Positions 1 to 64,000 of a DNA stretch of 64,000 nucleotides are shown here, piece by piece. Under the pieces are notes generated by a model, which saw only the letters and a list, made by a program, of their open reading frames with translations, made no database searches and had not been told where the DNA came from. The position numbers and the translations under genes were made by a program. The first letter of the stretch is position 1. Every line of letters begins with the position of its first letter. This DNA is from Thermoleophilaceae bacterium (GTDB lineage: Bacteria; Actinomycetota; Thermoleophilia; Solirubrobacterales; Thermoleophilaceae): assembly GCA_036378175.1 (NCBI GenBank), contig DASUWY010000014.1, forward strand, positions 62,001 through 126,000, written 5' to 3'.

Positions 1-705
1 GTGCGCGGGCAGCTCGACCACGAAGGCGGTGCCGTCCTTCAGGCGGAAGTCCTGCCAGGTGGTGATGCTGCCGGGGTAGCGCGGGAGTTGCCGTAGCGGC
101 AGGCGGCTCAGGCGGGAGTAGCGGCGCTCGAGGCGAACGTCCCCGCCCGAGCGGTCGGTGAGGGACAGCGGCTGGTGAAACCAGATGGTGAGGCGAGGCC
201 TGAGCCTCAGGATGAGCGAGTGGGCGATGCGGTCCTCCGGCTCTGAGAGTGGATGCGGCCCCGCGTACTGCAGGGTGCCGGGCGGCCCGAGCGGGCGCCA
301 GTGGAAGGGGAAGTTGCGGTTGAGATCCACGCCGTGGGCGTTCCCGCGGGTGTTCGCCGCCGCGCCGTCCGGATTTATGTCGGGAACGATCCAGAGGGAC
401 ATCCCCGCGGGCGGCCGCCAGCCACGAAGCCGGTTCGCGATGGCGACGCCGGCCCGCTCGTTGCCGTGGATACAGCCCACCACGAGCGCTGCGATCGGCG
501 CCTGGGGATCGCCCCGGACGAAGGCGCGGATGGGCCGGCCCTGCACGGAGCGGCCCAGGAGCCGCGCGGTGGTCACAACGTCAGCCGCCTGGCGCGCCGA
601 CCGCACGTGGCCCGCATCGTCGTCGTCGGCGGCCGCCACCGCCGCGCCCGCCGAGGCGGCGACGATGATGACCGCCGGGGCGAGCCGTCGCGCGCGCACG
701 TGCAT
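1..705 (-). CDS. Secreted M14-family zinc carboxypeptidase (MpaA-like), C-terminus cut by window edge
   Basis: Reading the minus strand from an ATG at 705 gives 235 residues before the window ends. The N-terminus is a short basic stretch and a hydrophobic, Ala-rich segment (about residues 8-26), which looks like a signal peptide. M14 hallmarks follow in order: HGNE (H80, E83, zinc ligands), VPDINPDG (107-114), GVDLNRNFP (R130, substrate binding), WFHQP (H177, third zinc ligand) and VVELP (E231, catalytic general base). The order fits murein-peptide amidase-like carboxypeptidases, which trim peptides from cell-wall fragments. Substrate specificity is inferred from the family only. Almost all catalytic residues are present, so only a short tail should be missing. 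It is divergent from the histidine kinase to its right. Confidence 0.85.
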   Translation of the reverse strand, partial: MHVRARRLAPAVIIVAASAGAAVAAADDDDAGHVRSARQAADVVTTARLLGRSVQGRPIRAFVRGDPQAPIAALVVGCIHGNERAGVAIANRLRGWRPPAGMSLWIVPDINPDGAAANTRGNAHGVDLNRNFPFHWRPLGPPGTLQYAGPHPLSEPEDRIAHSLILRLRPRLTIWFHQPLSLTDRSGGDVRLERRYSRLSRLPLRQLPRYPGSITTWQDFRLKDGTAFVVELPAH

Positions 706-774
706 CCACGGATGATGGCGCGCCCACGGGCCGCCCGCTATCAAGGGGCAGGCCATCCGTCCGATCACGCGGGA

Positions 775-2514
775 GTGAGGCTCCTGCCGCTGAGGTATGT
801 CTTGGCGTTGCTCGCTGTCGCGCTCGGTTGCGCGGCAGTGTTCGCTGCCGCCGGACGGTCGATCGACCGCCAGCGGCGGGACGACTCCCGGAACGCGGCC
901 GCAATGGTCACGGCCTCGGTCGCGTCACAGGTAGAGGCCGTGAATGCGTCGCTCGAGGACGCTGCGGCATTCCTCGCGTCCTCGCGAGTGGTGACGCCCG
1001 CGGAGTTCGCAGCATTTGCGCGGGCGCCGCTGAGCCGGCCGGCGGTCCGGTCGCTCGCGTACGTGCAGCGGGTGACGCCCGCGACCCAGGCGGCGTTCGA
1101 GCGCCGCCTAGGGGTTGCGATCAGGACGTTTGGCGCCCGTCGGGAGCAGAGGAATGCGGCCTCGTTCCCTGTTGCCCTCAGCGCGAGCCGCCTGGCGTCG
1201 CACCGCAACGTCATCGGCGTGGACAGCTCTACCGAGCCGCTCCGGCACGCCGCGATGAGCGAGGCTCTCCTCACGCGACAGCCTGTGGCCACCCCGCCGC
1301 TGCGCAGCCTGCGCGGCACATGGCAGCCACTCATCTACGTGCCGGTGGTGCGGCACCACCGCGACCTCGCCGGCTTCGTGGCCGCGGCGATCGATCCCCA
1401 CGCGCTCGTGGAGACAGCGCGCGCCGCGTTCCCTGGCACGGCCGACGTCCGGGTCCGCGACGGCTCCCGGACGGTCTTCTCCACGCCCGCCGACTACTCG
1501 CGTGCCCGGCGCGGCTCGGTCATGGCGGCCGGGAGGCGCTGGACCGTGGACGTGATCTCGCACGCGCCCACGGCGCCGGTTCAGCGGCTGCGCTGGATCG
1601 TCGCGGTGGTGGGCCTCCTGCTGCTCACCACCCTGTTCGTGCTGTTCCGCCGCGCGATCCGGCAGGCGCAGGATGCCGAGGCGCTCGTGACGGAGCGCAC
1701 CCGCGAGCTCGACACCGCCCTCACCGACGCCCAGACCGCCCGGACGGCGCTGAGCGAGCGAAACGAGAGCCTGCTCGAGCTCGACCGCTTCAAGGACCGC
1801 ATGCTCGGCCTCATCTCGCACGACCTGCGGTCGCCCCTCACGTCGATCCGCGGCTACGTGGAGCTCCTGCTCGACGAGGAGACGGGCGCGCTCAGCGAGG
1901 ACCAGCTCCGCTTCCTGGCAGTTGTGAAGCGCAACGCCGAGCGGCTCGACAGCCAGATCGGCGACCTGCTCCTGCTGGCCGGCATCGCGGAGGGCACGCT
2001 GTCCCTCCAGCGCTCCGCGGTGGATCTCCCCCGGCTCGTGATGGAGGCGGTGGAGACGGCCGCGCCGCACGCGCAGCAGAAGAACATCAAGCTCGAGGCC
2101 GGCTGCCGCCCGCTGCGGCCGATCGACGCCGACGGCTCCCGGCTCGCGCAGGTGCTGGACAACCTGCTCTCGAACGCGATCAAGTACACGCCTGAGGGCG
2201 GCAGCGTGGACGTTCGTGCGTGGTACGAGGACGACTGGGTTTCGCTGAGCGTCGCGGACAGCGGCATCGGCATGACACAGGAGGAGCTCGAGTCGATCTT
2301 CCTGCCCTTCTTCCGCACCGAGGACGCAAGGGAGCGCGGCATCAAGGGCACCGGACTGGGGCTTGTGATCGTCAAGGCCGTGGTGGAGGCGCACGGCGGG
2401 AGCGTGCGCGTGCACAGCCATCCGGGGGGCGGCAGCCGCTTCACCATCATGCTTCCGGCCGACTCGCCCGCCCCCTGGGAGCCGCCGAAGCGGCTTACTA
2501 CCCTCAGAGCATGA
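775..2514 (+). CDS. Membrane sensor histidine kinase with extracellular CHASE domain
   Basis: A transmembrane segment lies at about residues 7-27, then a periplasmic sensor region of about 180 residues that reads like a CHASE domain (it contains AYVQRV and PLIYVPVV). A second transmembrane helix (WIVAVVGLLLLTTLFVLF) leads into a short coiled coil, a HisKA domain with the phosphoacceptor in SHDLRSPLTS (His349) and a HATPase domain with N-box NLLSNAIKYTPEGG, G1 box DSGIGM and G2 box GTGLGL. It should autophosphorylate in response to an unknown external ligand; no response regulator gene adjoins it. The reading frame is open far upstream (to 253), but that part overlaps the peptidase. The GTG at 775 puts the helix at the N-terminus; ATG at 712 is the alternative. 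Confidence 0.85.
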   Translation: MRLLPLRYVLALLAVALGCAAVFAAAGRSIDRQRRDDSRNAAAMVTASVASQVEAVNASLEDAAAFLASSRVVTPAEFAAFARAPLSRPAVRSLAYVQRVTPATQAAFERRLGVAIRTFGARREQRNAASFPVALSASRLASHRNVIGVDSSTEPLRHAAMSEALLTRQPVATPPLRSLRGTWQPLIYVPVVRHHRDLAGFVAAAIDPHALVETARAAFPGTADVRVRDGSRTVFSTPADYSRARRGSVMAAGRRWTVDVISHAPTAPVQRLRWIVAVVGLLLLTTLFVLFRRAIRQAQDAEALVTERTRELDTALTDAQTARTALSERNESLLELDRFKDRMLGLISHDLRSPLTSIRGYVELLLDEETGALSEDQLRFLAVVKRNAERLDSQIGDLLLLAGIAEGTLSLQRSAVDLPRLVMEAVETAAPHAQQKNIKLEAGCRPLRPIDADGSRLAQVLDNLLSNAIKYTPEGGSVDVRAWYEDDWVSLSVADSGIGMTQEELESIFLPFFRTEDARERGIKGTGLGLVIVKAVVEAHGGSVRVHSHPGGGSRFTIMLPADSPAPWEPPKRLTTLRA

Positions 2515-2795
2515 CCTCGGAGCGCTCACAGGCATATGGCCGCGTGGTGAAGGCAGTGGACGACCTTGCCGCGGCCAAGCTCCACCGCGAGGAGCAGGAC
2601 ACGATCCGCGCCGCGGCGGACGCGCTGCTCTTCTGCCAGGACCTGCGCACCGATCCCGCGGCTGAGGACGCCCTCGCCTCCGTGTACGAGCTGGCGGACC
2701 ACCTCGTGGAGACCGACCGGCTCTCGCGCGAGCGCGCGCAGCGTCTCGTGCTGGACGTGGAGTCCTGCGGTCCGTTTGCCCGGCGAGCTGCCTAA
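2511..2795 (+). CDS. Small hypothetical protein after histidine kinase
   Basis: The ATG at 2511 overlaps the kinase stop codon (ATGA), so the two genes are probably translationally coupled. The 94-residue product is mostly charged, predicted helical and without a signal peptide or membrane segment. It has two cysteines (in LLFCQDL and ESCGPF) but no metal-binding spacing. I do not recognise the family. Coupling to the kinase suggests a modulator or partner of that signalling protein, but this is inference from position only. Confidence 0.7.
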   Translation: MTSERSQAYGRVVKAVDDLAAAKLHREEQDTIRAAADALLFCQDLRTDPAAEDALASVYELADHLVETDRLSRERAQRLVLDVESCGPFARRAA

Positions 2796-2813
2796 CTTCC
2801 CACGCGTCGGGGG

Positions 2814-2836
2814 TTAACCGCCATATTCGCGGTTAA
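2814..2836. other. Inverted repeat (8-bp stem, 7-nt loop) beside the 50-bp repeat
   Basis: TTAACCGC (2814-2821) and GCGGTTAA (2829-2836) are perfect inverse complements around a 7-nt loop. The hairpin sits between two converging genes and touches the 50-bp direct repeat. It could help terminate transcription from either side, although no U-tract follows. Confidence 0.6.
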
Positions 2837-2883
2837 GTCCCAACGCATGGGCCCGCACACTTATTGCTGCCGTTCGTGCCGCG
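2834..2883. repeat. 50-bp direct repeat, left copy
   Basis: This stretch is repeated at 13114-13163 in the same orientation with one mismatch (A at 2859, G at 13139). It ends directly against the stop codon of the minus-strand dehydrogenase gene. The right copy likewise ends against the stop codon of the thioesterase gene. The two copies bound the whole LacI-regulated catabolic island. Both contain the A/T-rich core TTATTGCTGC, which recurs in the 47.6-kb inverted repeat. Confidence 0.9.
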
Positions 2884-3852
2884 CTACGCCGACGTCACAG
2901 GCTGCTCAGGCTCGGCCTCCAGCCCCGTAGGCACCGGCACGTTCTCCGGCTCGAGCTCGATACCGGCTGCCCGCGCCTGCACCTCGATCATCGCGGCGAA
3001 GTCCGTATCCACGAAGCCCTCGTCGATCACGTGCTGCACGAGCTCGCGGCAGCGCTCGGCGAGCGGGAGCTCCACCCCCAGCTCGCCGGCGGCCTCGAGG
3101 CCGAGGTCGAAGTCCTTGCGCAGCAGCACCGGGGTGAACGTGGGCGTGAAATCGAGGTTCACCAGGGCGGGCGACTTGTAGCGCGTGAAGGTCGATCCCA
3201 TCACGCTCGAGTTGAGGAACTCCAGGAAGCGGCTGCGGTCCACACCGCCCTTTTCAGCGAGCACCGTGATCTCGGCGAGCGTCTGCGCCACGATGCCGAG
3301 CATCAGGTTGTGGCAGAGCTTGACGAGCCGCGCCGTGTCGCCCTCCCCCACGTACGTCACGGCCTCACCGAACAGCTCCAGATACGGCCGCGCGATCGCA
3401 AAGGCGTCCTCCGGGCCCGAGGCCACCACCGTCAGACGCCCGGCCTTCACGACCTTCGGGTTGCCGCTCACCGGGGCGGCCAGCACACCCGTGCCGCGGC
3501 GCGCGGCATGGGCTCGCACGACCTCTGACGCCTCCGCCGACACCGTGGACGAGTCCACGAGCACGCGCGGCGCCATGCCCTCGGCCGCGAGCACGCCGCC
3601 CTCCTCGATCGTCACCGCCTTGAAGTCATCCGGCCCGGCGACCATCGTGAAGACCACGTCGCAGCCGGCGAGCTCCGCGGGCGAGTCGGCGATGGTCGCC
3701 CCCAGGTCTGAGAGCGGCTCGGCCTTCGAGCGCGTTCGATTCCACACCGTCACGTCGCAACCCGCGCGGAGCAGCCTGGCCGCCAGCTCGAAGCCCATTC
3801 TGCCGGCGCCGATCCACCCGATACGAAGCCCATGCTGATTCGAGCTGGCCAT
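2884..3852 (-). CDS. NAD(P)-dependent 3-hydroxyisobutyrate dehydrogenase-family oxidoreductase
   Basis: The 322-residue protein starts with a Rossmann dinucleotide site (GWIGAGRMGFELAARLL, about residues 12-28). It carries the family substrate-binding loop (PVSGNPKVVKAG) and the catalytic-lysine region (KLCHNLMLG). Members are beta-hydroxyacid dehydrogenases that oxidise 3-hydroxy acids or reduce semialdehydes; this substrate is unknown. The start ATG at 3852 lies about 45 bp from a LacI-type operator (3895-3908). It is therefore probably co-regulated with the divergent ABC transporter and the E1/M24 operon. A C-terminal tail of about 20 residues is charged and probably disordered. Confidence 0.85.
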   Translation of the reverse strand: MASSNQHGLRIGWIGAGRMGFELAARLLRAGCDVTVWNRTRSKAEPLSDLGATIADSPAELAGCDVVFTMVAGPDDFKAVTIEEGGVLAAEGMAPRVLVDSSTVSAEASEVVRAHAARRGTGVLAAPVSGNPKVVKAGRLTVVASGPEDAFAIARPYLELFGEAVTYVGEGDTARLVKLCHNLMLGIVAQTLAEITVLAEKGGVDRSRFLEFLNSSVMGSTFTRYKSPALVNLDFTPTFTPVLLRKDFDLGLEAAGELGVELPLAERCRELVQHVIDEGFVDTDFAAMIEVQARAAGIELEPENVPVPTGLEAEPEQPVTSA

Positions 3853-3894
3853 CCGCTTGACTCCTTCCGCCGAGGCCTGCGGTGGGCGGCTCTC

Positions 3895-3908
3895 AGCAAA
3901 CGATTGCA
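3895..3908. promoter_or_regulatory. LacI-type operator 1
   Basis: AGCAAACGATTGCA matches operator 2 (3974-3987) at 13 of 14 positions and has the CG-centred dyad typical of LacI-family sites. It lies just upstream of the minus-strand dehydrogenase start. The likely binder is the LacI regulator encoded at 8712-9755. Confidence 0.75.
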
Positions 3909-3944
3909 GTGATCTTAATCCCCTGTTAGCAAGGGGTCAACGCC

Positions 3945-3971
3945 TTGACATTGGGTGCGGTACCTGATTAT
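3945..3971 (+). promoter_or_regulatory. Candidate promoter of the ABC transporter operon
   Basis: TTGACA at 3945-3950 is a perfect -35 box. GATTAT at 3966-3971 is a plausible -10 with a 15-bp spacer, shorter than ideal. Operator 2 begins three bases after it, so a bound repressor would block initiation. Confidence 0.5.
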
Positions 3972-3973
3972 CG

Positions 3974-3987
3974 TGCAAACGATTGCA
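3974..3987. promoter_or_regulatory. LacI-type operator 2
   Basis: TGCAAACGATTGCA fits TGCAANCGNTTGCA, as do the two sites near 13.0 kb. It lies directly downstream of the candidate -10 of the transporter operon, the classic position for repression by a LacI-family protein. Confidence 0.8.
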
Positions 3988-4064
3988 GGCGCTCGACTGG
4001 AGCGCCCGCGCCCCTTCTGGGGAAGAGCGTGCCCGCCGCGGGCGGGCAGAAGGAGGGACAGAAC

Positions 4065-5306
4065 GTGAGACGGCTCGGCGTCCTCATCTCGCTCGGCGTC
4101 CTGCTCTCGGTGAGCGTGACGCTTGCCGCCTGCGGAGGGAGCAGCTCCAGCTCGGGCACCAGCACGACTTCCGCCAGCGGAAAGCCTCTGACCATCGGGA
4201 TCTCGCTGTCGCTGTCGGGCGACTTCTCCGACCCCGGCCACGCGGCCCAGAAGGGCTACCAGCTCTGGGCGAAGACCGTGAACGCGCATGGCGGGATCAA
4301 CGGACGGCAGGTGAAGCTCAAGATCGTGGACGATGCGAGCAGCCCGAACCAGGTCGTCACGAACTACCAGAACCTGATCACGCGGGACAAGGTCGACCTC
4401 GTGTTCGGCCCCTTCTCCACCCTCCTCACGGGACCCGCGGCCTCGGTGGCCCACCGCTACGGCTATGCGTTCGTCGAGCCGGCGGGCGGCGGCCCCGCGG
4501 TGTTCCAGGAGCACCTGAACAACGTGTTCTTCGTCCAGCCGGCGCCGACGCTCAACTGCGGCGACCCGTTCGTGGCCTACATCAAGTCGCTGCCGGCAGC
4601 GCAGCGGCCGAAGACGGCGGCCTACCCGTCGCTGGACGACCCGTTCTCCTCCCCGATCGCCGACCGCATGCAGAAGGCCTTCGAGGCAATGGGGATCAAG
4701 ACGGTGTACAAGACGATCTATCCGTCGGAGACGGCGGACCTCACGCCGGTCGTGGAGAAGTACGTGGCCAAGAAACCCGACATGGTGGTTGCCGGAACCC
4801 AGTCCGAGGATGCCTACTCGCAGGTCAAGGCGATGGTGCAGTCGGGCTTCAGCCCCAAGTACCTGTTCCTCGCGAACGGGGCGAACTCCCCGACCGAGTT
4901 CCCGAGCAAGGTGGGCAAGAAGAACACCGAGGGCATCTTCAGCTGCGGCGACTGGTTCCCCACCTCCAAGTCCAATGGCAACCCGCAGTTCGTCGCCGCC
5001 TACAAGCAGGCGTACGGCGGCACGCCGTTCGACATCGACTCGACCTCGGCCGAGGCGTACGCGGTTGGTCAGCTGATCCAGGCGGTGGCCAAGAAGACCG
5101 GCAAGGTCGACAACAAGACCATCATCTCGTCCCTGCACTCGGGCACGTGGCCGAGCGTGGAGGGCAACATCAGCTGGAACGCCGACGGCTCGCCGCAGGG
5201 CAGTGACATGCTGCTCGAGTGGGTCGGGGGCAAGCTCCAGCCGGTCTATCCGCCGAACGTGGCGCTGACCAAGCCCACGTCGCCGAAGCCTCCGTGGGGC
5301 GGCTGA
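4065..5306 (+). CDS. ABC transporter substrate-binding lipoprotein (LivK-like)
   Basis: The chosen GTG at 4065 follows a strong AGGAGGG ribosome site (4051-4057). It gives a 413-residue precursor with a short basic N-terminus, hydrophobic core and lipobox LAAC, so Cys is lipidated and Ser-rich linker follows. The mature part reads as a type I periplasmic-binding fold of the branched-chain amino-acid family: IGISLSLSGDF near the N-terminus and the GGINGRQVKL strand-turn. It should capture a small polar solute outside the membrane and hand it to the LivHM permease encoded immediately downstream. The solute cannot be told from sequence; the neighbours argue for an organic acid, amide or amino-acid derivative rather than leucine itself. 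Confidence 0.9.
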   Translation: MRRLGVLISLGVLLSVSVTLAACGGSSSSSGTSTTSASGKPLTIGISLSLSGDFSDPGHAAQKGYQLWAKTVNAHGGINGRQVKLKIVDDASSPNQVVTNYQNLITRDKVDLVFGPFSTLLTGPAASVAHRYGYAFVEPAGGGPAVFQEHLNNVFFVQPAPTLNCGDPFVAYIKSLPAAQRPKTAAYPSLDDPFSSPIADRMQKAFEAMGIKTVYKTIYPSETADLTPVVEKYVAKKPDMVVAGTQSEDAYSQVKAMVQSGFSPKYLFLANGANSPTEFPSKVGKKNTEGIFSCGDWFPTSKSNGNPQFVAAYKQAYGGTPFDIDSTSAEAYAVGQLIQAVAKKTGKVDNKTIISSLHSGTWPSVEGNISWNADGSPQGSDMLLEWVGGKLQPVYPPNVALTKPTSPKPPWGG

Positions 5307-5315
5307 TCTAGACAG

Positions 5316-6194
5316 ATGCACCTCTTCATCCAGGCGTGCATACTCGGTCTGCTCGCCGGCGGTGTATACGCGCTGATGGCCAGCGGGCTCACGCTGGCCT
5401 TCGGCGTGATGCGCGTGATCAACGTGGCGCAGGGGGCGATGATCGTGCTCGGCGCGTTCCTCAGCTACACGCTGTTCACCAAGCTGCACATCGACCCGTT
5501 CGTGTCCGTGCTGCTGCTCACCCCGTTGATGTTCCTGGTGGGCGTGGTTCTCCAACTCGTGTTCATCCGCCCGCTGCGGGCGGACGAGCGCGAGGAGCTC
5601 TCGCTGCTCGTCACCTGGGCGCTTGCTCTCGGGATCGAGGGCCTGCTGAGCGTGCTCTACAAGACGAACTACCGCTCGACGATCACGAGCTACGCGGACA
5701 GCAGCTGGCGGGTGGCGGGCTACCACCTGTCGGAGGTGCGTGTGTTCGCGTTCGGGATGTCGGTGGTGATCCTCGCGCTGCTGTACGTCCTGCTGTCGCG
5801 TACCGAGTTCGGCCGCACGGTGCGGGCGACGGTGCAGAACCCGGTGTCGGCACGGCTGCTCGGGGTGAACGTGGACAAGGTCTCCGCCCTCGGCTTCGGC
5901 ATCAGCGTGGCCACGGCGACGGCGGCGGGCGCGGTGTTCGGGATGGTCACGCCGTTCTTTCCGGGGAGCCACTACGACCTGATCTCGCGCCTGCTCTCGA
6001 TCATCGTGCTCGGCGGGCTCGGGAGCCTCGGCGGGGCCATCATCGCCGCGCTGTTCATGGGGATGGCTGAGGCGGTGTTCGCGGCCGAGATCTCCCCCAC
6101 ATGGTCGTCGTTCACGTTCTTCATCGTCCTGATCGCGATCCTGCTGGTGAGGCCGCAGGGGCTGTTCGGGACCAACGAACGGGGCGCCCTGTGA
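5316..6194 (+). CDS. livH: Branched-chain amino-acid-type ABC permease, LivH
   Basis: The 292-residue protein has about eight hydrophobic helices and the LivH family features: GGVYALMASGLTLAFGVM near the N-terminus and RATVQNPVSARLLGVN, the cytoplasmic coupling loop that contacts the ATPases. The C-terminal LLVRPQGLFG is also typical. It starts 9 bp after the binding-protein gene and its stop overlaps the livM start (GTGA), so it belongs to a five-gene transport operon. Confidence 0.92.
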   Translation: MHLFIQACILGLLAGGVYALMASGLTLAFGVMRVINVAQGAMIVLGAFLSYTLFTKLHIDPFVSVLLLTPLMFLVGVVLQLVFIRPLRADEREELSLLVTWALALGIEGLLSVLYKTNYRSTITSYADSSWRVAGYHLSEVRVFAFGMSVVILALLYVLLSRTEFGRTVRATVQNPVSARLLGVNVDKVSALGFGISVATATAAGAVFGMVTPFFPGSHYDLISRLLSIIVLGGLGSLGGAIIAALFMGMAEAVFAAEISPTWSSFTFFIVLIAILLVRPQGLFGTNERGAL

Positions 6195-7228
6195 GCCGCA
6201 TCAGTCGCGCGGGGCTGGTGCGCGCGGTCCTGTTCTTCGGCGCGCTCGTGGCGTTCCCGTTCGTGTTTCCCGCGCAGTGGATCGTGAACATCGCGATCTT
6301 CACCCTGATGTACGCGGGGCTGGCCACGGCGTGGAACCTGCTCGGCGGCTTCTCCGGCTACCTGTCGCTCGGGCACGCGGCGTTCTTCGGCGTGGGCGCC
6401 TACGCGATCGCCATCGCGTTCACGCACATCAGCATCGGGGCGTCCGGCTACAAGCCCTTCTTCGCGCTTCCGCTGGTGGGCATCGCCGTGGGGCTCGCGT
6501 CCGTGCCGATCGCCTGGATCGCGCTGCGGGTGCGCGCGGCCACCTTTGCGATCGTCACGCTCACGCTGCTGTTCGTAGTGCAGCAGCTCGCGTTCAACCT
6601 CCACCACATCACCCACGGCTCGCAGGGTCTGTCGCTCCCGCCGCCGCCGTTCGACGTCGCCACCTTCGAGCAGCCGTTCTACTTCGCGATGCTCGGCGTC
6701 TTCGCGCTGGCGTTCTTCGCATGCTGGTGGGTGAAGGGGTCGAAGCTCGGCCTGATGCTGCTCTCGATCCGCGACGATGAGGATCGAGCGCGCGGCGTGG
6801 GGGTGCGCGTGACCGGCGCCAAGGTGATCGCGTTCGCGGTGAGCGTGGGGTTCACTGGCATGCTCGGCGGCGTCTGGGCCTACTACATCCAGTTCATCTA
6901 TCCGCAGTTCGCCATCGATCCCCTGATCACGATCGGCGCCGTGCTCATGGCTTTCCTGGGCGGCAAGGGAACCGTCTGGGGACCCACGGTGGGCGCCTTC
7001 ATCCTCGTGCCCGTGCAGCAGTACATGGCCTACAAGCTCGGGGCGAGCGAGCTGTACCTGCTCGGCTACGCGTCTGTGTTCCTGCTCATCATGCTGTTCC
7101 TGCCGCGCGGGATCATCCCGTCGATCAGCGACCAGCTTGCGCGCCGCCGCGGCGGCCGCGCGGAGGCACCGCCGGGCGCGGTGGCTTCCGCGCCCGCCGC
7201 CACGCTTCCCGGAGGGATGGCGCCATGA
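6191..7228 (+). CDS. livM: Branched-chain amino-acid-type ABC permease, LivM
   Basis: The GTG at 6191 overlaps the livH stop by 4 bp. The 345-residue product has the LivM signature (NLLGGFSGYLSLGHAAFFGVGAY, here split over about residues 44-66) and the coupling loop IRDDEDRARGVGVRV. It pairs with LivH to form the membrane channel. The C-terminal tail is Ala/Gly/Pro-rich and probably unstructured. Confidence 0.92.
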   Translation: MSRISRAGLVRAVLFFGALVAFPFVFPAQWIVNIAIFTLMYAGLATAWNLLGGFSGYLSLGHAAFFGVGAYAIAIAFTHISIGASGYKPFFALPLVGIAVGLASVPIAWIALRVRAATFAIVTLTLLFVVQQLAFNLHHITHGSQGLSLPPPPFDVATFEQPFYFAMLGVFALAFFACWWVKGSKLGLMLLSIRDDEDRARGVGVRVTGAKVIAFAVSVGFTGMLGGVWAYYIQFIYPQFAIDPLITIGAVLMAFLGGKGTVWGPTVGAFILVPVQQYMAYKLGASELYLLGYASVFLLIMLFLPRGIIPSISDQLARRRGGRAEAPPGAVASAPAATLPGGMAP

Positions 7229-7959
7229 GCGAGACGCTGCTCGGAGTGAGCGGCCTGACCAAGCGCTTCGGCGGCGTGGCGGCGGTGGACGGCTGCTCAT
7301 TCCAGGTGGACGAGGGCACGATCACGGCGCTCATAGGCCCGAACGGCTCGGGCAAGACCACCGCCTTCAACATGATCACCGGCTACCTCCGCGCCGATTC
7401 GGGCGAGGTGGCCTTCGCGGGCAGAACCGTGAAGCGGCCAGACCCCACGCGGCTGTACCGCGCCGGGCTCACGCGCACGTTCCAGCAGGCGCGCGTGTTC
7501 CCGGGGCTCACGCTGATCGAGAACCTCAGCGTGGCGATCAGCCAGCCATGGCGGACGCTGCTGCGGCGCAACGTGTCCGCGCGGAATCGGGAGCGGGCGT
7601 TCTCGCTCCTCGAGGAGTTCGGGCTCGAGCGGCTGGCGGAGCGGCCCGCCGCGGAATTGTCGTTCGGTCAGCGCAAGCTGCTCGAGTTCGCCACGGTGCT
7701 GATGGGTGAGCCGCGGCTTGTGCTCCTCGACGAGCCCACCGCCGGCGTGAACCCGGTGATGGTCGAGCAGATCGAGCTCCACGTCCGCGAGCTGCACGCG
7801 CGCGGGCTCACCTTCCTGATCGTGGAGCACGACATGCACCTCGTGATGAGGCTGTGCGATCCGGTGATCGTGCTCGACCGTGGCGCCACGATCAAGCAGG
7901 GCCCGCCCGCCGAGGTGCAGAGCGATCCCGCGGTCCTCGACGCGTACCTGGGGGCGTGA
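7225..7959 (+). CDS. livG: ABC transporter ATPase, LivG
   Basis: This 244-residue ATPase has Walker A GPNGSGKTT, the signature segment LSFGQRKLLEFA, Walker B RLVLLDEPTAGVNP and the H-loop IVEHDM. The characteristic LivG insertion after the Q-loop (TRTFQQARVFPGLT) identifies the subfamily. Its ATG overlaps the livM stop (ATGA). It powers transport together with LivF. Confidence 0.93.
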   Translation: MSETLLGVSGLTKRFGGVAAVDGCSFQVDEGTITALIGPNGSGKTTAFNMITGYLRADSGEVAFAGRTVKRPDPTRLYRAGLTRTFQQARVFPGLTLIENLSVAISQPWRTLLRRNVSARNRERAFSLLEEFGLERLAERPAAELSFGQRKLLEFATVLMGEPRLVLLDEPTAGVNPVMVEQIELHVRELHARGLTFLIVEHDMHLVMRLCDPVIVLDRGATIKQGPPAEVQSDPAVLDAYLGA

Positions 7960-7966
7960 TCCGCTC

Positions 7967-8701
7967 GTGACCGCGCTCAAGCTCGAAGGGGTGGTGGCCG
8001 GCTACGGGCAGGGCGACATCCTGCGTGGCGTGAACCTCGAGGTGGAGCCGGGCAGCGTGATGTGCGTGATCGGCCCGAACGGCGCCGGCAAGTCCACCAT
8101 CCTGCGGGCCATATCCGGGCTCCTGCACCCCCGCAGCGGCTCCATCGCCGTGGACGGCGAGCCAATCGTCTCGCTCAAGCCGCGCGAGGTGCTGAGCCGG
8201 GGGATCGTGCACGTGCCGCAGGAGCGCAGCCTCTTCCCGCAGATGACCGTGTGGGAGAACGTGCTGCTGGGCGCCCACGTGCTCGGCGATCGCGCTCGGG
8301 CCAGGCGCCGTATCGAGGAGGTGGCCGACCGCTTCCCCATCCTGCGCGACCGGCGGAACGCTCATGCCGGCTCGCTGTCGGGCGGCGAGCAGAAGACCGT
8401 GGAGCTCGCCCGCGCGCTGATGCTCGATCCCAAGCTGATCATGCTCGACGAGCCGTCGATGGGGCTCGATCCGAAGGCTCGGCAGCGCGTGTTCACCACG
8501 ATCCGCGGGCTGAACGAGAGTGGGCTCACGGTGCTGCTCGTGGAGCAGAACGCGCGTGCCGGGCTCGAGATCGCGGACGAGGGCGCGGTGATGGACGCCG
8601 GGGTGGTGAAGCTGCGGGCGCGGGGGCGCGAACTGCTCGACGACCCGCGCGTGGGCGCGCTCTACCTCGGCGCGCCGGTGGCGCCGGTGGCGTCCCGATA
8701 A
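7967..8701 (+). CDS. livF: ABC transporter ATPase, LivF
   Basis: Starting at GTG 7967, the 244-residue protein contains Walker A GPNGAGKST, a LivF-type Q-loop region (VPQERSLFPQMTVWENV), signature LSGGEQKTVELARALM, Walker B LIMLDEPSMGLDP and the switch LVEQNA. It completes the HAAT-family transporter. The LacI gene begins 10 bp after its stop, so the regulator is probably cotranscribed and autoregulated through operator 2. Confidence 0.93.
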   Translation: MTALKLEGVVAGYGQGDILRGVNLEVEPGSVMCVIGPNGAGKSTILRAISGLLHPRSGSIAVDGEPIVSLKPREVLSRGIVHVPQERSLFPQMTVWENVLLGAHVLGDRARARRRIEEVADRFPILRDRRNAHAGSLSGGEQKTVELARALMLDPKLIMLDEPSMGLDPKARQRVFTTIRGLNESGLTVLLVEQNARAGLEIADEGAVMDAGVVKLRARGRELLDDPRVGALYLGAPVAPVASR

Positions 8702-8711
8702 TCGTTCTCTT

Positions 8712-9755
8712 ATGAGCCCCGGAGCGGTGAAGCTGAGCGACGTGGCTGAGCGGGCCGGCGTGCATCCCGCCACGGTGTCGCGCGCGCTGAGCGACCGCAC
8801 GCGCCACATGGTCAACGCCGCCACCGCGGAGCGCGTGCTGGCGGCCGCCGAGGAGCTCGGCTACACGCCCAACCCGATCGCCCGCAGCCTCAAGACCAAC
8901 CGCTCGTTCACGATCGCGGTCCTGCTGCCGGACCTCACCAACCCGCTGTTTCCCCCGATGGTGCGCGGCATCGAGGACGCGCTCGCGGAGGCGGGCTTCA
9001 CCGCCCTGATCGCGAACACCGACAACAATCCCGACCGAGCCCTCGCGGCGCTCGAGACCATGCGCACGCGCCTGGCCGATGGCTGCATCGCGGCCACCGC
9101 CACCCGCGACGACGGACTGCTGGCGGAGGCGGCCGGCGAGATGCCGATGGTGCTGATCAACCGGCGCGTGCTGAGCCACGCAATGCCGGCGGTGGTGGCG
9201 GACGACCGGAGCGGCGTGCGACAGGCCGTGGAGCATCTGGCGGCGCTCGGGCACGAGCGGATCGCCCACGTGGCGGGACCGCAGTGGCTCGCCACCGGCG
9301 CCGATCGGCACGAGGCGTTCCTGGCGGCCCTGCGCGGCGTGGGCCTCGGGCCCGACCCGGAGCTCATCAGCTTCGGCGAGGGCTTCACCGAGGAGCAGGG
9401 CGCGCGATCGCTCCACGCTCTCCTCCACGCCGGCGCCAGGTTCACGGCGCTCGTGGCGGGCAACGACCTGATGGCATTGGGCTGCTACGACGTCCTCGCC
9501 GAGCGCGGCCTCTCCTGCCCCGGCGACATCTCGGTTGTCGGCTTCAACGACATGCCGTTCGCGGACAAGTTCAACCCGCCGCTCACGACGGTTCGCATCC
9601 CGCACTACGAGATGGGCAGACGCGCGGCGGAGCTGCTGCTCGAGCGGATCGAGGGCGACGGCTCGGCGCCCAGCGAGGACATCGTGCTGCCGGTGGAGCT
9701 CGTGCAGCGCGCCTCTACCGCGCCGGCGCCCTCCCGTCGCGCGCGGCAGGCGTAG
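8712..9755 (+). CDS. LacI-family transcriptional regulator of the catabolic island
   Basis: The 347-residue protein begins with a LacI helix-turn-helix (VKLSDVAERAGVHPATVSRA, about residues 5-24) and hinge helix (NPIARSLKTNRS). A periplasmic-binding-like effector domain follows (IAVLLPDLTNPLFPPMVRGI; AVVADDRSGVRQAVEHLAALGHERIAHV in two pieces; SVVGFNDMPFADKFNPPLTTV in two pieces). LacI proteins bind CG-centred palindromes and release them on binding a ligand, usually a sugar or catabolic intermediate. Four copies of one such palindrome occur in this window, all before island genes. Its 3' end overlaps the convergent M24 gene by 41 bp. Confidence 0.93.
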   Translation: MSPGAVKLSDVAERAGVHPATVSRALSDRTRHMVNAATAERVLAAAEELGYTPNPIARSLKTNRSFTIAVLLPDLTNPLFPPMVRGIEDALAEAGFTALIANTDNNPDRALAALETMRTRLADGCIAATATRDDGLLAEAAGEMPMVLINRRVLSHAMPAVVADDRSGVRQAVEHLAALGHERIAHVAGPQWLATGADRHEAFLAALRGVGLGPDPELISFGEGFTEEQGARSLHALLHAGARFTALVAGNDLMALGCYDVLAERGLSCPGDISVVGFNDMPFADKFNPPLTTVRIPHYEMGRRAAELLLERIEGDGSAPSEDIVLPVELVQRASTAPAPSRRARQA

Positions 9756-11055
9756 GCGCGCCCCACTCGGTGTTGAGCTGGGACTGCGTCTCGCGCACTC
9801 CGGCCAGGGGCCCGTGCGCCGTCTCGTAGCCGCCGCGTCCGGTGATCATCAGATCCTCGGCTGGGAAGCGCGTGATCACCTCGCAACCGTCGGACGTCAC
9901 AACCAGTTGTTCCTCGATACGCGCTGCCGACCAGCCGTCCGAGGCCGGCCAGAAGGTCTCGAGCGCGAACACCATCCCCTCCTCGATCGTCTCCGGATGG
10001 TCCAGCGACACAAGCCGGCTGATGATCGGCTTCTCCCAGATCGAGAGGCCCACGCCGTGTCCGAACTGGAGCGCGAACGCCGCCTCCTCGCTCGGGAAGC
10101 CAAAGTCCTGCGCGCGCGGCCATATGCTCGCCACCTCGGCCGTGGTAACGCCCGGCCGGACCATGGCGATCGCGCGGTCGAGCAGCTCGCGGCAGACCTT
10201 GTAGGCGTCAACCAGGGCCTGTGAGGCGCTGCCCACCGCGAACGTGCGGTAGTAGCACGTGCGGTAGCCCATGTACGAATGGAGGATGTCGAAGTAGGCG
10301 GGGTCGCCCGGACGCAGCGCGCGGTCGGTGTAGACGTGCGGATGCGGGCTGCAGCGCTCGCCGGAGATCGCGTTCACGCCCTCCACGTGCTCCGAGCCCA
10401 TGTCGTACAGCACCTTGTTCACGAGGCCGACGCATTCGTTCTCGCGGATGCCCGGCTTCATAGCTCGGTAGAGCTCGTCGTACGCGGCGTCGACCATCAT
10501 GCAGGCGGTGTCGAGCAGCGTGATCTCGTCCTGGGTCTTGATCACGCGCGCCCGCTGCATGAGCTGCTGACCATCCACCACCTCGATTCCCGCGCGCTGG
10601 AGCGCGAACATCACCGGAGGCTCCACCACATCCACGCCCACGGGCGCGCCTGTGAGCTCGCGCTCATTCAGCTCGCGCGCGATCTTCTCCGCCACGTCCT
10701 CCGCCCGTCCGCTCTCTGGCGACATCGCCCCGCGCATCGTGGAGATCCCGGCGGGAGAGCGGCCATCCAGCCAGGGGCAGTAGAGGTCGTGGTGGCGAGC
10801 GGCGGAGCCGAAGTCCCACACGAGCGGCTCGTGGCCGCGCGGCAGGAGGGAGAAGCGGGCCAGCTTGTCCATCGCCCAGGTGCCGATGTGCGTGGCGGTG
10901 ATGTAGCGGATGTTCGCCATGTCGAAGCAGAGCAGCGCCGCCATCTCCGACTCCTCGAGCAGCGTCTTGATGCGGTCGAGCCGCTCGCGCCGCAGGCGGT
11001 CCACGTCCACCCGCTTTTCCCAGTCCACGCTGTTCAGGCCGTATGTGCGCGTCAC
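9715..11055 (-). CDS. M24-family (creatinase/aminopeptidase P-fold) hydrolase or lyase with an altered metal site
   Basis: The 446-residue protein has a creatinase N-terminal domain (ALLCFDMANIRYIT) and a pita-bread C-terminal domain. Expected M24 metal ligands are D256 (YFDILHS), H333 (FGHGVG), E366 (ALETF) and E381 (RIEEQ). The second Asp of the family, 11 residues after the first, is Cys here (C267, in GYRTCYYRTF). Known relatives hydrolyse Xaa-Pro bonds, creatine or ectoine, or cleave dimethylsulfoniopropionate (DddP). Several stretches recall DddP to me, but I cannot assign the substrate. It follows E1 beta with a GTGA overlap, so it belongs to the LacI-controlled operon. Confidence 0.75.
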   Translation of the reverse strand: MTRTYGLNSVDWEKRVDVDRLRRERLDRIKTLLEESEMAALLCFDMANIRYITATHIGTWAMDKLARFSLLPRGHEPLVWDFGSAARHHDLYCPWLDGRSPAGISTMRGAMSPESGRAEDVAEKIARELNERELTGAPVGVDVVEPPVMFALQRAGIEVVDGQQLMQRARVIKTQDEITLLDTACMMVDAAYDELYRAMKPGIRENECVGLVNKVLYDMGSEHVEGVNAISGERCSPHPHVYTDRALRPGDPAYFDILHSYMGYRTCYYRTFAVGSASQALVDAYKVCRELLDRAIAMVRPGVTTAEVASIWPRAQDFGFPSEEAAFALQFGHGVGLSIWEKPIISRLVSLDHPETIEEGMVFALETFWPASDGWSAARIEEQLVVTSDGCEVITRFPAEDLMITGRGGYETAHGPLAGVRETQSQLNTEWGAPTPAARDGRAPAR

Positions 11056-12038
11056 GTGATCGCCCCCACTCCAAGGCGTGCGCGAACGGAGCGGGCGATC
11101 GTCTCCGCGCCCGGCAGGAAGGCGTCCTCGAGCGGCGGGCTGTACGGAATCGGTGTGTCGTCCGTGGCGAGCAGCCAGGCGTCGTCGAGATCCTCGAGAG
11201 CCGCCTCGGCCACCGCGCCCAGGAGGCCCGCCCCGTGGCCTCCCAGGCGCGGCCCCTCCTCCACCACGAGCAGCCGGTTGGTCCGGCTGACCGATTCGAG
11301 GACGGTGCCGAGGTCGAGCGGCCGTAACGAGCGGAGGTCGACCACTTCGCAGTCGATCCCCTCCTCCGCCAGTGTCCCGGAGGCCGCCAGCGCGTCATGA
11401 ACCCCCTTCATGACAGCGACGATCGTGAGGTCGCGCCCCTCCCGAACCACACGCGCGGACCCGAGCTCTGCAACCTGCGACGCGCGACCTGCGACCTCTT
11501 GCTTCAAGGAGTAGAGGCGCTTGTGCTCGAGAAACAACACAGGGTTGTTGTCCCGAATCGCCCCCTTCAGCATCGCCTTTGCGTCTCCGGGGAAAGCCGG
11601 GCAGGCGATCTTCAGCCCCGGCACCCCGAGGTACCAGGCGGCCGGAGTCTGCGAGTGGATCGCGCCAAAGCGCCCGCCGGCGCCCACCGCACAGCGGACC
11701 ACGAGCGGCACACTCGCCTGCTCGTTCGACAGGTACCAGAACTTCGACGCCTGGTTCACGAGCGAGTCCATCGCGAGCGTCATGAAGTCGCCGAACATGA
11801 TCTCGATCACGGGGCGGAGCCCGGTTATGGCGCTTCCGAACGCCGCACCCGCGAGTGCCAGCTCGGAGATGGGAGTGTCGAACACGCGCCCCGGGCCAAA
11901 CCGCTCGGCGAGCCCGCCCGTGACGGCGAACACGCCGCCCGCGGCCGCCACGTCCTCGCCAAAGAACACCACGCGCTCGTCGCGCTCGAGCTCCTCGGCG
12001 AGGGCATCGCGAATCGCGTCGCGGAACTCCAGGCTCAT
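11052..12038 (-). CDS. Thiamine-diphosphate-dependent dehydrogenase E1 component, beta subunit
   Basis: This 328-residue protein matches the beta subunits of pyruvate, branched-chain 2-oxoacid and acetoin dehydrogenases: FGEDVAAAGGVFAVTGGL early, the PVIEIMFGDFM segment, GAGGRFGAIHSQ and a C-terminal VVDLRSLRPLD. It forms an alpha2beta2 heterotetramer with the alpha subunit encoded directly upstream (ATGA overlap). E1 decarboxylates a 2-oxo acid, or cleaves acetoin, and passes the acyl group to a lipoyl E2. No E2 or E3 gene is in this window, so the enzyme must borrow them or act differently. Confidence 0.88.
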   Translation of the reverse strand: MSLEFRDAIRDALAEELERDERVVFFGEDVAAAGGVFAVTGGLAERFGPGRVFDTPISELALAGAAFGSAITGLRPVIEIMFGDFMTLAMDSLVNQASKFWYLSNEQASVPLVVRCAVGAGGRFGAIHSQTPAAWYLGVPGLKIACPAFPGDAKAMLKGAIRDNNPVLFLEHKRLYSLKQEVAGRASQVAELGSARVVREGRDLTIVAVMKGVHDALAASGTLAEEGIDCEVVDLRSLRPLDLGTVLESVSRTNRLLVVEEGPRLGGHGAGLLGAVAEAALEDLDDAWLLATDDTPIPYSPPLEDAFLPGAETIARSVRARLGVGAIT

Positions 12039-12991
12039 GGCGCGTACTCCGTTGCGGGGCGCGCGTCGGGGTCCGGATACGGCGCTTCGAGGGCCGCCTC
12101 GATCGCGTGGTTGATCCGCTCCTGCGTCTCGCGCTCCACCGCGTCGAGCTGCTCGTCCTCCACGCCGTGCTGTGCGGAGAGCCGCCCGCGGAGGAGAACG
12201 ATGGGGTCGCGCTGAAGCCAGCTGTCGAGCTCGCCCTCGGGGCGGTACGCGCCAGGGTCTGACTTGGAGTGGCCGAGGTGGCGGTAGGTGAGCGCCTCGA
12301 TGAACGACGGGCCGTCACCTGCCCGGGCGCCGTTCACCGCCTGCGTGGCGGCGCCGATCACTGCCTCGAGGTCGTTGCCGTCCACCTTGCCGGACGGCAT
12401 CCCGTAGGTGGCTGCGCGCGCAGCGATGTCTCCTCCCGCGGTCACCTGCGCCATCGGCGTGAACTCCCCGTAGCCGTTGTTCTCACACACGAAGACCACC
12501 GGAAGGTGCATCACCTGCGCGAAGTTCAGGCATTCGTGGAAGTACGCCTGGTTGGCGGCGCCATCGCCGAAGAAGGCCACCACCACGCGCCCCTCGCGCT
12601 GGGCGGTGAGCGCGGCGCCCGTGGCCGTGGCGATGCTGCCGCCCACGATGCCGAAGCAACCAAGCAGCCCGTGGTCGAGGTCGATCACGTTCATCGAGCC
12701 GGCGCGGCCGCCGCAGGCGCCGGTGTCGCGTCCCATCAGCTCGGCTGCGAGCGCCTCCGGCTCGGTGCCCTTGGCAAGCGCGGCGCCGTGGCCGCGATAG
12801 GTGGCGGCCACCTGATCGCCCTGCTCGAGCGCGGCGCACACTCCCACTGACACCGCCTCCTGCCCCGTGTAGAGGTGCACGGTTCCGTGGATCTCCCCGC
12901 GCAGGAACAGGCGCTGCATGGCCTCCTCGAAATAGCGCAGGAGGAGCATGCGGCCGTAGCCGTCGAGCAACGTGGCCGTGTCCGCCGTCAA
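12035..12991 (-). CDS. Thiamine-diphosphate-dependent dehydrogenase E1 component, alpha subunit
   Basis: The 318-residue protein carries the thiamine-diphosphate motif (GDGAANQAYFHECLNFA to ENNGY, about residues 160-190) and the alpha-subunit signatures HLYTGQEAVSVG and YRGHG. The loop around LTYRHLGHSKSDPGAYR is also typical. Length and motifs are closest to acetoin dehydrogenase alpha subunits (AcoA type), which is an impression, not a computed result. The TTG at 12991 is the only start that keeps the family N-terminus; AGAAGG-like bases sit directly against it inside the operator palindrome. A LacI operator therefore overlaps the translation start region. Confidence 0.87.
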   Translation of the reverse strand: MTADTATLLDGYGRMLLLRYFEEAMQRLFLRGEIHGTVHLYTGQEAVSVGVCAALEQGDQVAATYRGHGAALAKGTEPEALAAELMGRDTGACGGRAGSMNVIDLDHGLLGCFGIVGGSIATATGAALTAQREGRVVVAFFGDGAANQAYFHECLNFAQVMHLPVVFVCENNGYGEFTPMAQVTAGGDIAARAATYGMPSGKVDGNDLEAVIGAATQAVNGARAGDGPSFIEALTYRHLGHSKSDPGAYRPEGELDSWLQRDPIVLLRGRLSAQHGVEDEQLDAVERETQERINHAIEAALEAPYPDPDARPATEYAP

Positions 12992-13015
12992 CCTTCTGCA
13001 AACGTTTGCAGAAGG
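12992..13015. promoter_or_regulatory. LacI-type operator 3, perfect 24-bp palindrome
   Basis: CCTTCTGCAAAC followed by its exact inverse complement forms a 24-bp perfect dyad containing the core TGCAAACGTTTGCA. It abuts the E1 alpha start codon. A TTGACA-like -35 for the minus strand lies at 13031-13026, placing the presumed -10 inside this operator. Confidence 0.85.
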
Positions 13016-13053
13016 GCGGGCCTGATGTCAAGCGGGTCCTCGCCGAGACGGAC

Positions 13054-13067
13054 TGCAAACGGTTGCA
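13054..13067. promoter_or_regulatory. LacI-type operator 4
   Basis: TGCAAACGGTTGCA matches the island operator consensus. It is 49 bp from operator 3 centre to centre, upstream of the minus-strand -35 box, a spacing that could allow looping or cooperative binding. Confidence 0.75.
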
Positions 13068-13096
13068 GCACCTTGCCAGCCACGCGTTGGATGTTG

Positions 13097-13113
13097 CCCA
13101 TGTCATACATGGG
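13097..13113. other. Inverted repeat (7-bp stem, 3-nt loop) beside the right 50-bp repeat
   Basis: CCCATGT (13097-13103) and ACATGGG (13107-13113) pair around CAT. It adjoins the right repeat copy just as the 2814-2836 hairpin overlaps the left copy, but its sequence differs. It lies downstream of the minus-strand thioesterase gene and may act as a terminator. Confidence 0.5.
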
Positions 13114-13163
13114 TAAGTCCCAACGCATGGGCCCGCACGCTTATTGCTGCCGTTCGTGCCGCG
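13114..13163. repeat. 50-bp direct repeat, right copy
   Basis: This copy is 49/50 identical to 2834-2883 and in the same orientation. It ends one base before the TGA of the thioesterase gene on the minus strand. The sequence between the two copies contains exactly the LacI-regulated island. Confidence 0.9.
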
Positions 13164-13586
13164 TCACTGCGCGGCCAGCAGGTACTGCGTGCAGCGAAAC
13201 AGCGCCAGCACCTTGAGGTCGGACTCCCGCCGCACCGTCGCGTCCCACACCTGCGTGGTCCGGCCGCCGTGGGCCAGCTGCGCCACGCAGACGAGCACGT
13301 CGTCCGGCCCGGCGGAGCGCAGGAAGTTCGACTTGAGCTCCGAGGTGGTGAACCCCATCTTCCCCTCGGGCAGCGCCGCGATGCAGCCGTAGCCGCAGCA
13401 GGTGTCCGCCATCGACACCACCGTCCCGGCGTGCAGGAAGCCGTTCGGCGCCATGAACTCCGCCCGCAGCTCCAAGCGAGCCTCGATCTCCCCCGGCTCC
13501 ACCCGCAGGACCTCGAGTCCGAACAGCCCCGGCAGCCGGCCGGCGCTCGCCTCGTTGAAGAACTCGGGACCGGGCGTGCTCAACAC
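13164..13586 (-). CDS. PaaI/4HBT-type hotdog-fold thioesterase
   Basis: The 140-residue protein shows the hotdog thioesterase pattern: NGFLHAGTVVSMADTCCGYG (about residues 48-67), whose HAGTVVSMAD core holds the catalytic region, and FTTSELKSNFLRSA as the following strand. Members hydrolyse acyl-CoA thioesters such as phenylacetyl- or hydroxybenzoyl-CoA; the substrate here is unknown. The start ATG at 13586 overlaps the 3' end of the upstream dehalogenase gene by 7 bp, so the two are probably one operon. Confidence 0.85.
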   Translation of the reverse strand: MLSTPGPEFFNEASAGRLPGLFGLEVLRVEPGEIEARLELRAEFMAPNGFLHAGTVVSMADTCCGYGCIAALPEGKMGFTTSELKSNFLRSAGPDDVLVCVAQLAHGGRTTQVWDATVRRESDLKVLALFRCTQYLLAAQ

Positions 13587-14455
13587 GCCATGAAGCGGAG
13601 CATCTCCTCCGCTATCCGCTCGCCCTGGTCCTCCTGGAGGAAGTGGGCGGCGTTCTCGATCCTCACCTGCTCCCCGGCGGTGGGGATCAGCGACGTGAAC
13701 ACCTCACCGGAGCGCGGGAACGGGAACACGGGATCGCTGTCGGAGAAGGCCACCAGCGCGGGCTGGTCCCAGCGCGACAGCGCGTCGGACACCGCACGCA
13801 TCTCGGCAGCGCCGGCCATCTCGTCGGAGGTCGGCACGATCAGCGGGAACTGCGCCGCGCCCGCCTTCGACTCGGGGGTGGGGAACGGGGCCTCGTAGGC
13901 GGCCACCACGTCCTCCGGCACGTCCGTGGCGGTGGCGCCGCCGACGACGAAGCCCACCGGCAGGTCCGGGTTGCGCTCGGCGAAGTCGCGCCACGCCATG
14001 AAGCCCTTGCTCACGCGCCCCGTGAAGAGGCCGGTGTTGAGGATCACGAGCCTCGCCACGCGCTCGGGGTTCTCCATCGCCCAGCGCAGGCCGATGGGGC
14101 CGCCCCAGTCCTGAACCACCACGGTGGCGCCCTGGACGTCGAGCCCCGCGAGGAGCTGCGTGATCAACTCCACGTGGCGGTCGTACGTGTACCACTCGCG
14201 CTCGGTGGGTTTGTCCGAGCGGCCGAAGCCGGCGTAGTCCGGGCAGATCACCCGGTAGCCGCCGGCCACGAGCGGCGGCAGGATCTTGCGGTAGAGGTAG
14301 GACCAGGTGGGCTCGCCGTGGAAGCAGACGATCGGCTCCCCCTCCCCCTCGTCCACCCAGTGCAGCCGCAGGCCGTGCAGTTCCGCGTAGTGCGGTTCGA
14401 AGTCGTAGCCGGGCAGGTTCTCGAAGCGCTCGTCCGGCGTGCGGAAGACGTCCAT
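13580..14455 (-). CDS. Haloalkane dehalogenase, DhlA-type (HLD-I)
   Basis: The 291-residue alpha/beta hydrolase has the diagnostic HGEPTWSYLYRKI oxyanion-hole motif and an Asp nucleophile in VVQDWGGPIG; the Trp after it binds halide in DhlA. A second Trp occurs in the cap (FMAWRDF). The catalytic acid is probably an Asp in FSDSDPVFP, and the base His lies in NAAHFLQED. The family releases halide from short halogenated alkanes by an alkyl-aspartate intermediate; natural substrates of most chromosomal members are unknown. The frame is open upstream to 14782, but the ATG at 14455, which shares one base with the preceding stop codon, gives the family N-terminus. Confidence 0.85.
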   Translation of the reverse strand: MDVFRTPDERFENLPGYDFEPHYAELHGLRLHWVDEGEGEPIVCFHGEPTWSYLYRKILPPLVAGGYRVICPDYAGFGRSDKPTEREWYTYDRHVELITQLLAGLDVQGATVVVQDWGGPIGLRWAMENPERVARLVILNTGLFTGRVSKGFMAWRDFAERNPDLPVGFVVGGATATDVPEDVVAAYEAPFPTPESKAGAAQFPLIVPTSDEMAGAAEMRAVSDALSRWDQPALVAFSDSDPVFPFPRSGEVFTSLIPTAGEQVRIENAAHFLQEDQGERIAEEMLRFMAC

Positions 14456-15123
14456 CAGCCTCCCGCCGGGAGCGCGTAGCCGGCGATCGCGGCGTAGTGC
14501 GCGGCCGCGGCGGCGATCACGAGCACGTGGAAGATCTCGTGGTAGCCGAACACCCTCGGGCTCGGGTCCGGCCGCCGCAGCGCGTAGATCACGGCTCCCG
14601 CGCTGTAGAGCACCCCACCCACGGCGAGCAGCGCCACCGCGCCGACTCCGGCGCGCGACATCAGCTGCGGCATCGTGGCCGCACCCACCCACCCGAGCGC
14701 GAGGTAGATCCCCGCCATCAGCCACTTGGGGGCATCCACCCAGGCGAGCTTGAGCGCGACCCCCGCGAGCGCGCCTCCCCACACCACCGCCAGCACCACG
14801 CTGGCGAGCGGGCCATGGAGGACGAGGAGGCCGAAGGGCGTGTAGGTGCCCGCGATGAGCACGAAGATCATCGAGTGGTCGAGCCGCCGCATCCAGCGCC
14901 GCGTGGCGGGCCGCCAGGTGATGCGGTGGTACAGCGCGCTGGCGCCGAACAGGCCGGACACGGACGCCGCGTAGATGGCCGCCGCGGTGGTGGCCTTGCG
15001 CGTGGGCGCCACGAGCACGAGCACCGCGCCAGTGATCAGGGACGCGAAGAACGCGTACTGGTGCGACACGCCGCGGAAGCGCGGCTTGGGCAGCTCGTGG
15101 GCTGTGATCGCGCGGAGCATCAT
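14455..15123 (-). CDS. Hemolysin III / PAQR-family integral membrane protein
   Basis: The 222-residue protein has about seven hydrophobic helices. Conserved polar positions are GVSHQYAFF at the start, SALYHR, RRLDHSMIF with AGTYTPF, and GYHEIFHVLVI near the C-terminus. The three His plus Ser/Asp pattern is the zinc site of the HlyIII/adiponectin-receptor superfamily. Bacterial members are annotated as hemolysins but probably act on membrane lipids or in membrane homeostasis. It lies in a run of tightly packed minus-strand genes ending with the thioesterase. Confidence 0.87.
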   Translation of the reverse strand: MMLRAITAHELPKPRFRGVSHQYAFFASLITGAVLVLVAPTRKATTAAAIYAASVSGLFGASALYHRITWRPATRRWMRRLDHSMIFVLIAGTYTPFGLLVLHGPLASVVLAVVWGGALAGVALKLAWVDAPKWLMAGIYLALGWVGAATMPQLMSRAGVGAVALLAVGGVLYSAGAVIYALRRPDPSPRVFGYHEIFHVLVIAAAAAHYAAIAGYALPAGG

Positions 15124-15986
15124 CAGGCAGCTACCCGCTTTGCGCGTGCCGCTACCGAGGCGAGTGCCTCGAGGAGCACCGCGCAGAACTGCTCGCCCTT
15201 CACGGTCACGCCCGAATGATCACAGGCGATCTCGAACGTGGGAGCCGAGAGCGACTCCGCGAGCTCGTACTGCTTGCGAGGCGGCACGGCGCTGTCGCGC
15301 GTGGTCACCACCACGGCCGCCGGCACTCCCAGGTGCTTTATCCAGGTGCGGCTGTCGAAGCGGCCGATCTCGCGGCCGGCCTCGGCGATGTCGCGCGCGC
15401 TCCCGCGCGAAAGCTCAGCGGCCACCCACGACGTCACCGGGCTGTCCGGGAAGCCCGCCCGCCGCAATCCCCATCGCCACGACTGGTGGGGGAATGCGCC
15501 GAGCAGCAGCCTCAACAGCCCCATGCCGCTCCAGAGCGCCTTCATGCGCGGGTCCTTCCACTCGCGCGCGGTGGCGCAGAGCACCAGCGCCGCCACGGCT
15601 TCCGGGTGGTCCCGCGCCATCAGCGACGCGATCGGGCCACCCATCGAGTAGCCCACGACGATCGCGGGAGCGAGGTCCAGCTCCTTCAGGAGCGCTGCGG
15701 CGTCCGAGGCGCAGCCTGTGAGCGTGAACGGCTCGTCAGCGCGCAGGCCACGGCCATGCCCGCGGTGGTCGAGCGCGAGCACTCGATAGCCGGCGTCCGC
15801 CAGCGGCTTGTACACACGGAACCAGTTGAGGTCGCTCGGGAACATCCACCCGTGCAGCAGCAGGACCGGCGGCCCGTTTCCCCCGGTGTCCCGGACGAAC
15901 AGCTCGCCGAGGCCCGGCACTCGAATGAGCCGGCCCTCCGGCAGGTCCACCGGCGGGTCCGGCGCGGAGGCGCGCTCACTCGCCAT
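15123..15986 (-). CDS. Alpha/beta-fold hydrolase
   Basis: The 287-residue protein has an alpha/beta hydrolase core: LLLHGWMFPS (oxyanion hole), LDHRGHGRG, nucleophile elbow VGYSMGG (Ser), acid region TTRDSAVPP and a C-terminal DHSGV where the catalytic His stands. It is a serine esterase, lipase or peroxidase-type hydrolase of unknown substrate. The ATG at 15986 overlaps the TetR stop by 11 bp, so the TetR regulator and hydrolase are coupled. This suggests that TetR controls the hydrolase and the downstream hlyIII-dehalogenase-thioesterase genes. Confidence 0.85.
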   Translation of the reverse strand: MASERASAPDPPVDLPEGRLIRVPGLGELFVRDTGGNGPPVLLLHGWMFPSDLNWFRVYKPLADAGYRVLALDHRGHGRGLRADEPFTLTGCASDAAALLKELDLAPAIVVGYSMGGPIASLMARDHPEAVAALVLCATAREWKDPRMKALWSGMGLLRLLLGAFPHQSWRWGLRRAGFPDSPVTSWVAAELSRGSARDIAEAGREIGRFDSRTWIKHLGVPAAVVVTTRDSAVPPRKQYELAESLSAPTFEIACDHSGVTVKGEQFCAVLLEALASVAARAKRVAA

Positions 15987-16668
15987 GGAGCACGCGCTCC
16001 GCCTGACCATGACCCGCCAGGAACGCGATCTGCAGGTAGCTGATCACCGGCTCGAGCTCGGGCAGGTCCGCCGTCCGGCCGCTTCGCACCCGGTCGGACA
16101 CGAGCTCGTTCACCGCGCCTACGGTGGCGATGAACACCTCGTCCGGCAGCTGCGGAATCTCCTCTGGATGGTCGGCCCGGTAGCTCTCGTGGAGCGCCTT
16201 GAGCAGCTCCGCGAAGCGCCGGTGCACCTCTCCCCGGCGCTCGAGCGCGCGCGGGCCGGCGGCTAGCACCTCCACCAGGAAGGTGCGCGCGAAGTCCGGC
16301 ACCGCGGCGAGCGTGGCGAGGTACGCGCGCACGCCGGCGCGAATGTGGTCGCGCCACTCGCCCTCCGCCTCGAGCGTGGCGCGCTCCACCGCGTTCACAA
16401 GAATCTCCACCCCGCCGTCGAACGCCGCGAGGAAGCAGTCCTCCTTGTCCTGGAAGTGCTCGTAGAACGTCTTGCGCGAAACGCCCGCTCCGCCCACCAC
16501 GTCCGCTACCGTGGTGGCCGAGTAGCCCTTGGCTGCCACTGCGTGGGCCATCGCTTCAAGCATGCGCGCACGCTGCGAGGCAAGCACCTCCTCACGCGCG
16601 AGCCGGTGCGGGCCCCGCGGCAGGCGCCTGATCTGCCCCTCGGCACTGAGTGGCCTCACGTCCCCCAT
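15976..16668 (-). CDS. TetR/AcrR-family transcriptional regulator
   Basis: The N-terminal helix-turn-helix reads AMAHAVAAKGYSATTVADVV and GVSRKTFYEHFQDKEDCFLAAF, a typical TetR DNA-binding domain at about residues 35-80, followed by an all-helical ligand and dimer domain. The ATG at 16668 is chosen; a GTG at 16680 is possible but leaves only 16 bp to the divergent adenylate cyclase. Because the two starts are so close, both genes may have leaderless or nearly leaderless transcripts. The regulator precedes and overlaps the alpha/beta hydrolase gene. Confidence 0.88.
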   Translation of the reverse strand: MGDVRPLSAEGQIRRLPRGPHRLAREEVLASQRARMLEAMAHAVAAKGYSATTVADVVGGAGVSRKTFYEHFQDKEDCFLAAFDGGVEILVNAVERATLEAEGEWRDHIRAGVRAYLATLAAVPDFARTFLVEVLAAGPRALERRGEVHRRFAELLKALHESYRADHPEEIPQLPDEVFIATVGAVNELVSDRVRSGRTADLPELEPVISYLQIAFLAGHGQAERVLHGE

Positions 16669-16696
16669 AGTGGTAAACACAAGCGTACAGTAGACC

Positions 16697-17842
16697 GTGG
16701 CGGAAGCGATCGACTTCGAGGCTGAGGGCCTTCTTCAGGGCGTTGAAGGCGAGGAGCGAGAGGCGCGCCGCCAGCTGCTCGAGGAGCTGGTGGCCGACGG
16801 CGCTTCGCTGGACGAGCTCAAGCGCGCCGTGGCGGAGGACCGGCTCGCGTTTCTCCCCCTGGAGCGCCTGCTGGCGGGCGAGGGCAAGTACACCCCGGCC
16901 GAGGTGGCGGAGCGATCCGGCCTGAGTCATGAGTTTCAGGACCAGCTCTTCCGCGCCCTCGGCCTCGCCCTCGCGGAGCCAGACGAGGCGGTGTACACCG
17001 ATGCGGACGTGGAGGCGGCGCGCACGATCAACGTGTTCCTCGACGCGGGGTTCAGCGAGGAGACCGTGCTCGAGGTGTGCCGGGTGCTGGGCGACTCGAT
17101 GGCTCGCGTGGCGGCCACGATCAGTGACGTGGCGGTGCAGACGCTCGGCAAGCCGGGCGACACGGAGCGGGACTTCGGCCTCCGCTACGTGCAGATCACG
17201 CGCGCGCTCGAGCCCGAGCTCGAGCCGCTGATCCTGCACGTGCTCAACCTCCATGAGCGCGAGCGCGCGAAGCGGGTGGTGGTGAGCCGCGCGGACATCG
17301 CGGCCGGGAGCCTCGGCGGGTCCACCCCCATCGCCGTGTGCTTCGCCGACCTCGTGGACTTCACCCGGCTCGGCGAGGACGTCGACGCCGTGCAGCTCGG
17401 CCAGGTGGCGGGCCGGCTCACCGACCTCGCGCTGGAGGCGGCCGTGCCGCCCGTGCGCCTCGTGAAGACCATCGGCGACGCCGTGATGCTCGTGAGCCCG
17501 CGCGAGACCGATCCGCTGCTCGACACCGCCCTCTCCCTGCTCGAGCGCTGCTCCGAGCTCGGGGAGGACTTCCCGCAGCTGCGAGTGGGCATGGCCTACG
17601 GCGAGGGACTCGGGCGCGCCGGCGATTGGTACGGCCGCCCCGTGAACCTCGCGAGCCGCGTGACCGCATACGCGCGCCCCGGGGCTGTGCTCGCCACGAA
17701 CGAGGTGCGCGAGGAGGCGAACGGCGACTACAGCTGGTCGAAGGCCGGCATCCGGCGCTTCAAGGGGATCAAGGAGCCCGTTGGGCTGCTGCGGGTGCGG
17801 CGGCCGTCACAAGAGACTTCTGAAGCTGACGCTCGGGACTGA
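16697..17842 (+). CDS. Class III adenylate cyclase with N-terminal regulatory domain (Rv1264-like)
   Basis: The 381-residue soluble protein has an N-terminal helical domain of about 200 residues, then a class III cyclase domain. Visible catalytic elements are the two metal-binding Asp (CFADLVDFTRLGE and VKTIGDAVM), the Lys of the second motif (VKTIGD) that helps select adenine, and the transition-state Asn/Arg pair in VNLASRVTAYA. The domain order and N-terminal motifs resemble mycobacterial Rv1264, where the N-terminal half inhibits the cyclase in a pH-dependent way. A Crp-like protein at 20.7 kb lacks an obvious link but could be a cAMP receptor. A 74-bp tail overlaps the convergent desaturase gene. 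Confidence 0.88.
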   Translation: MAEAIDFEAEGLLQGVEGEEREARRQLLEELVADGASLDELKRAVAEDRLAFLPLERLLAGEGKYTPAEVAERSGLSHEFQDQLFRALGLALAEPDEAVYTDADVEAARTINVFLDAGFSEETVLEVCRVLGDSMARVAATISDVAVQTLGKPGDTERDFGLRYVQITRALEPELEPLILHVLNLHERERAKRVVVSRADIAAGSLGGSTPIAVCFADLVDFTRLGEDVDAVQLGQVAGRLTDLALEAAVPPVRLVKTIGDAVMLVSPRETDPLLDTALSLLERCSELGEDFPQLRVGMAYGEGLGRAGDWYGRPVNLASRVTAYARPGAVLATNEVREEANGDYSWSKAGIRRFKGIKEPVGLLRVRRPSQETSEADARD

Positions 17843-18695
17843 TCTTCACCACGTCCCACACGAGGCCGAGCTTCTCCATCGCCGTGATCAGCAGCCCGCC
17901 CGGGTCGAGCGCGAGCTCCCACCAGCGCAGGCCGTGCCGCGCGGACGTGGGAAAGGCGTGGTGGTTGTGGTGCCAGGCCTCGCCGAACGACAGCACGGAC
18001 AGCCACGCGACGTTGGTGGACTTGTCCGTGGTGTGGAAGCGCCGGCGCCCGAAGAAGTGGCAGACGGAATTGATGCTCCAGGTGACGTGATGGAGCAGGA
18101 AGATCCGCACGGCGCCACCCCACAGGAGGCCGAGCAGCGCGTCCTCGAGAGAGCCGCCGATCACGTAGCCGAGCGCGAACGGAATCACCAGGCTGAGGAA
18201 CATCAGGGGGAAGAAACCCGCGCTGATCGCGCGCAGCCCGCGGTCCTTCATCAGGTCGGGGGCGAAGCGCATCTTCTCCGCGCGTCCCGCGCCCTCGAAC
18301 ATCCAGCCGATGTGCGCGTGCCAGAGGCCCTGGACCGTCGCGAACGGCCCGCTGCCATGGGTGGTGTGCGGGCTGTGCGGGTCGCCCTCCTCGTCGGCAA
18401 AGGCATGGTGCTTGCGGTGATCCGCCACCCAGGTGATCACCGGCCCCTCGACCGCCATCGATCCGAGCACGGCGAACAGGTAGCGCACCGGGCGCGAGGT
18501 GTCGAAGGAGCGGTGCGTGAAGAGGCGATGGAAGCCCACCGTGATGCCGAGCCCGGTGAGCCAGTACATCACCACCATCACCGTGAGCTGCGTCCAGCCG
18601 ACGAACTCATTCCAGAGCAGCACGAGCGCGGCGAGGAAGCACAGGAACGGCACGACGACGACGATCAGGTTCGCGATCCGGTGGGCGCGCGTCAT
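17769..18695 (-). CDS. Membrane acyl-CoA (stearoyl-type delta-9) desaturase
   Basis: The 308-residue protein has four main hydrophobic helices and the three histidine boxes that bind the di-iron centre: HRLFTHRSF, HRKHHAFAD and HNHHAFPTS, plus the supporting NSVCHFFGRRRF. The family inserts a cis double bond into saturated acyl chains using O2 and a reductant, adjusting membrane fluidity. No cytochrome b5 domain is fused, so a separate ferredoxin or oxidoreductase must supply electrons. The last 25 or so residues are Ala-rich and overlap the cyclase gene end. Confidence 0.9.
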   Translation of the reverse strand: MTRAHRIANLIVVVVPFLCFLAALVLLWNEFVGWTQLTVMVVMYWLTGLGITVGFHRLFTHRSFDTSRPVRYLFAVLGSMAVEGPVITWVADHRKHHAFADEEGDPHSPHTTHGSGPFATVQGLWHAHIGWMFEGAGRAEKMRFAPDLMKDRGLRAISAGFFPLMFLSLVIPFALGYVIGGSLEDALLGLLWGGAVRIFLLHHVTWSINSVCHFFGRRRFHTTDKSTNVAWLSVLSFGEAWHHNHHAFPTSARHGLRWWELALDPGGLLITAMEKLGLVWDVVKISPERQLQKSLVTAAAPAAAQRAP

Positions 18696-18718
18696 TTTGC
18701 GTGCGGGAATCTACCCGC

Positions 18719-19282
18719 TCAACGCGTTTTCTCACCCTCGAGCCACGCCAGCACGTCCGCGGCATGACGGTCCGGCGGGAACACCGGATAGAAGACGTGC
18801 TGGATGCGGCCCTCGCGCGCGATCAGGGTGAGGCGCTTGTAGAGGGTCATGCCGGCGGTGTCGAAGGTGGGAAGGTCCAGTGCCCTCGCCAGCTCGAGCT
18901 GCGGATCGCTCAGGATCGCGTACGGCAGCCCCACCCGTTCGGCGAATTCGTGCTGGTCCTCGAGGCTCTGCGTGGAGAGGCCGTGGAGGCGAGCGCCGGC
19001 GCGTTCGAACTCCGCGTTCAGGTCGCGGAACGCGCACGATTCCGGCGTGCAGCCGCGCGCGCCGGGGATGTCGTCCCATCCGGGCGTCAGCGGCTCGCCC
19101 GGTCTACCGGTGCGCGGGTAGACGTAGAGGACGAGCGTGCCGGGCTGGCGCACGGAGATGTCCGCGCCCGATGTGGAGGGCAGACGCAGGTCCGGCATTT
19201 CCATGCCCGGCAGGTGATCGGCCGCGCCGTCGTCCTCTGGAACCGGCAGGCCATCCGGAAGAGTTGTGAAATCGCGGGCCAC
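18719..19282 (-). CDS. AhpC/TSA-family peroxiredoxin (PrxQ/Bcp-like)
   Basis: The 187-residue protein has a thioredoxin-fold peroxiredoxin domain with GARGCTPESCAFRD: the peroxidatic Cys and a second Cys five residues on, the spacing used by Bcp/PrxQ enzymes for an intramolecular disulfide. The preceding VLYVYPRTG matches the usual strand before the active site. It should reduce peroxides with thioredoxin. The GTG start at 19282 is 20 bp from the divergent persulfide dioxygenase gene, so both genes probably share one compact promoter region. Confidence 0.85.
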   Translation of the reverse strand: MARDFTTLPDGLPVPEDDGAADHLPGMEMPDLRLPSTSGADISVRQPGTLVLYVYPRTGRPGEPLTPGWDDIPGARGCTPESCAFRDLNAEFERAGARLHGLSTQSLEDQHEFAERVGLPYAILSDPQLELARALDLPTFDTAGMTLYKRLTLIAREGRIQHVFYPVFPPDRHAADVLAWLEGEKTR

Positions 19283-19302
19283 TTGGCCGTAGAGTACGCC
19301 TC

Positions 19303-20673
19303 GTGATCTTCCGCCAGATCGTGCATGACGACCTCGGTTGCGCGTCGTACTTCGTCGGCGACGACGACGCTGGGGTGGCGGCGGTGATCGACCCTCGTTT
19401 TGAGATCGACGAGTACCTCGAGCTGGCGAGCTATCTGGGCGTGCGCATCGAGCACATTCTCGAGACGCACAACCATGCGGACCACGTGTCAGGTCACGGC
19501 CGTCTGGCCGCGGCCACGGGCGCGACCATCCACGTGTACAAGGACGCCGGCGTGGCCTACGAGCACGAGCCGTTCGAGGACGGCACGGAGATCGAGCTGG
19601 GATCGGTGCGCATCCGCGCCATCCACACGCCCGGCCATCGGCCCGAGCACACCGCCTTTGCGCTGATCGACACCGAGCGCGCCGACGAGCCGTGGGCGGT
19701 GCTCACCGGCGACACGCTGTTCGTCGGCGACATCGCCCGGCCTGATCTCGCCGTCGACAAGAGCGAGGGCGCTCACGCGATCTTCCACAGCCTCCACGAG
19801 AAGCTGCTGGCGCTCCCGGGTGACACGGAGGTGTGGCCCGGGCACCTGGGCGGCTCGCTGTGCGGCGGTCCCGGGATGGACATGAAGGTGTCCTCCACGA
19901 TCGGCTACGAGTCGCGCAACAACGACCTGTTGCAGGAGGAGGACGAGAACGCGTTCGTGGAGCGCGCCACCGGCAGCCTCCCTCCCCAGCCGCCGAACTT
20001 CAAGAACATCGTGGAGATGAACCGCGGCCCGCTCGTCACGGACGGCGTGGAGCTGATGCCGCTCACCCCGCGCCAGCTCGAGCAGCGCCAGGCGGACGGT
20101 GCGCTGATCGTCGACGTTCGCACGGACCTCCAGTTCGACGATGCGCACATCCCCGGCGCCGTATCGAACACGATGCTGCGCGCCGGCTTTGGCACGAAGC
20201 TCGCATGGATCGCCGACCCGGAGCAGGAGATCGTGTTCGTTGGCCGCGATGACGACGACGGCCGGCTCGCGGCACGGCTGGCGGTGGCGGTGGGCGTGCG
20301 CAACCTCGGCGGCTACCTGCACGGAGGCATGACCTCGTGGCGCGCGGAGAAGCGCGACACCCACAGCGTGGAGCGCATCGACGTGCGCGAGCTGCACGAG
20401 CGCGACGGCTCGCTGCAGGTGCTGGACGTGCGCGAGAAGACCGAGTGGGACGAGGGGCACATCCCGGACTCCGTACACAAGCCGTACCACGACATCGACG
20501 AGATGCCTGATGGGATCGACCCGTCGAAGCCGGTGGCGGTGATCTGCGCGTCCGGTCAGCGCAGCGCGGTGGGGGCGAGCCTGCTGAAGGCGCACGGGGC
20601 CGGCGAGGTGATCCACGTGGTGGACGGCGGGGTGGGCACCTGGGAGAAGCTCGGCTTCCCGATCGAGCGTTAG
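19303..20673 (+). CDS. Persulfide dioxygenase-rhodanese fusion (metallo-beta-lactamase fold + two rhodanese domains)
   Basis: The 456-residue protein starts with an ETHE1-like metallo-beta-lactamase domain (THNHADHVSGH for iron binding, HTPGHRPEH, TGDTLFVGDIARPDL, WPGHLGGSLCG). It continues with two rhodanese domains. The first (about residues 255-345) has VFVGRDDDDGR where the active-site loop should be and no Cys. The second (about 350-456) has VICASGQRS with the active Cys. The architecture recalls CstB-type enzymes that oxidise persulfides and make thiosulfate. It probably detoxifies sulfide or persulfides in the cytosol. Its stop codon abuts the convergent regulator gene. Confidence 0.88.
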   Translation: MIFRQIVHDDLGCASYFVGDDDAGVAAVIDPRFEIDEYLELASYLGVRIEHILETHNHADHVSGHGRLAAATGATIHVYKDAGVAYEHEPFEDGTEIELGSVRIRAIHTPGHRPEHTAFALIDTERADEPWAVLTGDTLFVGDIARPDLAVDKSEGAHAIFHSLHEKLLALPGDTEVWPGHLGGSLCGGPGMDMKVSSTIGYESRNNDLLQEEDENAFVERATGSLPPQPPNFKNIVEMNRGPLVTDGVELMPLTPRQLEQRQADGALIVDVRTDLQFDDAHIPGAVSNTMLRAGFGTKLAWIADPEQEIVFVGRDDDDGRLAARLAVAVGVRNLGGYLHGGMTSWRAEKRDTHSVERIDVRELHERDGSLQVLDVREKTEWDEGHIPDSVHKPYHDIDEMPDGIDPSKPVAVICASGQRSAVGASLLKAHGAGEVIHVVDGGVGTWEKLGFPIER

Positions 20674-21483
20674 CTACGCCGCCGGCGTTCCGCCCGACAG
20701 CGCCAACCCCGCGCTCAGATGGACGGCCGCCATCTCGTCGGGCGGCGCGCCCACGAGCAGCCACGTCCGGTCGCTGCGGCGAACCACCACACCGCTGGAA
20801 GCGAGATGCCCCAGGGCCGTGGTCACCGAAGCACGCTGACAGCCCACAAGCTGGCCGAGCGTCTCGTGAGACAGCTTCAGGCGCAGCCGCACGCCGAGCG
20901 GCGTGACCCGGCCCCAGCGCTCCGCCAGGAACCAGAACAGCACGAGCAGCCTCGTCTCCACTGGGCTCAGCTGCAGCAACGCCGCGTGAATCGAGCTTCG
21001 CCGGACGCACCGGAGAGCGCGCTCCAGCAGCATCCGCATCACCTGCGGCCAGGCGAGCACCGAGCGGGAGAAATGCTCGTCGAGGACGGCGATCTTCACC
21101 GGCTCGAGCACGTGCCACACCACGCGGTGCCGAAGCAGCGAGTCGTCGCCGATGGTCGTGAGCGGGTGCAGCAGGTCGCCCTCTCCGAACAGCTCGGTGG
21201 ACGTGGTGCCGGCCAGAACGACGTCTCGAGCCAGCAGCCCGCCGAGCACGAGGAAGCCGAGATGGCGAGGGTCGACCGCGGCAGGCGGCTCCCAGCGCCC
21301 CCGCTGGATGGTCATCGTGCGAGCCACGAGCGCAGCACGCGCCTGAGTCTGTTGCTCGGCCGGCACCCGCACGCCAAGCTCCGGGTCAAGGTCCAGAAGA
21401 CGCGCGCCCCTCGGCTCAGGGGCTGCCGCGAGCTCCTCCCACGATGCCCGGTTGCAGTTACGCAGACGCTGCCGTGCAGCCAT
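20674..21483 (-). CDS. Crp/Fnr-like transcriptional regulator
   Basis: The 269-residue protein has a weak cyclic-nucleotide-binding-like beta-barrel (FLVLGGLLARDVVL; LFGEGDLLHP) and a C-terminal winged helix with LSHETLGQLVGCQRASVTTALGHLASSGVV (about residues 205-234, quoted in part). No clear cAMP-binding Arg/Ser pair is visible, and there is no Fnr-type Cys cluster, so the signal is unknown. The ATG at 21483 has a GAGGGA ribosome site; a TTG at 21528 is a weaker alternative. It is divergent from hypC, with a 26-bp near-palindrome between them, so it is the best candidate controller of the hydrogenase operon. Confidence 0.8.
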   Translation of the reverse strand: MAARQRLRNCNRASWEELAAAPEPRGARLLDLDPELGVRVPAEQQTQARAALVARTMTIQRGRWEPPAAVDPRHLGFLVLGGLLARDVVLAGTTSTELFGEGDLLHPLTTIGDDSLLRHRVVWHVLEPVKIAVLDEHFSRSVLAWPQVMRMLLERALRCVRRSSIHAALLQLSPVETRLLVLFWFLAERWGRVTPLGVRLRLKLSHETLGQLVGCQRASVTTALGHLASSGVVVRRSDRTWLLVGAPPDEMAAVHLSAGLALSGGTPAA

Positions 21484-21538
21484 CAGGCGTCCCTCGATTG
21501 CTGGCAGGTGCACACAGGCTAGACCCAAAATCTCGCTT

Positions 21539-21564
21539 GTTGAAACCCAACGTTGGGAATCAAC
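21539..21564. promoter_or_regulatory. 26-bp near-palindrome between regulator and hypC: candidate operator
   Basis: GTTGA (21539-21543) and TCAAC (21560-21564) flank the perfect 12-bp palindrome CCCAACGTTGGG (21546-21557). Only two symmetric positions break the dyad. It sits in the single regulatory space between the Crp-like gene and the hydrogenase operon. Immediately after it, 21564-21579 forms a perfect hairpin CTCACC-GCCT-GGTGAG. The binding protein is inferred, most simply the divergent Crp-like regulator. Confidence 0.65.
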
Positions 21565-21609
21565 TCACCGCCTGGTGAGCGGCCCTGTGCGGGCGTAGCG
21601 TGGTCCGCC

Positions 21610-21885
21610 ATGTGTCTGGCGATTCCGGGACAGATCGCCGAGATCGTCGACCCCGAAAACCGCCTCGCGCAGGTCGAGGTGGCGGGGGTGCGGCGCACGA
21701 TCAACGTGGCGCTGCTCGAGTCCGACGGCCCGGTGGCCCCAGGCGATTGGGTGCTGATTCACGTGGGCTTCGCGATCTCGCGGATCGACGAGCACGAGGC
21801 TCGCGCCACGCGCATGCTGCTCGAGCAGATGGGCGCCGAGTACGAGCAGGAGCTCGAGGAGCTGAAGGCGAGCGTGATCGAGTGA
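21610..21885 (+). CDS. hypC: [NiFe] hydrogenase maturation chaperone HypC
   Basis: The 91-residue protein begins MCLAIPGQI, the invariant HypC start whose Cys2 binds the Fe(CN)2CO unit. It is a small beta-barrel with a helical tail (ARATRMLLEQMGAEYEQELEEL). HypC shuttles the iron centre from the HypD scaffold to the hydrogenase large subunit. It is first in the operon; the next gene starts on its stop codon. Confidence 0.95.
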   Translation: MCLAIPGQIAEIVDPENRLAQVEVAGVRRTINVALLESDGPVAPGDWVLIHVGFAISRIDEHEARATRMLLEQMGAEYEQELEELKASVIE

Positions 21886-22091
21886 CGCTCGACTGCCACG
21901 CCGGCCACTGCATCACGTGTAGCGACGAGGGCGTGCCGATGACCGTCATTGCGGTGGATGACGCCCGCGGCCTGGCGCTCTGCGAGAGCGAGAGCGGGTG
22001 GAAGGAGTCGGTGGAGATCGCCCTGTTGGATCCGGTGGCGCCGGGCGACTCGCTGCTCGTCCATGCGGGCGTGGGCCTGGTGCGCCTATGA
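21882..22091 (+). CDS. Second HypC/HupF-like protein with a Cys-rich N-terminus
   Basis: The GTG at 21882 overlaps the hypC stop (GTGA) and the stop overlaps the hypD start (ATGA). The 69-residue product has CHAGHCITCSDEGVPM in place of the normal MC start, then a HypC-like barrel (SVEIALLDPVAPGDSLLVHAG, in part, parallel to the HypC segment at its own position). Three Cys and one His could hold a metal or iron unit. Paralogous HypC proteins exist for systems with more than one hydrogenase, but here both copies sit in one cluster. Its specific role is not known to me. Confidence 0.8.
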   Translation: MTLDCHAGHCITCSDEGVPMTVIAVDDARGLALCESESGWKESVEIALLDPVAPGDSLLVHAGVGLVRL

Positions 22092-23203
22092 GATTCGTCG
22101 ACGAGTTTCGCGACGCCGAGCTTGGCCGAGCCCTCGCCGCGGAGATCCTCGCGGCCGTGGAGCCAGGGCGGCACTACAAGTTCATGGAGGTGTGCGGGGG
22201 ACACACCCACTCGATCTACAAGTACGGCGTCGACGACCTGCTTCCGGAGAACGTCGAGCTGGTTCACGGACCGGGCTGCCCGGTGTGCGTGATCCCGATG
22301 GGCCGTGTGGACGACGGGATGGCCATCGCCCACGAGCCCGGCGTGATCTTCACGTGCTTCGGCGACATGATGCGTGTGCCCGGGTCGAACGGGAGCCTGC
22401 TGGAGGCGAAGGCCGCCGGAGCTGACATCCGGATGGTCTATTCGCCGCTCGACGCCCTTCGGATCGCGAAGGCCAATCCCGAGCGCGAGGTCGTGTTCTT
22501 CGCCATCGGCTTCGAGACCACCGCCCCATCCACGGCGCTCACGCTCAAGCGCGCCCGCGCCGAGGGGGTGCGGAACTTCTCCTGCATGTGCAACCACGTG
22601 ACGATCGTGCCGCCGCTGCGCGCGCTGCTCGACTCGCCTGACCTTCGCCTCGATGGCTTCGTCGGCCCGGGCCACGTGTCCACCGTGGTGGGCGCGCGGC
22701 CGTTCGAGTTCATCCCGGCCGACTACGGGAAGCCGGTGGTGATCGCGGGCTTCGAGCCGCTCGACATCCTGCACGCGATCCGGATGATCCTCGCGCAGCT
22801 CGACGAGGGCCGTTGCGCGGTGGAGAACCAGTACAAGCGGGTGGTGCCCTGGCAGGGCAACCTGCGGGCGCTGGAGGTGATGGCCGAGGTGTTCGAGCTG
22901 AGACCGCACTTCGAGTGGCGCGGGCTCGGCTTCATCTCGCAGAGCGGGCTCAAGCTGTCGGACGCGTACGCGGACCTCGACGCCGAGCTGCGCTTCGGCG
23001 TGCCGGGAGTGCGCGTGGCCGACCCCAAGGCGTGCCAGTGCGGCGAGGTGCTGAAGGGCGTGATCAAGCCGTGGGAGTGCAAGGTGTTCGGCACGGCGTG
23101 CACGCCGGAGCGGCCGATCGGCACCTGCATGGTCTCGTCCGAGGGCGCCTGCGCCGCTTACTACAACTTCGGCCGCTTCGCGCGCGAGAAGGCGGCCGTG
23201 TGA
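22088..23203 (+). CDS. hypD: Hydrogenase maturation scaffold HypD
   Basis: This 371-residue protein carries the HypD signatures: FMEVCGGHTHSIYKYG, HGPGCPVCV, GFETTAPS and, at the C-terminus, the Cys residues (ACQCGEVLKG, CKVFGTACTPERPIGTCMVS in part) that hold its [4Fe-4S] cluster. HypD binds HypC and HypE and is where the cyanide and CO ligands are assembled on iron. The ATG at 22088 overlaps the previous stop by 4 bp. Confidence 0.96.
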   Translation: MRFVDEFRDAELGRALAAEILAAVEPGRHYKFMEVCGGHTHSIYKYGVDDLLPENVELVHGPGCPVCVIPMGRVDDGMAIAHEPGVIFTCFGDMMRVPGSNGSLLEAKAAGADIRMVYSPLDALRIAKANPEREVVFFAIGFETTAPSTALTLKRARAEGVRNFSCMCNHVTIVPPLRALLDSPDLRLDGFVGPGHVSTVVGARPFEFIPADYGKPVVIAGFEPLDILHAIRMILAQLDEGRCAVENQYKRVVPWQGNLRALEVMAEVFELRPHFEWRGLGFISQSGLKLSDAYADLDAELRFGVPGVRVADPKACQCGEVLKGVIKPWECKVFGTACTPERPIGTCMVSSEGACAAYYNFGRFAREKAAV

Positions 23204-24267
23204 GAACCGAGGAGGCCACCCTTCGGATCATCGAGACCGCTCGCGGCAAGCGCGCGAAGTTCCGCGACGAGCGCGTGACGATGGCCCATGGAGCGGGCGG
23301 GAAGGCGACGCAGAGCATGATCGAAGGGCTGTTCGCGCCAGCGTTCGCGTCCGAGACGCTTGAGCAGCTCGGCGACGCTGGCGCCCTTCCCGAGCTGGGC
23401 GTCGCGATCACCACCGACAGCTTCGTGGTGAAGCCGATCCGCTTTCCCGGCGGCTCCATCGGCGAGCTCGCGGTGAACGGCACGGTGAACGACCTCGCCG
23501 TGTCGGGCGCACGGCCGCGGGCGCTCACGCTCTCGCTGGTGCTCGAAGAGGGCCTGCCGGCGGACGAGCTCCGATCCGAGATCGAGGCGATCGCGGGCGC
23601 CGCCCGAACGGCGGCGGTGGAGGTGGTGGCCGGCGACACCAAGGTCGTGGAGCGGGGACACGCCGACTCGATGTACATCTGCACCACCGGCATCGGGACG
23701 ATCGATCCGCGCGCCGCGCTGTCCACCGCCTCCATCCGTCCGGGTGACCGCGTGATCGTGTCCGGGCGGGTGGGCGACCACGGGATGGCGATCATGCTGA
23801 GCCGCGGCGAGTTCGAGCTGGACGCGGACATCAGCTCGGACACCCGCTCGCTGTGGCCGGCGGCCGACGCGCTGCTGGACGCGGCGGGACACTCGCTGCA
23901 CTGCATGCGCGACGCCACCCGAGGCGGCGTGGCGTCCGTCCTCAACGAGCTGGCCCGCGCCTCCGGCGTGGCGATGGTGCTACGCGAGGCGGCCGTGCCG
24001 GTGCACCCGGCCGTGGCGGGCGCGGCCGAGATCCTCGGGCTCGATCCGCTCTATGTGGCGAACGAGGGGGTGCTCGTGGCGTTTGTGGCCGCGGAGCACG
24101 CGGACCAAGCGCTCGCCGCGCTGCGCTGCGTGCGCGGCTGCGAGGAGGCGGCCGAGGTGGGCGAGGTGAAAAGCGACCCACCCGGGATGGTGCTCGTGGA
24201 AACCGGCTTCGGCGGGCGCCGCGTGATGGACATGCTGGTGGGCGATCCCCTCCCGAGGATCTGCTGA
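23200..24267 (+). CDS. hypE: Hydrogenase maturation carbamoyl dehydratase HypE
   Basis: Starting at GTG 23200 (overlap with hypD), the 355-residue protein has the PurM/AIR-synthase fold motifs MAHGAGGKAT, TDSFVVKP, GTVNDLAVSGA and DATRGGVASVLNEL. It ends in PRIC, the conserved C-terminal Cys that is carbamoylated by HypF and dehydrated to a thiocyanate to supply the cyanide ligands. Both the ATP-binding residues and the essential tail are intact. Confidence 0.96.
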   Translation: MRTEEATLRIIETARGKRAKFRDERVTMAHGAGGKATQSMIEGLFAPAFASETLEQLGDAGALPELGVAITTDSFVVKPIRFPGGSIGELAVNGTVNDLAVSGARPRALTLSLVLEEGLPADELRSEIEAIAGAARTAAVEVVAGDTKVVERGHADSMYICTTGIGTIDPRAALSTASIRPGDRVIVSGRVGDHGMAIMLSRGEFELDADISSDTRSLWPAADALLDAAGHSLHCMRDATRGGVASVLNELARASGVAMVLREAAVPVHPAVAGAAEILGLDPLYVANEGVLVAFVAAEHADQALAALRCVRGCEEAAEVGEVKSDPPGMVLVETGFGGRRVMDMLVGDPLPRIC

Positions 24268-24274
24268 GGCGAGC

Positions 24275-24637
24275 ATGCACGAGCTCTCCATTGCCGAGGC
24301 GATAGTGCGGATTGCGGCCGCCAACGCAGGTGACCGGCGCGTGTCCAAGGTGGAGCTGAAGGTGGGCCACCTGCGCCAGGTGGTGCCCTCGGCGCTCGAG
24401 TTTGCGTTCGAGCTGGTGGCGCAAGGCACGCCGGTGGAGGGCGCGGCGCTCGAGATCGAGGAGGTGTCGGCGGCGGGTGTGTGCCGTGGCTGCGGAAGAG
24501 AGAACGCACTCGCGGAATTCCCCTTCCGCTGCTCCCGCTGCGGCGGGCTCGACTTTGAAGTGACTCGCGGAGAGGAGCTGCTCGTGGAAGCGCTGGAGCT
24601 CGAGGAGGCCCTGACTACGACAGGAGGGACGAGATGA
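24275..24637 (+). CDS. hypA: Hydrogenase nickel-insertion protein HypA
   Basis: The 120-residue protein begins MHELSIAEAIV, with the nickel-binding Met-His N-terminus, and has the zinc site CRGCG...CSRCGG. It works with the GTPase HypB, encoded 7 kb downstream in the same operon, to deliver nickel to the large subunit. It ends overlapping the hydrogenase small-subunit start (ATGA). Confidence 0.95.
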   Translation: MHELSIAEAIVRIAAANAGDRRVSKVELKVGHLRQVVPSALEFAFELVAQGTPVEGAALEIEEVSAAGVCRGCGRENALAEFPFRCSRCGGLDFEVTRGEELLVEALELEEALTTTGGTR

Positions 24638-25686
24638 CGGCTGAGGCGACCACGCCCAGCGGCGTGGACGAGGTTCACATCCTCTGGATTTCGGAGGGCA
24701 TGAGCTGCGACGGCGACTCGGTTTCGATCACCGCCGCGGGGCAGCCCGGAATCGAGGACGTGGCGCTCGGAGCGATTCCCGGCCTTCCCAAGGTCAACCT
24801 GCACAACAAGGTGCTCTCCCCCACACTCGGCGGCGAGGAGTTCCTGCGCCCGTTCCGCGATGCCGTGAACGACCGGCTCGACGCTCCCTTCGTGCTCGTG
24901 ATCGAGGGCTCTATCCCGAACGAGAAGATCAATGGCGACGGCTACTGGACCTCGTTCGGCAACGACGAAGCCACGGGCGAGCCGCTCACGCTGAACTGGT
25001 GGATCGACCGCCTGGCGCCCAAGGCGTGGGGCGTGGTGGCGATAGGCACCTGCGCCACCTACGGCGGCATCCACGCGATGGCCGGCAACCCCACGGGCTG
25101 CATGGGGCTGGCCGACTACCTCGGCTGGGACTTCCGCTCCGCGGGCGGGCTGCCGGTGGTGAACGTGCCCGGCTGCCCGGTGCAGCCGGAGAACTTCATG
25201 GAGACGCTCACGTGGCTGCTGTATCAGGCCGCCGGGCTGGCGCCGACGATCCCGCTCGACGACCAGCTGCGGCCGCAATGGCTCTTCGGCAAGACGGTGC
25301 ACGAGGGCTGCGACCGCGCGGGCTACTACGAGCAGGGCGACTTCGCCCACGACTACAACTCGCCGAAGTGCCAGGTGAAGATCGGCTGCTGGGGGCCGGT
25401 GGTGAACTGCAACGTGCCGAAGCGCGGCTGGATGGCGGGCATTGGGGGCTGCCCCAACGTGGGCGGCATCTGCATCGGCTGCACGATGCCGGGCTTCCCG
25501 GACAAGTTCATGCCGTTCATGGACGCGCCTCCCGGGGGCGGTCTCTCGTCCGCGATCGAAGGCGTGTACGGACCGTTCATCCGGAAGCTGCGCGGCATCA
25601 CCAACAAGACCATGAACAAGGAGCCGAAGTGGCGGCACAACCGTGACGCGCTGACGACCGGCTACGAGCCCCGCTGGAAGAACTGA
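24634..25686 (+). CDS. hhyS: Group 1h (actinobacterial-type) [NiFe] hydrogenase small subunit
   Basis: The 350-residue protein lacks a Tat signal, as reported for group 1h/group 5 enzymes. The proximal-cluster motif, CxxC in most hydrogenases, reads CDGD (C25, D28) after ISEGMS; Asp thus replaces the second Cys, matching the Asp-ligated proximal cluster described for the Ralstonia eutropha actinobacterial-type enzyme. Other cluster ligands are in GTCATYGG, VPGCPVQPENF, HEGCDRAGYY, KIGCWGPVVNC and GGCPNVGGICIGCTMPGFPD. It transfers electrons from the NiFe site through three Fe-S clusters. Confidence 0.95.
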   Translation: MTAEATTPSGVDEVHILWISEGMSCDGDSVSITAAGQPGIEDVALGAIPGLPKVNLHNKVLSPTLGGEEFLRPFRDAVNDRLDAPFVLVIEGSIPNEKINGDGYWTSFGNDEATGEPLTLNWWIDRLAPKAWGVVAIGTCATYGGIHAMAGNPTGCMGLADYLGWDFRSAGGLPVVNVPGCPVQPENFMETLTWLLYQAAGLAPTIPLDDQLRPQWLFGKTVHEGCDRAGYYEQGDFAHDYNSPKCQVKIGCWGPVVNCNVPKRGWMAGIGGCPNVGGICIGCTMPGFPDKFMPFMDAPPGGGLSSAIEGVYGPFIRKLRGITNKTMNKEPKWRHNRDALTTGYEPRWKN

Positions 25687-25701
25687 CGGGAGGAGGACCT
25701 G

Positions 25702-27489
25702 ATGGCCGTACGAGAGAGAGTCACTCCGGAGGCGGGCAAGCTCGTCGACATGTCGTGGGACCCGATCACGCGCATCGTCGGGAATCTCGGCATCTACACG
25801 AAGATCGACTTCGACAACCGCGAGGTGGTCACGTGCAAGAGCACGTCATCGCTGTTCCGCGGCTACAGCGTGTTCATGAAGGGCAAGGACCCGCGCGACG
25901 CGCACTTCATCACCAGCCGGATCTGCGGCATCTGCGGTGACAACCACGCCGTGTGCTCGTGCTACGCGCAGCAGATGGCGTACGGCGTGAAGCCGCCGCC
26001 GCTCGGAGAATGGATCGTGAACCTCGGCGAGGCGGCCGAGTACATCTTCGACCACATCATCTTCCAGGACAACCTGGTGTTCGTGGACTTCTGCGAGGAG
26101 ATGGTGAGGGCCACCAACCCGAGCGTCTGGCAGAAGGCCGAGAAGGCGGAAGCCCCTCACGCGGAGCTTCACGGCTACCGCACGATTGGCGACATCATGC
26201 GCTCCTACAACCCGTTCACCGGGGAGACGTACAAGGAAGCGCTGCACATGAGCCGGATCGGGCGGGAGATGATCTGCCTGATGGAGGGGCGCCACGTGCA
26301 CCCCTCGACCGTGTACCCGGGCGGCGTCGGCACCGTGGCCACGCCCACGCTCTTCACGGACTACCTCAGCCGGCTGCTCCGCTGCCTCGACTTCATCAAG
26401 AAGGCCGTCGCCATGAACGACGACGTGTTCGACTTCTTCTACGAGGCCATGCCGGGCTACGAGGAGGTGGGCAGGCGCCGGATCCTCCTCGGCTGCTGGG
26501 GCGCGTTCAACAACCCGGACCACGTGGACTACGACTACCGGAACATGAACCACTGGGGGAACGAGATGTTCGTCACCCCGGGTGTGGTCGTGGACGGCGA
26601 GCTCGTGACCCACGATCTGGTGGACATCAACCTCGGGATTCGCATCCTGCTCGGTTCCTCCTACTACGAGGACTGGGCGAACGAGGAGACGTTCGTGGCG
26701 CAGGACCCGCTCGGCAACCCGGTGGACAAGCGCCACCCTTGGAACCAGACCACGATCCCGAGGCCGCAGAAGCGTGACCTCGAGGGCGGCAACTACTCCT
26801 GGGTGATGAGCCCGCGCTGGTACGACAAGCGCACCGGCGACTACCTGGCTCTCGACACCGGCGGTGGCGCGCTCGCCCGGCTGTGGGCCACGGCGCTCGC
26901 GAACAAGGTGGACACGCCGTTCGTGAAGGCCACCGGGCAGAGCGTCCAGATCAGCCTGCCGAAGACTCCGAACACGCCCGAGCAGGTGATCGAGTGGCGC
27001 ATCCCGCAGTGGTCGAACGCGATCGAGAGGGACCGCGCCCGCATCTACTTCGTCGCCTACTCGGCCGGCATGGCGCTGTACTTCCTCGACCGCGCCTTCA
27101 CCGAGCTACGCAATGGCGTGACGAAGGTGTTCGAGGACTTCGACGTGCCGGACGAGGCCATCGGCTGCGGCTTCCACGAGGCGGTCCGCGGCGTGCTGTC
27201 GCATCACCTCGTGATCCGCGACCGCAAGATCGCCAACTACCACCCGTACCCGCCCACTCCGTGGAACGGCAGCCCGACGGACTCCTACGGCACGCCGGGT
27301 CCTTACGAGGACGCGGTGATGGGACAGCCGATCTTCGAGGAGGCCGGCCCGGACGACTTCCGCGGCATCGACATCATGCGTGCCGTCCGGTCGTTCGACC
27401 CGTGCCTGCCGTGCGGCGTGCACATGTACCTGGGCAAGGGCAAGACGCTCAAGACCGTGCACTCGCCGATGTTCGGCCAGCACGGCTAG
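25702..27489 (+). CDS. hhyL: Group 1h (actinobacterial-type) [NiFe] hydrogenase large subunit
   Basis: The 595-residue catalytic subunit has the L1 motif RICGICGDNHAVC (about residues 73-85) and the L2 motif DPCLPCGVH near the C-terminus, together supplying the four Cys that bind nickel and iron. About 21 residues follow the L2 His and should be removed by the maturation protease after nickel insertion. A GGAGGAGG ribosome site precedes its ATG at 25702. Family members oxidise H2 at low, near-atmospheric concentrations and tolerate O2. Membrane attachment is not visible in the protein itself. Confidence 0.96.
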   Translation: MAVRERVTPEAGKLVDMSWDPITRIVGNLGIYTKIDFDNREVVTCKSTSSLFRGYSVFMKGKDPRDAHFITSRICGICGDNHAVCSCYAQQMAYGVKPPPLGEWIVNLGEAAEYIFDHIIFQDNLVFVDFCEEMVRATNPSVWQKAEKAEAPHAELHGYRTIGDIMRSYNPFTGETYKEALHMSRIGREMICLMEGRHVHPSTVYPGGVGTVATPTLFTDYLSRLLRCLDFIKKAVAMNDDVFDFFYEAMPGYEEVGRRRILLGCWGAFNNPDHVDYDYRNMNHWGNEMFVTPGVVVDGELVTHDLVDINLGIRILLGSSYYEDWANEETFVAQDPLGNPVDKRHPWNQTTIPRPQKRDLEGGNYSWVMSPRWYDKRTGDYLALDTGGGALARLWATALANKVDTPFVKATGQSVQISLPKTPNTPEQVIEWRIPQWSNAIERDRARIYFVAYSAGMALYFLDRAFTELRNGVTKVFEDFDVPDEAIGCGFHEAVRGVLSHHLVIRDRKIANYHPYPPTPWNGSPTDSYGTPGPYEDAVMGQPIFEEAGPDDFRGIDIMRAVRSFDPCLPCGVHMYLGKGKTLKTVHSPMFGQHG

Positions 27490-27496
27490 GCCGGGC

Positions 27497-28294
27497 ATGG
27501 ACGAGCGTCGACAGGTCGCGCGGATCGAGGGTCTCCTCGAGGAGATCGAGTCTCTGCCCGATGCCGATGCGCGCGAGAAGGCGACGGATGTGGTTGCCGC
27601 CCTTCTCGATCTCTACGGCGAGGCACTCCGCCGGATCCTCGAGCGCGTGGATGGCGCCGACGCTATGTGTGACGACGAGCTCGTGTCGCAGCTGATGATT
27701 CTGCACGGCCTTCATCCGGTTCCCGTGGAGACAAGGGTGCGCTCGGCGCTCGACGACGTGCGGCCCTACCTCGAGTCGCACGGCGGCGATGTGGAGCTGC
27801 TGGCCATCGAGGAGGGCGTCGCACGGCTGCGGCTGGAGGGAAGCTGCGACGGCTGTCCGTCCTCGGCGGTGACCCTGAAGCTCGCGATCGAGGAAGCGAT
27901 CTACAAGCGCGCGCCGGACATCGCGGGAATCGACGCGCAGGGTGTCGAGCGGCCCCACCTGCTCCAGATTGAGGTGCCGGAGCCGGCATGGCAGCGCGTG
28001 GACGCCGTACCCGAGGGCGCCCCGCTCCTGCGCAGCGTGTCAGGCGAGCTGCTCCTGCTCGTGAACCTGGCCGGCACCCATTACGCCTACCGGCCCACCT
28101 GCCCTTCGTGTGGTGGATCCCTCGGCAACGCCGTGATCAGCGGGACTGAGCTCGAGTGCTCGGGCTGCGGGCATCGCTACGACGTGATCGGGGCCGGGCG
28201 CTGTGTGGACGTGCCCGGCGTGCACCTCGATCCCGTCCCGCTCCTCGGGGGCGAAAGGGATGGCGTGAGGGTCGCGGTGGGAGCGCCGGCGTGA
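27497..28294 (+). CDS. NifU-domain protein with C-terminal Rieske-like Cys4 domain
   Basis: The 265-residue protein has three parts. Residues 1-75 are helical. Residues about 78-155 are a NifU C-terminal domain (HGGDVELL and CDGCPSSAVTLKLAIEEAI) that can carry an Fe-S cluster. Residues about 185-260 follow the pattern of a Rieske domain, but the metal ligands are CPSC and CSGC instead of CxH and CxxH. This could be a redox Fe-S centre or a zinc-stabilised relic. Proteins of this kind accompany group 1h hydrogenases and are thought to take electrons from them. Its gene lies 7 bp after hhyL. Confidence 0.82.
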   Translation: MDERRQVARIEGLLEEIESLPDADAREKATDVVAALLDLYGEALRRILERVDGADAMCDDELVSQLMILHGLHPVPVETRVRSALDDVRPYLESHGGDVELLAIEEGVARLRLEGSCDGCPSSAVTLKLAIEEAIYKRAPDIAGIDAQGVERPHLLQIEVPEPAWQRVDAVPEGAPLLRSVSGELLLLVNLAGTHYAYRPTCPSCGGSLGNAVISGTELECSGCGHRYDVIGAGRCVDVPGVHLDPVPLLGGERDGVRVAVGAPA

Positions 28295-28935
28295 GCGGGA
28301 TCGCCACCCCGCGCCTGCGCAGCCTCGCCCAGCGCGCGTCCGCGGAGCGCGAGTCCGCTGCCGAGCGTTGCGACCTCTGCGCCGCCGAGATCCCGTCGGC
28401 CCACCGGCACCTGCTCGACCTCCGAAGCCGGGAGCTCATCTGCGCCTGCCGGGCATGCTCTCTGCTCTTCGACCGCGAGGCGGCCGGTGCCGGCAACTAC
28501 AGGCTCGTGCCCGAGCGGCGGCTGCGCCTGCCGGGCTTCGAGCTGGACGACATCGCGTGGGAGCGGCTGCGCATCCCCGTGGACATGGCCTTTTTGTTCC
28601 ACAGCTCGGACGCCGGACGGGTGATGGCGTTCTACCCAGGTCCGATGGGACCCACGGAGTCCCTGCTGGAGCTCGACGCGTGGGGCGAAATCGAGCGCGC
28701 CAACCCGGTGCTGGGCACGATGACGCCGGATGTGGAGGCCCTGCTTGTGAATCGCTCGCGCGGCGCTCGCTCGTACTGGCTCGTGCCGATCGACGACTGC
28801 TACGCGCTGGTGGGTGTGATCCGCACGCGCTGGCGCGGGTTCAGCGGGGGGCGAGAGCTGTGGGAGGAGATCGATCGCTTCTTCGCCGCGCTCGACTCGC
28901 AGGCCATCGAAAGGAGACGAGATGAAGCTGGGTAA
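28291..28935 (+). CDS. DUF5947-type hydrogenase-cluster protein with zinc-ribbon-like motif
   Basis: The GTG at 28291 overlaps the upstream stop. The 214-residue protein carries CDLCAAEIPSAHRHLLD and CACRACSLLF, two CxxC pairs typical of a zinc ribbon, then a conserved soluble domain (FHSSDAGRVMAFYPGPMGPT; YWLVPIDDCYALVG). I associate this with DUF5947, a family seen beside actinobacterial [NiFe] hydrogenases. The function is unknown. Its 3' end overlaps the next gene by 14 bp. Confidence 0.75.
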   Translation: MSGIATPRLRSLAQRASAERESAAERCDLCAAEIPSAHRHLLDLRSRELICACRACSLLFDREAAGAGNYRLVPERRLRLPGFELDDIAWERLRIPVDMAFLFHSSDAGRVMAFYPGPMGPTESLLELDAWGEIERANPVLGTMTPDVEALLVNRSRGARSYWLVPIDDCYALVGVIRTRWRGFSGGRELWEEIDRFFAALDSQAIERRRDEAG

Positions 28936-29122
28936 GCCCGAGGTGAAACCCGACGCGCCGTCGCACGTCAAGGGAATCAACGAGGGCAACGCCAGGGGCA
29001 ACTACGAGCGGCAGGCGGGGCACAAGCCCGACGGGACCTCGACCGCCGAGCGCTCCACGGGAGTCAACCCGAAGGCGCGCAACCCCATCGACCCGAGCAT
29101 GCCGAACCTCTCGCCGGGGTAA
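28922..29122 (+). CDS. 66-residue hydrophilic protein of the hydrogenase operon
   Basis: A GGAGACG ribosome site precedes the ATG at 28922, which is inside the end of the previous gene. The product is 66 residues, rich in Gly, Asn, Pro and Lys, without Cys, signal peptide or membrane segment, and probably disordered. Its stop shares a base with the next start. I do not recognise the family. Its tight coupling on both sides argues that it is a real gene, perhaps a small subunit or assembly factor. Confidence 0.7.
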   Translation: MKLGKPEVKPDAPSHVKGINEGNARGNYERQAGHKPDGTSTAERSTGVNPKARNPIDPSMPNLSPG

Positions 29123-29775
29123 TGGCGCTCGCCGACGAGACAGCGGTGGTGGACCTGTCGTTCGGCGTCGAGAGCGCCGCGCCGGTGGACTACGCGGCGG
29201 TGCCGACGCTCGCGCTGCGCCTGCGGGTGGAAAACGCCGGCGCCGCCGAGGTGCGCTCGGTGCTCCTCGACGCGCAGATACAGATCGCCGCAAGGCGGCG
29301 GTCATACGGCAGCGGAGAGCAGGAGCGCCTGCATGATCTGTTCGGCACCTCCGACCGCTGGCGCGACACGCTGCGCACGCTGCCGTGGACGCGTCTGACG
29401 GTGCTTGTGCCTCCGTTCAGCGGCAGCACCGTGGTGGAGCTGAAGGTGGTGTGCAGCTACGACCTCGAGGTGGCGGCGGCCGGCTACTTCGCGGCGCTCG
29501 ACGGCGGCGAGATCCCGCTCGAGCTGCTCTTCAGCGGCACCGTGTTCTACTCGGGCGACGACGGCCGCCTGCAGGCCGAGCGGATCGCGTGGACAAAGGA
29601 GGCCGAGTTCGCACTGCCCGTGAGCGTCTGGCGCGAGACGATGGATCGCCACTTTCCGGACAGCGCCTGGCTCAGGCTCTCGCGACGGTCGTACGACAGG
29701 CTGCGCGCGTACAGGTCCCGCCACGCGTTCGCGAGCTGGGATCAGGCCGTGGACGCGCTGCTGGGGAGCGGGTAG
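29122..29775 (+). CDS. DUF6084-type hydrogenase-cluster protein
   Basis: The 217-residue protein is mostly beta-strand in character, with conserved-looking stretches LFGTSDRW, PWTRLTVLVPPFSG and LELLFSGTVFY, and a helical C-terminus ending FASWDQAVDALL. I place it in DUF6084, which I associate with this hydrogenase neighbourhood, with moderate confidence. It has no Cys cluster and no membrane segment. One possibility is a beta-sandwich binding partner of the hydrogenase or of the next protein, but that is inference. Confidence 0.72.
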   Translation: MALADETAVVDLSFGVESAAPVDYAAVPTLALRLRVENAGAAEVRSVLLDAQIQIAARRRSYGSGEQERLHDLFGTSDRWRDTLRTLPWTRLTVLVPPFSGSTVVELKVVCSYDLEVAAAGYFAALDGGEIPLELLFSGTVFYSGDDGRLQAERIAWTKEAEFALPVSVWRETMDRHFPDSAWLRLSRRSYDRLRAYRSRHAFASWDQAVDALLGSG

Positions 29776-29779
29776 GCGA

Positions 29780-30688
29780 ATGGACGGCGTCAGACGGATA
29801 GCGGACGCGGTGCTGTACGAGGGCTACATCCTTTGGCCCTACCGCAGGTCGGCCCTCAAGAACCAGCGGCGCTTCGCCTTCGGCACGGTCGACCCGGGAG
29901 GCTTCAACCAGACGGAGTGCCTGCTGGAGGAGGGCGAGGACGCCGCGGTCGAGGTGACCGTGCGCTTCCTCCACCTGGTCGAGCGCCAGCTGTGGCGCGG
30001 GGACGAGCCGCTCGACGAGGTGGAGATCGACGGCGAGCTCCACCAGAGCTGGGAGGAGGCGGTGGAGCGTGAGCTTCGCTTCGACTTCGACCCGCGTTCG
30101 CCGGCGCGCGTTCCGGTGGACGTGGCTGCGGGCGTGACGCGCGAGGAACTCGGCGACGGCTGCGCGATGGAGCGCCGCTGGGACGCGCTGCACGGACACA
30201 TCGAGGCAAGCGCCGCGCGCCTGCGTCCACGGCTGCTCCGCCTGCGCGTGCGGACCGAGAACAGCAGCGCGACCGCCGAGTTCCGCTCCGCGCACACGCT
30301 GCTCACGGCGCGCGGCGGCGGCTTTGTCTCGATCACCGATCCGCCGCCGGGGCTGCGCGCGGAGGGGGAGGCCTGCGAGAACGTCGGCCTGTGGCCGGTG
30401 CTGGCAGGCGAGCAGGGCGACCGCTCCACCGTCCTGGCCTCGCCGATCATCCTCCCCGACCATCCGCAGATCGCGCCCGAGAGCCCCGGCGATCTCTTCG
30501 ACGCAACCGAGATCGACCAGATGCTCGTTCTGAACATCCTCAGCCTTACGGACGAGGAGAAGCGGGAGATGCGCTCCGCGGATCCGCGCGCGCGGGAGAT
30601 CCTCGAGCGCACAGAGTCGCTCAGCGGGGAGGAGCTGATGAGGCTGCATGGCACGATCCGCGAGTTCGCACTGGCGAGGCGCCCGTGA
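29780..30688 (+). CDS. 302-residue hydrogenase-cluster protein of unknown function
   Basis: It starts 4 bp after the upstream stop and ends overlapping the protease gene. N-terminal residues ADAVLYEGYILWPYRRSALK are followed by a long acidic soluble domain and a helical C-terminus (DATEIDQMLVLNILSLTDEE; MRSADPRAREILERTESL). There is no signal peptide or metal motif. I recognise it only as a cluster companion. The C-terminal helical part could mediate protein contacts. It is likely needed for assembly or electron transfer of the hydrogenase, by context only. Confidence 0.7.
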   Translation: MDGVRRIADAVLYEGYILWPYRRSALKNQRRFAFGTVDPGGFNQTECLLEEGEDAAVEVTVRFLHLVERQLWRGDEPLDEVEIDGELHQSWEEAVERELRFDFDPRSPARVPVDVAAGVTREELGDGCAMERRWDALHGHIEASAARLRPRLLRLRVRTENSSATAEFRSAHTLLTARGGGFVSITDPPPGLRAEGEACENVGLWPVLAGEQGDRSTVLASPIILPDHPQIAPESPGDLFDATEIDQMLVLNILSLTDEEKREMRSADPRAREILERTESLSGEELMRLHGTIREFALARRP

Positions 30689-31485
30689 GCTACTGGGAAG
30701 AGCTCGAGCGGCCGGCGCCCGACTCGGTGACTGTCTGCGGCGTGGAGCTGCGCCGCGGTGCCCGCGTGCGACTCAGGCCGCAGTCCCGCGGAGACCTGTT
30801 CGACGTGGTGCTGGACGGCAAGGCGGCGGTGGTGGACGCGCTCGAGGAGGACACCGACGGCAACGTGCTCGTGGCGGTGACCGTCGAGGACGATCCCGGG
30901 CGGGACCTCGGCGAACGGAGACAGCCGGGCCACCGCTTCTTCTTCGCCGCCGAAGAGGTGGAGCCGCTCGCGGACGGCGCCGCGCCCGCCGCCGCGCGCA
31001 TCCTCGTGGCGGGCGTGGGCAACGTCTTCCTCGGCGACGACGGCTTTGGAGTTGCGCTCGCGGACCGGCTGGCGCGGGACGAGCTGCCCGCGGGCGTGGA
31101 GGTCGTGGACTTCGGGATCCGCGGGATGGACCTTGCCTACGCGATGCAGGACGGCTATGAGGCGGTGGTCCTGCTCGACGCCACGCCGCGCGGCCAGCCG
31201 CCCGGCACGCTCTACGTGATCGAGGCGGAGGTGGACGACGAGGCCGAGCTCGAGTTCGAGGCTCACGGCCTGGCTCCGGCGAAGGTGCTCGGACTCGTGC
31301 GCGCGCTCGGCGGCCGCCCGCCCCGGACCTTCGTGGTGGGTTGCGAACCGCGGACGCGGATGAGCGTGGACGACGAGGAGCTGGTGGCCGACCTGTCCGA
31401 TCCCGTGCGGCTCGCGCTGCCGGAGGCCGAACGGCTCGTGCGCTCGCTGCTCGCAGACCTGACGACGGAAGGAGGAACCGCATGA
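30685..31485 (+). CDS. [NiFe] hydrogenase maturation endopeptidase with N-terminal extra domain
   Basis: The C-terminal half (about residues 107-266) is a HybD/HyaD-type protease: VAGVGNVFLGDDGFGVALAD with an acidic nickel-sensing residue, DFGIRGMDLAYAM, VVLLDATPRG and the EAHGLAP His. It should clip the large subunit after the L2 motif once nickel is in place. The first 95 or so residues (VCGVELRRGARVRLRPQSRG; LDGKAAVVDALEEDTDG) form an additional beta-rich domain not found in ordinary HyaD proteases. The GTG at 30685 overlaps the preceding stop. Confidence 0.85.
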   Translation: MSYWEELERPAPDSVTVCGVELRRGARVRLRPQSRGDLFDVVLDGKAAVVDALEEDTDGNVLVAVTVEDDPGRDLGERRQPGHRFFFAAEEVEPLADGAAPAAARILVAGVGNVFLGDDGFGVALADRLARDELPAGVEVVDFGIRGMDLAYAMQDGYEAVVLLDATPRGQPPGTLYVIEAEVDDEAELEFEAHGLAPAKVLGLVRALGGRPPRTFVVGCEPRTRMSVDDEELVADLSDPVRLALPEAERLVRSLLADLTTEGGTA

Positions 31486-31586
31486 GCCCGCGCCTGGGCG
31501 CACTCGCGCTGATCCTGGTGGTGCTGGGAGCACTGGCCTGGCAGTGGCCGGAGATCCAGCGCTACCTCAAGGTCAAGCAGATGTAG
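31482..31586 (+). CDS. 34-residue single-span membrane peptide (DUF6893-like)
   Basis: ATG at 31482 overlaps the protease stop (ATGA) and follows a GGAGGA ribosome site (31471-31476). The product is one hydrophobic helix (LGALALILVVLGALAWQW) followed by a short basic tail (RYLKVKQM). I associate it with the DUF6893 small proteins of Actinobacteria. Because none of the other hydrogenase-operon proteins except the nickel transporter has a membrane segment, this peptide might help tether the complex to the membrane. That is inference. Confidence 0.75.
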   Translation: MSPRLGALALILVVLGALAWQWPEIQRYLKVKQM

Positions 31587-31596
31587 GAGGAGGCAT

Positions 31597-32277
31597 ATGC
31601 ACCGAACGAGGGTGAGGGTCGTGGAGGACGCCCTCGACGCCAACAACACGATCGCGCAGGCAAACCGGGCGGACTTCGACCGCGCATCGATCAGGGTCGT
31701 GAACTTCATGAGCGCGCCGGGAGCGGGCAAGACATCGCTCCTCGAGCGAGTGCTGCCGGAACTCGGCGGCATCCGGGTGGGCGTGCTGGAGGGCGACGTA
31801 CAGGGTTCGATGGACGCCGATCGCCTCGCGAGCCTGCACGTGCCGGTGACCCAGCTCAATACGGACGCCGGCTTTGGCGGCGAGTGTCACCTCGACGCCA
31901 ACATGGTGCGCTCGGCGCTTCCGTCGCTGCCGCTCGGCGAGATCGACCTGCTGGTGATCGAGAACGTCGGCAACCTCGTCTGTCCCGCGGAGTTCAGGGT
32001 CGGCGAGGACGCCAGAGTGATGGTCTGCTCGGTGGCCGAGGGCGAGGACAAGCCGCTCAAGTACCCGCTGATGTTCCGCACCTGCGAGCTGGTGCTCATC
32101 AACAAGATCGACCTGCTGCCCCATCTCGACTTCGATATGGGCAAGCTGCTCTACAACCTCGACGCCGTGCATCCCGGAGTGGAACGCATGCTGGTGAGCG
32201 CCCGCACCGGCGAGGGCATCGCCGAGTGGCGCGACTGGCTCGCCGCGATGGTCGAGAGGGTGGAGGCTCCCGCATGA
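31597..32277 (+). CDS. hypB: Hydrogenase nickel-incorporation GTPase HypB
   Basis: The 226-residue protein has a P-loop SAPGAGKTSLLE, switch-region GDVQGSMDADR, the metal-binding Cys/His at GECHLDA, the ENVGNLVCP motif and the base-recognition NKIDLLPH. It lacks the His-rich N-terminal nickel-storage stretch found in some HypB proteins, so storage must occur elsewhere, or it relies on the NiCoT permease at the operon end. It works with HypA. Confidence 0.95.
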   Translation: MHRTRVRVVEDALDANNTIAQANRADFDRASIRVVNFMSAPGAGKTSLLERVLPELGGIRVGVLEGDVQGSMDADRLASLHVPVTQLNTDAGFGGECHLDANMVRSALPSLPLGEIDLLVIENVGNLVCPAEFRVGEDARVMVCSVAEGEDKPLKYPLMFRTCELVLINKIDLLPHLDFDMGKLLYNLDAVHPGVERMLVSARTGEGIAEWRDWLAAMVERVEAPA

Positions 32278-33485
32278 CGGGCGCGCTCGGCATGGACGCG
32301 GTGGGCCAGCGGCTCGACGCGGCACTGGCTGAGCGGACCGAGTCGAACGCGCAGTTCTTCGCCGTCGAGGCCGGGCGCCTGACGTCGGTCTGTCACCTGA
32401 TGGCCGAGCGGTTCGCCCGCGGCGGCAGGCTCGTGGCGTTCGGCTGCACGCCCGCCGCCCGCTCGGACGTGCGTCACATCGCAGTGGAGTTCGTGCACCC
32501 CGTGATCGTCGGGAAGCGGGCGCTCCCCGCGATCGGGCTGGCCGCCGAAGGCGGCCCGCTCCGGCACCAGATCGATCTGCTGGCGCAGCCGGACGACATC
32601 GCCATCGGCTTCGGAACGGAGCCCGACATGTGCTCGGCGATCCGTGTGGCGAGGGAGCGAGGTTGCCTCACGATCGCCTTTTGCGACAGCGGCGCCGAGT
32701 GGGAATTCCGCCCGCCCTCGGGCGACCCGTCGGTGCGGCAGGAGCTCGTGGAGACCCTCTACCACGTGCTCTGGGAGCTCGTGCACGTGTTCTTCGAGCA
32801 CCGGGGCCTGCTCGGTGGCCGCGAGGCACGGCGCGTCCACGACACCGGCGCGTCCGGCTTCCTCTATCCCTTCCTCGCCGAGGCGGAAGACGACCTGGAC
32901 GCGGTGCTCGGCGATGTGCGCAGGTCGGTGGTGGCAAAGGCGGAGGAGACGGCCGCGCTGCGGGCCCAGACGCTCACGGAGAACCGTGACGAGCTCGTGG
33001 CGGCCGGCGCCGCGCTGCGTGAGCGCTTCGACCGCGGTGGCAAGCTGCTCGTCCTCGGGAACGGGGGCTCCGCCACCGACGCGATGGACGCCGTGGCCGA
33101 CTTTCGCTCACCTCCGGATCCCAGCTGGACGCCGCGGCCCGCGATCGACCTCACCGAGGACTCCGCGATTCTCACGGCGATCGCCAACGACATTGGCACC
33201 GATGCGATCTTCTCCCGCCAGATCATCGCGTACGGCAGCGAGGGCGATGCGCTGCTGGCGCTCTCCACGAGCGGCAACTCGCTCAACGTGGTCGAGGCGC
33301 TCGGCGAGGCACGCCGCCGCGGCCTCGTAACGGTGGCGATGGTGGGCTACGACGGCGGCCGCGTGGCGGCGGAGCGCCTGGCCCACCGTGTGGTGGTCAC
33401 GCGCTCCGAGCACATACCGCGCATCCAGGAGGCGCAGGCCAGCGCCTACCACCTGCTGCGCGAGCTCGTGGAGGTCCAGCGGTGA
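32274..33485 (+). CDS. Tandem SIS-domain protein (phosphoheptose-isomerase-like) in hydrogenase operon
   Basis: The 403-residue protein contains two SIS-like halves. The C-terminal half (about residues 220-395) has LLVLGNGGSATDAMDAVADF and LALSTSGNSLNVVEAL, the phosphosugar-binding loops of GmhA. The N-terminal half (about 10-190) has matching strands (LVAFGCTPAARSDVRHIAVE; DIAIGFGTEPDMCSAIRVA) but not the Ser/Thr loop, so it is degenerate. The ATG overlaps the hypB stop. A phosphoheptose-isomerase-like gene is, as I recall, a frequent companion of group 1h hydrogenases; its job there is unknown. Confidence 0.8.
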   Translation: MTGALGMDAVGQRLDAALAERTESNAQFFAVEAGRLTSVCHLMAERFARGGRLVAFGCTPAARSDVRHIAVEFVHPVIVGKRALPAIGLAAEGGPLRHQIDLLAQPDDIAIGFGTEPDMCSAIRVARERGCLTIAFCDSGAEWEFRPPSGDPSVRQELVETLYHVLWELVHVFFEHRGLLGGREARRVHDTGASGFLYPFLAEAEDDLDAVLGDVRRSVVAKAEETAALRAQTLTENRDELVAAGAALRERFDRGGKLLVLGNGGSATDAMDAVADFRSPPDPSWTPRPAIDLTEDSAILTAIANDIGTDAIFSRQIIAYGSEGDALLALSTSGNSLNVVEALGEARRRGLVTVAMVGYDGGRVAAERLAHRVVVTRSEHIPRIQEAQASAYHLLRELVEVQR

Positions 33486-35725
33486 GCACCGCGGCACCCG
33501 CGGTGGGTCGTCGGCATGTCCGTGCGCGCGTGGAGGGCACCGTGCAGGGCGTGGGCTTCCGGCCGTTCGTTTACCGGCTGGCGCTGGAACTCGGATTGAG
33601 CGGCCACGTGTTCAACGACGCACACGGGGTCGTGGTGGAGGCCCAGGCGGACGCGCGGGCGGTGGAGGCCTTTCTCGAGCGCCTGGCGGCCGAGGCGCCC
33701 CCGCTCGCGACGGTGGAGCGCGTGACGGTGCGGGAGCTGCCGCTGTCCGCCCTCAGCGCCTTCCAGATCCGCGCGAGCCCGGCCGCCGGCCAGCCGAGCG
33801 CCCTCGTGTCCCCCGATACCGCAACCTGCGACGACTGCCTGGCGGAGCTGTTCGACCCGCACGACCGACGCTACCGGTACGCGTTCATCAACTGCACCAA
33901 CTGCGGCCCGCGCTTCACGATCGTGCGAGGTGTGCCCTACGACCGTCCGCTCACCACGATGGCGGGATTCGAGATGTGCGAGGCCTGCCGCGCCGAGTAC
34001 GAGGACCCGGCCGACCGCCGCTTTCACGCCCAGCCGAACGCCTGCCCGGATTGCGGGCCGCGGCTCAGCCTTCCTCTCGAGCGTGTCGTGGAGGCTCTGC
34101 GCGCGGGAGCGGTGGTGGCGGTGAAGGGAGTGGGGGGCTTCCACCTCGCCTGCCTGGCGAGCGACGAGGGCGCCGTGGCCACGCTGCGCTCCCGCAAGCA
34201 CCGCGAGGACAAGCCGTTCGCGCTGATGGTCCGCGACGTGGCGGCCGCGCGCGAGCTCGTGGAGCCCGCTCCAGAGGACGAAAGCCTTCTTCTCTCGCGC
34301 GCGCGGCCGATCGTCCTGATGCGGCGGCGCGCCGGCGCGCCGGTGGCGAGATCCGTGGCGCCGATTTCGCCGGATCTGGGCCTGATGCTTCCCTACTCCC
34401 CGCTCCACCACCTGCTGCTGGCGGATGTGGACGCGCCGCTCGTGATGACGAGCGGCAACGTGTCGGACGAGCCGATCGCCTTCCGCGACGACGAGGCGCT
34501 CGAGCGACTGGCGGGCGTCGCCGATGTGTTCCTCCTGCACGACAGGCTGATCGAGACGCGCACGGACGACTCGGTGGTGCGCACGGTTTCCGTGAACGGT
34601 GCGCGCCGCCCGCTGCTCCTTCGCCGCTCGCGCGGGCACGTTCCGGCGAGCATCGGCCTCCCGGTGCACACCCCTCGGCATGTGCTCGCCTGTGGCGCAG
34701 AGCTGAAGAACACGTTCTGCGTCGCAAAGGACGGACGCTCCTGGGTGGGGCATCACGTGGGCGACCTGCGGAACTACGAGACGCTGCGCTCCTTCACCGA
34801 CGGGATCGAGCACTTCAAACAACTCTTCGCGGTCGAGCCGGAGCTCGTGGCGTGCGACCTGCACCCGGACTACCTCTCGACCAAGTACGCGCGCGAGCTC
34901 GATGGCGTGGAGCTGGTGGGTGTGCAGCACCACCACGCCCACCTCGCCGCCTGCCTCGCTGAGCACGGGGCGAGCGGTCCCGCACTCGGAGCCATCTACG
35001 ACGGCACGGGCCACGGCAGCGACGGAACCGTGTGGGGAGGCGAGCTGCTGTACGGCGACCTCACGGGCTTCGAGCGGGTGGGACACCTCTTCCCCGTGCG
35101 CATGCCGGGCGGCGAGGCAGCGATCCGGCAGCCGTGGCGGATGGCGTGCGCCTGGCTGGTTGCGGCGGATGAGCGGGAGCCGCAGCTGCCGGCGAATCTT
35201 GCGGGGCGCGTCTCACCGGAGAGCTGGGAGCAGGTGACCGCGCTCGTCCTCAGCGGCCTCGCCTCGCCTGTCACCACCAGCGCGGGCCGGCTGTTCGACG
35301 CGGCGGCAGCGCTCTGCGGCGTCCGCGCGGAAGTGAACTACGAGGGGCAGGCGGCGATCGAGTTCGAGGCCGCCTGCGACCACACGGAGCAGCGTGCCTA
35401 TCCGCTTCCGTTCACGCGCGGCGTGTTGGACGCTCGCCACACGATCGTCGCGTTGATGGACGACCTCGCGGCGGGCACGCCGGTGCCGCTTGTGGCCGCG
35501 CGCTTCCACAACGCGCTCGCCCGGGCCACCGCCGACGCGTGCGCGGGCAGGGCCGATCTCGTGGTGCTCTCCGGCGGGGTGTTCCAGAACCGGCGCCTCC
35601 TCGAAGGCGTGGCCTGCAGGCTCGGCGCCGCCGGGGTGCGGGTGCTCACGCCGGAGCGGCTGCCCCCCAACGACGGCGGCATCGCGTACGGGCAGGCCGC
35701 GGCGGCGGCCGCCAGGAGCGCGTGA
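33482..35725 (+). CDS. hypF: Hydrogenase maturation carbamoyltransferase HypF
   Basis: The 747-residue protein has the full HypF layout. An acylphosphatase domain comes first (VEGTVQGVGFRPFVYRLA, residues about 18-35). Next come two zinc fingers (CDDC/CTNC and CEAC/CPDC), a YrdC-like carbamoyl-adenylate domain (KGVGGFHLAC; KHREDKPFALM) and a Kae1/TobZ-like domain (HHHAHLAACLAEHG; VLSGGVFQNRRLL). It makes carbamoyl-AMP from carbamoyl phosphate and passes the carbamoyl group to the HypE C-terminal Cys. Confidence 0.97.
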   Translation: MSTAAPAVGRRHVRARVEGTVQGVGFRPFVYRLALELGLSGHVFNDAHGVVVEAQADARAVEAFLERLAAEAPPLATVERVTVRELPLSALSAFQIRASPAAGQPSALVSPDTATCDDCLAELFDPHDRRYRYAFINCTNCGPRFTIVRGVPYDRPLTTMAGFEMCEACRAEYEDPADRRFHAQPNACPDCGPRLSLPLERVVEALRAGAVVAVKGVGGFHLACLASDEGAVATLRSRKHREDKPFALMVRDVAAARELVEPAPEDESLLLSRARPIVLMRRRAGAPVARSVAPISPDLGLMLPYSPLHHLLLADVDAPLVMTSGNVSDEPIAFRDDEALERLAGVADVFLLHDRLIETRTDDSVVRTVSVNGARRPLLLRRSRGHVPASIGLPVHTPRHVLACGAELKNTFCVAKDGRSWVGHHVGDLRNYETLRSFTDGIEHFKQLFAVEPELVACDLHPDYLSTKYARELDGVELVGVQHHHAHLAACLAEHGASGPALGAIYDGTGHGSDGTVWGGELLYGDLTGFERVGHLFPVRMPGGEAAIRQPWRMACAWLVAADEREPQLPANLAGRVSPESWEQVTALVLSGLASPVTTSAGRLFDAAAALCGVRAEVNYEGQAAIEFEAACDHTEQRAYPLPFTRGVLDARHTIVALMDDLAAGTPVPLVAARFHNALARATADACAGRADLVVLSGGVFQNRRLLEGVACRLGAAGVRVLTPERLPPNDGGIAYGQAAAAAARSA

Positions 35726-36483
35726 TGCTCTCGCTCGACCACTCGCTGGCGGCACTTGGGAGCGGCGACACCCTGTTCGTCGTGCTCGCGGTCGCCTTTC
35801 TACTCGGGCTGCGGCATGCCACGGACCCCGACCACCTCGCCGCTGTGTCCACCCTCATCGCGTCGGAGCCGACGGGTGGATCCCGCCGGGCGGCGAGGCT
35901 CGGCCTCGCCTGGGGACTCGGCCACGGCACGACGCTGATCGCGTTCGGACTGCCCATCGTGCTGTTCCACTCCTACCTGCCCGACGCCGCGCAACGTGGC
36001 GCGGAGCTGCTGGTGGGCGTCGTGATCATCGCGCTGGCCATGCGCCTTCTCGTGAGCTGGCGACGCCGGCGCTTTCACGCGCACGCCCACCGGCACGGCG
36101 CAGTGGAACACCGCCACCTCCACCCGCACGCCCACGGCAGCGGACATGCGCACAGCCACGACACCGCGGCGAGCCTCGGGCGCTCCCCGCGGCAGGCATA
36201 CGCGATCGGACTGCTGCACGGGATGGGCGGGTCGGCGGGCATTGGCGTGCTGCTGCTGGCGGGCATTCCCGGCAAGGTGGAGGCAGCCGCCGCGCTGGCG
36301 CTGTTCGCGCTTGCCGCGGCGCTTTCGATGGCGGCGATGTCGTCGGCGTTCGGGCGCGCGCTCACACGAGGTCCGCTGGCGCGGCGCCTCCTCGCCATCA
36401 CGCCCGGGCTTGGCTTTGCCACCCTCGCCTTCGGCGTCTGGTACGCCCTCGGTGCTGTGAGCGCGGCCCCGTACCCCCTCTAG
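35725..36483 (+). CDS. Nickel/cobalt transporter (NiCoT-like permease)
   Basis: The ATG at 35725 shares a base with the hypF stop; a GTG three bases earlier is equally possible. The 252-residue membrane protein has the NiCoT signature HATDPDH in the helix near residue 30 (LGLRHATDPDHLAAV). A His-rich cytoplasmic or periplasmic loop lies at about residues 113-150 (several HAHAH/HRHLHPHAH runs), and further helices follow with a GLLHGMGGSAG motif. It should import nickel for the hydrogenase. Its place at the operon end makes the cluster self-sufficient. Confidence 0.87.
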   Translation: MLSLDHSLAALGSGDTLFVVLAVAFLLGLRHATDPDHLAAVSTLIASEPTGGSRRAARLGLAWGLGHGTTLIAFGLPIVLFHSYLPDAAQRGAELLVGVVIIALAMRLLVSWRRRRFHAHAHRHGAVEHRHLHPHAHGSGHAHSHDTAASLGRSPRQAYAIGLLHGMGGSAGIGVLLLAGIPGKVEAAAALALFALAAALSMAAMSSAFGRALTRGPLARRLLAITPGLGFATLAFGVWYALGAVSAAPYPL

Positions 36484-36600
36484 GGCGCAAGAACGTCATC
36501 AGACTGACGAGGCGCGCAACCCGCTCCGGGTACCTGTGTTGCGTTTATGAGGCGCCGCTTATCCAGCTGCGTCGATCCGTCCACAATCAAGGAGGCATAC

Positions 36601-37350
36601 GTGCGTTTTCGACGCATCTTGCTGCCCGGCACCACCGCCGCCGTAGTAGCGGCCGTGGTGTCCGCGGTCGTTGGGGGGCCGAACATCGCGTCCGCCGCCA
36701 GCACCAGCCTGCACACGGTGCTCGCCCAGCTTCACCGTAACTCGAAGGTTTCCGAGCGCCTGAACGCGGGCTTCTTCCGTGCTCCGCAGACGCAGGGCTT
36801 CGTCGGCTCGATGTTCCGGCCGACCGACAGCGACACGGCGTTCTCGGTGAACTCCACCGATCACTCGCTTCAGCTCAAGGCGCAGCGGCCCGGTAACAGC
36901 GGCCCGGTGACGCCGGGCAGCGGCGGTGGCGCGGACACGGTCACGCTCACGCCGGTCGACCAGACGCAGGGCGTGTTCGAGGCGCCGATCCAGATCCCGA
37001 ACCGCGCGAAGGTGATCAAGGTGCAGGCGAGCTACGCGGACAGCTCGGGCAACAACACCACCACGGGCGGCAACTCAGCGCCGAGTGGATTCAAGTTCGA
37101 GGTGCTGAGCGTGGGTCTCACCGGCGGCTCGCCGACCGAGTTGCTCAACAACCCGGCGGGCCTTCGCTCGACCGACGGCAAGACCGGTACCGACACGCTG
37201 GGTCTCGCGAACAACGGGTTCCAGGTGAACAACTCGACCTCGCGCTACGTGCTGCGCGTGACGATCGACGACACCAACGCGAACACGAAGTTCTACGGGA
37301 TCACGATCCAGTACGTGATCGGCAAGGGCGTGCCCGGCGCGCCTTCGTAG
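36601..37350 (+). CDS. Exported protein of unknown function
   Basis: A strong AAGGAGG site (36589-36595) selects the GTG at 36601. The 249-residue product has a clear signal peptide (FRRILLPGTTAAVVAAVVSA, cleavage near SAASTS). The mature part of about 210 residues is Gly/Asn/Thr-rich and beta-like (VIKVQASYADSSG; RYVLRVTIDDTNANTKFYGI). It has no Cys. I see a possible jelly-roll fold but no recognised family. It is monocistronic. Confidence 0.75.
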   Translation: MRFRRILLPGTTAAVVAAVVSAVVGGPNIASAASTSLHTVLAQLHRNSKVSERLNAGFFRAPQTQGFVGSMFRPTDSDTAFSVNSTDHSLQLKAQRPGNSGPVTPGSGGGADTVTLTPVDQTQGVFEAPIQIPNRAKVIKVQASYADSSGNNTTTGGNSAPSGFKFEVLSVGLTGGSPTELLNNPAGLRSTDGKTGTDTLGLANNGFQVNNSTSRYVLRVTIDDTNANTKFYGITIQYVIGKGVPGAPS

Positions 37351-37358
37351 GTCCTGAT

Positions 37359-37922
37359 CTACCTGCCGTAGCGGGCGGTGAGCGATCCGGTTGCGATCGC
37401 CACCGCCCGTATGGCGGGCACCACCTTCGCGGGCGACTCGCCCGCCGTGAGCGCCACCCGCTTGCGAAGCGCATACACGCCGAAGATGTAGTGATGAGCC
37501 TTGTCGCCCTTCGGCGGGCACGGCGGCGTCCAGCCACGACCACCGGCGCTGTTCGCGCCCTCCACCGCGCCCGCGGGCAGCGCACCCGAGCCGAGGCGGC
37601 CGCGCGCGCCGCGCGGCAGGTTCCACACGGTCCAGTGAACGAACGTCCCGCCGGGCGCATCCGGATCCCCCACGAGCACAGCGACCTCCGCGGCATTCGA
37701 CGGCACGCCGGCCCATGACAGCGAGGGCCGAGCTCCACCACCGTCACAGGTGAACCGCCGGGGAATGAACCCACCATCACGGAAGTCGGGAGAAGCCACG
37801 GCGAGCGGTGAAGTGCCCACCTCACTGCTGCTGTTGGTGGGCGTGCCAGGGGACCCACAACCAGCGAGGAACAGCACCACGAAGATGGCCGCCGCCCTGT
37901 TCAAGTGACGAATTTCACGCAC
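37359..37922 (-). CDS. YbhB/YbcL-type PEBP-family lipoprotein
   Basis: The protein has a short hydrophobic N-terminus ending in the lipobox LAGC, so it should be a membrane-anchored lipoprotein. The mature part carries the Raf-kinase-inhibitor-like (PEBP) signature: LSWAGVPSNAAEVAVLVGDPDAPGG (in part), FVHWTVWNLP, GWTPPCPPKGDKAHHYIFGV. PEBP folds bind anionic ligands, and the bacterial role is not established. The frame is open far upstream, overlapping the divergent flavoprotein. GTG 37922 is the best start that precedes the signal peptide, with TTG 37904 as an alternative. Confidence 0.8.
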   Translation of the reverse strand: MREIRHLNRAAAIFVVLFLAGCGSPGTPTNSSSEVGTSPLAVASPDFRDGGFIPRRFTCDGGGARPSLSWAGVPSNAAEVAVLVGDPDAPGGTFVHWTVWNLPRGARGRLGSGALPAGAVEGANSAGGRGWTPPCPPKGDKAHHYIFGVYALRKRVALTAGESPAKVVPAIRAVAIATGSLTARYGR

Positions 37923-37976
37923 CAGAGCGCACAGAACGTTACGGTGGGCACTTGAGGGGTTGACCAGGAGGTACTC

Positions 37977-39254
37977 ATGCGGGATTACGACGTTGCGATC
38001 GTGGGCGCGAGCATCGCGGGCTGTACGGCGGCAACCTTTCTCGGGCGGCAGGGCGCGAAGGTCGCTCTCATCGAGAGCCACAGCGATCCCGCAGCATTCA
38101 AGCGGATGTGCACGCACTTCATCCAGGCCAGCTCGGCGCCGACGATAGAGCGGCTCGGGATCGCCGATGCCCTGCGCGACGCGCGCGCTCGCGAGACGGA
38201 TACGAACATCTGGACGCGCTACGGCTGGGTGTCGTTCGGCCGCGAATCGGCCGGACCGCCGCTGTCGGAGTGGCGGCCGTGGAACGTTCGCCGCGAGAAG
38301 CTCGACCCGATCCTGCGCCACCTCGCCGCGAGCACGGAGGGCGTGGACCTGCTGCCGGGCCACACCGTCAACGCGGTCCTGCGCGACGGCGAGCGCGTGA
38401 CCGGGGTGCGGGCACGCGAACGCGACGGCCAGGAGCACGAGATCAGCGCGAAGCTCGTGGTCGCGGCGGACGGGCGCGACTCCGGAATGGCAAAGCTGGC
38501 CGGCGTCCCCACGAAGCTCAAGCGGCACAACCGCTTCGGCTACATGGCCTACTACCGCGACACGCCGCTCGTGACCGGCGACAGCGCGCAGATGTGGCTG
38601 CTCGACCCAGACGCGGCCTATGCGTTCCCCACGGACCACGACCTCGTCTGCCTCGCGGTGTTCCCGGTCAAGGACAGGCTCGCGTCGTTCAAGCCCGACC
38701 CGGAGCAGGCGATGGCGCGCGTGTTCGAAACGCTTCCGGACGGGCCGCGGCTCGACCCGGAAAAGCGCGTGTCGAACGTGCTCGGGAAGATCGACATGCC
38801 GAACACCGTGCGCAGACCCACACAGCCCGGCCTGGCCCTCGTGGGCGACGCCGCGCTGGCTGCCGATCCGCTCTGGGGCGTGGGCTGCGGCTGGGCCTTC
38901 CAGTCGGCGGAGTGGCTCGCCGAATCCGTGGGACCGTCGCTCTCCGGCGGGCCCGCGGAGGTGGACGCCGGGCTCGAGCGCTATCGCAAGCGCCACCGCA
39001 AGGGGCTGGCCGCGCACGAGAGGTTCACCTCCGAGTACTCGAAGGGCCGGCGCTTCAATCCGATGGAGAAGCTCGTGTTCCGCGCCGCCGCGCGCGACCA
39101 GCAGATCGCTCGCAAGATGGCGCTGATGGGAGAGCGCTGGATCAGCCCGCAGAGCGCGCTCGGGCCGGCAACGATGGCGCGGGCCGCGCGCGTGAACCTC
39201 AGCCGCGGACGCGCGCCACTGGGACTGAGCCGCGCCGCGTCGGTGGCGGGCTAG
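37977..39254 (+). CDS. FAD-dependent monooxygenase/geranylgeranyl-reductase-like flavoprotein
   Basis: An AGGAGG site (about 37966-37971) precedes the ATG. The 425-residue protein has the FAD dinucleotide fold (VAIVGASIAGCTAATFLGRQG), a DG motif (VVAADGRDSGMAKLAGV) and the ribityl-phosphate GD motif (LVGDAALAADPLWGVGCGWA). This pattern matches p-hydroxybenzoate-hydroxylase-like and geranylgeranyl-reductase-like flavoproteins; the substrate is unknown. The hydrolase gene starts 2 bp after its stop, so the two probably act in the same small-molecule or lipid pathway. Confidence 0.83.
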   Translation: MRDYDVAIVGASIAGCTAATFLGRQGAKVALIESHSDPAAFKRMCTHFIQASSAPTIERLGIADALRDARARETDTNIWTRYGWVSFGRESAGPPLSEWRPWNVRREKLDPILRHLAASTEGVDLLPGHTVNAVLRDGERVTGVRARERDGQEHEISAKLVVAADGRDSGMAKLAGVPTKLKRHNRFGYMAYYRDTPLVTGDSAQMWLLDPDAAYAFPTDHDLVCLAVFPVKDRLASFKPDPEQAMARVFETLPDGPRLDPEKRVSNVLGKIDMPNTVRRPTQPGLALVGDAALAADPLWGVGCGWAFQSAEWLAESVGPSLSGGPAEVDAGLERYRKRHRKGLAAHERFTSEYSKGRRFNPMEKLVFRAAARDQQIARKMALMGERWISPQSALGPATMARAARVNLSRGRAPLGLSRAASVAG

Positions 39255-39256
39255 GC

Positions 39257-40096
39257 ATGCCGCGCGCGCGTCGGATCACCGTCGGCGAGATCACCTCTCC
39301 GGTGATCGAAGCCGGGCCGGAGGACGCCACCGAGGCCGTGTTCTTCGTTCACGGCAATCCCGGCTCCTCGCGCGACTGGGACGCGCTGGTGGACGCGGCC
39401 GGCGAGCTCGGCCGCGCGGTTGCGGTGGACATGCCGGGGTTCGGCCAGGCGAGCAAGCCGGCGAACTACGACTACACGGTCACCGGCTACGCCACCTTCA
39501 TCCAGGGCGCGCTCGAGCAGCTCGGAATCTCGCGCGTGCACCTCGTGGTGCACGACTTCGGCGGCCCCTTCGGACTGGTATGGGGCCTCCAGCACCCGGA
39601 CGCCTGGGCGAGCGTCACGCTCATCAACATCGGCATCCTGCCGGGCTACACCTGGCACACGCTCGCGCGCCGCTGGCGCACGCCCGTGCTCGGCGAGCTG
39701 CTGCAGCTGTACATCCCGCGCGCGGCCTGGCGCAAGCAGATGCAGTCGTCGAATCCGAAGGGCCTGCCGCCCGCGTTCGTCGATCAGATGTACGACAACT
39801 ACGACCGCGGCACGCGCCGCACCGTGCTCAAGCTCTACCGCGCCACGCCCGACCCGGGCGAGGCCGCCGGAGAGGTGGGCAAGGCGATCAAGGCGCTGAA
39901 CAAGCCCGCGCTCGTGATCTGGGGAATGAAGGACCCGTTCCTACCCGGCAGGTACGCCGACGTGCAGGCGGATTACTTCGACGTGAAGAACACAGTGAAG
40001 CTGCCCGAGAGCGGGCACTGGTGCTATCAGGACGATCCGGACGGCGTCAGGGAAGCGCTGGTTCCGTTCCTCAGGGAGCGGCTCGCGGCGTCCTGA
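39257..40096 (+). CDS. Alpha/beta hydrolase with Asp nucleophile (dehalogenase/epoxide-hydrolase-like)
   Basis: The 279-residue protein has VHGNPGSSRDW (oxyanion hole), nucleophile elbow VVHDFGGPFG with Asp where esterases have Ser, acid region WGMKDPFLPG and catalytic His in SGHWCYQDD. An Asp nucleophile points to haloalkane dehalogenase or epoxide hydrolase chemistry rather than ester hydrolysis. It forms an operon with the flavoprotein, a monooxygenase-type enzyme; epoxide formation followed by hydrolysis would be a logical pair, but that is inference. Its last 70 bp overlap the convergent fabI. Confidence 0.82.
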   Translation: MPRARRITVGEITSPVIEAGPEDATEAVFFVHGNPGSSRDWDALVDAAGELGRAVAVDMPGFGQASKPANYDYTVTGYATFIQGALEQLGISRVHLVVHDFGGPFGLVWGLQHPDAWASVTLINIGILPGYTWHTLARRWRTPVLGELLQLYIPRAAWRKQMQSSNPKGLPPAFVDQMYDNYDRGTRRTVLKLYRATPDPGEAAGEVGKAIKALNKPALVIWGMKDPFLPGRYADVQADYFDVKNTVKLPESGHWCYQDDPDGVREALVPFLRERLAAS

Positions 40097-40869
40097 CCTC
40101 CCGTGGGCGCGCCCATCGCGTGGAAGCCGCCGTCCACGTGCACGATCTCGCCGGTCACGCCCTTCGACCAATCGCTCAGCAACCAGCACACCGTTCGTGC
40201 CACCGGCTCGCGATCCTCGGGGTCCCAGCCGAGCGGCGCCTGCGCCTTCCACAGGTTCACCAGGTCGCTGAAACCGGGGATGCCGCGCGCGGCCAGCGTC
40301 TGGAGCGGCCCCGCGGACACGAGGTTCACGCGCACGCCGTGCGCTCCGAGGTCGCGCGCCAGGTAGCGGTTCACCGCCTCGAGCGCGGCCTTCGACACGC
40401 CCATCCAGTCGTACACAGGCCAGGCAACCGTGGCGTCGAAGTCCATGCCCACGATGCTGCCCTCGGCGTCGAACAGCGGAAGCAGCGACGCGGCGAGCGC
40501 CTTGTACGAGTAGGCGCTCGTCTGGAACGCGGTGAGCGCGCTCTCCGGGGGCGTGGTCATGAAGCGGCCGCCGAGTGCGTCCTCGGGAGCGAACGCGATG
40601 GCGTGCAGCACGCCGTCGAGCCCGTCCCAGCGGTCGGACACGTCCGCCTGCAGCCGGTTGAGATGCTCGGGATCGTTCACGTCCAGCTCGAGCACATCGG
40701 GCTTGCGCGGCAGCCGTCCCGCGGCGCGCTCGGTGAGCCGCATCGCGCGGCCGAAGCTCGTGAGGATCACCTCGGCTCCGGCGCTCTGCGCCTGCTCGGC
40801 CACCGCGAACGCGATGCTCTCGCGCGACAGCACGCCGGTGATGAGTATGCGCTTGTCCTGGAGGATCAC
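40027..40869 (-). CDS. fabI: Enoyl-ACP reductase FabI (InhA-like)
   Basis: Starting at GTG 40869, which overlaps the MaoC stop, the 280-residue protein begins with ILQDKRILITGVLSRESIAF, the Rossmann entry of FabI/InhA, which lacks the GxxxGxG of other short-chain dehydrogenases. The catalytic Tyr and Lys lie in VYDWMGVSKAALEAVNRYLA, and GEIVHVDGGFHAMGA is the usual C-terminus. It performs the last, NADH-dependent reduction of each elongation cycle. A tail of about 24 residues beyond the normal end overlaps the convergent hydrolase gene. Confidence 0.92.
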   Translation of the reverse strand: MILQDKRILITGVLSRESIAFAVAEQAQSAGAEVILTSFGRAMRLTERAAGRLPRKPDVLELDVNDPEHLNRLQADVSDRWDGLDGVLHAIAFAPEDALGGRFMTTPPESALTAFQTSAYSYKALAASLLPLFDAEGSIVGMDFDATVAWPVYDWMGVSKAALEAVNRYLARDLGAHGVRVNLVSAGPLQTLAARGIPGFSDLVNLWKAQAPLGWDPEDREPVARTVCWLLSDWSKGVTGEIVHVDGGFHAMGAPTGGQDAASRSLRNGTSASLTPSGSS

Positions 40870-41348
40870 AGCGGCATCACGAGCTCGGAGCCCAGCTCGG
40901 CAGCCACGGGCGAGCGGCGCCACAGGAGCTCCACGCGCGCGCGTGCGGCGGTGCGCCCGCGCTGCGTGACGATCTTCCAGAGCGCCTCCACCAGCCCATG
41001 GGAGGCGTCCACCGGCTTGAGCGACTCGATCCGGCCGTCCACGTGGATGGTGTCGCCGACGTAGACCGGGTGCTTGAACACCACGTCCGACACGCGCCGC
41101 AGCGCCACCACACGCTCGGGATCGAGCGGCACGAGCCCTATCGCGTACGACATCACCAGCATTCCGTGCGCGATCCGCTCGCCGAAGCGGCTCTCCGCCG
41201 ACCACGCGGCGTCCGTGTGCTGCGGGTGCATGTCGCCGGTGAGGGTGGCGAACTGAACGAGGTCGGCCTCCGTGATCGTGCGCCCGCGGGTGACGAACCG
41301 CTCGCCGCCCTGCAGCGCGTCGAAGTCCAGAGCGAACGGTGAGTTCAT
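40866..41348 (-). CDS. MaoC-family hydratase/dehydratase, candidate beta-hydroxyacyl-ACP dehydratase
   Basis: From the ATG at 41348 the 160-residue protein is a single hotdog domain with the R-hydratase motif: TGDMHPQHTD (catalytic Asp and His) and FGERIAHGMLVMSYAIGL. It lies between SGNH hydrolase and fabI with 4-bp overlaps on both sides. No fabZ/fabA homologue is in the fatty-acid operon, so this protein may dehydrate beta-hydroxyacyl-ACP, as the related HadB does in mycobacteria. Confidence 0.82.
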   Translation of the reverse strand: MNSPFALDFDALQGGERFVTRGRTITEADLVQFATLTGDMHPQHTDAAWSAESRFGERIAHGMLVMSYAIGLVPLDPERVVALRRVSDVVFKHPVYVGDTIHVDGRIESLKPVDASHGLVEALWKIVTQRGRTAARARVELLWRRSPVAAELGSELVMPL

Positions 41349-41962
41349 GCCATCTCCTTGGTCGGGATCCGATGACCTGCCAGCGCCTGCGCGCACGCGC
41401 GCGCCGCGCGGCGGATGCCGGTGAGCGACGGGTGAAAGCCGTCCGCCGCAAAGTTCTCGCGCCTGCTCGCGAGCGGATGGTCACCCCACTCGAGGCACAG
41501 CACGCCGTAGCGGCGGGACAGCATGCGGCTGATCTCGTTGAGCTGCCTGATGCCCTGCTCCACACGCCGCCGCGAGCGCGGGCGCAGGCCGATGTGCTCC
41601 GCGATCGGCGGCGTGGTGACGGTGACGATCGTGGCGTCCGGCAGCCGTTCTCTGATGGTGCGGAAGATGCGCTCGAGCGCTTCCGCATGAGCTTCGATGT
41701 CCGGCCGCACGCTGAGCAGCACGTCGTTCACGCCGCAGACCACCGTCACGAGATCGGGCTCGAGCTCCACGCACGGGTCGAGCTGGCGGTCCGCCACCTC
41801 CGAGGTGGTCGCCCCGGCCACGCCCAGGTTGTGGTACTCGGACGGCTCGAGCTCGGCGGCCAGCTCGTCCGGCCAGCGGGCGTCCAGCCCGGGCGCGCCG
41901 GCCGTGAAGCTGTCGCCGATCGCCACGTAGCGGCTGAACTCAGAGCGGGATGTTGCCCGCAT
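41345..41962 (-). CDS. SGNH/GDSL-family hydrolase inside the fatty-acid operon
   Basis: The 205-residue protein has block I AIGDSFTAG (Ser nucleophile), block II Gly in NLGVAGATT, block III CGVNDVL and block V DGFHPSLTG (Asp and His). No signal peptide is visible, so it acts in the cytosol. SGNH enzymes include TesA-type thioesterases and lipid esterases. Its position between the carboxyltransferase and MaoC genes, with overlaps on both sides, suggests an acyl-thioester or lipid substrate, but this is inference. Confidence 0.85.
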   Translation of the reverse strand: MRATSRSEFSRYVAIGDSFTAGAPGLDARWPDELAAELEPSEYHNLGVAGATTSEVADRQLDPCVELEPDLVTVVCGVNDVLLSVRPDIEAHAEALERIFRTIRERLPDATIVTVTTPPIAEHIGLRPRSRRRVEQGIRQLNEISRMLSRRYGVLCLEWGDHPLASRRENFAADGFHPSLTGIRRAARACAQALAGHRIPTKEMA

Positions 41963-43403
41963 GGGACCTCGTCCTCGGCTTCGGGAGCGATGCGATCGCC
42001 CAGGCCAGCCGGTCGCGCGTCTCGCGCGGCTCGATCACCTCGTCGATGAAGCCCTGCTGCGCGGCCAGGCTCGCGCCGAGGTGCTCCTCCGCGTATCCGT
42101 CGGCGAGCTCGGCGCGGGCGGCGGCGGGATCCTCGGCGGCTGCTATCTCGCGTCGCGCGATGATGCCCACGGCCTGCGGGGCTGCCATCACGCCGATCTC
42201 AGCTTGCGGCCAGGCGAAGGCGTAGTCGGCCCCGAGGTCGCGCGAGTTCATCGTGATGTAGGCGCCGCCGAACGCCTTGCGCAGCACCACGCTCAGCTTC
42301 GGCACCGTCGCCTCGGCGAACGCGTGCAGCAGCTTCGCGCCGTGGCGGATCACGCCGGCGCTCTCCTGCCTCGTGCCGGGCAGGAACCCGGGCGTGTCCA
42401 CGAGCACCACGAGCGGGAGGCCGAAGGTGTTGCAGGTGCGCACGAAGCGCGCGGCCTTCTGCGCGGCGTCGGCGTCGATCGTGCCGCCGAGGAACTTCGG
42501 CTGGTTCGCGATCACGCCGACGGCGTCGCCCTCGATGCGCGCGAAGCCGGTGACCATGTTCCTCGCCCATCGCTCGGAGATCTCGAGCAGCCGGCCGTTG
42601 TCGGCGATCGTGCGGATCACGTCACGGATGTCGTAAACGCGCCGCGCCTCGAGCGGGACGCAATGGCCGGGGTCGCCTCCGGAGTGCGCGGCGAAAGGCT
42701 GCGGCGGCACGTGCTCGTGGGCGTTCTGCGGCAGGTACGACAGGAGCTCGCGCGTGATGAAGATCGCCTCGGCGTCGTCCTCGGCCACCATCTGGCAGAC
42801 GCCGTTGCGCTCGTGCACGGCGGGCCCGCCGAGCTCCTCGGCGGTCACGTTCTCCCCCATCGCCTCGGCCACCACGCCGGGCCCGGTGAGGAACATCTTC
42901 GCCTCGCGCGTCATCAGGACGAAGTCGGTGAGCGCGGGCGCGTAGCAGCCGCCACCGGCGGAGGTGCCGCAGATCACCGAGATCTGCGGAATGAGCCCGG
43001 ACGCCGTCACGTGCTCGCGGAAGATGCGGCCGTAGCCGCCGAGAGCGGCGGTGCCCTCCTGCATCCGCGCCCCGCCGGACTCGATGAAGCCCACAGCCGG
43101 CACGCGCGCGTCCCGGGCGAGCTGGAGCACGCGCACGATCGTGTCCGCGTGCGCTGCGCCGAGCGAGCCGCCGGCGAAGCTCGCGTCCTGCGCGTACACG
43201 TACACGGGCCGGCCATCGATGAGGCCGGAGCCCCCCACCACGCCGTCGCCTGCGCGAGCCTTCGCGCCCATCGCGCGCGAGGTCACCGCGCTCCGGATCG
43301 TGCGCACGGTGCCCGGGTCGCAGAGCAGCTCGAGGCGGTCGAGCGCCGTGAGCCGCGGCGGGCTCGCCACGCGCAGGTGCGATGTGTGAGGGGCGACGGT
43401 CAT
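41940..43403 (-). CDS. Acyl-CoA (acetyl/propionyl-CoA) carboxylase, carboxyltransferase beta subunit
   Basis: The 487-residue protein has both crotonase-like halves of a biotin-dependent carboxyltransferase. Visible are FIESGGARMQEG, GTSAGGGCYAPAL (oxyanion hole) and VDTPGFLPGTRQE, followed by KAFGGAYITMNSRDLGADYAF in the C-domain (in part). Its place in the operon suggests malonyl-CoA supply for fatty-acid synthesis, like mycobacterial AccD6. The biotin carboxylase/carrier alpha subunit is not in this window. It overlaps fabF by 4 bp at the start and the SGNH gene by 23 bp at the end. Confidence 0.88.
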   Translation of the reverse strand: MTVAPHTSHLRVASPPRLTALDRLELLCDPGTVRTIRSAVTSRAMGAKARAGDGVVGGSGLIDGRPVYVYAQDASFAGGSLGAAHADTIVRVLQLARDARVPAVGFIESGGARMQEGTAALGGYGRIFREHVTASGLIPQISVICGTSAGGGCYAPALTDFVLMTREAKMFLTGPGVVAEAMGENVTAEELGGPAVHERNGVCQMVAEDDAEAIFITRELLSYLPQNAHEHVPPQPFAAHSGGDPGHCVPLEARRVYDIRDVIRTIADNGRLLEISERWARNMVTGFARIEGDAVGVIANQPKFLGGTIDADAAQKAARFVRTCNTFGLPLVVLVDTPGFLPGTRQESAGVIRHGAKLLHAFAEATVPKLSVVLRKAFGGAYITMNSRDLGADYAFAWPQAEIGVMAAPQAVGIIARREIAAAEDPAAARAELADGYAEEHLGASLAAQQGFIDEVIEPRETRDRLAWAIASLPKPRTRSHAGNIPL

Positions 43404-44602
43404 GCCGCTATGCAGAGCACCGCGTTGTGGCCGCCGAACCCGAACGAGTTCGAGATGGCCACCGCTCGCCCGTTCGCGCTCAGCGGACGCGGGCCGTCGG
43501 GGACGTAGTCGAGATCGAGCCCCTCGTCGGGCACCTCGTAGCCGAGCGTGGGTGGCGCAATCCGCTCGCGCAGCGCGAGCAGCGTGGCCACCGCCTCCAC
43601 GGCGCCGGCGGCGCCAAGCAGGTGGCCCACGGCGGACTTGGTTGAAGACACCGGCAGGCTCTTCGCAATGTCCTCGCCGAGGGCGGCCTTGAGAGCGTCT
43701 GTTTCGGAGCGATCGTTGAGCGGCGTGGAGGTGCCGTGTGCGTTCACGTAGTGCAGGTCGGAGGCGGACACGTCCGCGTCCTCGAGTGCACGCCTGATCG
43801 CGCGGGCGGCACCCCCGCCGCCGGGTTCGGGAGCAGTGAGGTGGAAGGCGTCTGCGCTTGCGCCGTAGCCGAGCAGCTCGCCCAGCACGGTGGCGCCGCG
43901 GGCCTCGGCCGAGTCGGCGGCTTCGAGCACGAGCACCCCGGCGCCCTCGCCCATCACGAAGCCGTCGCGCCGGGCGTCGAACGGCCGGGAGATGCCCGAC
44001 TCTGAGAGCGCGCCCATCGCGCCGAAGCAGGCGTACGCGAGCGGCGTGATGCCGGCCTCGGCCCCGCCTGTGACCACGGCGTCGGCGTCACCCGAGCGGA
44101 TCATGCGGAGCGCCGTGCCGATGGCGTCCGCGCCCGCGGCGCAGGCGGACACGGTGCTGAACGCAGGTCCCTTGAAGCCGTAGCGGAGCGCCAGGTTCGC
44201 GGCGGCTGCGTTGCCCATCATCAGCGGGATGCCGAGCGGGGACACGCGGCCGGGCCCGGATTCCTTCAGCACGTCGTGCTGGGTCTCGATGGTGGCGATG
44301 CCGCCGATGCCCGTGCCGATCACGCAACCCACGCGCTCGGCCTCGATCGGCAGCTCGTCGCCCTCCGTCCAGCCGGCCTGCTCGAGCGCCTCCTGGCACG
44401 CGGCGATGGCGAGCTGGGCGAATCGGTCCGTGCGCCGCAGCTCCTTCTTCGTCAGCACGTCGGCCGGCTCGAACTCGCTGCACGCGCCCACGCCGGACTC
44501 GATGCCGCACTCGCCGGCCTTCCAGCGCTCGTGCAGCGTGGTGGCGCCGTTGCCGAGTGGAGACACGGCACCCACGCCGGTGATGACGACCCTGCGGCTC
44601 AT
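43400..44602 (-). CDS. fabF: Beta-ketoacyl-ACP synthase II FabF
   Basis: The 400-residue protein begins RRVVITGVGAVSPLGNG and has the Cys-His-His triad: Cys in STVSACAAGADAIG, His in NAHGTSTPLND and His in SAVGHLLGAAGA. It elongates acyl-ACP with malonyl-ACP. Its stop overlaps the carboxyltransferase start and its own start overlaps the acpP stop, so fatty-acid elongation genes are translationally coupled. Confidence 0.95.
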   Translation of the reverse strand: MSRRVVITGVGAVSPLGNGATTLHERWKAGECGIESGVGACSEFEPADVLTKKELRRTDRFAQLAIAACQEALEQAGWTEGDELPIEAERVGCVIGTGIGGIATIETQHDVLKESGPGRVSPLGIPLMMGNAAAANLALRYGFKGPAFSTVSACAAGADAIGTALRMIRSGDADAVVTGGAEAGITPLAYACFGAMGALSESGISRPFDARRDGFVMGEGAGVLVLEAADSAEARGATVLGELLGYGASADAFHLTAPEPGGGGAARAIRRALEDADVSASDLHYVNAHGTSTPLNDRSETDALKAALGEDIAKSLPVSSTKSAVGHLLGAAGAVEAVATLLALRERIAPPTLGYEVPDEGLDLDYVPDGPRPLSANGRAVAISNSFGFGGHNAVLCIAA

Positions 44603-44847
44603 GACGCGCGGGCCACCACCAGGTCGATCGCGTCGCCAACGGTGTTCAGCTTCTCCATGTCCTCGCCCTTGAGGACCACGCCGAACTCCTCCTCCACCAC
44701 CTGCGCGACCTCAACGAGGTCGAGGGAGTCGACGTCGAGCGACTCGAAGGTCGCGTCGCGCGTGACGTCCTCGGGCTCGGGGCCGAGCTTGGCGATCGCC
44801 TCGACGATGGTGCTCTCGACTGTTTCCTGTGTTGCTGTAGCTGGCAT
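44599..44847 (-). CDS. acpP: Acyl carrier protein
   Basis: The 82-residue acidic protein has the phosphopantetheine attachment motif DVDSLDLVEVAQ (Ser is the attachment site) in a four-helix layout. It carries growing acyl chains between the enzymes encoded around it. It is placed between fabG and fabF, a common order. Confidence 0.95.
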   Translation of the reverse strand: MPATATQETVESTIVEAIAKLGPEPEDVTRDATFESLDVDSLDLVEVAQVVEEEFGVVLKGEDMEKLNTVGDAIDLVVARAS

Positions 44848-44860
44848 TGCGTTTCTCCTT

Positions 44861-45595
44861 TCAGGCGGTGAGGCCGCCGTCGACTGTCAGGGTGGTTCCG
44901 GTTACGTAGCCGGCGTCGTCGCTTGCCAGGAAGCGGACGCATGCGGCTATCTCCTCGGGTGTTCCGGCGCGGCGGGCCGGCACGGCGTCGAGGAAGCGCT
45001 GCTGGTCGATGCCCTCGGTGAGCTCGGTCTCCACGAGCCCGGGCGCCACCGCGTTCACGGTCACGCCGCGGCGCGCCACCTCCGCCGCCACGGTGCGGGT
45101 GAAGCCCACGAGGCCGGCCTTCGACGCCGCGTAGTTCGCCTGGCCGGCGTTGCCGCGCACTCCACCGACCACCGACGCGATGTTGATCACGCGGCCGTGC
45201 CGCGCGCGCATCATGCCCTTCAGGGCGCGCCGCGTCGTGCGGAAGGCACCGGAGAGATTGGTGGCGAGCACGTGCTCCCACTCGTCGTCATCGAGTTGCA
45301 TCGAAAGACCGTCGGCCCGCACGCCGGCGTTGTTCACGAGCACGAGCACGGGGCCGAAACGCTGCTCCAGCTCGGCGAACACGGAGTCGACCGCCTCCGG
45401 ATCGGCGACGTCCCCCCGCACACCGAGCGCCTGCCCACCCGCGCCCTCGATTTCGGAGACCACGCTCGCCGCGCCCTCCTCGTCGGTGCGGTAGTTAACG
45501 CCCACCGGCCAACCCTCGGCCGCGAGCGCGCGGGCGATCGCCGCGCCGATCCCGCGCGAGGCACCCGTGACGAGCGCGCAGCCCTCAGGACGCAT
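44861..45595 (-). CDS. fabG: 3-oxoacyl-ACP reductase FabG
   Basis: The 244-residue short-chain dehydrogenase has NADPH site TGASRGIGAAIARAL, NNAGV, the catalytic Ser in NIASVVGGVRG, YAASKAG (Tyr, Lys) and the C-terminal VTGTTLTVDGGLTA. It reduces 3-oxoacyl-ACP after FabH/FabF condensation. The 11-bp overlap with fabH upstream supports one operon. Confidence 0.93.
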   Translation of the reverse strand: MRPEGCALVTGASRGIGAAIARALAAEGWPVGVNYRTDEEGAASVVSEIEGAGGQALGVRGDVADPEAVDSVFAELEQRFGPVLVLVNNAGVRADGLSMQLDDDEWEHVLATNLSGAFRTTRRALKGMMRARHGRVINIASVVGGVRGNAGQANYAASKAGLVGFTRTVAAEVARRGVTVNAVAPGLVETELTEGIDQQRFLDAVPARRAGTPEEIAACVRFLASDDAGYVTGTTLTVDGGLTA

Positions 45596-46586
45596 CGTCG
45601 AGCCCCCATTCCATCAGCGCGCCGCCCCACGTGAAGCCCGCGCCGAAAGCTCCGGCGAGCACGCGCATGCCGGGCTTGAGGCGGCCGTCGGCCTCAGCTT
45701 CCGCGAGCGCGATCGGGATCGAGGCGGCTGAGGTGTTGCCGTAGTTCGCGATGCAGTCGATCACGCGCTCGGGCGAAAGGCCGAGCTTTTCCCCCACCGC
45801 CGCGATGATGCGCGCGTTCGCCTGGTGATAGACGAACAGGTCGACCTCCTCGAGGGCGAGCCCGGCGCGCTCCACCACCTCGAGCGTGACCTCGGAGATG
45901 CGGGCCACGGCATTCACGAAGGTGTCGTGGCCCTGCATCTCCAGCGTCCCTCCGCGACGAATCCGGATCATCTCGGGCGCGGATTCAGAGCCGAGGACGA
46001 TCGGTCCCATGCGGCCCTCGGAGGTGGCGGTCATCACCACGGCGCCCGCGCCGTCGCCGAAGAGCGCGGCCGTTCGGCGGTCGTCGTGGTTGAGATAGCG
46101 GTGGAGCGCATCCACCCCGATCACGAGCGCCTTGCGCGAGCGGCCGGACTCGAGTTGGGCGGTGGTCACCTGCAGCGCGGACACGAAGGCGGTGCACGCC
46201 GCGCCGACGTCGATCGGCGCGGCGTTCGCCAGGTCGAGCTCGCCGGCCACCAGCGGGGCCGTGTTGGGCGTGATCTCGTCCTGGGTGGTGGTCGCGACTA
46301 TCAGCAGATCGATCTCGTCCGGCGTGATGCCGGAACGCTCGAGCGCAAGCGCCCCCGCCTGCGCGGCGAGATCGCTCACGCGCTCGTGGTCGAGCAGGGC
46401 GCGGCGCTCCCTGATGCCGGTGCGCGTCTCGATCCAGCGCTCGTCCACTCCGAGGCGCTCCGCGATCGGCGCGTTCGTGATCGTCGTGTCCGGCACCGCG
46501 AGCACGGCGCAGCCGATGGCGGCGCCTCGCAGCTCGCGGTCGGCGAGCGGCGCGCGCTCGGCCACAGGTGCCGGTGCCTCACGCAC
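45585..46586 (-). CDS. fabH: Beta-ketoacyl-ACP synthase III FabH
   Basis: The 333-residue protein has the FabH triad: Cys in DVGAACTAFVSALQ, His in VYHQANARII and Asn in ANYGNTSAASIPIAL. WIETRTGIRERR near the N-terminus is family-typical. It starts chains by condensing an acyl-CoA primer with malonyl-ACP; primer preference (straight or branched) is not readable here. It precedes fabG and overlaps fabD by 8 bp. Confidence 0.93.
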   Translation of the reverse strand: MREAPAPVAERAPLADRELRGAAIGCAVLAVPDTTITNAPIAERLGVDERWIETRTGIRERRALLDHERVSDLAAQAGALALERSGITPDEIDLLIVATTTQDEITPNTAPLVAGELDLANAAPIDVGAACTAFVSALQVTTAQLESGRSRKALVIGVDALHRYLNHDDRRTAALFGDGAGAVVMTATSEGRMGPIVLGSESAPEMIRIRRGGTLEMQGHDTFVNAVARISEVTLEVVERAGLALEEVDLFVYHQANARIIAAVGEKLGLSPERVIDCIANYGNTSAASIPIALAEAEADGRLKPGMRVLAGAFGAGFTWGGALMEWGLDDAS

Positions 46587-47418
46587 GGGCAGCCTCCTGG
46601 GATACGACCTCGGCGTTCACGTCGGCGCCGAGCGTCTTGCGCACGAGGCCGGTGAGCACCCGGCCTGGACCCACCTCGAGGAAGCGGGTGGCGCCGCGGT
46701 CACGCAGCGCGAGCGCGATCTCACGCCAGCGCACGGGGGACGTGAGGCCCTCCACCAGGCGAGCCCGGATGTCGTCGTCGAACGGAGCGGCGGTCACGCC
46801 CGAGTACACGGGCACGCGCGGGTGGTTCAGCTCGACCGCGTCCAGCGCCTCTTCGAGCTCGGGTGCGGCGGCGGCCATCGCCGGCGAGTGGAAGGCGCCG
46901 CTCACGCGCAGCCGCGCCGCGCGCAGACCCTCGACCTTCGCTCGGCCGCATGCGGCATCGATCGCAGCGGCGTCGCCCGAGAGCACAACCTGCTCAGGCG
47001 AGTTGTCATTGGCGAGGGTGAGCTCGAAGCGCTCCGCGAGATCGCTCGCCGTGGGCAGCGGCGCGCCCACGGCCATCATGCCGCCGCCCGTGGCGCGGTG
47101 CATGAGCCGGCCACGCAACGCGACGAGCTTCAGCCCGTCGCGCTCGGACATCGCCCCGGCGGCCACGAGCGCGGCGAACTCGCCCAGCGAGTGTCCCGCC
47201 ATCAGCTCCACGTTCTCGTTCTCGAGCAGGGACCAGCCGGCCAGGCTCGCGCAGTAGATCGCGGGCTGCGCCATGTGCGTGCCCTCGCCCACCCTCTCGA
47301 ACGGGTCAAGGCGGAGCTCCTCCTGGCAGAGCTCGAGCAGGTCCGGGCGCAGTCGCTCCACGACTGAGCGCATGTCAGGCGTCTGGCTTCCCTGGCCGGG
47401 GAACAGAGCTGCGATCAA
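46579..47418 (-). CDS. fabD: Malonyl-CoA:ACP transacylase FabD
   Basis: The 279-residue protein has FPGQGSQ near the start, the nucleophile motif GHSLGEFAAL, ALRGRLMHRA with the substrate Arg, and SGAFHSPAM with the catalytic His. Translation starts at a TTG (47418) preceded by GGAGG with a 5-bp gap, in keeping with the conserved N-terminus. It is the first gene of the nine-gene fatty-acid operon that runs to 40027. Confidence 0.93.
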   Translation of the reverse strand: MIAALFPGQGSQTPDMRSVVERLRPDLLELCQEELRLDPFERVGEGTHMAQPAIYCASLAGWSLLENENVELMAGHSLGEFAALVAAGAMSERDGLKLVALRGRLMHRATGGGMMAVGAPLPTASDLAERFELTLANDNSPEQVVLSGDAAAIDAACGRAKVEGLRAARLRVSGAFHSPAMAAAAPELEEALDAVELNHPRVPVYSGVTAAPFDDDIRARLVEGLTSPVRWREIALALRDRGATRFLEVGPGRVLTGLVRKTLGADVNAEVVSQEAARA

Positions 47419-47848
47419 CGGATCCTCCAGGGCCGCGGAACGGTCGCGGCATCGGGGCGTTGTGGAGAGTTACTCGGCGCCCCTGCGCAGGCCACGCGCG
47501 GCCACGCGTTTACCCCCCGGTCGGGGGGCGAGCGCTGGACATGTGGGGGGCGGCCTTCGGCCGCAGCCCAGAGTTGCGGAATTGCGGAGGTGCGGAGGTG
47601 CAGGGGGTGTTCTCCGCGAAGCCGCTTCCGAGACCTACACGTCTACTGCAGCAATAACGAGCTGCACGGAGCTTGCTGCCACATCCGAGCGGTGCCGTTA
47701 TTGCTGCTGTAAGCGCGACGAAGACAGGCCCGTGACACGGGGGCCGTCCCTGCACTCCGCAATTCCGCAATTCCGCAATTCCGCAGTTCGAGGCCTCAAC
47801 TCAGCCGTGCCTGGGTATTGACTGCGCAGGGCAGGCAGCGGGAGCCGA
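47419..47848. other. 430-bp gene-free stretch between fabD and the STAS gene
   Basis: No convincing gene lies here on either strand. It must hold the promoters of both divergent units, but I see no clear -35/-10 pair for fabD. It contains GC-rich hairpins at 47513-47528 (six C, GGTC, six G) and 47550-47564 (GCGGCC-TTC-GGCCGC), then a 220-bp element with concentric inverted repeats (listed separately). The STAS gene has a GGGAG ribosome site about 4 bp before its ATG. Confidence 0.7.
47571..47790. repeat. 220-bp element with concentric inverted repeats (MITE-like or structured RNA)
   Basis: The left outer arm (47571-47605) is built of 8-bp units related to TGCGGAAT; the right arm (47748-47790) carries CCGCAATT three times plus CCGCA (47757-47785). 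The two arms are inverse complements, the left one lacking a unit. Nested inside is a second inverted pair, 47646-47659 and 47696-47709 (14 bp, one mismatch, core GCAGCAATAACG). Both pairs share a centre near 47679. The left inner arm contains GCAGCAATAA and the right inner arm its complement TTATTGCTGC; the 50-bp repeats at 2.8 and 13.1 kb also contain TTATTGCTGC. No ORF of note lies inside. Confidence 0.75.
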
Positions 47849-48250
47849 ATGGCGACGCACTTTTACATCGAGATCCATCCGCTCGACCATGGGGTGACCG
47901 AGGTCAGGCTGTTCGGCGACGCGGACCTCGCGGTGGCGCCGGAGCTGCAGGAGAAGATGGACGCCCTGATCCGCGAGCAGAAGACGCGGCTGCTGATCAA
48001 CCTGACCGAGCTGCGGTTCATCGACTCGACCGCACTCGGCACGCTGCTGCACACGGCGCGCCACGCTCGGCGCAAGCGCGGCCGGGTGGCGGTGGTCTGC
48101 CCCGATCCCGCGATGCGCGGGCTGTTCGAGCTCGTGGGACTGAACCTCATCTTCCCGGTGGAGGACTCGACCGACAGGGCGCTCGCGCACCTCGTGTCAC
48201 GCCGGCGCTTCAAGCGCCGCTCGGCATCCCCGCCGGCCGAAGCCCCCTAG
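47849..48250 (+). CDS. STAS-domain anti-sigma-factor antagonist
   Basis: The 133-residue protein has the SpoIIAA-like STAS fold: VTEVRLFGDADLAVAPELQE early and the phosphorylation loop LRFIDSTALGTLL, where Ser is the site normally phosphorylated by an RsbW/SpoIIAB kinase. Unphosphorylated antagonists bind the anti-sigma factor and free the sigma factor. No kinase or sigma gene is adjacent. The last 20 residues are basic and Pro-rich. It overlaps the convergent response regulator by 4 bp. Confidence 0.88.
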   Translation: MATHFYIEIHPLDHGVTEVRLFGDADLAVAPELQEKMDALIREQKTRLLINLTELRFIDSTALGTLLHTARHARRKRGRVAVVCPDPAMRGLFELVGLNLIFPVEDSTDRALAHLVSRRRFKRRSASPPAEAP

Positions 48251-48858
48251 CCGATCAGGCCGAGTTCCTGCGCCTGCCGCACCGCCTCCGCACGGTTGCG
48301 GACGCTGAGCTTTCGATACACGGCGCTCGTGTGCTCCTTCACGGTGTGTGGCGAGAGAAAGAGCCGCTCCGCGATCTCACGGTTGGTCGCGCCCGTGGCG
48401 ATCAGGTCGAGAACCTCGCGCTCGCGCGCCGACAGCTGCGCCGGCGCCGCCACAGCCTGCTCGCGCTGCGGCCGGAACACGGTCATCCCCATGCCCACCA
48501 TGCGCACGGCCTTGGCCACGTCGTCGGCGTCCCAGTCCTTTGACACGAAGCCGGACGCGCCCGCGGCGCGCGCCACGTGCTGCGACATCCGCCCGGCGCC
48601 CGAGATCAGCAGCACCCGCGTGCGCGGTGACTCGCGCCTGATCGTCTCGCACAGCTCGGCGCCGGACTGGTCGCCGAGGAAGAGATCCACGAGCGCCACC
48701 TCGGGCTCGTACCGGCGCACCAGCTCGAGGGCGTCCCCGGAGTCACGCGCGGTGAGGCAGCGCTCCACCCACGGCTGCTGCCCAAGCAGCAGGCGGAAGC
48801 CCCACTGCACCACCTCGTGGTCGTCCACCACGAGCACGCTGAAGCGGTTCTTGCTCAC
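48247..48858 (-). CDS. NarL/LuxR-family response regulator
   Basis: From GTG 48858 the 203-residue protein has a receiver domain (VLVVDDHEVVQWGFR with the acidic pocket, VALVDLFLGDQSG with the phosphoacceptor Asp, SKDWDAD with the conserved Lys) and a LuxR helix-turn-helix (LSAREREVLDLIATGATNRE; SPHTVKEHTSAVYRKL). Its start overlaps the stop of the kinase gene (GTGA), so the pair is a cognate two-component system. Confidence 0.92.
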   Translation of the reverse strand: MSKNRFSVLVVDDHEVVQWGFRLLLGQQPWVERCLTARDSGDALELVRRYEPEVALVDLFLGDQSGAELCETIRRESPRTRVLLISGAGRMSQHVARAAGASGFVSKDWDADDVAKAVRMVGMGMTVFRPQREQAVAAPAQLSAREREVLDLIATGATNREIAERLFLSPHTVKEHTSAVYRKLSVRNRAEAVRQAQELGLIG

Positions 48859-49958
48859 AGCGGCACCACCAGCCGCGTGCGCCAGCGCCCGGCGTCGGCC
48901 GCGCCGAACTCCACCACGCCGCCCACCTGCAGCGCCTCGAGCGACGCCAGCCGCAGCCCCATCCCCGTGCCGGACGACTGACCGTTCACGCCGTCGTTCA
49001 CGACCTCCACCGAGAACGTGTCGGCGGACAGCTTCACGCGCACCTCGATCGCGCTCGGAGACGCATGGCGCACGGCGTTCCGCAGCGACTCCCCGAGCAC
49101 CGCCTGCGAGAGCGGCTCGAGCCTGGGCGGCACCTCGGAGTCGCCGTCCCATTCGATGGACACGGGAACGTCGGCGTAGCCCTGCTCGAGCCGGCCCAGC
49201 TCCTCGCGCAGCGTCGTGCCGGTGCTGCGGGGTCGCGGAGAGAGCGTGCGCTCGAGCGCGGTGCGGAGGTCGGCCAGCGCCTCCCGCATCTCGCTGCGGC
49301 AGCGCTCTCGATCGGCGGCCTCGAGCTCCACCTCGGAGCTGAGCACGAGCGACACGCCGAACAGCCTGTGCATCACGCGCTCGTGCACCTCGCGCGCGAG
49401 CTCGATCCGCTCGTACAACCTCCGGGCGCGCTCCTGCTGGCGCGTGGCAATCCGCGCGCTTGCCGCGAGCGCGGCCAGCTTGCCGAGCGACCACATCGTG
49501 TGCCGCTCGTCATCGGTGAGCTTGAACCGTCCGCCGCCGCGGTCGGCGAAGATCACTCCGAACCAGCGATTGGCCGCCGACAGCGGCGTGCACGTGAGCG
49601 TGGTCACCTGGAGCGCGCCCTTGTAACGCGCGGGTATCTCGTGCGCGAGCTGCTCCGGCGTGAGCTCCTGAACCTCGTCGAGCGCGAGCGCGCGCTGCGC
49701 GACGGGTGTCTCGTCGAGCGTTCCGTGCACGTCCACGAGCAGGGACGCGTCGATCCCGTGCGAGCCGGCGGCCACCACGCGCGCGAGCGAGTCGTCGTAG
49801 AGCATGAGCACCGCGCGGCGCATCGTCGTGAGGCGGCAGAGCGCCTCGCACAGACGGTTGTAGAACTCGCCGGGCTCGGTCTCGCTCTCGATCCCCGAGA
49901 ACAGCTCGACGAAGACGTCGAGCGTCTCCACCTGGGGCGAGAGGACTCCGTTCCCCAT
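48855..49958 (-). CDS. GAF-domain NarX-type sensor histidine kinase
   Basis: From ATG 49958 the 367-residue soluble protein has an N-terminal GAF domain (about residues 15-170), a HisKA_3-like dimerisation helix (ELAREVHERVMHRLFGVSL, with the presumed phospho-His in VHER) and a HATPase domain (ESLRNAVRHASPS as N-box; GMGLRLASLEALQVGG as G2). The usual DxxxQ after the His is altered (ERVMHR), so autokinase activity should be checked. No membrane segment is seen; the GAF domain probably senses a cytosolic signal. The frame is open upstream to 50108 but without support. Confidence 0.85.
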   Translation of the reverse strand: MGNGVLSPQVETLDVFVELFSGIESETEPGEFYNRLCEALCRLTTMRRAVLMLYDDSLARVVAAGSHGIDASLLVDVHGTLDETPVAQRALALDEVQELTPEQLAHEIPARYKGALQVTTLTCTPLSAANRWFGVIFADRGGGRFKLTDDERHTMWSLGKLAALAASARIATRQQERARRLYERIELAREVHERVMHRLFGVSLVLSSEVELEAADRERCRSEMREALADLRTALERTLSPRPRSTGTTLREELGRLEQGYADVPVSIEWDGDSEVPPRLEPLSQAVLGESLRNAVRHASPSAIEVRVKLSADTFSVEVVNDGVNGQSSGTGMGLRLASLEALQVGGVVEFGAADAGRWRTRLVVPL

Positions 49959-49990
49959 ACGTGGACGGTACCCGGGGCGACGGCCGGCGA

Positions 49991-50266
49991 CTAGAGCGCC
50001 ACCAGCTCCGGCTCGGGCCGGGGCGTGGGATCGAGTGGCCGGCGCTCGTGCAACGCGAGCCGGAGTGCCTGCATCTGCCCGAGGAAGACGGTGCGCGTGT
50101 GGCCGCACTCAGCGCATACGCAGTCCACGTGCGACTCGTAGTCGTCCGTCGCGCTCAGGTGCCAGTCCACATGTCCCGACAGGCACACCGGGCAAGCGAG
50201 CGACGCGGCCACGAGGCAATCCTGGTCGTGCGCGCGGAAGGCGGCTGTCTCGTCGTGGCGGGCCAT
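49991..50266 (-). CDS. Small zinc-ribbon protein
   Basis: The 91-residue protein from ATG 50266 has CPVCLSGH and, 21 residues later, CVCAECGH, two CxxC pairs spaced like a zinc ribbon, followed by TRTVFLGQ. It has no other recognisable domain. It lies 32 bp upstream of the kinase gene in the same direction and could be in the same transcript. Function unknown. Confidence 0.72.
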   Translation of the reverse strand: MARHDETAAFRAHDQDCLVAASLACPVCLSGHVDWHLSATDDYESHVDCVCAECGHTRTVFLGQMQALRLALHERRPLDPTPRPEPELVAL

Positions 50267-50338
50267 GCCTGGATGATCCCGGGGACGGTGCGAACGTAAC
50301 ACCGCCCGGCGCAACGTTCCCCCCGCTTGGGGGGTTCC

Positions 50339-51451
50339 TCAGCGAGTGAGCGCGAAGCTGCTCTGGCCGACGAACCGGCCGTAGTGGTGGGCGGCGCGCG
50401 AGCCGTAGCCCGGCCACACGTACCAGCGGTACCAGCCCGGCTTGAGGCCGCGGTGCGGAAGCCTGAGCCGGGGCCGCCCGGGCCAGACGTCGAGCAGCCT
50501 GTGCCTGCCCCTGTACAGCTGGACGTTGTAGTAGCTCGCGCCCTTCACCGCGGGCCAGCGAAGGAGCGGCGCCCGGCTGACCTTGGTTCCGCGCCTCGGG
50601 ACCATCCCGAGCGACACCGCCGGCCGCGCGGCGCTCGCTCCCGACACGCTGTTCCCGGCCTGGTCGTACACGGTGACCGTGTAGCGGTAGGCGATGCCGT
50701 TCCTGAGAGAGTCGTCGTGGAAGCGCGTGCCCGCGCCGTCGTAGACGGTGCCGCTGGCATTCCCGTGCGGGCCCGGACTCCGCACGATATGGACGCGCAC
50801 CACGTCCGGCGACTCTCGCCAGGTGACGGTGGCGCTCCGGTTGCCGGCAAGCGCCTTGACACTGGCGAGCGAGGGCGGTGTGGCGTCATAGGCCACCGGG
50901 AAGCTCCCGATGGCCACGTTCCCAGCCTTGTCGATACAGCTGCCGGTGACGCTCATCCCAGGCCCGCTGAATGTGATGGGCTCGCAGGATGCGATCCCGG
51001 ACGTGGCGTCAGAGCCGCTGAACGTGAAGCCGATCGGGTGGTTCCACCAGCCGTTCAGGTCGGGCGGACGATCGGGCGTTGCAGCGGTGACCTGCGGCGG
51101 CGAGCGATCGATGTGGAGGACGGCAGTCTCCTCCGTGGTCGTCGCATCTCCATTGTCCTGGACCTTGCAGGACACGGACAGCGCCGAATTGTCCTGGCCG
51201 AACACCTGGGGATTGCAGTTCCCGCCGACTGGATGGGCGGTGAACGGGTTCCAAGCCCAGATCAGCTTGACGGGCTCGTTGTGCCACTGCGCGCAGCTCT
51301 GGGACGTTGCGTCGGCCGGCGGGGAGCAGCCATAGGTCAGAGAGGGGGCGGCAGCGGCCGGCGCGGCCCCCGCGAACGCGATGGCCGCAAGCACGACCAG
51401 CACGGATACAGCGGCACCCGGGTGCCGTGCTGCTCGGACGGATGGGCTCAT
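50339..51451 (-). CDS. Exported protein with fibronectin-like repeats
   Basis: The ATG at 51451 gives a 370-residue precursor with a signal peptide (AAVSVLVVLAAIAFAGAAPA, cleavage near AAAAPS). The mature protein has four Cys in the first part (GCSPP, SQSCAQW, GGNCNP, VSCKVQ), bacterial Ig/Fn3-like strands (YDATPPSLASVKALAGNRSA; YRYTVTVYDQAGNSVSG) and a C-terminal domain rich in Trp, Tyr and Arg (GWYRWYVWPGYGSR). It is probably a surface or secreted binding protein. A good promoter lies just upstream (51495-51523), so the upstream longer frame is unlikely to be translated. Confidence 0.8.
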   Translation of the reverse strand: MSPSVRAARHPGAAVSVLVVLAAIAFAGAAPAAAAPSLTYGCSPPADATSQSCAQWHNEPVKLIWAWNPFTAHPVGGNCNPQVFGQDNSALSVSCKVQDNGDATTTEETAVLHIDRSPPQVTAATPDRPPDLNGWWNHPIGFTFSGSDATSGIASCEPITFSGPGMSVTGSCIDKAGNVAIGSFPVAYDATPPSLASVKALAGNRSATVTWRESPDVVRVHIVRSPGPHGNASGTVYDGAGTRFHDDSLRNGIAYRYTVTVYDQAGNSVSGASAARPAVSLGMVPRRGTKVSRAPLLRWPAVKGASYYNVQLYRGRHRLLDVWPGRPRLRLPHRGLKPGWYRWYVWPGYGSRAAHHYGRFVGQSSFALTR

Positions 51452-51494
51452 CGGTGACAAACCCCTTCTGGCCAGGTACACCGATCTGGTATCG

Positions 51495-51523
51495 AACGTA
51501 AGCCTGAACCGGTGAGTTGTCAA
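51495..51523 (-). promoter_or_regulatory. Housekeeping-type promoter for the 50.3-kb exported protein
   Basis: On the minus strand TTGACA (51523-51518) and TACGTT (51500-51495) are separated by 17 bp, close to the consensus. The predicted start of transcription, near 51488, leaves about 35 bp of leader before the ATG at 51451. Confidence 0.7.
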
Positions 51524-51548
51524 CGCTCCGACCTGGCACCTGCACGCG

Positions 51549-52844
51549 TCAGGTCACGTAACCCTCTTCCTTCTCGATGCTCTCGCCCTTGTGCGCGAGT
51601 ACGAACTGCACGCTGGACCGAAGCCAGCGAGCGCCACCGCGGACGGTGGGAACGCCCTCATCGTTGAGGACGTCGGCAATCGCCTGGAGCGTCATGCCGC
51701 TCGCACGCATGGAGCGGATCCGCTCGAGGAGCTCGGAGCGCTCCTTGACGGCGCGGCGGCGCGCGCCCGCCGGCTGCTCGGAACCGGCCAGCGACATCAG
51801 CACGCGCGCCACCAGCCTCCCCTCCGAGGAGCTCGTGTCGAGGCCGACGTCGAGCGCGGTGAGCGCAACCCCGGTGTACATGAACCACCCGAGCACAACG
51901 CGCAGCTCGGCCACTGAGGACACGAGGTGCGTGAGACGATGCACGACGAGCCTGGATGCCCTTCCCTCGCTCAGCTCCCCGAGCGCGTAGGTCAGGCCCG
52001 ACTGCCCCAGTGGCTCGCCGCTCTCCGTGCCGGAGTCGCGCACGAGGACCGCGAGCCTCCACCCCCGGTCCGCGCACGCCGCGCGTATCGCCGCCTCGTC
52101 GGGCGCCCCGGAGCGCGGATCGTCGCTGCTCACGTAACCAAGCACCACCTCCTGCGCCGGGAGCTCCAACGGAACGGGTTGGCTCGGCGAGTCATCGGAA
52201 CGCCTCGCCCGAGCGGCGAGGACGAGCGTGAGCGTGGCGGCCGCGGACATCGCGGCGGCAATCGCGCCGATGACCAGAAGGAGCCATGGCGACGGGCCGT
52301 GAGCGGCGGCGTGCCTCTCCGGTGGGCGGAGCTGGCCGGCCGGTACCGCCGGGTGCCGCATCGATCCCGCCGCTGCTCGGGTCTTCGCGTGTGTCGTGCC
52401 GGCATGGGTGAACCCATGCGGATCGAGCAGCACGGCGAGCGTCGCCGCTGCCACGACGCCCGTGGGACGTAATCCGTGCTTGATCTGGAACCACTGAACC
52501 GCCGAGCGCGTGAGTGGCCCGTAGAGCCCGTCGACCGGCCCGGTGTGGTACCCGAGCAGCGTGAGCCGCCGCTGCACCTCGCGCACCCGTTCCGACGGGC
52601 GCCGGTATCCGCTGCCGTAACGCACGGCGCCGGCGCTCCAACCGACGGGATATGTGGCACCAGCAAGAGAGCGCGGGTCAACCGGCTGATGCGGATGCCG
52701 GATCGGCCTGCCGTTCCACCCCGTCCATGGGAGCGGGCGCGGGTTGGCCGATGCCGCGCTGTAGGCTGCCGACGCCGAGGCTGAGCCCGTGAGCAGCGCG
52801 CACAGCGCTACAGCCAGCAGCAGCACCCCCTTTATCGCCTGCAT
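51549..52844 (-). CDS. Peptidoglycan-binding / transmembrane / degenerate serine-recombinase fusion protein
   Basis: The 431-residue protein starts with a signal sequence (IKGVLLLAVALCALLTGSASA). A PG_binding_1 domain follows (about residues 85-140: VREVQRRLTLLGYHTGPVDG; SAVQWFQIKHGLRPTG), then a Pro/His-rich linker and a transmembrane helix (about 190-213, WLLLVIGAIAAAMSAAATLTL). The cytosolic part resembles a serine-recombinase catalytic domain (about 230-355) and recombinase DNA-binding domain (LQAIADVLNDEGVPTVRGG). The catalytic Arg motif, normally RLDRLxR, reads RLTHLVSS, so recombination is unlikely. AGGAG precedes the ATG. A membrane-anchored cell-wall sensor that binds DNA is one reading. 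Confidence 0.8.
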   Translation of the reverse strand: MQAIKGVLLLAVALCALLTGSASASAAYSAASANPRPLPWTGWNGRPIRHPHQPVDPRSLAGATYPVGWSAGAVRYGSGYRRPSERVREVQRRLTLLGYHTGPVDGLYGPLTRSAVQWFQIKHGLRPTGVVAAATLAVLLDPHGFTHAGTTHAKTRAAAGSMRHPAVPAGQLRPPERHAAAHGPSPWLLLVIGAIAAAMSAAATLTLVLAARARRSDDSPSQPVPLELPAQEVVLGYVSSDDPRSGAPDEAAIRAACADRGWRLAVLVRDSGTESGEPLGQSGLTYALGELSEGRASRLVVHRLTHLVSSVAELRVVLGWFMYTGVALTALDVGLDTSSSEGRLVARVLMSLAGSEQPAGARRRAVKERSELLERIRSMRASGMTLQAIADVLNDEGVPTVRGGARWLRSSVQFVLAHKGESIEKEEGYVT

Positions 52845-52928
52845 CGTTATCCGTCTCCTGAAAGATCGAATGACCGCCTGCAGCGGACGACGGCGCCCGG
52901 TGCAAGCCCCGACTAGAACCGCAGGGGC

Positions 52929-53969
52929 TTAGCCAGGCCGCTCGATCAGGGAGACGAGCGCGACCGACCGCCAGCGAAGCGGCGCGGCGCGGAGCTTGCT
53001 GAAGCACATGACAGCGGTGGCCAGCAAGCCGATGAGCACGGCGAAGACGGTTGAGGTTCCCGATCCCGAGGACGAGGCGCCGGCAGGGACCGCGCCAGGC
53101 TGTTCCGGAGCGAACCCGAGAGGCGCTCGAGGCGGGCCGGCGCTCGACGGGGCGTGAGGGCGCTGCGCCTTCCCTGGTGCCGCGGACCCGCCGCCGACAG
53201 CGGTGACTTGCGCCCTCAGCTTGAAGGGGCCGGCCCCGAGCGATGGGAGGACCGACACCCGACCGGTCACATCCGCGCGCCGGGAAGCGGCACCGTGCGC
53301 CGGCCCACGGACGGACGTGTTCGAGGAACGCGAAGTGGGCGCCTCGCTCGCGGGAGTCTTGGTCCGAGTGGTGGGCACACGACCGGCGATGCTCTGCCCC
53401 GGCGAAGGCGAAGAGCGGGCAGGCGCGCCTGGTTGGGCTGCCACGACGGGCCGCGGGACGATCGCGGTCACCGCCTTCCGCGGGGCGCGCGTCACGGTGC
53501 CCGTTGTCGAAGTCACGGTCGCGGCGGCTCGACTCGCGATCCTCTGGACCGCGGACGCCGGGGCCGCGGGAGGTGGCGGCACCGTCGCTGTGGACGGAGC
53601 GACGGACGCGGCGGTGGAGGAGACCGACTGCGTCGTGGACTTCACCGCGGCCGACGCCACGGACGCCACCGAGTGGACGGTCGAAGTTGTCGAGCCCGCT
53701 GCCGAGGCCGCCGGAACCGTGGACCCGCTGTTCGAGACGGGCGGCTGCGCCGGAGCCGCAGCGCTCGGCGGAACGGATGGGACGGACGGGACGGAAGCCC
53801 GGACCGGAGCGGGCGCCGCGCTCGTCACCTGGGCGGTGACCGTCGCCGAAAGATCGGCCGCCGCCGGGGCGGCGCCCATCACCGCGAGCCAGACGAGCGG
53901 GAGCCCCACGAGCGCGAGCGCCACTTTGCGGGGGACCGGCGGTTCGTGTTCGTGGCGCCTGCTGGACAT
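52929..53969 (-). CDS. Exported Ala/Ser/Thr/Pro-rich protein with C-terminal membrane anchor
   Basis: From ATG 53969 the 346-residue protein has a signal peptide (VALALVGLPLVWLAVMGAAP), a low-complexity Ala/Ser/Thr/Val/Pro-rich middle of about 250 residues that should span the cell wall, and a C-terminal hydrophobic helix (STVFAVLIGLLATAVMCFSKL, in part) with a short basic tail. No enzymatic domain is seen. It is transcribed toward the peptidoglycan-binding fusion gene, 84 bp away. A hairpin (AAGCCCC 52904-52910, GGGGCTT 52924-52930) covers its stop codon. Confidence 0.72.
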   Translation of the reverse strand: MSSRRHEHEPPVPRKVALALVGLPLVWLAVMGAAPAAADLSATVTAQVTSAAPAPVRASVPSVPSVPPSAAAPAQPPVSNSGSTVPAASAAGSTTSTVHSVASVASAAVKSTTQSVSSTAASVAPSTATVPPPPAAPASAVQRIASRAAATVTSTTGTVTRAPRKAVTAIVPRPVVAAQPGAPARSSPSPGQSIAGRVPTTRTKTPASEAPTSRSSNTSVRGPAHGAASRRADVTGRVSVLPSLGAGPFKLRAQVTAVGGGSAAPGKAQRPHAPSSAGPPRAPLGFAPEQPGAVPAGASSSGSGTSTVFAVLIGLLATAVMCFSKLRAAPLRWRSVALVSLIERPG

Positions 53970-54060
53970 CCATTTCCCCTGTCTGCAGTGGAGTCCGCTA
54001 CCACTTCTGCGGTATCCGTAGCACGAGGTTGAAAACGGGCAGATCGTGCTATCCCACACC

Positions 54061-54087
54061 AAAAAAGCCGCAAATTGCGGCTTTTTT
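54061..54087. terminator. Bidirectional intrinsic terminator
   Basis: Six A, then GCCGCAA-A-TTGCGGC, then six T form a textbook hairpin with U-tracts in both directions. It follows the carboxylase gene that ends at 54105 on the minus strand and separates it from the exported-protein gene starting at 53969. Confidence 0.9.
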
Positions 54088-54104
54088 AACCGCAGATCAG
54101 GCCT

Positions 54105-55664
54105 CTACGGCCGGAGCCCGCGCCGCTTCGCCCCCTCGTGGAGCTCGTGCGCGATCAGCTCGTGAGCTCGCTGCGCCCAGTCGCAGAGGAGCGGGCGGGT
54201 GTCGCGAGGGTCGATGATCTCCTCGATCATGAAACGCTCCGCCGTGCGGAAGGGCGAGCGCACAGCGTTCAGGCGCTCCTCGATCTCCGCTCGGAGCGCC
54301 ACCGGATCCTCGGCGGCCTCGAGCTCGCGGCGGTAGGCCGCCTCGATGCCGCCCTCGATCGGAAGCGAGCCCCAGTCGCCCGACGGCCAGGCGTATCGGA
54401 CATTCAGCCGCTCGGCGTTGCTGTGCGCCGCCCCCGCCACGCCGAAGGCCTTGCGCACCAGCACGGACGCCCACGGCACGCTCGCCTGGTACACGGCGGT
54501 GAGCGCGCGCGTGCCGCGGCGGATGGTGCCGCGCCGCTCGGCATCCGTTCCGATCACGAAGCCCGGCTGGTCCACGAAGTTCACCACCGGCAGCCGGAAC
54601 TGGTCGCACGTGTCGACGAAGCGGGTGAGCTTCTCCGACGCGTCCGCGGTCAGGCCGCCGGCGTAGTGATTCGGGTCCGAGCAAAGCACGCCCACCGGCC
54701 GGCCGGCCAAGCGGGCGAGCGCGGTGATGAGCGGGCGGCCGTAGCGCGGGCCAAGCTCGAACACCGAGCCGGCGTCGAACACCGCTTCGAGAATCGCCCG
54801 CGGCTTGTAGGGCTTCCGGCGCTCGCGTGGCACGATCGAGAGGAGAGCCCCCTCGCGCCGATCCGGCGGATCGGCCGAAGCGAGGAGCGGTGGCGCCTCC
54901 CATACGTTCGACGGGAGATACGACAGGAAGCGCTTGAGCTGCGCGAGCGCGTCGTCCTCGTCGGCGGCCTCGTTGTCCACGGCTCCGGCGCGCGTCTGCG
55001 CCCGCGCGCCGCCGAGCTCCTCCTTGTCCGGCGTCTCGCCCATGGCGGCGGCCACCACAGGCGGTCCCGCCACGAAGAGCTGCGCCGTGCCGCGCACGAT
55101 CACGGAGAAGTGCGAAGCCACCACGCGGGCGGCGCCGAGGCCGGCCACCGGCCCGAGTGCGGCGGCCACCACCGGCACGATCGAGAGGTTCGCCACCGCC
55201 AGCTCCCAACCCGGGATGAACGGCACATAGGTGTGGCCCATGTCCTCGAGCGACTTCACGCTGCCGCCGCCGCCAGTGCCGTCCACGAGGCGCACGAGCG
55301 GCATCCTCAGCTCGTTCGCGAGCCGCTCGGCGTAGACCATCTTCTGCCAGATGGCGGCGTCGGCCGCTCCGCCGCGCACCGTGAAGTCGTCCCCCTGCAC
55401 GACGGCGGGACGGCCGTCGATCCGCCCCCGCCCCACCACGCAGTTCGCAGGCAGGAAGCCCGTGAGCTCCCCGTCCTCGTAGGTGCCGCGGCCGGCGAGC
55501 GCACCGGTCTCGCGGAAGGTGCCGGAGTCGAACAGGCGGTCGATCCGCTCGCGCACCGTCATGCGCCCGCTCGAGTGCTGCCGCGCCACGCGCTCCTCGC
55601 CCCCCATCTGGCGCGCGAGCTCCTCGCGGCGCCGGAGCTCGTGAAGCTCTGGCTCCCAGGTCAC
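54105..55664 (-). CDS. Acyl-CoA carboxylase beta (carboxyltransferase) subunit
   Basis: The 519-residue protein has the PccB/MccB layout: MTVRERIDRLFDSGTF, GQ-like start of the N-domain (VVQGDDFTVRGGA), a Gly-rich loop DGTGGGGSVKS, and the C-domain VNFVDQPGFVIGTDAE with VRKAFGVAGAAHSNAERL. The second oxyanion region differs from typical PccB (SNAERLN where GAYxxMSS is usual), so its acyl-CoA is uncertain. No biotin-containing alpha subunit is nearby. The start is GTG 55664. It is distinct from the carboxyltransferase in the fatty-acid operon. Confidence 0.87.
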   Translation of the reverse strand: MTWEPELHELRRREELARQMGGEERVARQHSSGRMTVRERIDRLFDSGTFRETGALAGRGTYEDGELTGFLPANCVVGRGRIDGRPAVVQGDDFTVRGGAADAAIWQKMVYAERLANELRMPLVRLVDGTGGGGSVKSLEDMGHTYVPFIPGWELAVANLSIVPVVAAALGPVAGLGAARVVASHFSVIVRGTAQLFVAGPPVVAAAMGETPDKEELGGARAQTRAGAVDNEAADEDDALAQLKRFLSYLPSNVWEAPPLLASADPPDRREGALLSIVPRERRKPYKPRAILEAVFDAGSVFELGPRYGRPLITALARLAGRPVGVLCSDPNHYAGGLTADASEKLTRFVDTCDQFRLPVVNFVDQPGFVIGTDAERRGTIRRGTRALTAVYQASVPWASVLVRKAFGVAGAAHSNAERLNVRYAWPSGDWGSLPIEGGIEAAYRRELEAAEDPVALRAEIEERLNAVRSPFRTAERFMIEEIIDPRDTRPLLCDWAQRAHELIAHELHEGAKRRGLRP

Positions 55665-55816
55665 CGCGGCAGCATACGTCGCTCGGGCTAAAGGCCTGCA
55701 AACGAAGGCCGACTATCCGGGCTGCCAGGGAATGGTCATATGCGTGCGCACACCTTTCAGCAGCTCGCGCCGGTCTCGCCGGCCAGTCTGAAGCCCGCGG
55801 CTACGGGAGCGGGTCG

Positions 55817-57382
55817 ATGAGCCGTTCCCGCGTGGCCGTCCTTCTCGGCGTTGTGATCGCGATCGCGTTCGCCGCGCCCGCGGTGGCCAAGAAGAAGCAC
55901 GTGAAGGTGAAGATCGACGTGGTGACGATGGTGCGCCGCGCGCTGCACATCGCGGAGCGCTCGGACAACAACGCGCGCACGGCGCTCACCAACCCGGTGG
56001 ACTCCGCCCGCATCGTGGACGGCGCCGTGACAGGCTCCAAGCTCGGCGTGGGCTCCGTGTCGTCGGGGAACGTGATCGACGGGACGATCGGCCCGCCCGA
56101 CCTCGCGGACGGCGCGGTGACCACCTCCAAGCTCGCGGACGGCTCCGTAACCGCATCCAAGCTGGCGCCCGGCGCTGTGAGCGGGGCCACCCTGGCGGAC
56201 GGCTCGGTGACCTCCGCGAAGATCGGGAACGGCGAGGTGAAGAACTCGAACCTCGCGGCGAACGCGGTGAAGAGCGGCAACATCGCCGACGGCGAGGTGA
56301 ACACCACGGATCTGGCCGACGACGCCGTGAGCGGCAACAAGATCCTCGACGGCACCGTGGGGAACGCCGACCTCGGCACCGATGCCGTGAAGAGCGGCAA
56401 CATCCTCGACGGCGAGGTGAAGACCGCGGATCTTGCGGGTGACGCGGTGACGAGCGGCAAGATCCTGGATGGTGAGGTGAAGAACGCCGACCTCGCCACC
56501 GACGCGGTCACCAGCAACAAGATCCTCGACGGGACGATCGGGAACGGCGACCTCGGGACCGACGCGGTGACGAGCGGGAAGATCCTCGACGGCACCATCG
56601 CGGGCGCCGACCTCGCCGGCAACTCCGTGACGAGCGCCAACATCGTCGACGGCGAGGTGAAGAACGCCGACCTCGCCCCCGACGCCGTGACCAGCGCCAA
56701 GATCCTCGACGGGACCATCGCGGGCACGGACCTCGCGCCGAACGCGATCGGGTCCGGCCAGCTCGGCACCGGCTCGGTGAACAGCGCCGCGATACTCAAC
56801 GGCACGATCACCGGCGGCTCGGGCGGCGACATCGCGCCGAGCACGATCGACGGGACGAACATCGTGCCGGGCTCGATCAACACGAACCAGCTCACCGACG
56901 ACGCCGTGACCAACGCGAAGCTCGGGCCCAACGCGGTGCTCTCGTCGAACATCCTCAACGGCGCCGTGAACACGGGCGACCTTGCGGACGACGCGATCAC
57001 GAGCGCGAAGATCCTCGACGGCGAGGTGAAGACCGCGGACATCGCCGCGAACGCCGTGACCGGGAGCAAGATCCAGGACGCCAGCCTCACGAGCGCCGAC
57101 ATCGCCTCCGACAACGGCTCCGGCAGTCCGATGGTCGGCAACGCCGCGATTTCGCCGGGCACGATCAACAACGGGGAGTGCGTGGTGCTCAGCGCTCCGG
57201 TCACCGGAATCGCGAACGGCGATCACGTGATCCTCAGCGTGCCCACCTCCTTCCCGCAGGGCCTCACCGCCGAGTCCGCCCCGGGCGCCACGGGCGCGCT
57301 GCAGGTGCGGGTGTGCAACGTCAGCGCGAGCCCGATCACCGACGCCGGCTCGTACACCTTCGGCTACCTGGTGATCCACTAG
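55817..57382 (+). CDS. Exported decapeptide-repeat protein (predicted beta-solenoid)
   Basis: The 521-residue protein has a signal peptide (VAVLLGVVIAIAFAAPAVA). From about residue 58 to 430 it carries some thirty-odd ten-residue repeats of the type ADLATDAVTS and NKILDGTIGN, giving a 20-residue (60-bp) supra-repeat in the middle. The regular L/I-x-x-x-x-V/I spacing predicts a right-handed beta-helix. A C-terminal domain of about 70 residues (CVVLSAPVTGIANGDHVILS) has two Cys. Such proteins may be structural surface fibres. A 4-bp gap to the next gene suggests an operon. The antisense frame is also open, a by-product of repeat codon bias. Confidence 0.85.
   Translation: MSRSRVAVLLGVVIAIAFAAPAVAKKKHVKVKIDVVTMVRRALHIAERSDNNARTALTNPVDSARIVDGAVTGSKLGVGSVSSGNVIDGTIGPPDLADGAVTTSKLADGSVTASKLAPGAVSGATLADGSVTSAKIGNGEVKNSNLAANAVKSGNIADGEVNTTDLADDAVSGNKILDGTVGNADLGTDAVKSGNILDGEVKTADLAGDAVTSGKILDGEVKNADLATDAVTSNKILDGTIGNGDLGTDAVTSGKILDGTIAGADLAGNSVTSANIVDGEVKNADLAPDAVTSAKILDGTIAGTDLAPNAIGSGQLGTGSVNSAAILNGTITGGSGGDIAPSTIDGTNIVPGSINTNQLTDDAVTNAKLGPNAVLSSNILNGAVNTGDLADDAITSAKILDGEVKTADIAANAVTGSKIQDASLTSADIASDNGSGSPMVGNAAISPGTINNGECVVLSAPVTGIANGDHVILSVPTSFPQGLTAESAPGATGALQVRVCNVSASPITDAGSYTFGYLVIH
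55988..57105 (+). repeat. Tandem coding repeats (30/60-bp period)
   Basis: DNA repeats underlie the decapeptides; units such as gacgcggtgacgagcggcaa recur with synonymous changes, most regularly between about 56300 and 56760, where the period is 60 bp. The array probably grew by slippage or unequal recombination. It is protein-coding, not a CRISPR array. Confidence 0.8.
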
Positions 57383-57385
57383 GCG

Positions 57386-57904
57386 ATGAGATCACGCGCC
57401 TTGGCCGCAGTGGTGCTGATTGCCGCGGTGGCGGTCGCTTTCGCGTTGCTCACCGGCGGCGGGGGGCATTCGCCGGCGCGCGCTCACTCGTCGACGTACT
57501 CGGCACCTGACCACTCGTTCAGCGTCAGCTATCCAGCGGGCTGGAAGGCAGCTCCCGTGGGCACGAACGGCGGCGTGATCGAGCGCACCGACCATCGCGG
57601 TGTCGTGCTCGTGCGCGAGCACGCCGCCGTGCGAGGCAAGCTGTCGAAGGTGCTGAAGGACCTGCCGGCGCAGCTGGCCAAGCGCTTCCCGGACTTCCGC
57701 CCCGTGGGAGCGAGCGTGGCGCGCCTCTCAACCGGCCCGGCGGTGGTCTACACGTTCGTGCGCACCAAGGCCAGGAAGGTGCAGACCATCGTGGTGGCCC
57801 CCACCGCGCAGCGCAGCTACACGCTCGAGGTGGTGGCTCCCTCGAGCGCGCACGATGCGGCGCGCGAGGCGGGGCAAATCGTGCGCTCGCTCAAGGCGCG
57901 CTAA
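57386..57904 (+). CDS. Exported PsbP/DUF1795-like protein
   Basis: The 172-residue protein has a signal or anchor helix (LAAVVLIAAVAVAFALLTG), a short linker and a domain starting YSAPDHSFSVSYPAGWKAAP. This is the entry strand pattern of PsbP-like and DUF1795 lipoproteins. It ends in a helix (AHDAAREAGQIVRSLKA). No lipobox Cys is present, so it is secreted or anchored by the N-terminal helix. It lies 3 bp after the repeat protein. Function unknown. Confidence 0.75.
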   Translation: MRSRALAAVVLIAAVAVAFALLTGGGGHSPARAHSSTYSAPDHSFSVSYPAGWKAAPVGTNGGVIERTDHRGVVLVREHAAVRGKLSKVLKDLPAQLAKRFPDFRPVGASVARLSTGPAVVYTFVRTKARKVQTIVVAPTAQRSYTLEVVAPSSAHDAAREAGQIVRSLKAR

Positions 57905-57957
57905 AGAACCTCCGCCCGCTGCCGAGTACGCGGGATGAGCGACTCCCTCTTACGCTC

Positions 57958-58557
57958 ATGATCCAGTCCGTAGACAACAGCTCAACCCCGGCATCCTCGG
58001 CTTCCAAGCCATCGAGCACAGGCTCGACCGGCGGCGCCAGCTTCGCCGCCACGCTCGCGTCCGCTCAGTCGAGCGGCGGTGTGGAGACCGACCTCAAGCC
58101 GCCGAAGGGTGAGACCTGGGGACCGGTGCCCGGCCACACCGACTACGCGGACATCCTCAGCGGGCCGCGCAACGGCTTCTATGTGAGCCTCACCGGCCCG
58201 CGCAAGGGCCAGGCGTTCGAGATCGTGCACAAGCAGGGAAAGACCTTCCACGTGTACGGCGAGGGCGCGCACAAGAAGTGGATCGCGGTGCCGCCGAACC
58301 CCGCCGACCTCAAGCCGCCGAAGGGCGAGACCTGGGACGCGGTGGCCAACCACACCGACTACAAGAAGATCGCGGGCGGCAAGCGCGCGAACGAGTACGT
58401 GAACCTCTCGGGGAACGAGCGCACCGGCCAGGCGTTCAAGATCGCGCACCACGACGGCAAGACGTGGCACGTGTATGGGAACGGCCGCGAGGTGGCCGTT
58501 GGCGGCCATCGGCGCCCGCAGGCGCCCCCCACAGGCAATCCTTCGTTGCCGGGCTAA
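57958..58557 (+). CDS. Protein with two tandem ~67-residue repeats, function unknown
   Basis: The 199-residue protein has a Ser/Thr-rich N-terminus without a hydrophobic signal core. It then has two copies of one domain beginning DLKPPKGETW (about residues 46 and 116), each with HTDYADI/HTDYKKI, GQAFEI/GQAFKI and the Trp/Tyr-rich HVYGEG/HVYGNG end. The copies are about 60 percent alike by eye, so the gene arose by internal duplication. The N-terminal low-complexity stretch resembles export substrates without a classical signal. I do not recognise the domain. It ends 4 bp inside the convergent DUF427 gene. Confidence 0.72.
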   Translation: MIQSVDNSSTPASSASKPSSTGSTGGASFAATLASAQSSGGVETDLKPPKGETWGPVPGHTDYADILSGPRNGFYVSLTGPRKGQAFEIVHKQGKTFHVYGEGAHKKWIAVPPNPADLKPPKGETWDAVANHTDYKKIAGGKRANEYVNLSGNERTGQAFKIAHHDGKTWHVYGNGREVAVGGHRRPQAPPTGNPSLPG

Positions 58558-59369
58558 CGCCGCGACCACTGCGTCGTCGGCCGCTCCTGAAGCTCCCCGT
58601 CCACCTCGAGGTCCACGTGCTCGTTGAAGAACGCAATGCGGCCGCGAATGCGCTCGAAGTCGCGCGTGGGCTCAGGGTAGAACCAGGCCACGTCCTCCTC
58701 GTCGCCCACCGACCAGTAGGACGCGAAGCCCTTGTAGGCGCAGCCCGTCTGCTTGTCGCTGCCTGACAGGAGCTCTTGGCGAACGTCCTCCGGCGGGAAG
58801 TACCAGCGCGGGGGCAGGCCGGTCTCGAACACCACGAGGGTGCGGTTCGAATCCGCCACCACCTCGCCGCCGATCGTCACCTTCACATGCCGGGAGCTCT
58901 CCAGCACGTCCGTGCGGTGATACGGGTCGCGCGCGTGGACGATCGCCGGCTCGTCCTCCTCGAGCCACTCGTCCATCGTGTTCCAGTAGAAGGCCCGATA
59001 GCCGGCGAGCGGCGGCGCGTCCGGCTTCGGCTCGTCGTAGCCCCACACCGCGTTCTCCGCAACGCTGTCCCCCACCCTCACGGACCAGTACGAGGCCTCG
59101 CCCTTCCACGGGCACGTGGTGTGGTGATCGGTGGGCTCGAGCAGGTCGGTGCGGATGTCCTCCTCGGGGAAGTAGTAGAGCGGCAGATGGCCGTGCTCGT
59201 GGAGCAGCTTCGCGTGCCGGCTGTCCACCACCGTCTCGCCCGCGAAACGCGCACGTATCCGCCGCGGCGAATCCTCGAAGTAGATGAGGCCCTTGCGCTC
59301 CGGCATTTGGCGGTTGAAGCTGCCTGCCGGATGCTGGCCGAACGGTCCGGTGCCGACGGTGAGAGCCAT
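58554..59369 (-). CDS. Tandem DUF427-domain protein
   Basis: From ATG 59369 the 271-residue protein has two DUF427 modules. The first reads IRARFAGETVVDSRHAKLLHEHGH, PLYYFPEEDIRTDLLEPTDH and CPWKGEASYWSV (each in part). The second reads VKVTIGGEVVADSNRTLVVF, RWYFPPEDVRQELLSGSDKQ and CAYKGFASYWSV. DUF427 is a small widespread fold whose biochemical role is undetermined. Both copies keep the Cys-x-x-Lys-Gly motif. It is divergent from the glutamic peptidase gene, with about 110 bp between them. Confidence 0.85.
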   Translation of the reverse strand: MALTVGTGPFGQHPAGSFNRQMPERKGLIYFEDSPRRIRARFAGETVVDSRHAKLLHEHGHLPLYYFPEEDIRTDLLEPTDHHTTCPWKGEASYWSVRVGDSVAENAVWGYDEPKPDAPPLAGYRAFYWNTMDEWLEEDEPAIVHARDPYHRTDVLESSRHVKVTIGGEVVADSNRTLVVFETGLPPRWYFPPEDVRQELLSGSDKQTGCAYKGFASYWSVGDEEDVAWFYPEPTRDFERIRGRIAFFNEHVDLEVDGELQERPTTQWSRR

Positions 59370-59482
59370 TTGCGCACGTCCTTGGTGTCGAAGGTGGGGT
59401 GAACTGGGTAGATAGCGCAAAAGCGGGCAGGGAAACGGGATTTAGGCGCGCGGAGCCCGCCTGGCGCGCCGAGGAGGAGTTC

Positions 59483-60310
59483 ATGGAGTCGAAGCTCACA
59501 CGCGCGCGCGTGCTGGTGGCAATCCTCGCGTGCGGCGCTCTGCTCATGGGCCTCGCGACGACCGCCCACGCGGCATTGCGCACCCACGGCGCGCTGCTTC
59601 ACATCGCGAAGCCGCATACCAGCCTGCAGGCGGCACAGAGCAACAACTGGTTCGGTTACAACCAGGGCACCCTCGAACAGGGAAGCAAGCTGTTCAACTC
59701 GATCACCGGCGACTGGACCGTCCCCACCGCCACGCAGCACACGGCGGGACAGGACGAGGCGTCGTCAGACTGGATCGGGATCGGCGGCGGCTGCATCGAC
59801 GCCGGCTGCACGGTCGGCGACAACACGCTGATTCAGACCGGCACCGAGCAGGACATCACCGGAGGCAAGGCCAGCTATTCGGCCTGGTGGGAGCTTGTTC
59901 CAGCGCCTTCGCTCAACATCTCGAACATCACGGTGCACCCTGGCGACCACATGCACGCGGCGATCACCGAGGTCGTGCCGAACGCGAACCTGTGGAAGAT
60001 CACGCTTCAGAACGTGACCACGGGGCAGTCGTTCTCGACCACCGTGCCGTACGCGTCCACGCACGCCACGGCCGAGTGGATCGAGGAGACGCCGCTCACG
60101 ATCGGCACCAGCGGAGCCGGCCTTGCCGCGCTGCCGAACCTGACGAACGTGCCGTTCACGAACGCAACGACGAACGGAGCGAACGCCAACCTCAAGTCGT
60201 CCGAGGAGATCCAGCTGGTCGACTCGAACGGCAAGGTGATCGGCACGCCGTCTGCGCCGAACAGCACGGCCGACGGGTTCACGGCATGCGCCTGGGCTAC
60301 CAGCTGCTGA
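59483..60310 (+). CDS. Secreted glutamic peptidase of family G1 (eqolisin-like)
   Basis: GGAGGAG (59472-59478) precedes ATG 59483. The 275-residue precursor has a signal peptide (VLVAILACGALLMGLATTAH). The mature enzyme shows the eqolisin pattern: NNWFGYNQG, ITGDWTVPT, SSDWIGIGGG, LIQTGTEQ with the catalytic Gln, YSAWWELVPAP and TAEWIEETP with the catalytic Glu. The Gln/Glu pair and Trp positions match scytalidoglutamic peptidase. Two Cys lie in GGCIDAGC and two at the C-terminus. It should act as an acid-active extracellular endopeptidase. It overlaps the convergent kinase gene by 14 bp. Confidence 0.87.
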   Translation: MESKLTRARVLVAILACGALLMGLATTAHAALRTHGALLHIAKPHTSLQAAQSNNWFGYNQGTLEQGSKLFNSITGDWTVPTATQHTAGQDEASSDWIGIGGGCIDAGCTVGDNTLIQTGTEQDITGGKASYSAWWELVPAPSLNISNITVHPGDHMHAAITEVVPNANLWKITLQNVTTGQSFSTTVPYASTHATAEWIEETPLTIGTSGAGLAALPNLTNVPFTNATTNGANANLKSSEEIQLVDSNGKVIGTPSAPNSTADGFTACAWATSC

Positions 60311-61724
60311 GCGCCGGATACAGCGCTCTGTAACGCTGAATTGCGTCGCGGTAGGGCTCGATCCACTCGGGATCGGGCTCTACCGTTTCGCGCACCTTCA
60401 CGCAGGCCTGAACGGCCTCCTCCGGGCTAGCCCAGGCGCCGGCCGCCACTCCGCCGAGCAGCGCCGCCCCGTAGGCGGCTCCCTCGTCCACCGCCACGTG
60501 CTCGAGCGGGAGCTCCAGCACGGAGGCGAGGATTCGCATCCAGAGGTTGCTCTTCGCGCCGCCGCCGCTCACGCGTCCGGCGCTCGCTTGACCGCCGAGC
60601 GACCCCACGAGGTCGAGCGCGTCGCGCATCCCGAACGCCACGCCCTCGAGCACCGCGCGCGCGAGCGCGCCCCGATCGTGGCGGACCGTGAGCCCCGCAA
60701 AGGCGCCGCGGGCGTCCGGGTCGAAGTGCGGCGTGCGCTCCCCCGTGAGGTAGGGCAGGAAGGTGAGGCCCTCCACGCCGGGCGCCCAGCGCCCGGCTTC
60801 GGCGTCCAGGCCGCCGAAGTGCACATCGCCCGTCACGTCGCGCAGCCAGCGCAGCGACCCCGCCGCCGAAAGGATCACGCCCATCCCGAACCAGGCGTCC
60901 GGCAGCGCGTGGCACGAGGCCTGCACGCGCCCGTCCGGGTCGGCCGCGTACGCGGGCAGCGCGCTCAGCACCACCCCGGAGGTCCCGAGCACGACCGACA
61001 GCGGGCCACCGGCCCGGTCCACCCCCACTCCCAGCGCGCCGGCGCCCTGATCCCCCGCCCCCGCGGCCACGGGCACACCGCCCGGCGTCCGGCCGGTCAC
61101 AACCGCCGACTCCTCCGCCGGCGGCAACCACGCGGCATCCACCTCCAGCGAGTCCAACACGCGATCCGCCCAGCGCCGCTCGCGCACGTCGAACCAGAGC
61201 GTGCCGGACGCGTCCGTGACGTCCGTGGCGCGCTCGCCGCAGAGCCGCAGGCGCACGTAGTCCTTCGGCAGCATCACGTGCGCGATGCGCGCGTACAGCT
61301 CCGGCTCGTGCCGCGCCATCCACAGCAGCTTCGGCGCGGTGAAGCCGGTGAGCGAGCGGTTGCCGGTGGCCCGTACGAGTTGCTCCCGCCCACCCAGCCG
61401 CTGCTCGATCTCCACCGCTTCAGCCGCGGTGCGCTGGTCGTTCCACAGCAGCGCGGGGCGCAGCACGCGGTCGGACGAGTCGAGCGCCACCAGGCCGTGC
61501 ATCTGCCCGCTCAGCCCGATCCCGCCGAGCTCGGAGCCGCCGAGCGCCAGCAGCACCTTCTCGGCGGCGCGCCACCACAGCTCGGGGTCCTGCTCGGTCC
61601 AGCCGGGGCGCGGGGTGTCGAACGGATAGCCCTCCTCCGCGCTCGCCACCACGCGCCCGCCGTCGGTGTCGAGAGCCAGCCCCTTGACCGACGTGGTGCC
61701 GACGTCGAGGCCGGCGACTATCAC
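60297..61724 (-). CDS. xylB: FGGY-family carbohydrate kinase (xylulokinase-like)
   Basis: The 475-residue protein has the FGGY kinase features: VAGLDVGTTSVKGLALD (phosphate 1), GIGLSGQMHGLV, LWNDQRTAAEA, GAGDQGAGALGVGV and the C-terminal SGGGAKSNLWMRILASVLEL. SGQMHG and WNDxR are typical of xylulokinases, which phosphorylate D-xylulose. The GTG at 61724 overlaps the stop of the isomerase gene, which makes a coupled isomerase-kinase pair. Confidence 0.88.
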   Translation of the reverse strand: MIVAGLDVGTTSVKGLALDTDGGRVVASAEEGYPFDTPRPGWTEQDPELWWRAAEKVLLALGGSELGGIGLSGQMHGLVALDSSDRVLRPALLWNDQRTAAEAVEIEQRLGGREQLVRATGNRSLTGFTAPKLLWMARHEPELYARIAHVMLPKDYVRLRLCGERATDVTDASGTLWFDVRERRWADRVLDSLEVDAAWLPPAEESAVVTGRTPGGVPVAAGAGDQGAGALGVGVDRAGGPLSVVLGTSGVVLSALPAYAADPDGRVQASCHALPDAWFGMGVILSAAGSLRWLRDVTGDVHFGGLDAEAGRWAPGVEGLTFLPYLTGERTPHFDPDARGAFAGLTVRHDRGALARAVLEGVAFGMRDALDLVGSLGGQASAGRVSGGGAKSNLWMRILASVLELPLEHVAVDEGAAYGAALLGGVAAGAWASPEEAVQACVKVRETVEPDPEWIEPYRDAIQRYRALYPALSSW

Positions 61725-62737
61725 CGCCCGGCGCCGAGCGCGTCGTACACCAGCTCGTACGCGCGCACCGCGTCCTTGCGCTGCTGCGCCTCGCGCAGTG
61801 CGTTCTCGTCAATCCGGCCCGCCACCTCGTCGATGAAGCGCCACTGAAGCACCGAGCGCTTCACGGCCGCCACCTGGTCCTCGGTGTACGGATAGAGGTC
61901 GAAGCCGAGGCGGCGCTCGTCTCCATCGCGGCCGTAGCCGGCCCGCCGCAGCTCGAGAGCGAGCTCGAGCGTCTCCATGAAGGCGGTGGCACCGACCATG
62001 TTGTCGTCGTCGAATGTGCCCCAGCCGGAGTTCGCGTGCTGGTGGCCGAGCAGCCCCTCGCGCGCGAGCAGCGCCACGTACTCGCCGAGGTTCTCGTCGT
62101 TCATCAGGAGGTGCTGCCAGTCCATGTTCACCTGCACGTTGTCGAGCCCCTCGCGCCGGAGCGTGTGGATCACGTGCAGCGTCATGCCGATGTTGCGCAT
62201 GAAGATCTTCATCGCCGGCTCGGAGTTCTTGTGCTCGAGGAAGAAGCGAACGCCCTTCTCCCGGCAGCGCTCCGCCGTCTTCCCGATGCCCTCGATGAAC
62301 CAGGCCCAGCACTCGCCGTACGTCGTCTGGAACGGGTAGTTGTAGCCCTCGATCCCGGGCCAGCAGATGAGGTGCGCGCCCACGGACGCCGCGAAGTCCA
62401 CCGCGCGCAGCGTGATCTCGAGCGCCTCCCGGCGGATGCCGGCGTCAGGCGAGGACAGCGCTCCCTTGCCGAAGCGCGGCTCGAGATGGAGACCGGTTGC
62501 CATGCAGTACACGTCGTGGTCGCCCAGCGCCTGGCGCACCTCGTCGACGTTGTCCTCGCTCAGCTCCTGGGGGTAGTGGAACTCGTAGCCGTCCATCAGG
62601 TCGCCGAGGCCGGCCACCGCGCGCGCGACCTTCTCCGAGGTCGGCTCGTCGTTGTAGTTGTGCTCGGGCTGGTAGCCCACGGGCACAAAGCGCGTGACCA
62701 TCGGGCCGAGCGCCCAGATTCCGAGGCTCGTCTTCAT
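61721..62737 (-). CDS. Xylose-isomerase-like TIM-barrel sugar isomerase
   Basis: From ATG 62737 the 338-residue protein has the metal-binding residues of the xylose isomerase superfamily: Glu in FFLEHKNSEP, Asp and His in VNMDWQHLL, His in LGHQHANSG and Asp in FDLYPYTED. It differs from the classical XylA N-terminus and is shorter, so it could act on another aldose or ketose. Coupled to a xylulokinase-like gene, xylose is the simplest guess. Four minus-strand genes, all overlapping by 4 bp, form this operon. Confidence 0.82.
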   Translation of the reverse strand: MKTSLGIWALGPMVTRFVPVGYQPEHNYNDEPTSEKVARAVAGLGDLMDGYEFHYPQELSEDNVDEVRQALGDHDVYCMATGLHLEPRFGKGALSSPDAGIRREALEITLRAVDFAASVGAHLICWPGIEGYNYPFQTTYGECWAWFIEGIGKTAERCREKGVRFFLEHKNSEPAMKIFMRNIGMTLHVIHTLRREGLDNVQVNMDWQHLLMNDENLGEYVALLAREGLLGHQHANSGWGTFDDDNMVGATAFMETLELALELRRAGYGRDGDERRLGFDLYPYTEDQVAAVKRSVLQWRFIDEVAGRIDENALREAQQRKDAVRAYELVYDALGAGR

Positions 62738-63720
62738 GCGATTCCTTCCAACTCGATGACGGAATGTGTTTGCGCACTGCGGCGCGCGGCATCGAGCACG
62801 CGCATGCAGGCAAGGCTGTCGCGGGGATCCACGGGCGGCGGCGCGTCGTCGCGCAGCCAGGCCACCACTCCTTCGTAGAAGCGCTCGTAGGCGCCGGGCA
62901 GAAGTCCCTCGGCCTCGCCGTAGCCCGGGTCCCCGGGGCGCATCCCCTCCGCGAGCTGCGGCTCCTGCGGGTCGAGGCCGTCGGAGGCGAAGCCGCGCTC
63001 GAGCCCGCTCACGCGGAAGCGCGGGCCGTGCAGCGGCGCCACGGCGCTCATCCACAGGTGCGATCGGACGCCGCGCTCGTGCTCCAGCGCGAGGAACACG
63101 TCGTCCTCCACCTCGGCGCCCGGCCGCCGCTTGTGAAGCTCGGCGTACACGCTCAGCGGATCGCCGAACAGCACGCGCGCCTGGTCCACGAGGTGCGCGC
63201 CGAGGTCGAGCAGCAGCCCACCGCCCTCCGCGGCGTCGCCGAGCTCGCGCCAGCCCGGCCCAACCTCCGGCCGGAAGCGCTCGAAGCGCGACTCGAAGCG
63301 CGTGATGGCGCCCAGCTCAGCGAGCTGCGCCTGGAGAGTGAGAAAGTCGCCGTCGAAGCGCCGGTTCTGGAACACGGTGAGCCTCCCGCCGGCGTCCACC
63401 ATCTGCTCCGCCTCCTCGAGCGAAGACGCCATCGGCTTGTCCATCACCACGGGCACGTCCCGCTCGAACGCCGCGAGCGCCAGAGGCAGGTGGGCCCGGT
63501 TCGGCGCCGCCACCACCAGCACGTCGATGGCATCCCACAGCTCGTCCACCGACCCCACGACGGCGGCATCTGGAAACGCCGCGCGCGCCCTATCCGCCCG
63601 CTCGGCGTTGGCGGTGACGATGCCGGCCACCTCGAGCCCCTCCACGGAGTCGATCAGCGGCGCGTGGAACACCTCGCCGGCGAGCCCGTAGCCGGCCACC
63701 CCGGCGCGCAGCGCGCTCAC
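62734..63720 (-). CDS. Gfo/Idh/MocA-family NAD(P)-dependent dehydrogenase
   Basis: The 328-residue protein has an N-terminal Rossmann domain (AGVAGYGLAGEVFHAPLI), the EKP-like catalytic loop written DKPMASSLEEAE (Asp replaces the usual Glu) and a C-terminal alpha/beta domain with DLGAHLVDQARVLFG. The family oxidises sugars, inositols or their derivatives. It starts at GTG 63720 overlapping the preceding dehydrogenase stop and overlaps the isomerase start, so it belongs to the same sugar operon. Confidence 0.87.
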   Translation of the reverse strand: MSALRAGVAGYGLAGEVFHAPLIDSVEGLEVAGIVTANAERADRARAAFPDAAVVGSVDELWDAIDVLVVAAPNRAHLPLALAAFERDVPVVMDKPMASSLEEAEQMVDAGGRLTVFQNRRFDGDFLTLQAQLAELGAITRFESRFERFRPEVGPGWRELGDAAEGGGLLLDLGAHLVDQARVLFGDPLSVYAELHKRRPGAEVEDDVFLALEHERGVRSHLWMSAVAPLHGPRFRVSGLERGFASDGLDPQEPQLAEGMRPGDPGYGEAEGLLPGAYERFYEGVVAWLRDDAPPPVDPRDSLACMRVLDAARRSAQTHSVIELEGIA

Positions 63721-64000
63721 GCCACCGCTACCGGGCGGCCCTCGGCGGCGGACCGCAGCAGCGCCTCGAGCGCCCGCGCCTGACCCACAGCGTCGGCGCG
63801 CCCGAGCCGCGGCTCGCGCTCGCCGCGGATCGCCGCCGACACGTCCGCGAACTCGAGCCCGTACGGGTTGGCGCGCTCCACCTCCACCACCTCGAGCGAG
63901 CCGTCCAGCCCGCGCAGCTCGATCGCAGGCTCGATGCTGTGCCAGGGGTCGTCGAGGAACAGAGAGCCCTCCGAGCCAATCGCCTCGAGCTCGTCACGGC
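63717..64000 (-). CDS. Second Gfo/Idh/MocA-type dehydrogenase, N-terminal part beyond the window
   Basis: The minus-strand frame entering from the right edge and ending at TGA 63717-63719 encodes the last 93 or so residues of a protein. ELEAIGSEGSLFLDDPWH resembles the late beta-sheet region of Gfo/Idh/MocA dehydrogenases, and LEFADVSAAIRGEREPRLG followed by RALEALLRSAAEGRPVAVA is the usual C-terminus. It is the upstream partner of the complete dehydrogenase next to it (GTGA overlap). Confidence 0.75.
   Translation of the reverse strand, partial: RDELEAIGSEGSLFLDDPWHSIEPAIELRGLDGSLEVVEVERANPYGLEFADVSAAIRGEREPRLGRADAVGQARALEALLRSAAEGRPVAVA

Follow-up and report, generated by a model that had tools for sequence, protein, structure and literature searches.

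To address the question which part the genes between hhyE and the protease gene play in a group 1h hydrogenase operon, we analysed a window of 64,000 nucleotides from a Thermoleophilaceae bacterium, in which all genes named below lie on the + strand. The structural genes encode the small subunit HhyS (24634..25686; PF14720, PF01058), which has no long hydrophobic stretch (maximal KD19 hydropathy 1.19), and the large subunit HhyL (25702..27489; PF00374). The two motifs of group 1h, TSRICGICGDNH and SFDPCLPCGVH, as defined in a passage of PMC5364354, are present in HhyL, which has a 21-residue tail beyond DPCLPCGVH; in the PDB, only HofG (5aa5) matched its sequence at E ≤ 1e-50. As in group 1h loci, hhySL is adjoined by a NifU-type gene, hhyE (27497..28294; PF01106). 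Between this electron-transfer gene and the protease gene, the coordinates confirmed the four head-to-tail ORFs that a sequence-only reading had placed there: those of a DUF5947 protein (28291..28935, GTG start, 214 aa), p66 (28922..29122, 66 aa), a DUF6084 protein (29122..29775, 217 aa) and p302 (29780..30688, 302 aa). The protease gene (30685..31485), a gene for a DUF6893 microprotein (31482..31586, 34 aa) and the maturation gene hypB (31597..32277; TIGR00073) follow in the same run. The ends described as overlapping or abutting indeed overlap by 4 bp (hhyE/DUF5947), 14 bp (DUF5947/p66), 1 bp (p66/DUF6084) and 4 bp (p302/protease), the exception being a 4 bp gap between DUF6084 and p302. GC3 of the four ORFs is 0.88–0.93, compared to 0.84–0.95 in their neighbours.

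The accessory genes are linked to group 1h hydrogenases. Among 80 named loci found via DUF6084, 77 contained hhyL and the other three were cut by contig ends; the collinear order was kept in 79 of the 80, which span several phyla. In one draw of 296 Actinomycetota genomes, DUF6084, DUF5947 and p302 (threshold E ≤ 1e-6) occurred in 27, 26 and 28 genomes, respectively, each of which held either a large subunit at least 60% identical to that of the window or a locus truncated where its contig stops. Within the Actinomycetota, these families are therefore not widespread apart from hydrogenases, and their co-occurrence with hhySL is borne out. Genome G184, with a complete hhyS and half of hhyL, had no DUF5947, DUF6084 or p302; its hhy site is not at a contig end, the rest of the contig carries no further module gene, and hhyL itself is broken. 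Three related loci (L113, L114 and L125) lack DUF6084 and keep the rest, and p66 is found in 29 of 95 tree rows, forming one hhyL clade explained by one change on the tree; it is an optional part of this clade. At locus L158, p302, domain X (described below) and the protease lie together on the other strand, apart from DUF5947 and DUF6084, which stay with hhyS-hhyL-hhyE. With p66 confined to one clade, DUF6084 missing in three loci and p302-X-protease separable, the view of the four genes as a single module is too simple. Profile comparison of DUF5947, DUF6084 and p302-X-protease gave no match (probabilities <1%), thus providing no indication that they are relatives.

The DUF5947 protein matched PF19372 with 254.4 bits (curated cut-off 25). 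Its residues C27, C30, H38, H40, C51, C53 and C56 are kept in 109–110 of 110 alignment rows, so that the zinc ribbon predicted from the sequence is better described as a set of seven invariant ligand-type residues, more than a four-cysteine ribbon would hold. From these five cysteines and two histidines we infer that the protein probably binds metal. The protein p66 is rich in Gly, Pro and Asn and probably disordered; as for p302, no Pfam or NCBIfam family matched it at E ≤ 1. The DUF6084 protein (PF19562, 280.3 bits, curated cut-off 25) is predicted to form an Ig-like beta sandwich with C-terminal helices (pLDDT 92.4, pTM 0.85). Fold searches with this model returned IrmA (Z 9.7 over 97 residues), WxLIP, LEA14-type proteins and ApaG; because such matches are typical of many Ig-like sandwiches, they were not used to assign a function. 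DUF6084 is reportedly named in a paper on aurodox biosynthesis, and our literature search found no paper naming DUF5947, DUF6893 or PF21833.

Rieske [2Fe-2S] clusters are bound by two cysteines and two histidines (CxH..CxxH). The second domain of HhyE scored 24 with the Pfam Rieske model (PF00355, cut-off 20.3), and we rejected this assignment because the domain contains two CxxC pairs, whose four cysteines are invariant in 66/66 rows, and the window protein has no histidine at the ligand places. Cys117 of HhyE is kept in only 81 and Cys120 in 103 of 107 rows, and the CxxC is absent from HhyE of C. necator and Methylocystis. The HhyE cysteines are thus lost in some species, unlike the invariant site of DUF5947.

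The protease gene encodes an N-terminal domain X (30709..30984), overlooked in the sequence-only reading, in front of a HyaD/HybD-type hydrogenase maturation endopeptidase (PF01750, 44.4 bits, cut-off 23; TIGR00072, 114.3 bits, cut-off 47.45). The endopeptidase part shares family and fold with HybD, HycI and HyaD (HybD 1cfz, Z 18.4, for the model of the L153 homologue) and differs from them in the additional X. The window p302 is homologous to the N-terminal part of a 476-aa protein of C. necator that adjoins its DUF6084, and domain X matched the C-terminus of this C. necator p302 (phmmer, E 8.5e-29). Across the 80 loci, X belongs to the p302 frame in 47, to the protease frame in 24, stands alone in four and shares one frame with both in two (L153 and L155, two related MAGs); it was not found in three loci, all on cut contigs. 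At least five changes on the hhyL tree are needed to explain which frame holds X. Because X swaps frames, and all three parts share a frame in two MAGs, p302, X and the protease look like one maturation unit. The domain common to p302 and the protease thereby supports, on sequence grounds, the assembly part of the role that had been suggested for the four genes, and does so for p302. Domain X is probably a small beta barrel. Foldseek returned the cyanobacterial cytochrome b6f protein PetP (2n5u, E 0.016, TMt 0.66, 77 columns; 7r0w_V, E 0.06, TMt 0.74) and, as a small match, the nitrile hydratase beta subunit; these matches, for which ranges were not given, would fall on X, have weak E-values and come from proteins that share no context with it.

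Regarding p302 itself, a structural model of the L153 homologue superimposed with residues 151–423 of the DISARM helicase DrmA (7s9w_A) with Z 10.7 and an rmsd of 3.7 over 174 aligned residues (Z 10.7–10.8 for the matches to 7s9v and 7s9w). The PADLOC DrmA model matched 22 of 44 p302 members at E ≤ 1 (best 2.6e-8); it matched neither the window p302 nor seven of ten members scanned singly. In whole genomes, this model had matches in 77 of 296 Actinomycetota and in eight of 14 controls, those listed lying almost exclusively in the helicase region; the p302 of G264 gave the only match before model position 300 among the matches listed, few candidates having been scored per genome. At E 1e-20, no DrmA was found in 198 genomes of the G296 phylum, and none in the controls either, so that this search does not demonstrate absence; a full-length DrmA for reciprocal comparison was likewise not found in the genomes searched. 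Members of the p302 family and the N-terminal half of DrmA may have a domain in common. The window p302 differs from DrmA in its place in a hydrogenase operon and was rejected as a DrmA helicase, having 302 aa, no Pfam family at E ≤ 1 and no tandem RecA helicase domains. CoxG carries quinone, and a similar role of p302 found no support. Single p302 members gave weak Pfam matches to Phage_TAC_7 (5/44, best E 0.003), and tblastn of one member against plasmids returned 12 records already in the set and one match at E 7.

The DUF6893 microprotein, also overlooked before, matched PF21833 with 27.4 bits (cut-off 24.6) and consists of one hydrophobic helix and a basic tail ending in RYLKVKQM. The model matched in 72 of the 80 named loci; of the eight others, three are contig ends (L130, L149, L181), one contains the microprotein by a looser pattern only (L159) and four lack it by model and pattern alike (L142, L146, L176, L200). 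Six of the 27 genomes with DUF6084 had no DUF6893 above the Pfam cut-off, three genomes (G189, G092, G205) carry extra copies apart from the hhy locus, and tblastn with the microprotein, probably too short a query, gave no match. Of the 94 loci with both genes, 93 have DUF6893 beside the protease on the same strand, the two domains lying a median of 69 bp apart, and the C-terminal flank of DUF6893 is more basic than the N-terminal one in 77 of 97 cases (mean +2.9 versus +0.8). A membrane tether is wanted because, according to passages of PMC7174314, the enzyme of Methylacidiphilum SolV is associated with the membrane although its HhySL contains no membrane helix; the same passages link the affinity of group 1h enzymes to their membrane association. 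In the literature on these enzymes that we searched, no membrane anchor was found named. Its hydrophobic helix, basic tail and linkage make DUF6893 a candidate for this tether. A comparable role is described in part of PMC10017518 for HucM, a non-catalytic product linking the soluble group 2a hydrogenase Huc to the membrane; HucM is a tetrameric stalk of 188 residues and DUF6893 a single helix of 34, the likeness drawn here being one of proposed role.

Genes of this kind have been noted before, so that their description as undescribed does not hold. In the AH cluster of C. necator H16 (pHG1, PHG064-070) the order hhyS-hhyL-NifU-DUF5947-DUF6084-p302-protease is the same, with DUF5947, DUF6084 and p302 corresponding to PHG067-069 and the DUF5947 protein of the window being a homologue of the one at the PHG067 place; a passage of PMC4377017 gives the function of PHG066-069 as unknown. 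This cluster differs from the window in X being fused to p302, in the absence of p66, in an HhyE without CxxC and in a weak DUF6893 match (20.7 bits) that is absent from the PLSDB gene table, itself incomplete. The presence of DUF5947, DUF6084, p302-X and a weak DUF6893 match beside an enzyme called cytoplasmic and low-affinity in part of PMC7174314 speaks against the tether and the module. Hhy of M. smegmatis is, like that of the window, a group 1h enzyme with HhyE; its MSMEG_2717 is homologous, according to a passage of PMC6883350, to PHG067, which by its position in the C. necator cluster is the DUF5947 gene. The whole Mycobacterium loci compared, M. smegmatis not being among them, have p302 and X fused and no p66. 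In Thermomicrobium roseum, conserved hypothetical genes hhaABC of a group 1h operon are upregulated with the enzyme, as stated in part of PMC6776052; they are likened to the present genes by context. Some group 1h enzymes may do without the module, because the text on the cluster of the active group 1h enzyme of Methylacidiphilum SolV, in the passage of PMC5364354 concerned, names only hhyS, hhyL and hupD.

We propose a conserved group 1h accessory module with a maturation half, a redox or assembly half and the DUF6893 tether, an explanation to which we give an even chance. In the maturation half, p302, X and the HyaD-type protease would act as a single unit: p302, given the likeness of its family to the DrmA chassis, would be a docking scaffold and X a small barrel adaptor, both presenting the HhyL precursor to the protease, which would cut off its C-terminal tail after nickel insertion. 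In the other half, HhyE, DUF5947 and DUF6084 would sit on or beside HhyS, where DUF6084 would be an Ig-like binding protein with no catalytic function; DUF5947, with its putative metal site that is never lost, would most likely help to build the Fe-S relay or accept its electrons. DUF6893, its helix in the membrane and its basic C-terminal tail in the cytoplasm, would tether the otherwise soluble enzyme. The more specific claim is that p302, as a free-standing relative of the DrmA chassis domain, forms a dedicated processing platform bearing a PetP-like barrel and the maturation protease, and that DUF6893 is the membrane tether of atmospheric-H2 hydrogenases. It is made tentatively, as we judge it somewhat more probably wrong than right.

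Conserved gene order and fused genes are no proof of function, which weighs against this explanation. The comparison shows linkage, order, common open frames, invariant residues and a hydrophobic helix; the biochemical roles, metal binding included, are all inferred. HhyE, DUF5947, DUF6084 and p302 could instead be permanent subunits of the enzyme complex, relaying the electrons of HhyS to menaquinone in analogy to HucM in Huc. Their position after the structural genes and the five-cysteine, two-histidine site of DUF5947 would suit such electron routing, as would passages of PMC6883350 according to which the M. smegmatis enzyme needs hhyE to be active and PHG067 has been put forward as electron acceptor. 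The same passages state, however, that nitroblue tetrazolium does not compensate for the loss of hhyE. Furthermore, although a structure of the C. necator enzyme is available (5aa5), PDB searches with single proteins and with profiles gave no significant sequence match for DUF5947, DUF6084 or p302, and the domain common to p302 and the protease points to maturation; we regard electron routing by permanent subunits as unlikely.

If the four ORFs encoded maturation factors only, DUF5947 and DUF6084 would be small-subunit chaperones, presumably comparable to HoxR, HoxO and HoxQ of the group 1d system, with p302-X serving the large-subunit protease. The plain Ig-like sandwich predicted for DUF6084 and the p302-X-protease frame agree with this, and according to part of PMC6883350 group 1d enzymes mature with the help of a rubredoxin-related protein. 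However, L158 keeps DUF5947 and DUF6084 with hhyS-hhyL-hhyE apart from p302-X-protease, an arrangement that suits structural partners too, and we hold a pure maturation role to be quite improbable. That parts without a common mechanism are held together solely by co-transfer of the hydrogenase cluster, which is plasmid-borne in Cupriavidus, Methylocystis and relatives of Mycobacterium and Streptomyces, is hardly credible in view of the order kept across phyla, the short distances and the repeated changes of the X frame.

New here, compared with the earlier descriptions, are the exchange of X between frames and the frame shared by all three parts, the possible DrmA-like domain of the p302 family, the invariant site of DUF5947, the p66 clade and the DUF6893 microprotein. 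High-affinity hydrogenases are a main sink of atmospheric H2, and enzymes of the group 1h type let soil bacteria live on H2 from air. For these enzymes, the exchange of X suggests that p302-X works together with the protease of the large subunit, DUF5947 stands out by its invariant site as a candidate metal protein, and DUF6893 is a concrete candidate for their tether.

All genes of the group 1h hydrogenase operon lie on the plus strand in the order hypD, hypE-type AIRS protein, hypA (a putative assignment based on position), hhyS and hhyL for the small and large subunits, hhyE, DUF5947, p66, DUF6084, p302, protease gene, DUF6893, hypB, SIS-domain protein, hypF and NicO nickel transporter. The overlapping or abutting ends ascribed by the sequence-only reading to the four ORFs between hhyE and the protease gene (p66 and p302 are named for their length in residues) were confirmed, with junctions that overlap by up to 14 bp or leave a gap of at most 4 bp. 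The SIS-domain protein (403 aa, 32274-33485), situated between hypB and hypF, recurs in 53 of 123 group 1h loci and has no obvious role in hydrogenase making. The source genome belongs to the phylum Actinomycetota and, among the loci compared, the nearest relatives of its hhyL were found in Solirubrobacterales and Solirubrobacteraceae, with a top identity of 91%.

The co-occurrence of these ORFs with the enzyme, proposed earlier as a check, was determined in one draw of 296 Actinomycetota genomes and 14 named control genomes, and DUF6084, DUF5947 and p302 were found to accompany the large subunit or a contig end. DUF6084 was present in 27 and DUF5947 in 26 of the 296 genomes, and neither in any of the 14 controls; p302 was detected in 28 genomes at E ≤ 1e-6 and in 31 at E ≤ 0.01, the three additional ones (G018, G033, G053) being partial matches with E values of 0.002-0.004. 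Among the matches listed, at least 30 of the 296 genomes have a large subunit, in some cases as a short fragment, matching at 60% identity or more; these include 24 of the 27 DUF6084 genomes (Fisher p 1e-26) and 25 of the 26 DUF5947 genomes (p 3e-30), kinship being ignored in both tests. In the DUF6084 or DUF5947 genomes outside those 30 (G189, G216, G290) the locus is cut by a contig end, and all 28 p302 genomes either belong to the 30 from the matches listed or are DUF6084-positive. Of the 30 genomes among the matches listed, six lack DUF6084: G128 and G171 retain DUF5947, p66 and p302, G227 ends with its contig, and G107 and G130 contain only short large-subunit fragments. The sixth, G184 (locus L255, 659-2718), has a whole hhyS and an hhyL ending at position 306 of 575, with no further module gene in the remaining 3.2 kb of the contig and no DUF5947, DUF6084 or p302 genome-wide, and is probably a broken locus. 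The linkage of the module to the hydrogenase exceeds chance.

Searching GTDB contigs with a DUF6084 alignment, we obtained 272 relatives and retained the best 80; models built from the window genes were iterated over 123 loci and then scored in these 80. As DUF6084 served as bait, the scan cannot reveal hhyL loci without it. Among the best 80 of 272 loci we found hhyL in 77, the NifU part of hhyE in 77, DUF5947 in 79, p302 in 80, the small domain X in 77, the protease in 77, DUF6893 in 72 and p66 in 26, and in the three loci without hhyL (L145, L155, L177) the contig ends within 1.9 kb of DUF6084. Eight tested genes or domains from hhyS to the protease were collinear in 79 of the 80 loci, which by record title belong to Actinomycetota, Chloroflexi, Acidobacteria, Armatimonadetes, one Proteobacteria MAG and Eremiobacterota. 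In 152,275 control bases, made up of the remainder of the window plus 30 helicase loci, no model of DUF5947, p66, DUF6084, p302, X or DUF6893 matched at E ≤ 0.01. Twelve plasmid records contain DUF5947 and p302, ten of them also DUF6084; of four examined, three are annotated hydrogenase loci, and for the fourth, unannotated one (Streptantibioticus, L125) the models gave p302 and X in one fused frame (p302=X), hhyS, hhyL, NifU, DUF5947 and p66. Three loci carry, where the small subunit would be expected, an HhyS-model match whose record annotation reads 'hydrogenase expression protein HypE' (L124 5420-6475, L126 5499-6578, L127 5122-6177). In locus L047 (8633-10324) NifU and DUF6084 share one open frame via a low-complexity RDRD stretch, which may reflect a gene fusion or a misassembly; DUF5947 was not found in that genome.

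In the window, about 100 codons precede the protease domain of the protease gene, and in a search of six proteins they matched the C-terminus of longer p302 proteins from Cupriavidus necator (E 8.5e-29), Methylocystis (4.2e-25) and a mycobacterial plasmid (3.4e-20). This domain, X, lies in the p302 frame in 47 of the best 80 of 272 loci, in the protease frame in 24, on its own in 4 and in a single frame with both in 2; the remaining 3 loci, all cut contigs, gave no X. In the related MAGs L153 and L155 the p302-X-protease frame runs through without an intervening stop, although the protease may have an inner start of its own. On the hhyL tree (95 rows; rows without X left out) the state of X changed at least five times, and in the Terriglobia locus L158 DUF5947 and DUF6084 remain with hhyS-hhyL-hhyE, and p302, X and protease form a group on the other strand. 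Domains which swap partners usually work together. Because X changes partners among them, p302, X and the protease would most simply form one unit of large-subunit maturation.

The predicted structure of the L153 triple protein (92-row alignment; pLDDT 85.9, pTM 0.64, linkers below 50) matched maturation proteases at its end (Foldseek, VIA-align: 5ttx, Z 19.4; HybD 1cfz, Z 18.4) and small barrels, namely PetP 2n5u (E 0.016) and 7r0w_V (E 0.06), both with probability 1.00, and the nitrile hydratase beta subunit (E 0.1). We assign these small-barrel matches, for which the search gives no ranges, to X; on that reading X would be an SH3-like barrel. The sole structural matches of the p302 part, among the 50 listed, were two DISARM entries: 7s9w_A residues 151-423 on model residues 28-245 (Z 10.7, 174 aligned, rmsd 3.7) and 7s9v_A on 25-382 (Z 10.8, 191 aligned). 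In hmmscan searches against PADLOC, the DrmA model was matched by the L153 protein (E 5e-4) and by 22 of 44 p302 members (best 2.6e-8), and no other of the 5027 models matched any of the 44 at E ≤ 1. Of ten proteins scanned singly, three matched DrmA (L143, residues 182-304 on DrmA 207-323, E 2.5e-6; L146 and L149, each near E 3e-5); the other seven are p302=X proteins without a match at E ≤ 1. The DrmA model also finds the p302 of G264 at model positions 125-348 of 1018 (E 8.5e-5), and it has no match in the window p302. Kinship with DrmA is likely, and p302 may accordingly be viewed as a scaffold; it is not a helicase. DUF6084 was confidently modelled as an Ig-like sandwich (pLDDT 92.4, pTM 0.85) with generic fold matches only.

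Seven residues of DUF5947 (C27, C30, H38, H40, C51, C53, C56) are invariant in 109-110 of 110 rows, with a one-row gap at four of them. Of 107 rows of HhyE (27497-28294), 81 retain C117 and 103 retain C120, and the short HhyE of C. necator and Methylocystis lacks the CxxC. The second HhyE domain, assigned by Pfam to Rieske and seen in 46 of the best 80 of 272 loci, has four cysteines in all 66 rows containing it, whereas a true Rieske centre has Cys/His pairs. As its residues are invariant while HhyE cysteines are lost in some rows, DUF5947 is the most constant probable metal protein of the block. This constancy fits an electron acceptor of the PHG067 type, as proposed earlier for the C. necator protein (PMC6883350), and equally an assembly role.

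p66 was found in 38 of 123 loci. Its 29 rows on the hhyL tree form, together with L146, one clade (support 98) that includes the window, with one change on the tree. The tree does not cover nine further p66 loci, including L143 of the Chloroflexi, and p66 may have a second origin. In L143, p66 stands downstream of DUF6893 and not after DUF5947. X accompanies the protease or stands alone in 33 of the 38 loci and was not found in 2; the remaining three, L113, L114 and L125, lack DUF6084 and have p302=X upstream of hhyS.

A strong ribosome-binding site (GGAAGGAGGAACC) serves the 34-residue DUF6893 microprotein (31482-31586), which combines a single hydrophobic stretch with the tail WPEIQRYLKVKQM. 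Its iterated model matched in 72 of the best 80 of 272 loci and in 95 of all 123; it shares the protease strand in 93 of 94 loci having both, 64 times after and 29 times before the protease, with a median gap of 69 bp to the protease domain (largest 529). The C. necator match is weak (20.7 bits, E 5e-4) and absent from the PLSDB gene table, itself incomplete, and a looser pattern yields one DUF6893 each in Methylocystis L126 and Pseudonocardia L159. The Pfam model matches 83 of the 296 genomes at E ≤ 0.1, most weak matches being short pieces of long frames; above the Pfam cut-off it is found in 25 genomes and in no control. DUF6084 is present in 21 of these 25, 18 of which belong to the 30 large-subunit genomes among the matches listed. 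The other four lack DUF6084. Among them, G150 (L208) has short hhyS and p302 fragments with protease, hyp genes and DUF6893, and G195 (L211) has protease and p66 beside hypF, hyp genes and DUF6893; hhyL and DUF5947 were found in neither locus, and both look like remnants of decayed hhy loci. The G269 match is situated at a contig end, immediately ahead of hypA, along with a faint trace of p66, and the G214 match lies inside a 795-codon frame. Two observations weigh against a strict linkage. DUF6893 is not found above the cut-off in 6 of the 27 DUF6084 genomes, and three genomes have additional copies away from the hhy locus: G189 has two, G092 has one on the other strand 3.5 kb upstream of hhyS, and in G205 one lies next to hypF on another contig. 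Of the paralogues, L210 2134-2250 ends ...PDFQRYQQLRDM in a locus without hydrogenase model matches, and L214 8545-8643 ends ...PDFQRYKQLRDM with hhyS 3.5 kb away on the other strand.

The C-terminal flank of DUF6893 is more basic than the N-terminal one in 77 of 97 sequences; these flank charges suggest a cytoplasmic C-terminus. Its hydrophobicity (KD19) reaches 1.95 versus at most 1.45 in the remaining block members of the window, hhyS and hhyL included. According to PMC7174314, the group 1h subunits of SolV have no membrane helices, yet activity was found in membranes, and this association is called important for high affinity, its partner being unknown. Since the rest of the block has no comparable hydrophobic stretch in the window and the helix-less SolV subunits are active in membranes, this microprotein is a direct candidate for the membrane partner of the group 1h enzyme.

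The description of the module as undescribed does not hold, as genes beside the enzyme are already known as PHG066-069 in C. necator and, in Thermomicrobium, under the name hhaABC. The open-access literature searched revealed no role for DUF6084, p302 or DUF6893. As far as our searches tell, the exchange of X, the frame shared by p302, X and protease, the likely kinship with DrmA, the restriction of p66 to one clade on the tree, the constant DUF6893 partner and the uneven loss of HhyE cysteines versus the constant DUF5947 site are apparently new. The module is real and of an ordinary kind, a set of hydrogenase accessory genes, with unexpected parts.

What the first reader, a model, noticed from the sequence alone, without database searches (positions are those of the whole stretch)
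51549..52844. Cell-wall-binding domain joined through the membrane to a degenerate serine recombinase
A signal peptide, a peptidoglycan-binding domain, one transmembrane helix and cytosolic resolvase-like plus recombinase DNA-binding-like domains lie in one protein. The catalytic Arg motif is lost (RLTHLVSS for RLDRLxR), so the cytosolic part may bind DNA or protein without cutting. The topology is that of a receptor connecting the wall to the chromosome. I know of no described function for such an architecture.
Basis: partly seen in the sequence, partly recalled or inferred. Interest (0 to 1): 0.75.

Follow-up and report, generated by a model that had tools for sequence, protein, structure and literature searches.

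The report
Wall-binding transmembrane protein with dead recombinase
A soil-type actinobacterium and its relatives carry a membrane protein that should grip the cell wall outside and holds a disarmed DNA-cutting enzyme with a preserved DNA-binding end inside; it is probably a switch that reports the state of the cell wall to genes, and it is usually encoded next to a second, undescribed surface protein.

Summary
The ORF (minus strand, 52844..51549, 431 aa) has a signal peptide, one PG_binding_1 domain, one transmembrane helix with positive charge on the C-terminal side, a serine-recombinase-like domain and a recombinase helix-turn-helix. AlphaFold2 gives a serine-recombinase fold (Z 16 to TP901-1 integrase). 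Catalytic S10, R8, R45, R68 and R71 are all lost. It is the only Resolvase-family (PF00239) match in its genome. It is not a one-off: 11 such fusions were read in 10 Solirubrobacterales genomes of three families. Active-site residues decay across them, while the helix-turn-helix, where present, is better conserved than the resolvase domain. In 8 of 10 fusions with upstream sequence, the preceding gene encodes an exported low-complexity protein with a C-terminal TM that ends exactly in ERPG. Sister proteins with the same wall-binding/TM part carry TPR repeats instead, often followed by a LuxR-type response regulator gene. Most likely it is a one- or co-component transmembrane regulator that uses a dead serine recombinase as DNA-binding output. 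DNA binding, sensing and targets are inferred, not shown; three fusions lack the helix-turn-helix. New variant of a known kind (transmembrane transcription regulators).

The parts
51549..52844 (-). Fused protein, 431 aa: signal peptide - PG_binding_1 - TM - dead serine-recombinase domain - recombinase HTH
   Evidence: homologues
52767..52844 (-). Signal peptide (residues 1 to about 26; cleavage after an ASA-type motif inferred)
   Evidence: hydropathy 6-24, KD 2.08; cleavage site by eye
52428..52595 (-). PG_binding_1 domain, residues 84-139
   Evidence: Pfam PF01471 E 1.3e-16
52215..52283 (-). Transmembrane helix, about residues 188-210
   Evidence: KD 2.14 at 190-208; 3 K/R within 15 residues after, 1 before
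51774..52148 (-). Degenerate serine-recombinase (resolvase) domain, residues 233-357; S10, R8, R45, R68, R71 lost
   Evidence: Pfam E 2.8e-10; residue table; fold Z 16.1 to 3bvp
51594..51743 (-). Recombinase-type helix-turn-helix, residues 368-417
   Evidence: Pfam PF07508; conservation 0.77 against 0.55 for the resolvase part in the dead set
52929..53969 (-). Upstream partner: signal peptide, A/P/S/T/V-rich low-complexity region, C-terminal TM, short tail ending ...VSLIERPG (ATG at 53969 taken as start; the longer TTG ORF starts at 54062)
   Evidence: same gene order in relatives
52932..52946 (-). Codons of the invariant C-terminal IERPG; the only match of this pattern in the window's own genome
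54019..54051 (.). Perfect 8-bp dyad TAGCACGA-N17-TCGTGCTA upstream of the two-gene unit; candidate operator, weak
   Evidence: 0.07 dyads of arm 8 or more expected in the 210-base stretch; not shared by relatives
54061..54087 (.). Terminator-like hairpin (AAAAAAGCCGC...GCGGCTTTTTT) separating the unit from the carboxyltransferase gene
   Evidence: sequence read directly; not listed by the consensus scan

Best explanation
It is a single-pass transmembrane regulator of the cell envelope. Shown by sequence: export signal, wall-binding-type domain, one TM helix, and a cytosolic serine-recombinase fold that has lost its active site but keeps the recombinase helix-turn-helix. Inferred: the outer domain binds peptidoglycan; the dead recombinase domain serves as a dimerisation scaffold; the helix-turn-helix binds promoter DNA from the membrane; and the state of the wall, together with the co-encoded ERPG-tailed surface protein, changes dimerisation or DNA binding and so the transcription of envelope genes. 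That would make it a one-component, or with the partner a co-component, system.
For: Domain order and topology. Recombinase fold. Loss of catalytic residues in the window and in the relatives tabulated, with HTH conservation 0.77 against 0.55 for the resolvase domain; a set of intact recombinases shows the reverse, 0.59 and 0.69. The window gene is the only PF00239 match in its genome, so no cutting partner subunit is visible. 11 fusions in 10 Solirubrobacterales genomes. The upstream ERPG gene is present in 8 of 10 with upstream sequence. Modular swap: sister proteins with the same PG-binding/TM part carry TPR repeats, a short tail or another tail, and in 7 of 11 the next gene is a receiver-LuxR response regulator; in 0 of 8 ERPG-linked fusions is it one (Fisher p 0.013). 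So the DNA-binding output seems to come either as a separate protein or fused. A separate dead recombinase follows an ERPG gene directly in G235. The fused set is rejected as one clade (p-AU 0.013), so fusion or separation happened more than once.
Against: No DNA binding, target gene or signal was shown. 3 of 11 fusions (G021 second copy, G010, G415) lack the HTH, so it is not indispensable. G368 keeps S10, R45, R68 and R71 and loses only R8 and D67 of the catalytic residues tabulated. No shared operator was found upstream of relatives. The window copy is on a long branch (1.5 changes per site), and its last residues depart from the family's GYxRP ending. The Fisher test treats related loci as independent.
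Confidence: 0.5

Rival explanations
1. Physical wall-to-chromosome tether: the same protein binds DNA at a few or many sites to anchor the nucleoid to the envelope, without regulating transcription.
For: Topology and retained HTH. Dead serine recombinases could still pair DNA sites (from established knowledge of resolvase synapsis). No conserved neighbour apart from the ERPG gene.
Against: Patchy distribution, 10 of 232 genomes of the order; a structural anchor would be expected to be broader. The swap with TPR proteins followed by response regulators points to signalling. Some members lack the HTH.
Confidence: 0.18
2. Protein-protein scaffold: the cytosolic part no longer binds DNA; like the TPR repeats of sister proteins, it docks a cytosolic partner or the ERPG tail and helps organise the surface protein.
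For: 3 of 11 fusions lack the HTH. The resolvase slot is exchangeable with TPR repeats. The tail ERPG is the same whichever module follows.
Against: The HTH is the best-conserved part of the cytosolic region where present, more than in the intact recombinases compared.
Confidence: 0.2
3. The window copy is a decaying fusion without function.
For: Long branch; every tested active-site residue gone; no match in the other genome of the genus, which is only 88% complete.
Against: Open 431-codon frame with normal codon composition in every domain. Operon with the ERPG partner is intact, and relatives with 52-56% identical N-terminal parts keep the same arrangement in three genomes of another family.
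Confidence: 0.08
4. A membrane-tethered, still active recombinase.
For: G368 keeps S10, R45, R68 and R71.
Against: The window protein has none of the five tested catalytic residues; S10 is lost in 9 of the 10 fusions tabulated. No other PF00239 match in the genome could complement it.
Confidence: 0.03

Closest known systems
Transmembrane transcription regulators (TTRs; PMC10269533), e.g. CadC/ToxR type
   Same: A DNA-binding domain and at least one TM region in one protein; a single TM is the most prevalent form.
   Different: Here the signal peptide and sensor come first and the DNA-binding part is C-terminal. The output is a dead serine recombinase with its HTH, and the sensor is a peptidoglycan-binding domain. 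The words recombinase, resolvase and peptidoglycan do not occur in that paper's main text; its supplementary domain list was not read.
Co-component systems VtrA/VtrC, ToxR/ToxS (PMC9214523)
   Same: Two membrane proteins from one gene cassette, one carrying a cytosolic DNA-binding domain.
   Different: The partner here is a low-complexity surface protein with a cytosolic tail ending ERPG, not a lipocalin-like sensor as far as sequence shows; the genes are separated by 84 nt rather than overlapping. Complex formation not shown.
Serine recombinases (resolvases, TP901-1 and phiC31 integrases)
   Same: Same fold and a recombinase-type HTH.
   Different: Active site lost; exported N-terminal wall-binding part and a TM helix added.
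YneA/YneB operon of Bacillus subtilis
   Same: From memory: a LysM cell-wall protein (the division inhibitor YneA) next to a resolvase-like protein (YneB). That the two share an operon is stated in PMC6051672. A relative (G026) hits the YneB model weakly (24.7 bits, cut-off 175).
   Different: Separate proteins, different wall domain, SOS-controlled; the window protein itself does not hit that model.

Membership tests
Transmembrane transcription regulator (TTR) | DNA-binding domain present | tested here: met
   PF07508 Recombinase 22.0 bits, cut-off 21.1, covering its first half. By homology only; binding not tested.
Transmembrane transcription regulator (TTR) | At least one transmembrane region | tested here: met
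   KD 2.14 at residues 190-208
Transmembrane transcription regulator (TTR) | Controls transcription from the membrane | not testable with these tools
   needs ChIP-seq and a deletion strain
Serine recombinase | Serine-recombinase fold | tested here: met
   AF2 pLDDT 81; 3bvp Z 16.1, rmsd 2.3 over 122 residues
Serine recombinase | Catalytic serine and arginines (S10, R8, R45, R68, R71) | tested here: not met
   D, S, Q, H, S in the window protein
Co-component signal transduction (VtrA/VtrC-like) | Two membrane proteins encoded together, one with a DNA-binding domain | tested here: met
   ERPG gene directly upstream in 8 of 10 fusions with upstream sequence
Co-component signal transduction (VtrA/VtrC-like) | Obligate heterodimeric sensor | not testable with these tools
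Co-component signal transduction (VtrA/VtrC-like) | VtrC-type lipocalin-like sensor partner | tested here: inconclusive
   the partner is low-complexity with no Pfam family over its cut-off, but its structure was not predicted

The most novel reading that the evidence does not exclude
A previously undescribed class of envelope signalling: a wall-gripping transmembrane protein whose output is a domesticated, catalytically dead serine recombinase, working together with a surface protein of a new family marked by an invariant cytosolic C-terminal ERPG. The wall-binding sensor is modular, with the DNA-binding output either fused (dead recombinase) or supplied by a neighbouring response regulator.
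Probability: 0.4. Interest if true: 0.78.

Novelty: new variant of a known kind. Interest (0 to 1): 0.62.

Why it matters
It would be a clear case of a DNA-rearranging enzyme turned into a membrane-bound regulator, and a direct one-protein route from the cell wall to the chromosome in a large, mostly uncultured group of soil actinobacteria. It also opens a testable question: what reads an invariant C-terminal ERPG on otherwise unalignable surface proteins.

Tried and rejected
Close relatives in genome contigs and viral contigs by the single sequence: none. A shared operator upstream of the units: no dyad or word shared beyond close relatives; a promoter-like TTGATC...TAGGCGT is shared only by some PG-free dead recombinase genes. 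The intact recombinases found by the first homology search (L008, L009, L012) are ordinary soluble proteins and not evidence for the fusion. The Ig-like gene downstream is probably a separate unit, with a TTGACA-like box in the gap (by eye; the consensus scan found no promoter). Literature: no paper found for the architecture. The extra beta-rich domain between TM and recombinase in G026, G021 and G416 was modelled (pLDDT 64) but not pursued; the window protein lacks it.

Full report
What was checked. The ORF lies on the minus strand, 52844..51549. Pfam finds PG_binding_1 (84-139), Resolvase (246-357) and Recombinase (368-417, just above its cut-off). Hydropathy gives a signal peptide and one TM helix, with positive residues following the helix, so the recombinase part should be cytosolic (inference from the positive-inside rule). 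Codon composition is normal in every domain.

Active site and fold. An alignment with six intact recombinases of the same class shows that the window protein has lost R8, S10, R45, D67, R68 and R71. AlphaFold2 on residues 228-431 with four relatives (mean pLDDT 81) matches solved serine recombinases: TP901-1 integrase Z 16.1, rmsd 2.3 over 122 residues, then phiC31, gamma-delta and Tn3. The fold is kept and the catalytic residues are gone. The only match to PF00239 in the window's genome is this protein.

Relatives. Record titles place the relatives in the order Solirubrobacterales, of which 232 genomes are held. The same architecture was read in G026, G021 (two copies), G368, G010, G416, G452, G454, G189, G415 and the window: 11 fusions in 10 genomes of three families. 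Three of them, from G452, G454 and G189, share the window's N-terminal part (52-56% identity). In a sample of 396 genomes drawn evenly from the phylum, the full-length model matched end to end only in the window's own genome; an ordinary soluble recombinase in one other genome of the same order was the only further hit. S10 is lost in 9 of 10 fusions tabulated; G368 keeps S10, R45, R68 and R71. In the dead set the HTH averages 0.77 consensus agreement against 0.55 for the resolvase domain; in the intact set it is 0.59 against 0.69. Both sets are small and differ in diversity, so this is an indication only. Three fusions (G021 second copy, G010, G415) have no HTH.

Tree. The Solirubrobacterales dead domains lie together on one side of a branch with 94/89 support. 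A second group of dead recombinases in another family of the class (YVRVAPRE type) is separate: all dead rows as one clade is rejected, p-AU 0.004. The fused proteins as one clade are rejected at p-AU 0.013, so fusion or separation occurred more than once; long branches make this less sure.

The conserved partner. Directly upstream of the window gene (84 nt gap) is a gene for a protein with a signal peptide, a low-complexity region, a C-terminal TM helix and a tail ending VSLIERPG. Genes of this form, alike in sequence only at the C-terminal end, precede 8 of 10 fusions with upstream sequence; G010 and G415 lack it, and G026 is cut by the contig end. They also precede most of the sister proteins described next, with ERPG, ELPG or ADPG tails. 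In the window's genome the pattern occurs once, in this gene. In G235 an ERPG gene is followed directly by a free dead recombinase.

Modular sisters. The same wall-binding and TM part occurs with TPR repeats, a short tail or another tail instead of the recombinase. In 7 of 11 such loci the next gene is a receiver-LuxR response regulator; this was seen in 0 of 8 ERPG-linked fusions (Fisher p 0.013; loci are related, so the p-value is optimistic). The simplest reading is that the DNA-binding output is either supplied by a neighbour or fused.

Mechanism. Shown: export signal, wall-binding-type domain, TM, dead recombinase fold, conserved HTH, conserved partner gene. Inferred: binding of peptidoglycan, DNA binding, signal transfer, cooperation with the ERPG protein. 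Precedent from established knowledge: Tn3 resolvase represses its own promoters, so serine recombinases can act as repressors. An 8-bp dyad with a 17-bp spacer, of a length suited to a resolvase dimer, lies at 54019-54051 upstream of the unit; 0.07 such dyads are expected by chance and relatives do not share it, so it is only a lead.

Known kinds. By the definition used in PMC10269533 (a DNA-binding domain plus a TM region) it is a transmembrane transcription regulator by sequence; control of transcription is untested. As a serine recombinase it fails on catalytic residues. It resembles co-component systems (PMC9214523) in having two membrane proteins encoded together, but a complex is not shown.

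Noticed in passing
L045, L046, L048, L053, L055, L056, L172, L201, L202, L203, L212, L217, L221, L093, L095, L096; window 52929-53969: A family of exported low-complexity proteins with a C-terminal TM and a short tail ending exactly in ERPG (variants ELPG, ADPG). Only the tail is conserved. Often followed by a wall-binding protein, including a LysM-like plus PG-binding protein in L221.
   Followed up: partly
L069, L073, L080, L085, L060: Other ERPG-tail genes are followed by secreted, repeat-rich proteins (N/Q/S/A/G repeats) with no Pfam match among those tested; similar secreted repeats lie next to free dead recombinases in L049 and L050.
   Followed up: partly
L054 8154-9119, L205 7056-8009, L206 7026-7964: A second probably membrane-tethered dead recombinase type, with a hydrophobic N-terminal region in place of the PG-binding domain; in L054 and L206 it lies beside a GGDEF-EAL-like gene.
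   Followed up: partly
L031, L032, L034, L035, L036, L037, L040: Small soluble recombinase-like proteins (YVRVAPRE type), with S10 to A and R71 to Y in those tabulated, in another family of the class: an independent loss of catalysis.
   Followed up: partly
L053, L055, L056, L057, L089, L093, L101: Response regulators of receiver-LuxR type directly downstream of wall-binding TM proteins, with no histidine kinase seen next to them.
   Followed up: partly
window 48247-50108: A GAF histidine kinase and a LuxR-type response regulator on the same strand, beyond the Ig-like gene downstream of the finding; a link to the fused protein is possible but untested.
   Followed up: no
window 55817-57382: Exported protein made of many short repeats (DGTIGNGDLGTDAVTSGKILDGEV type), no Pfam match.
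   Followed up: no
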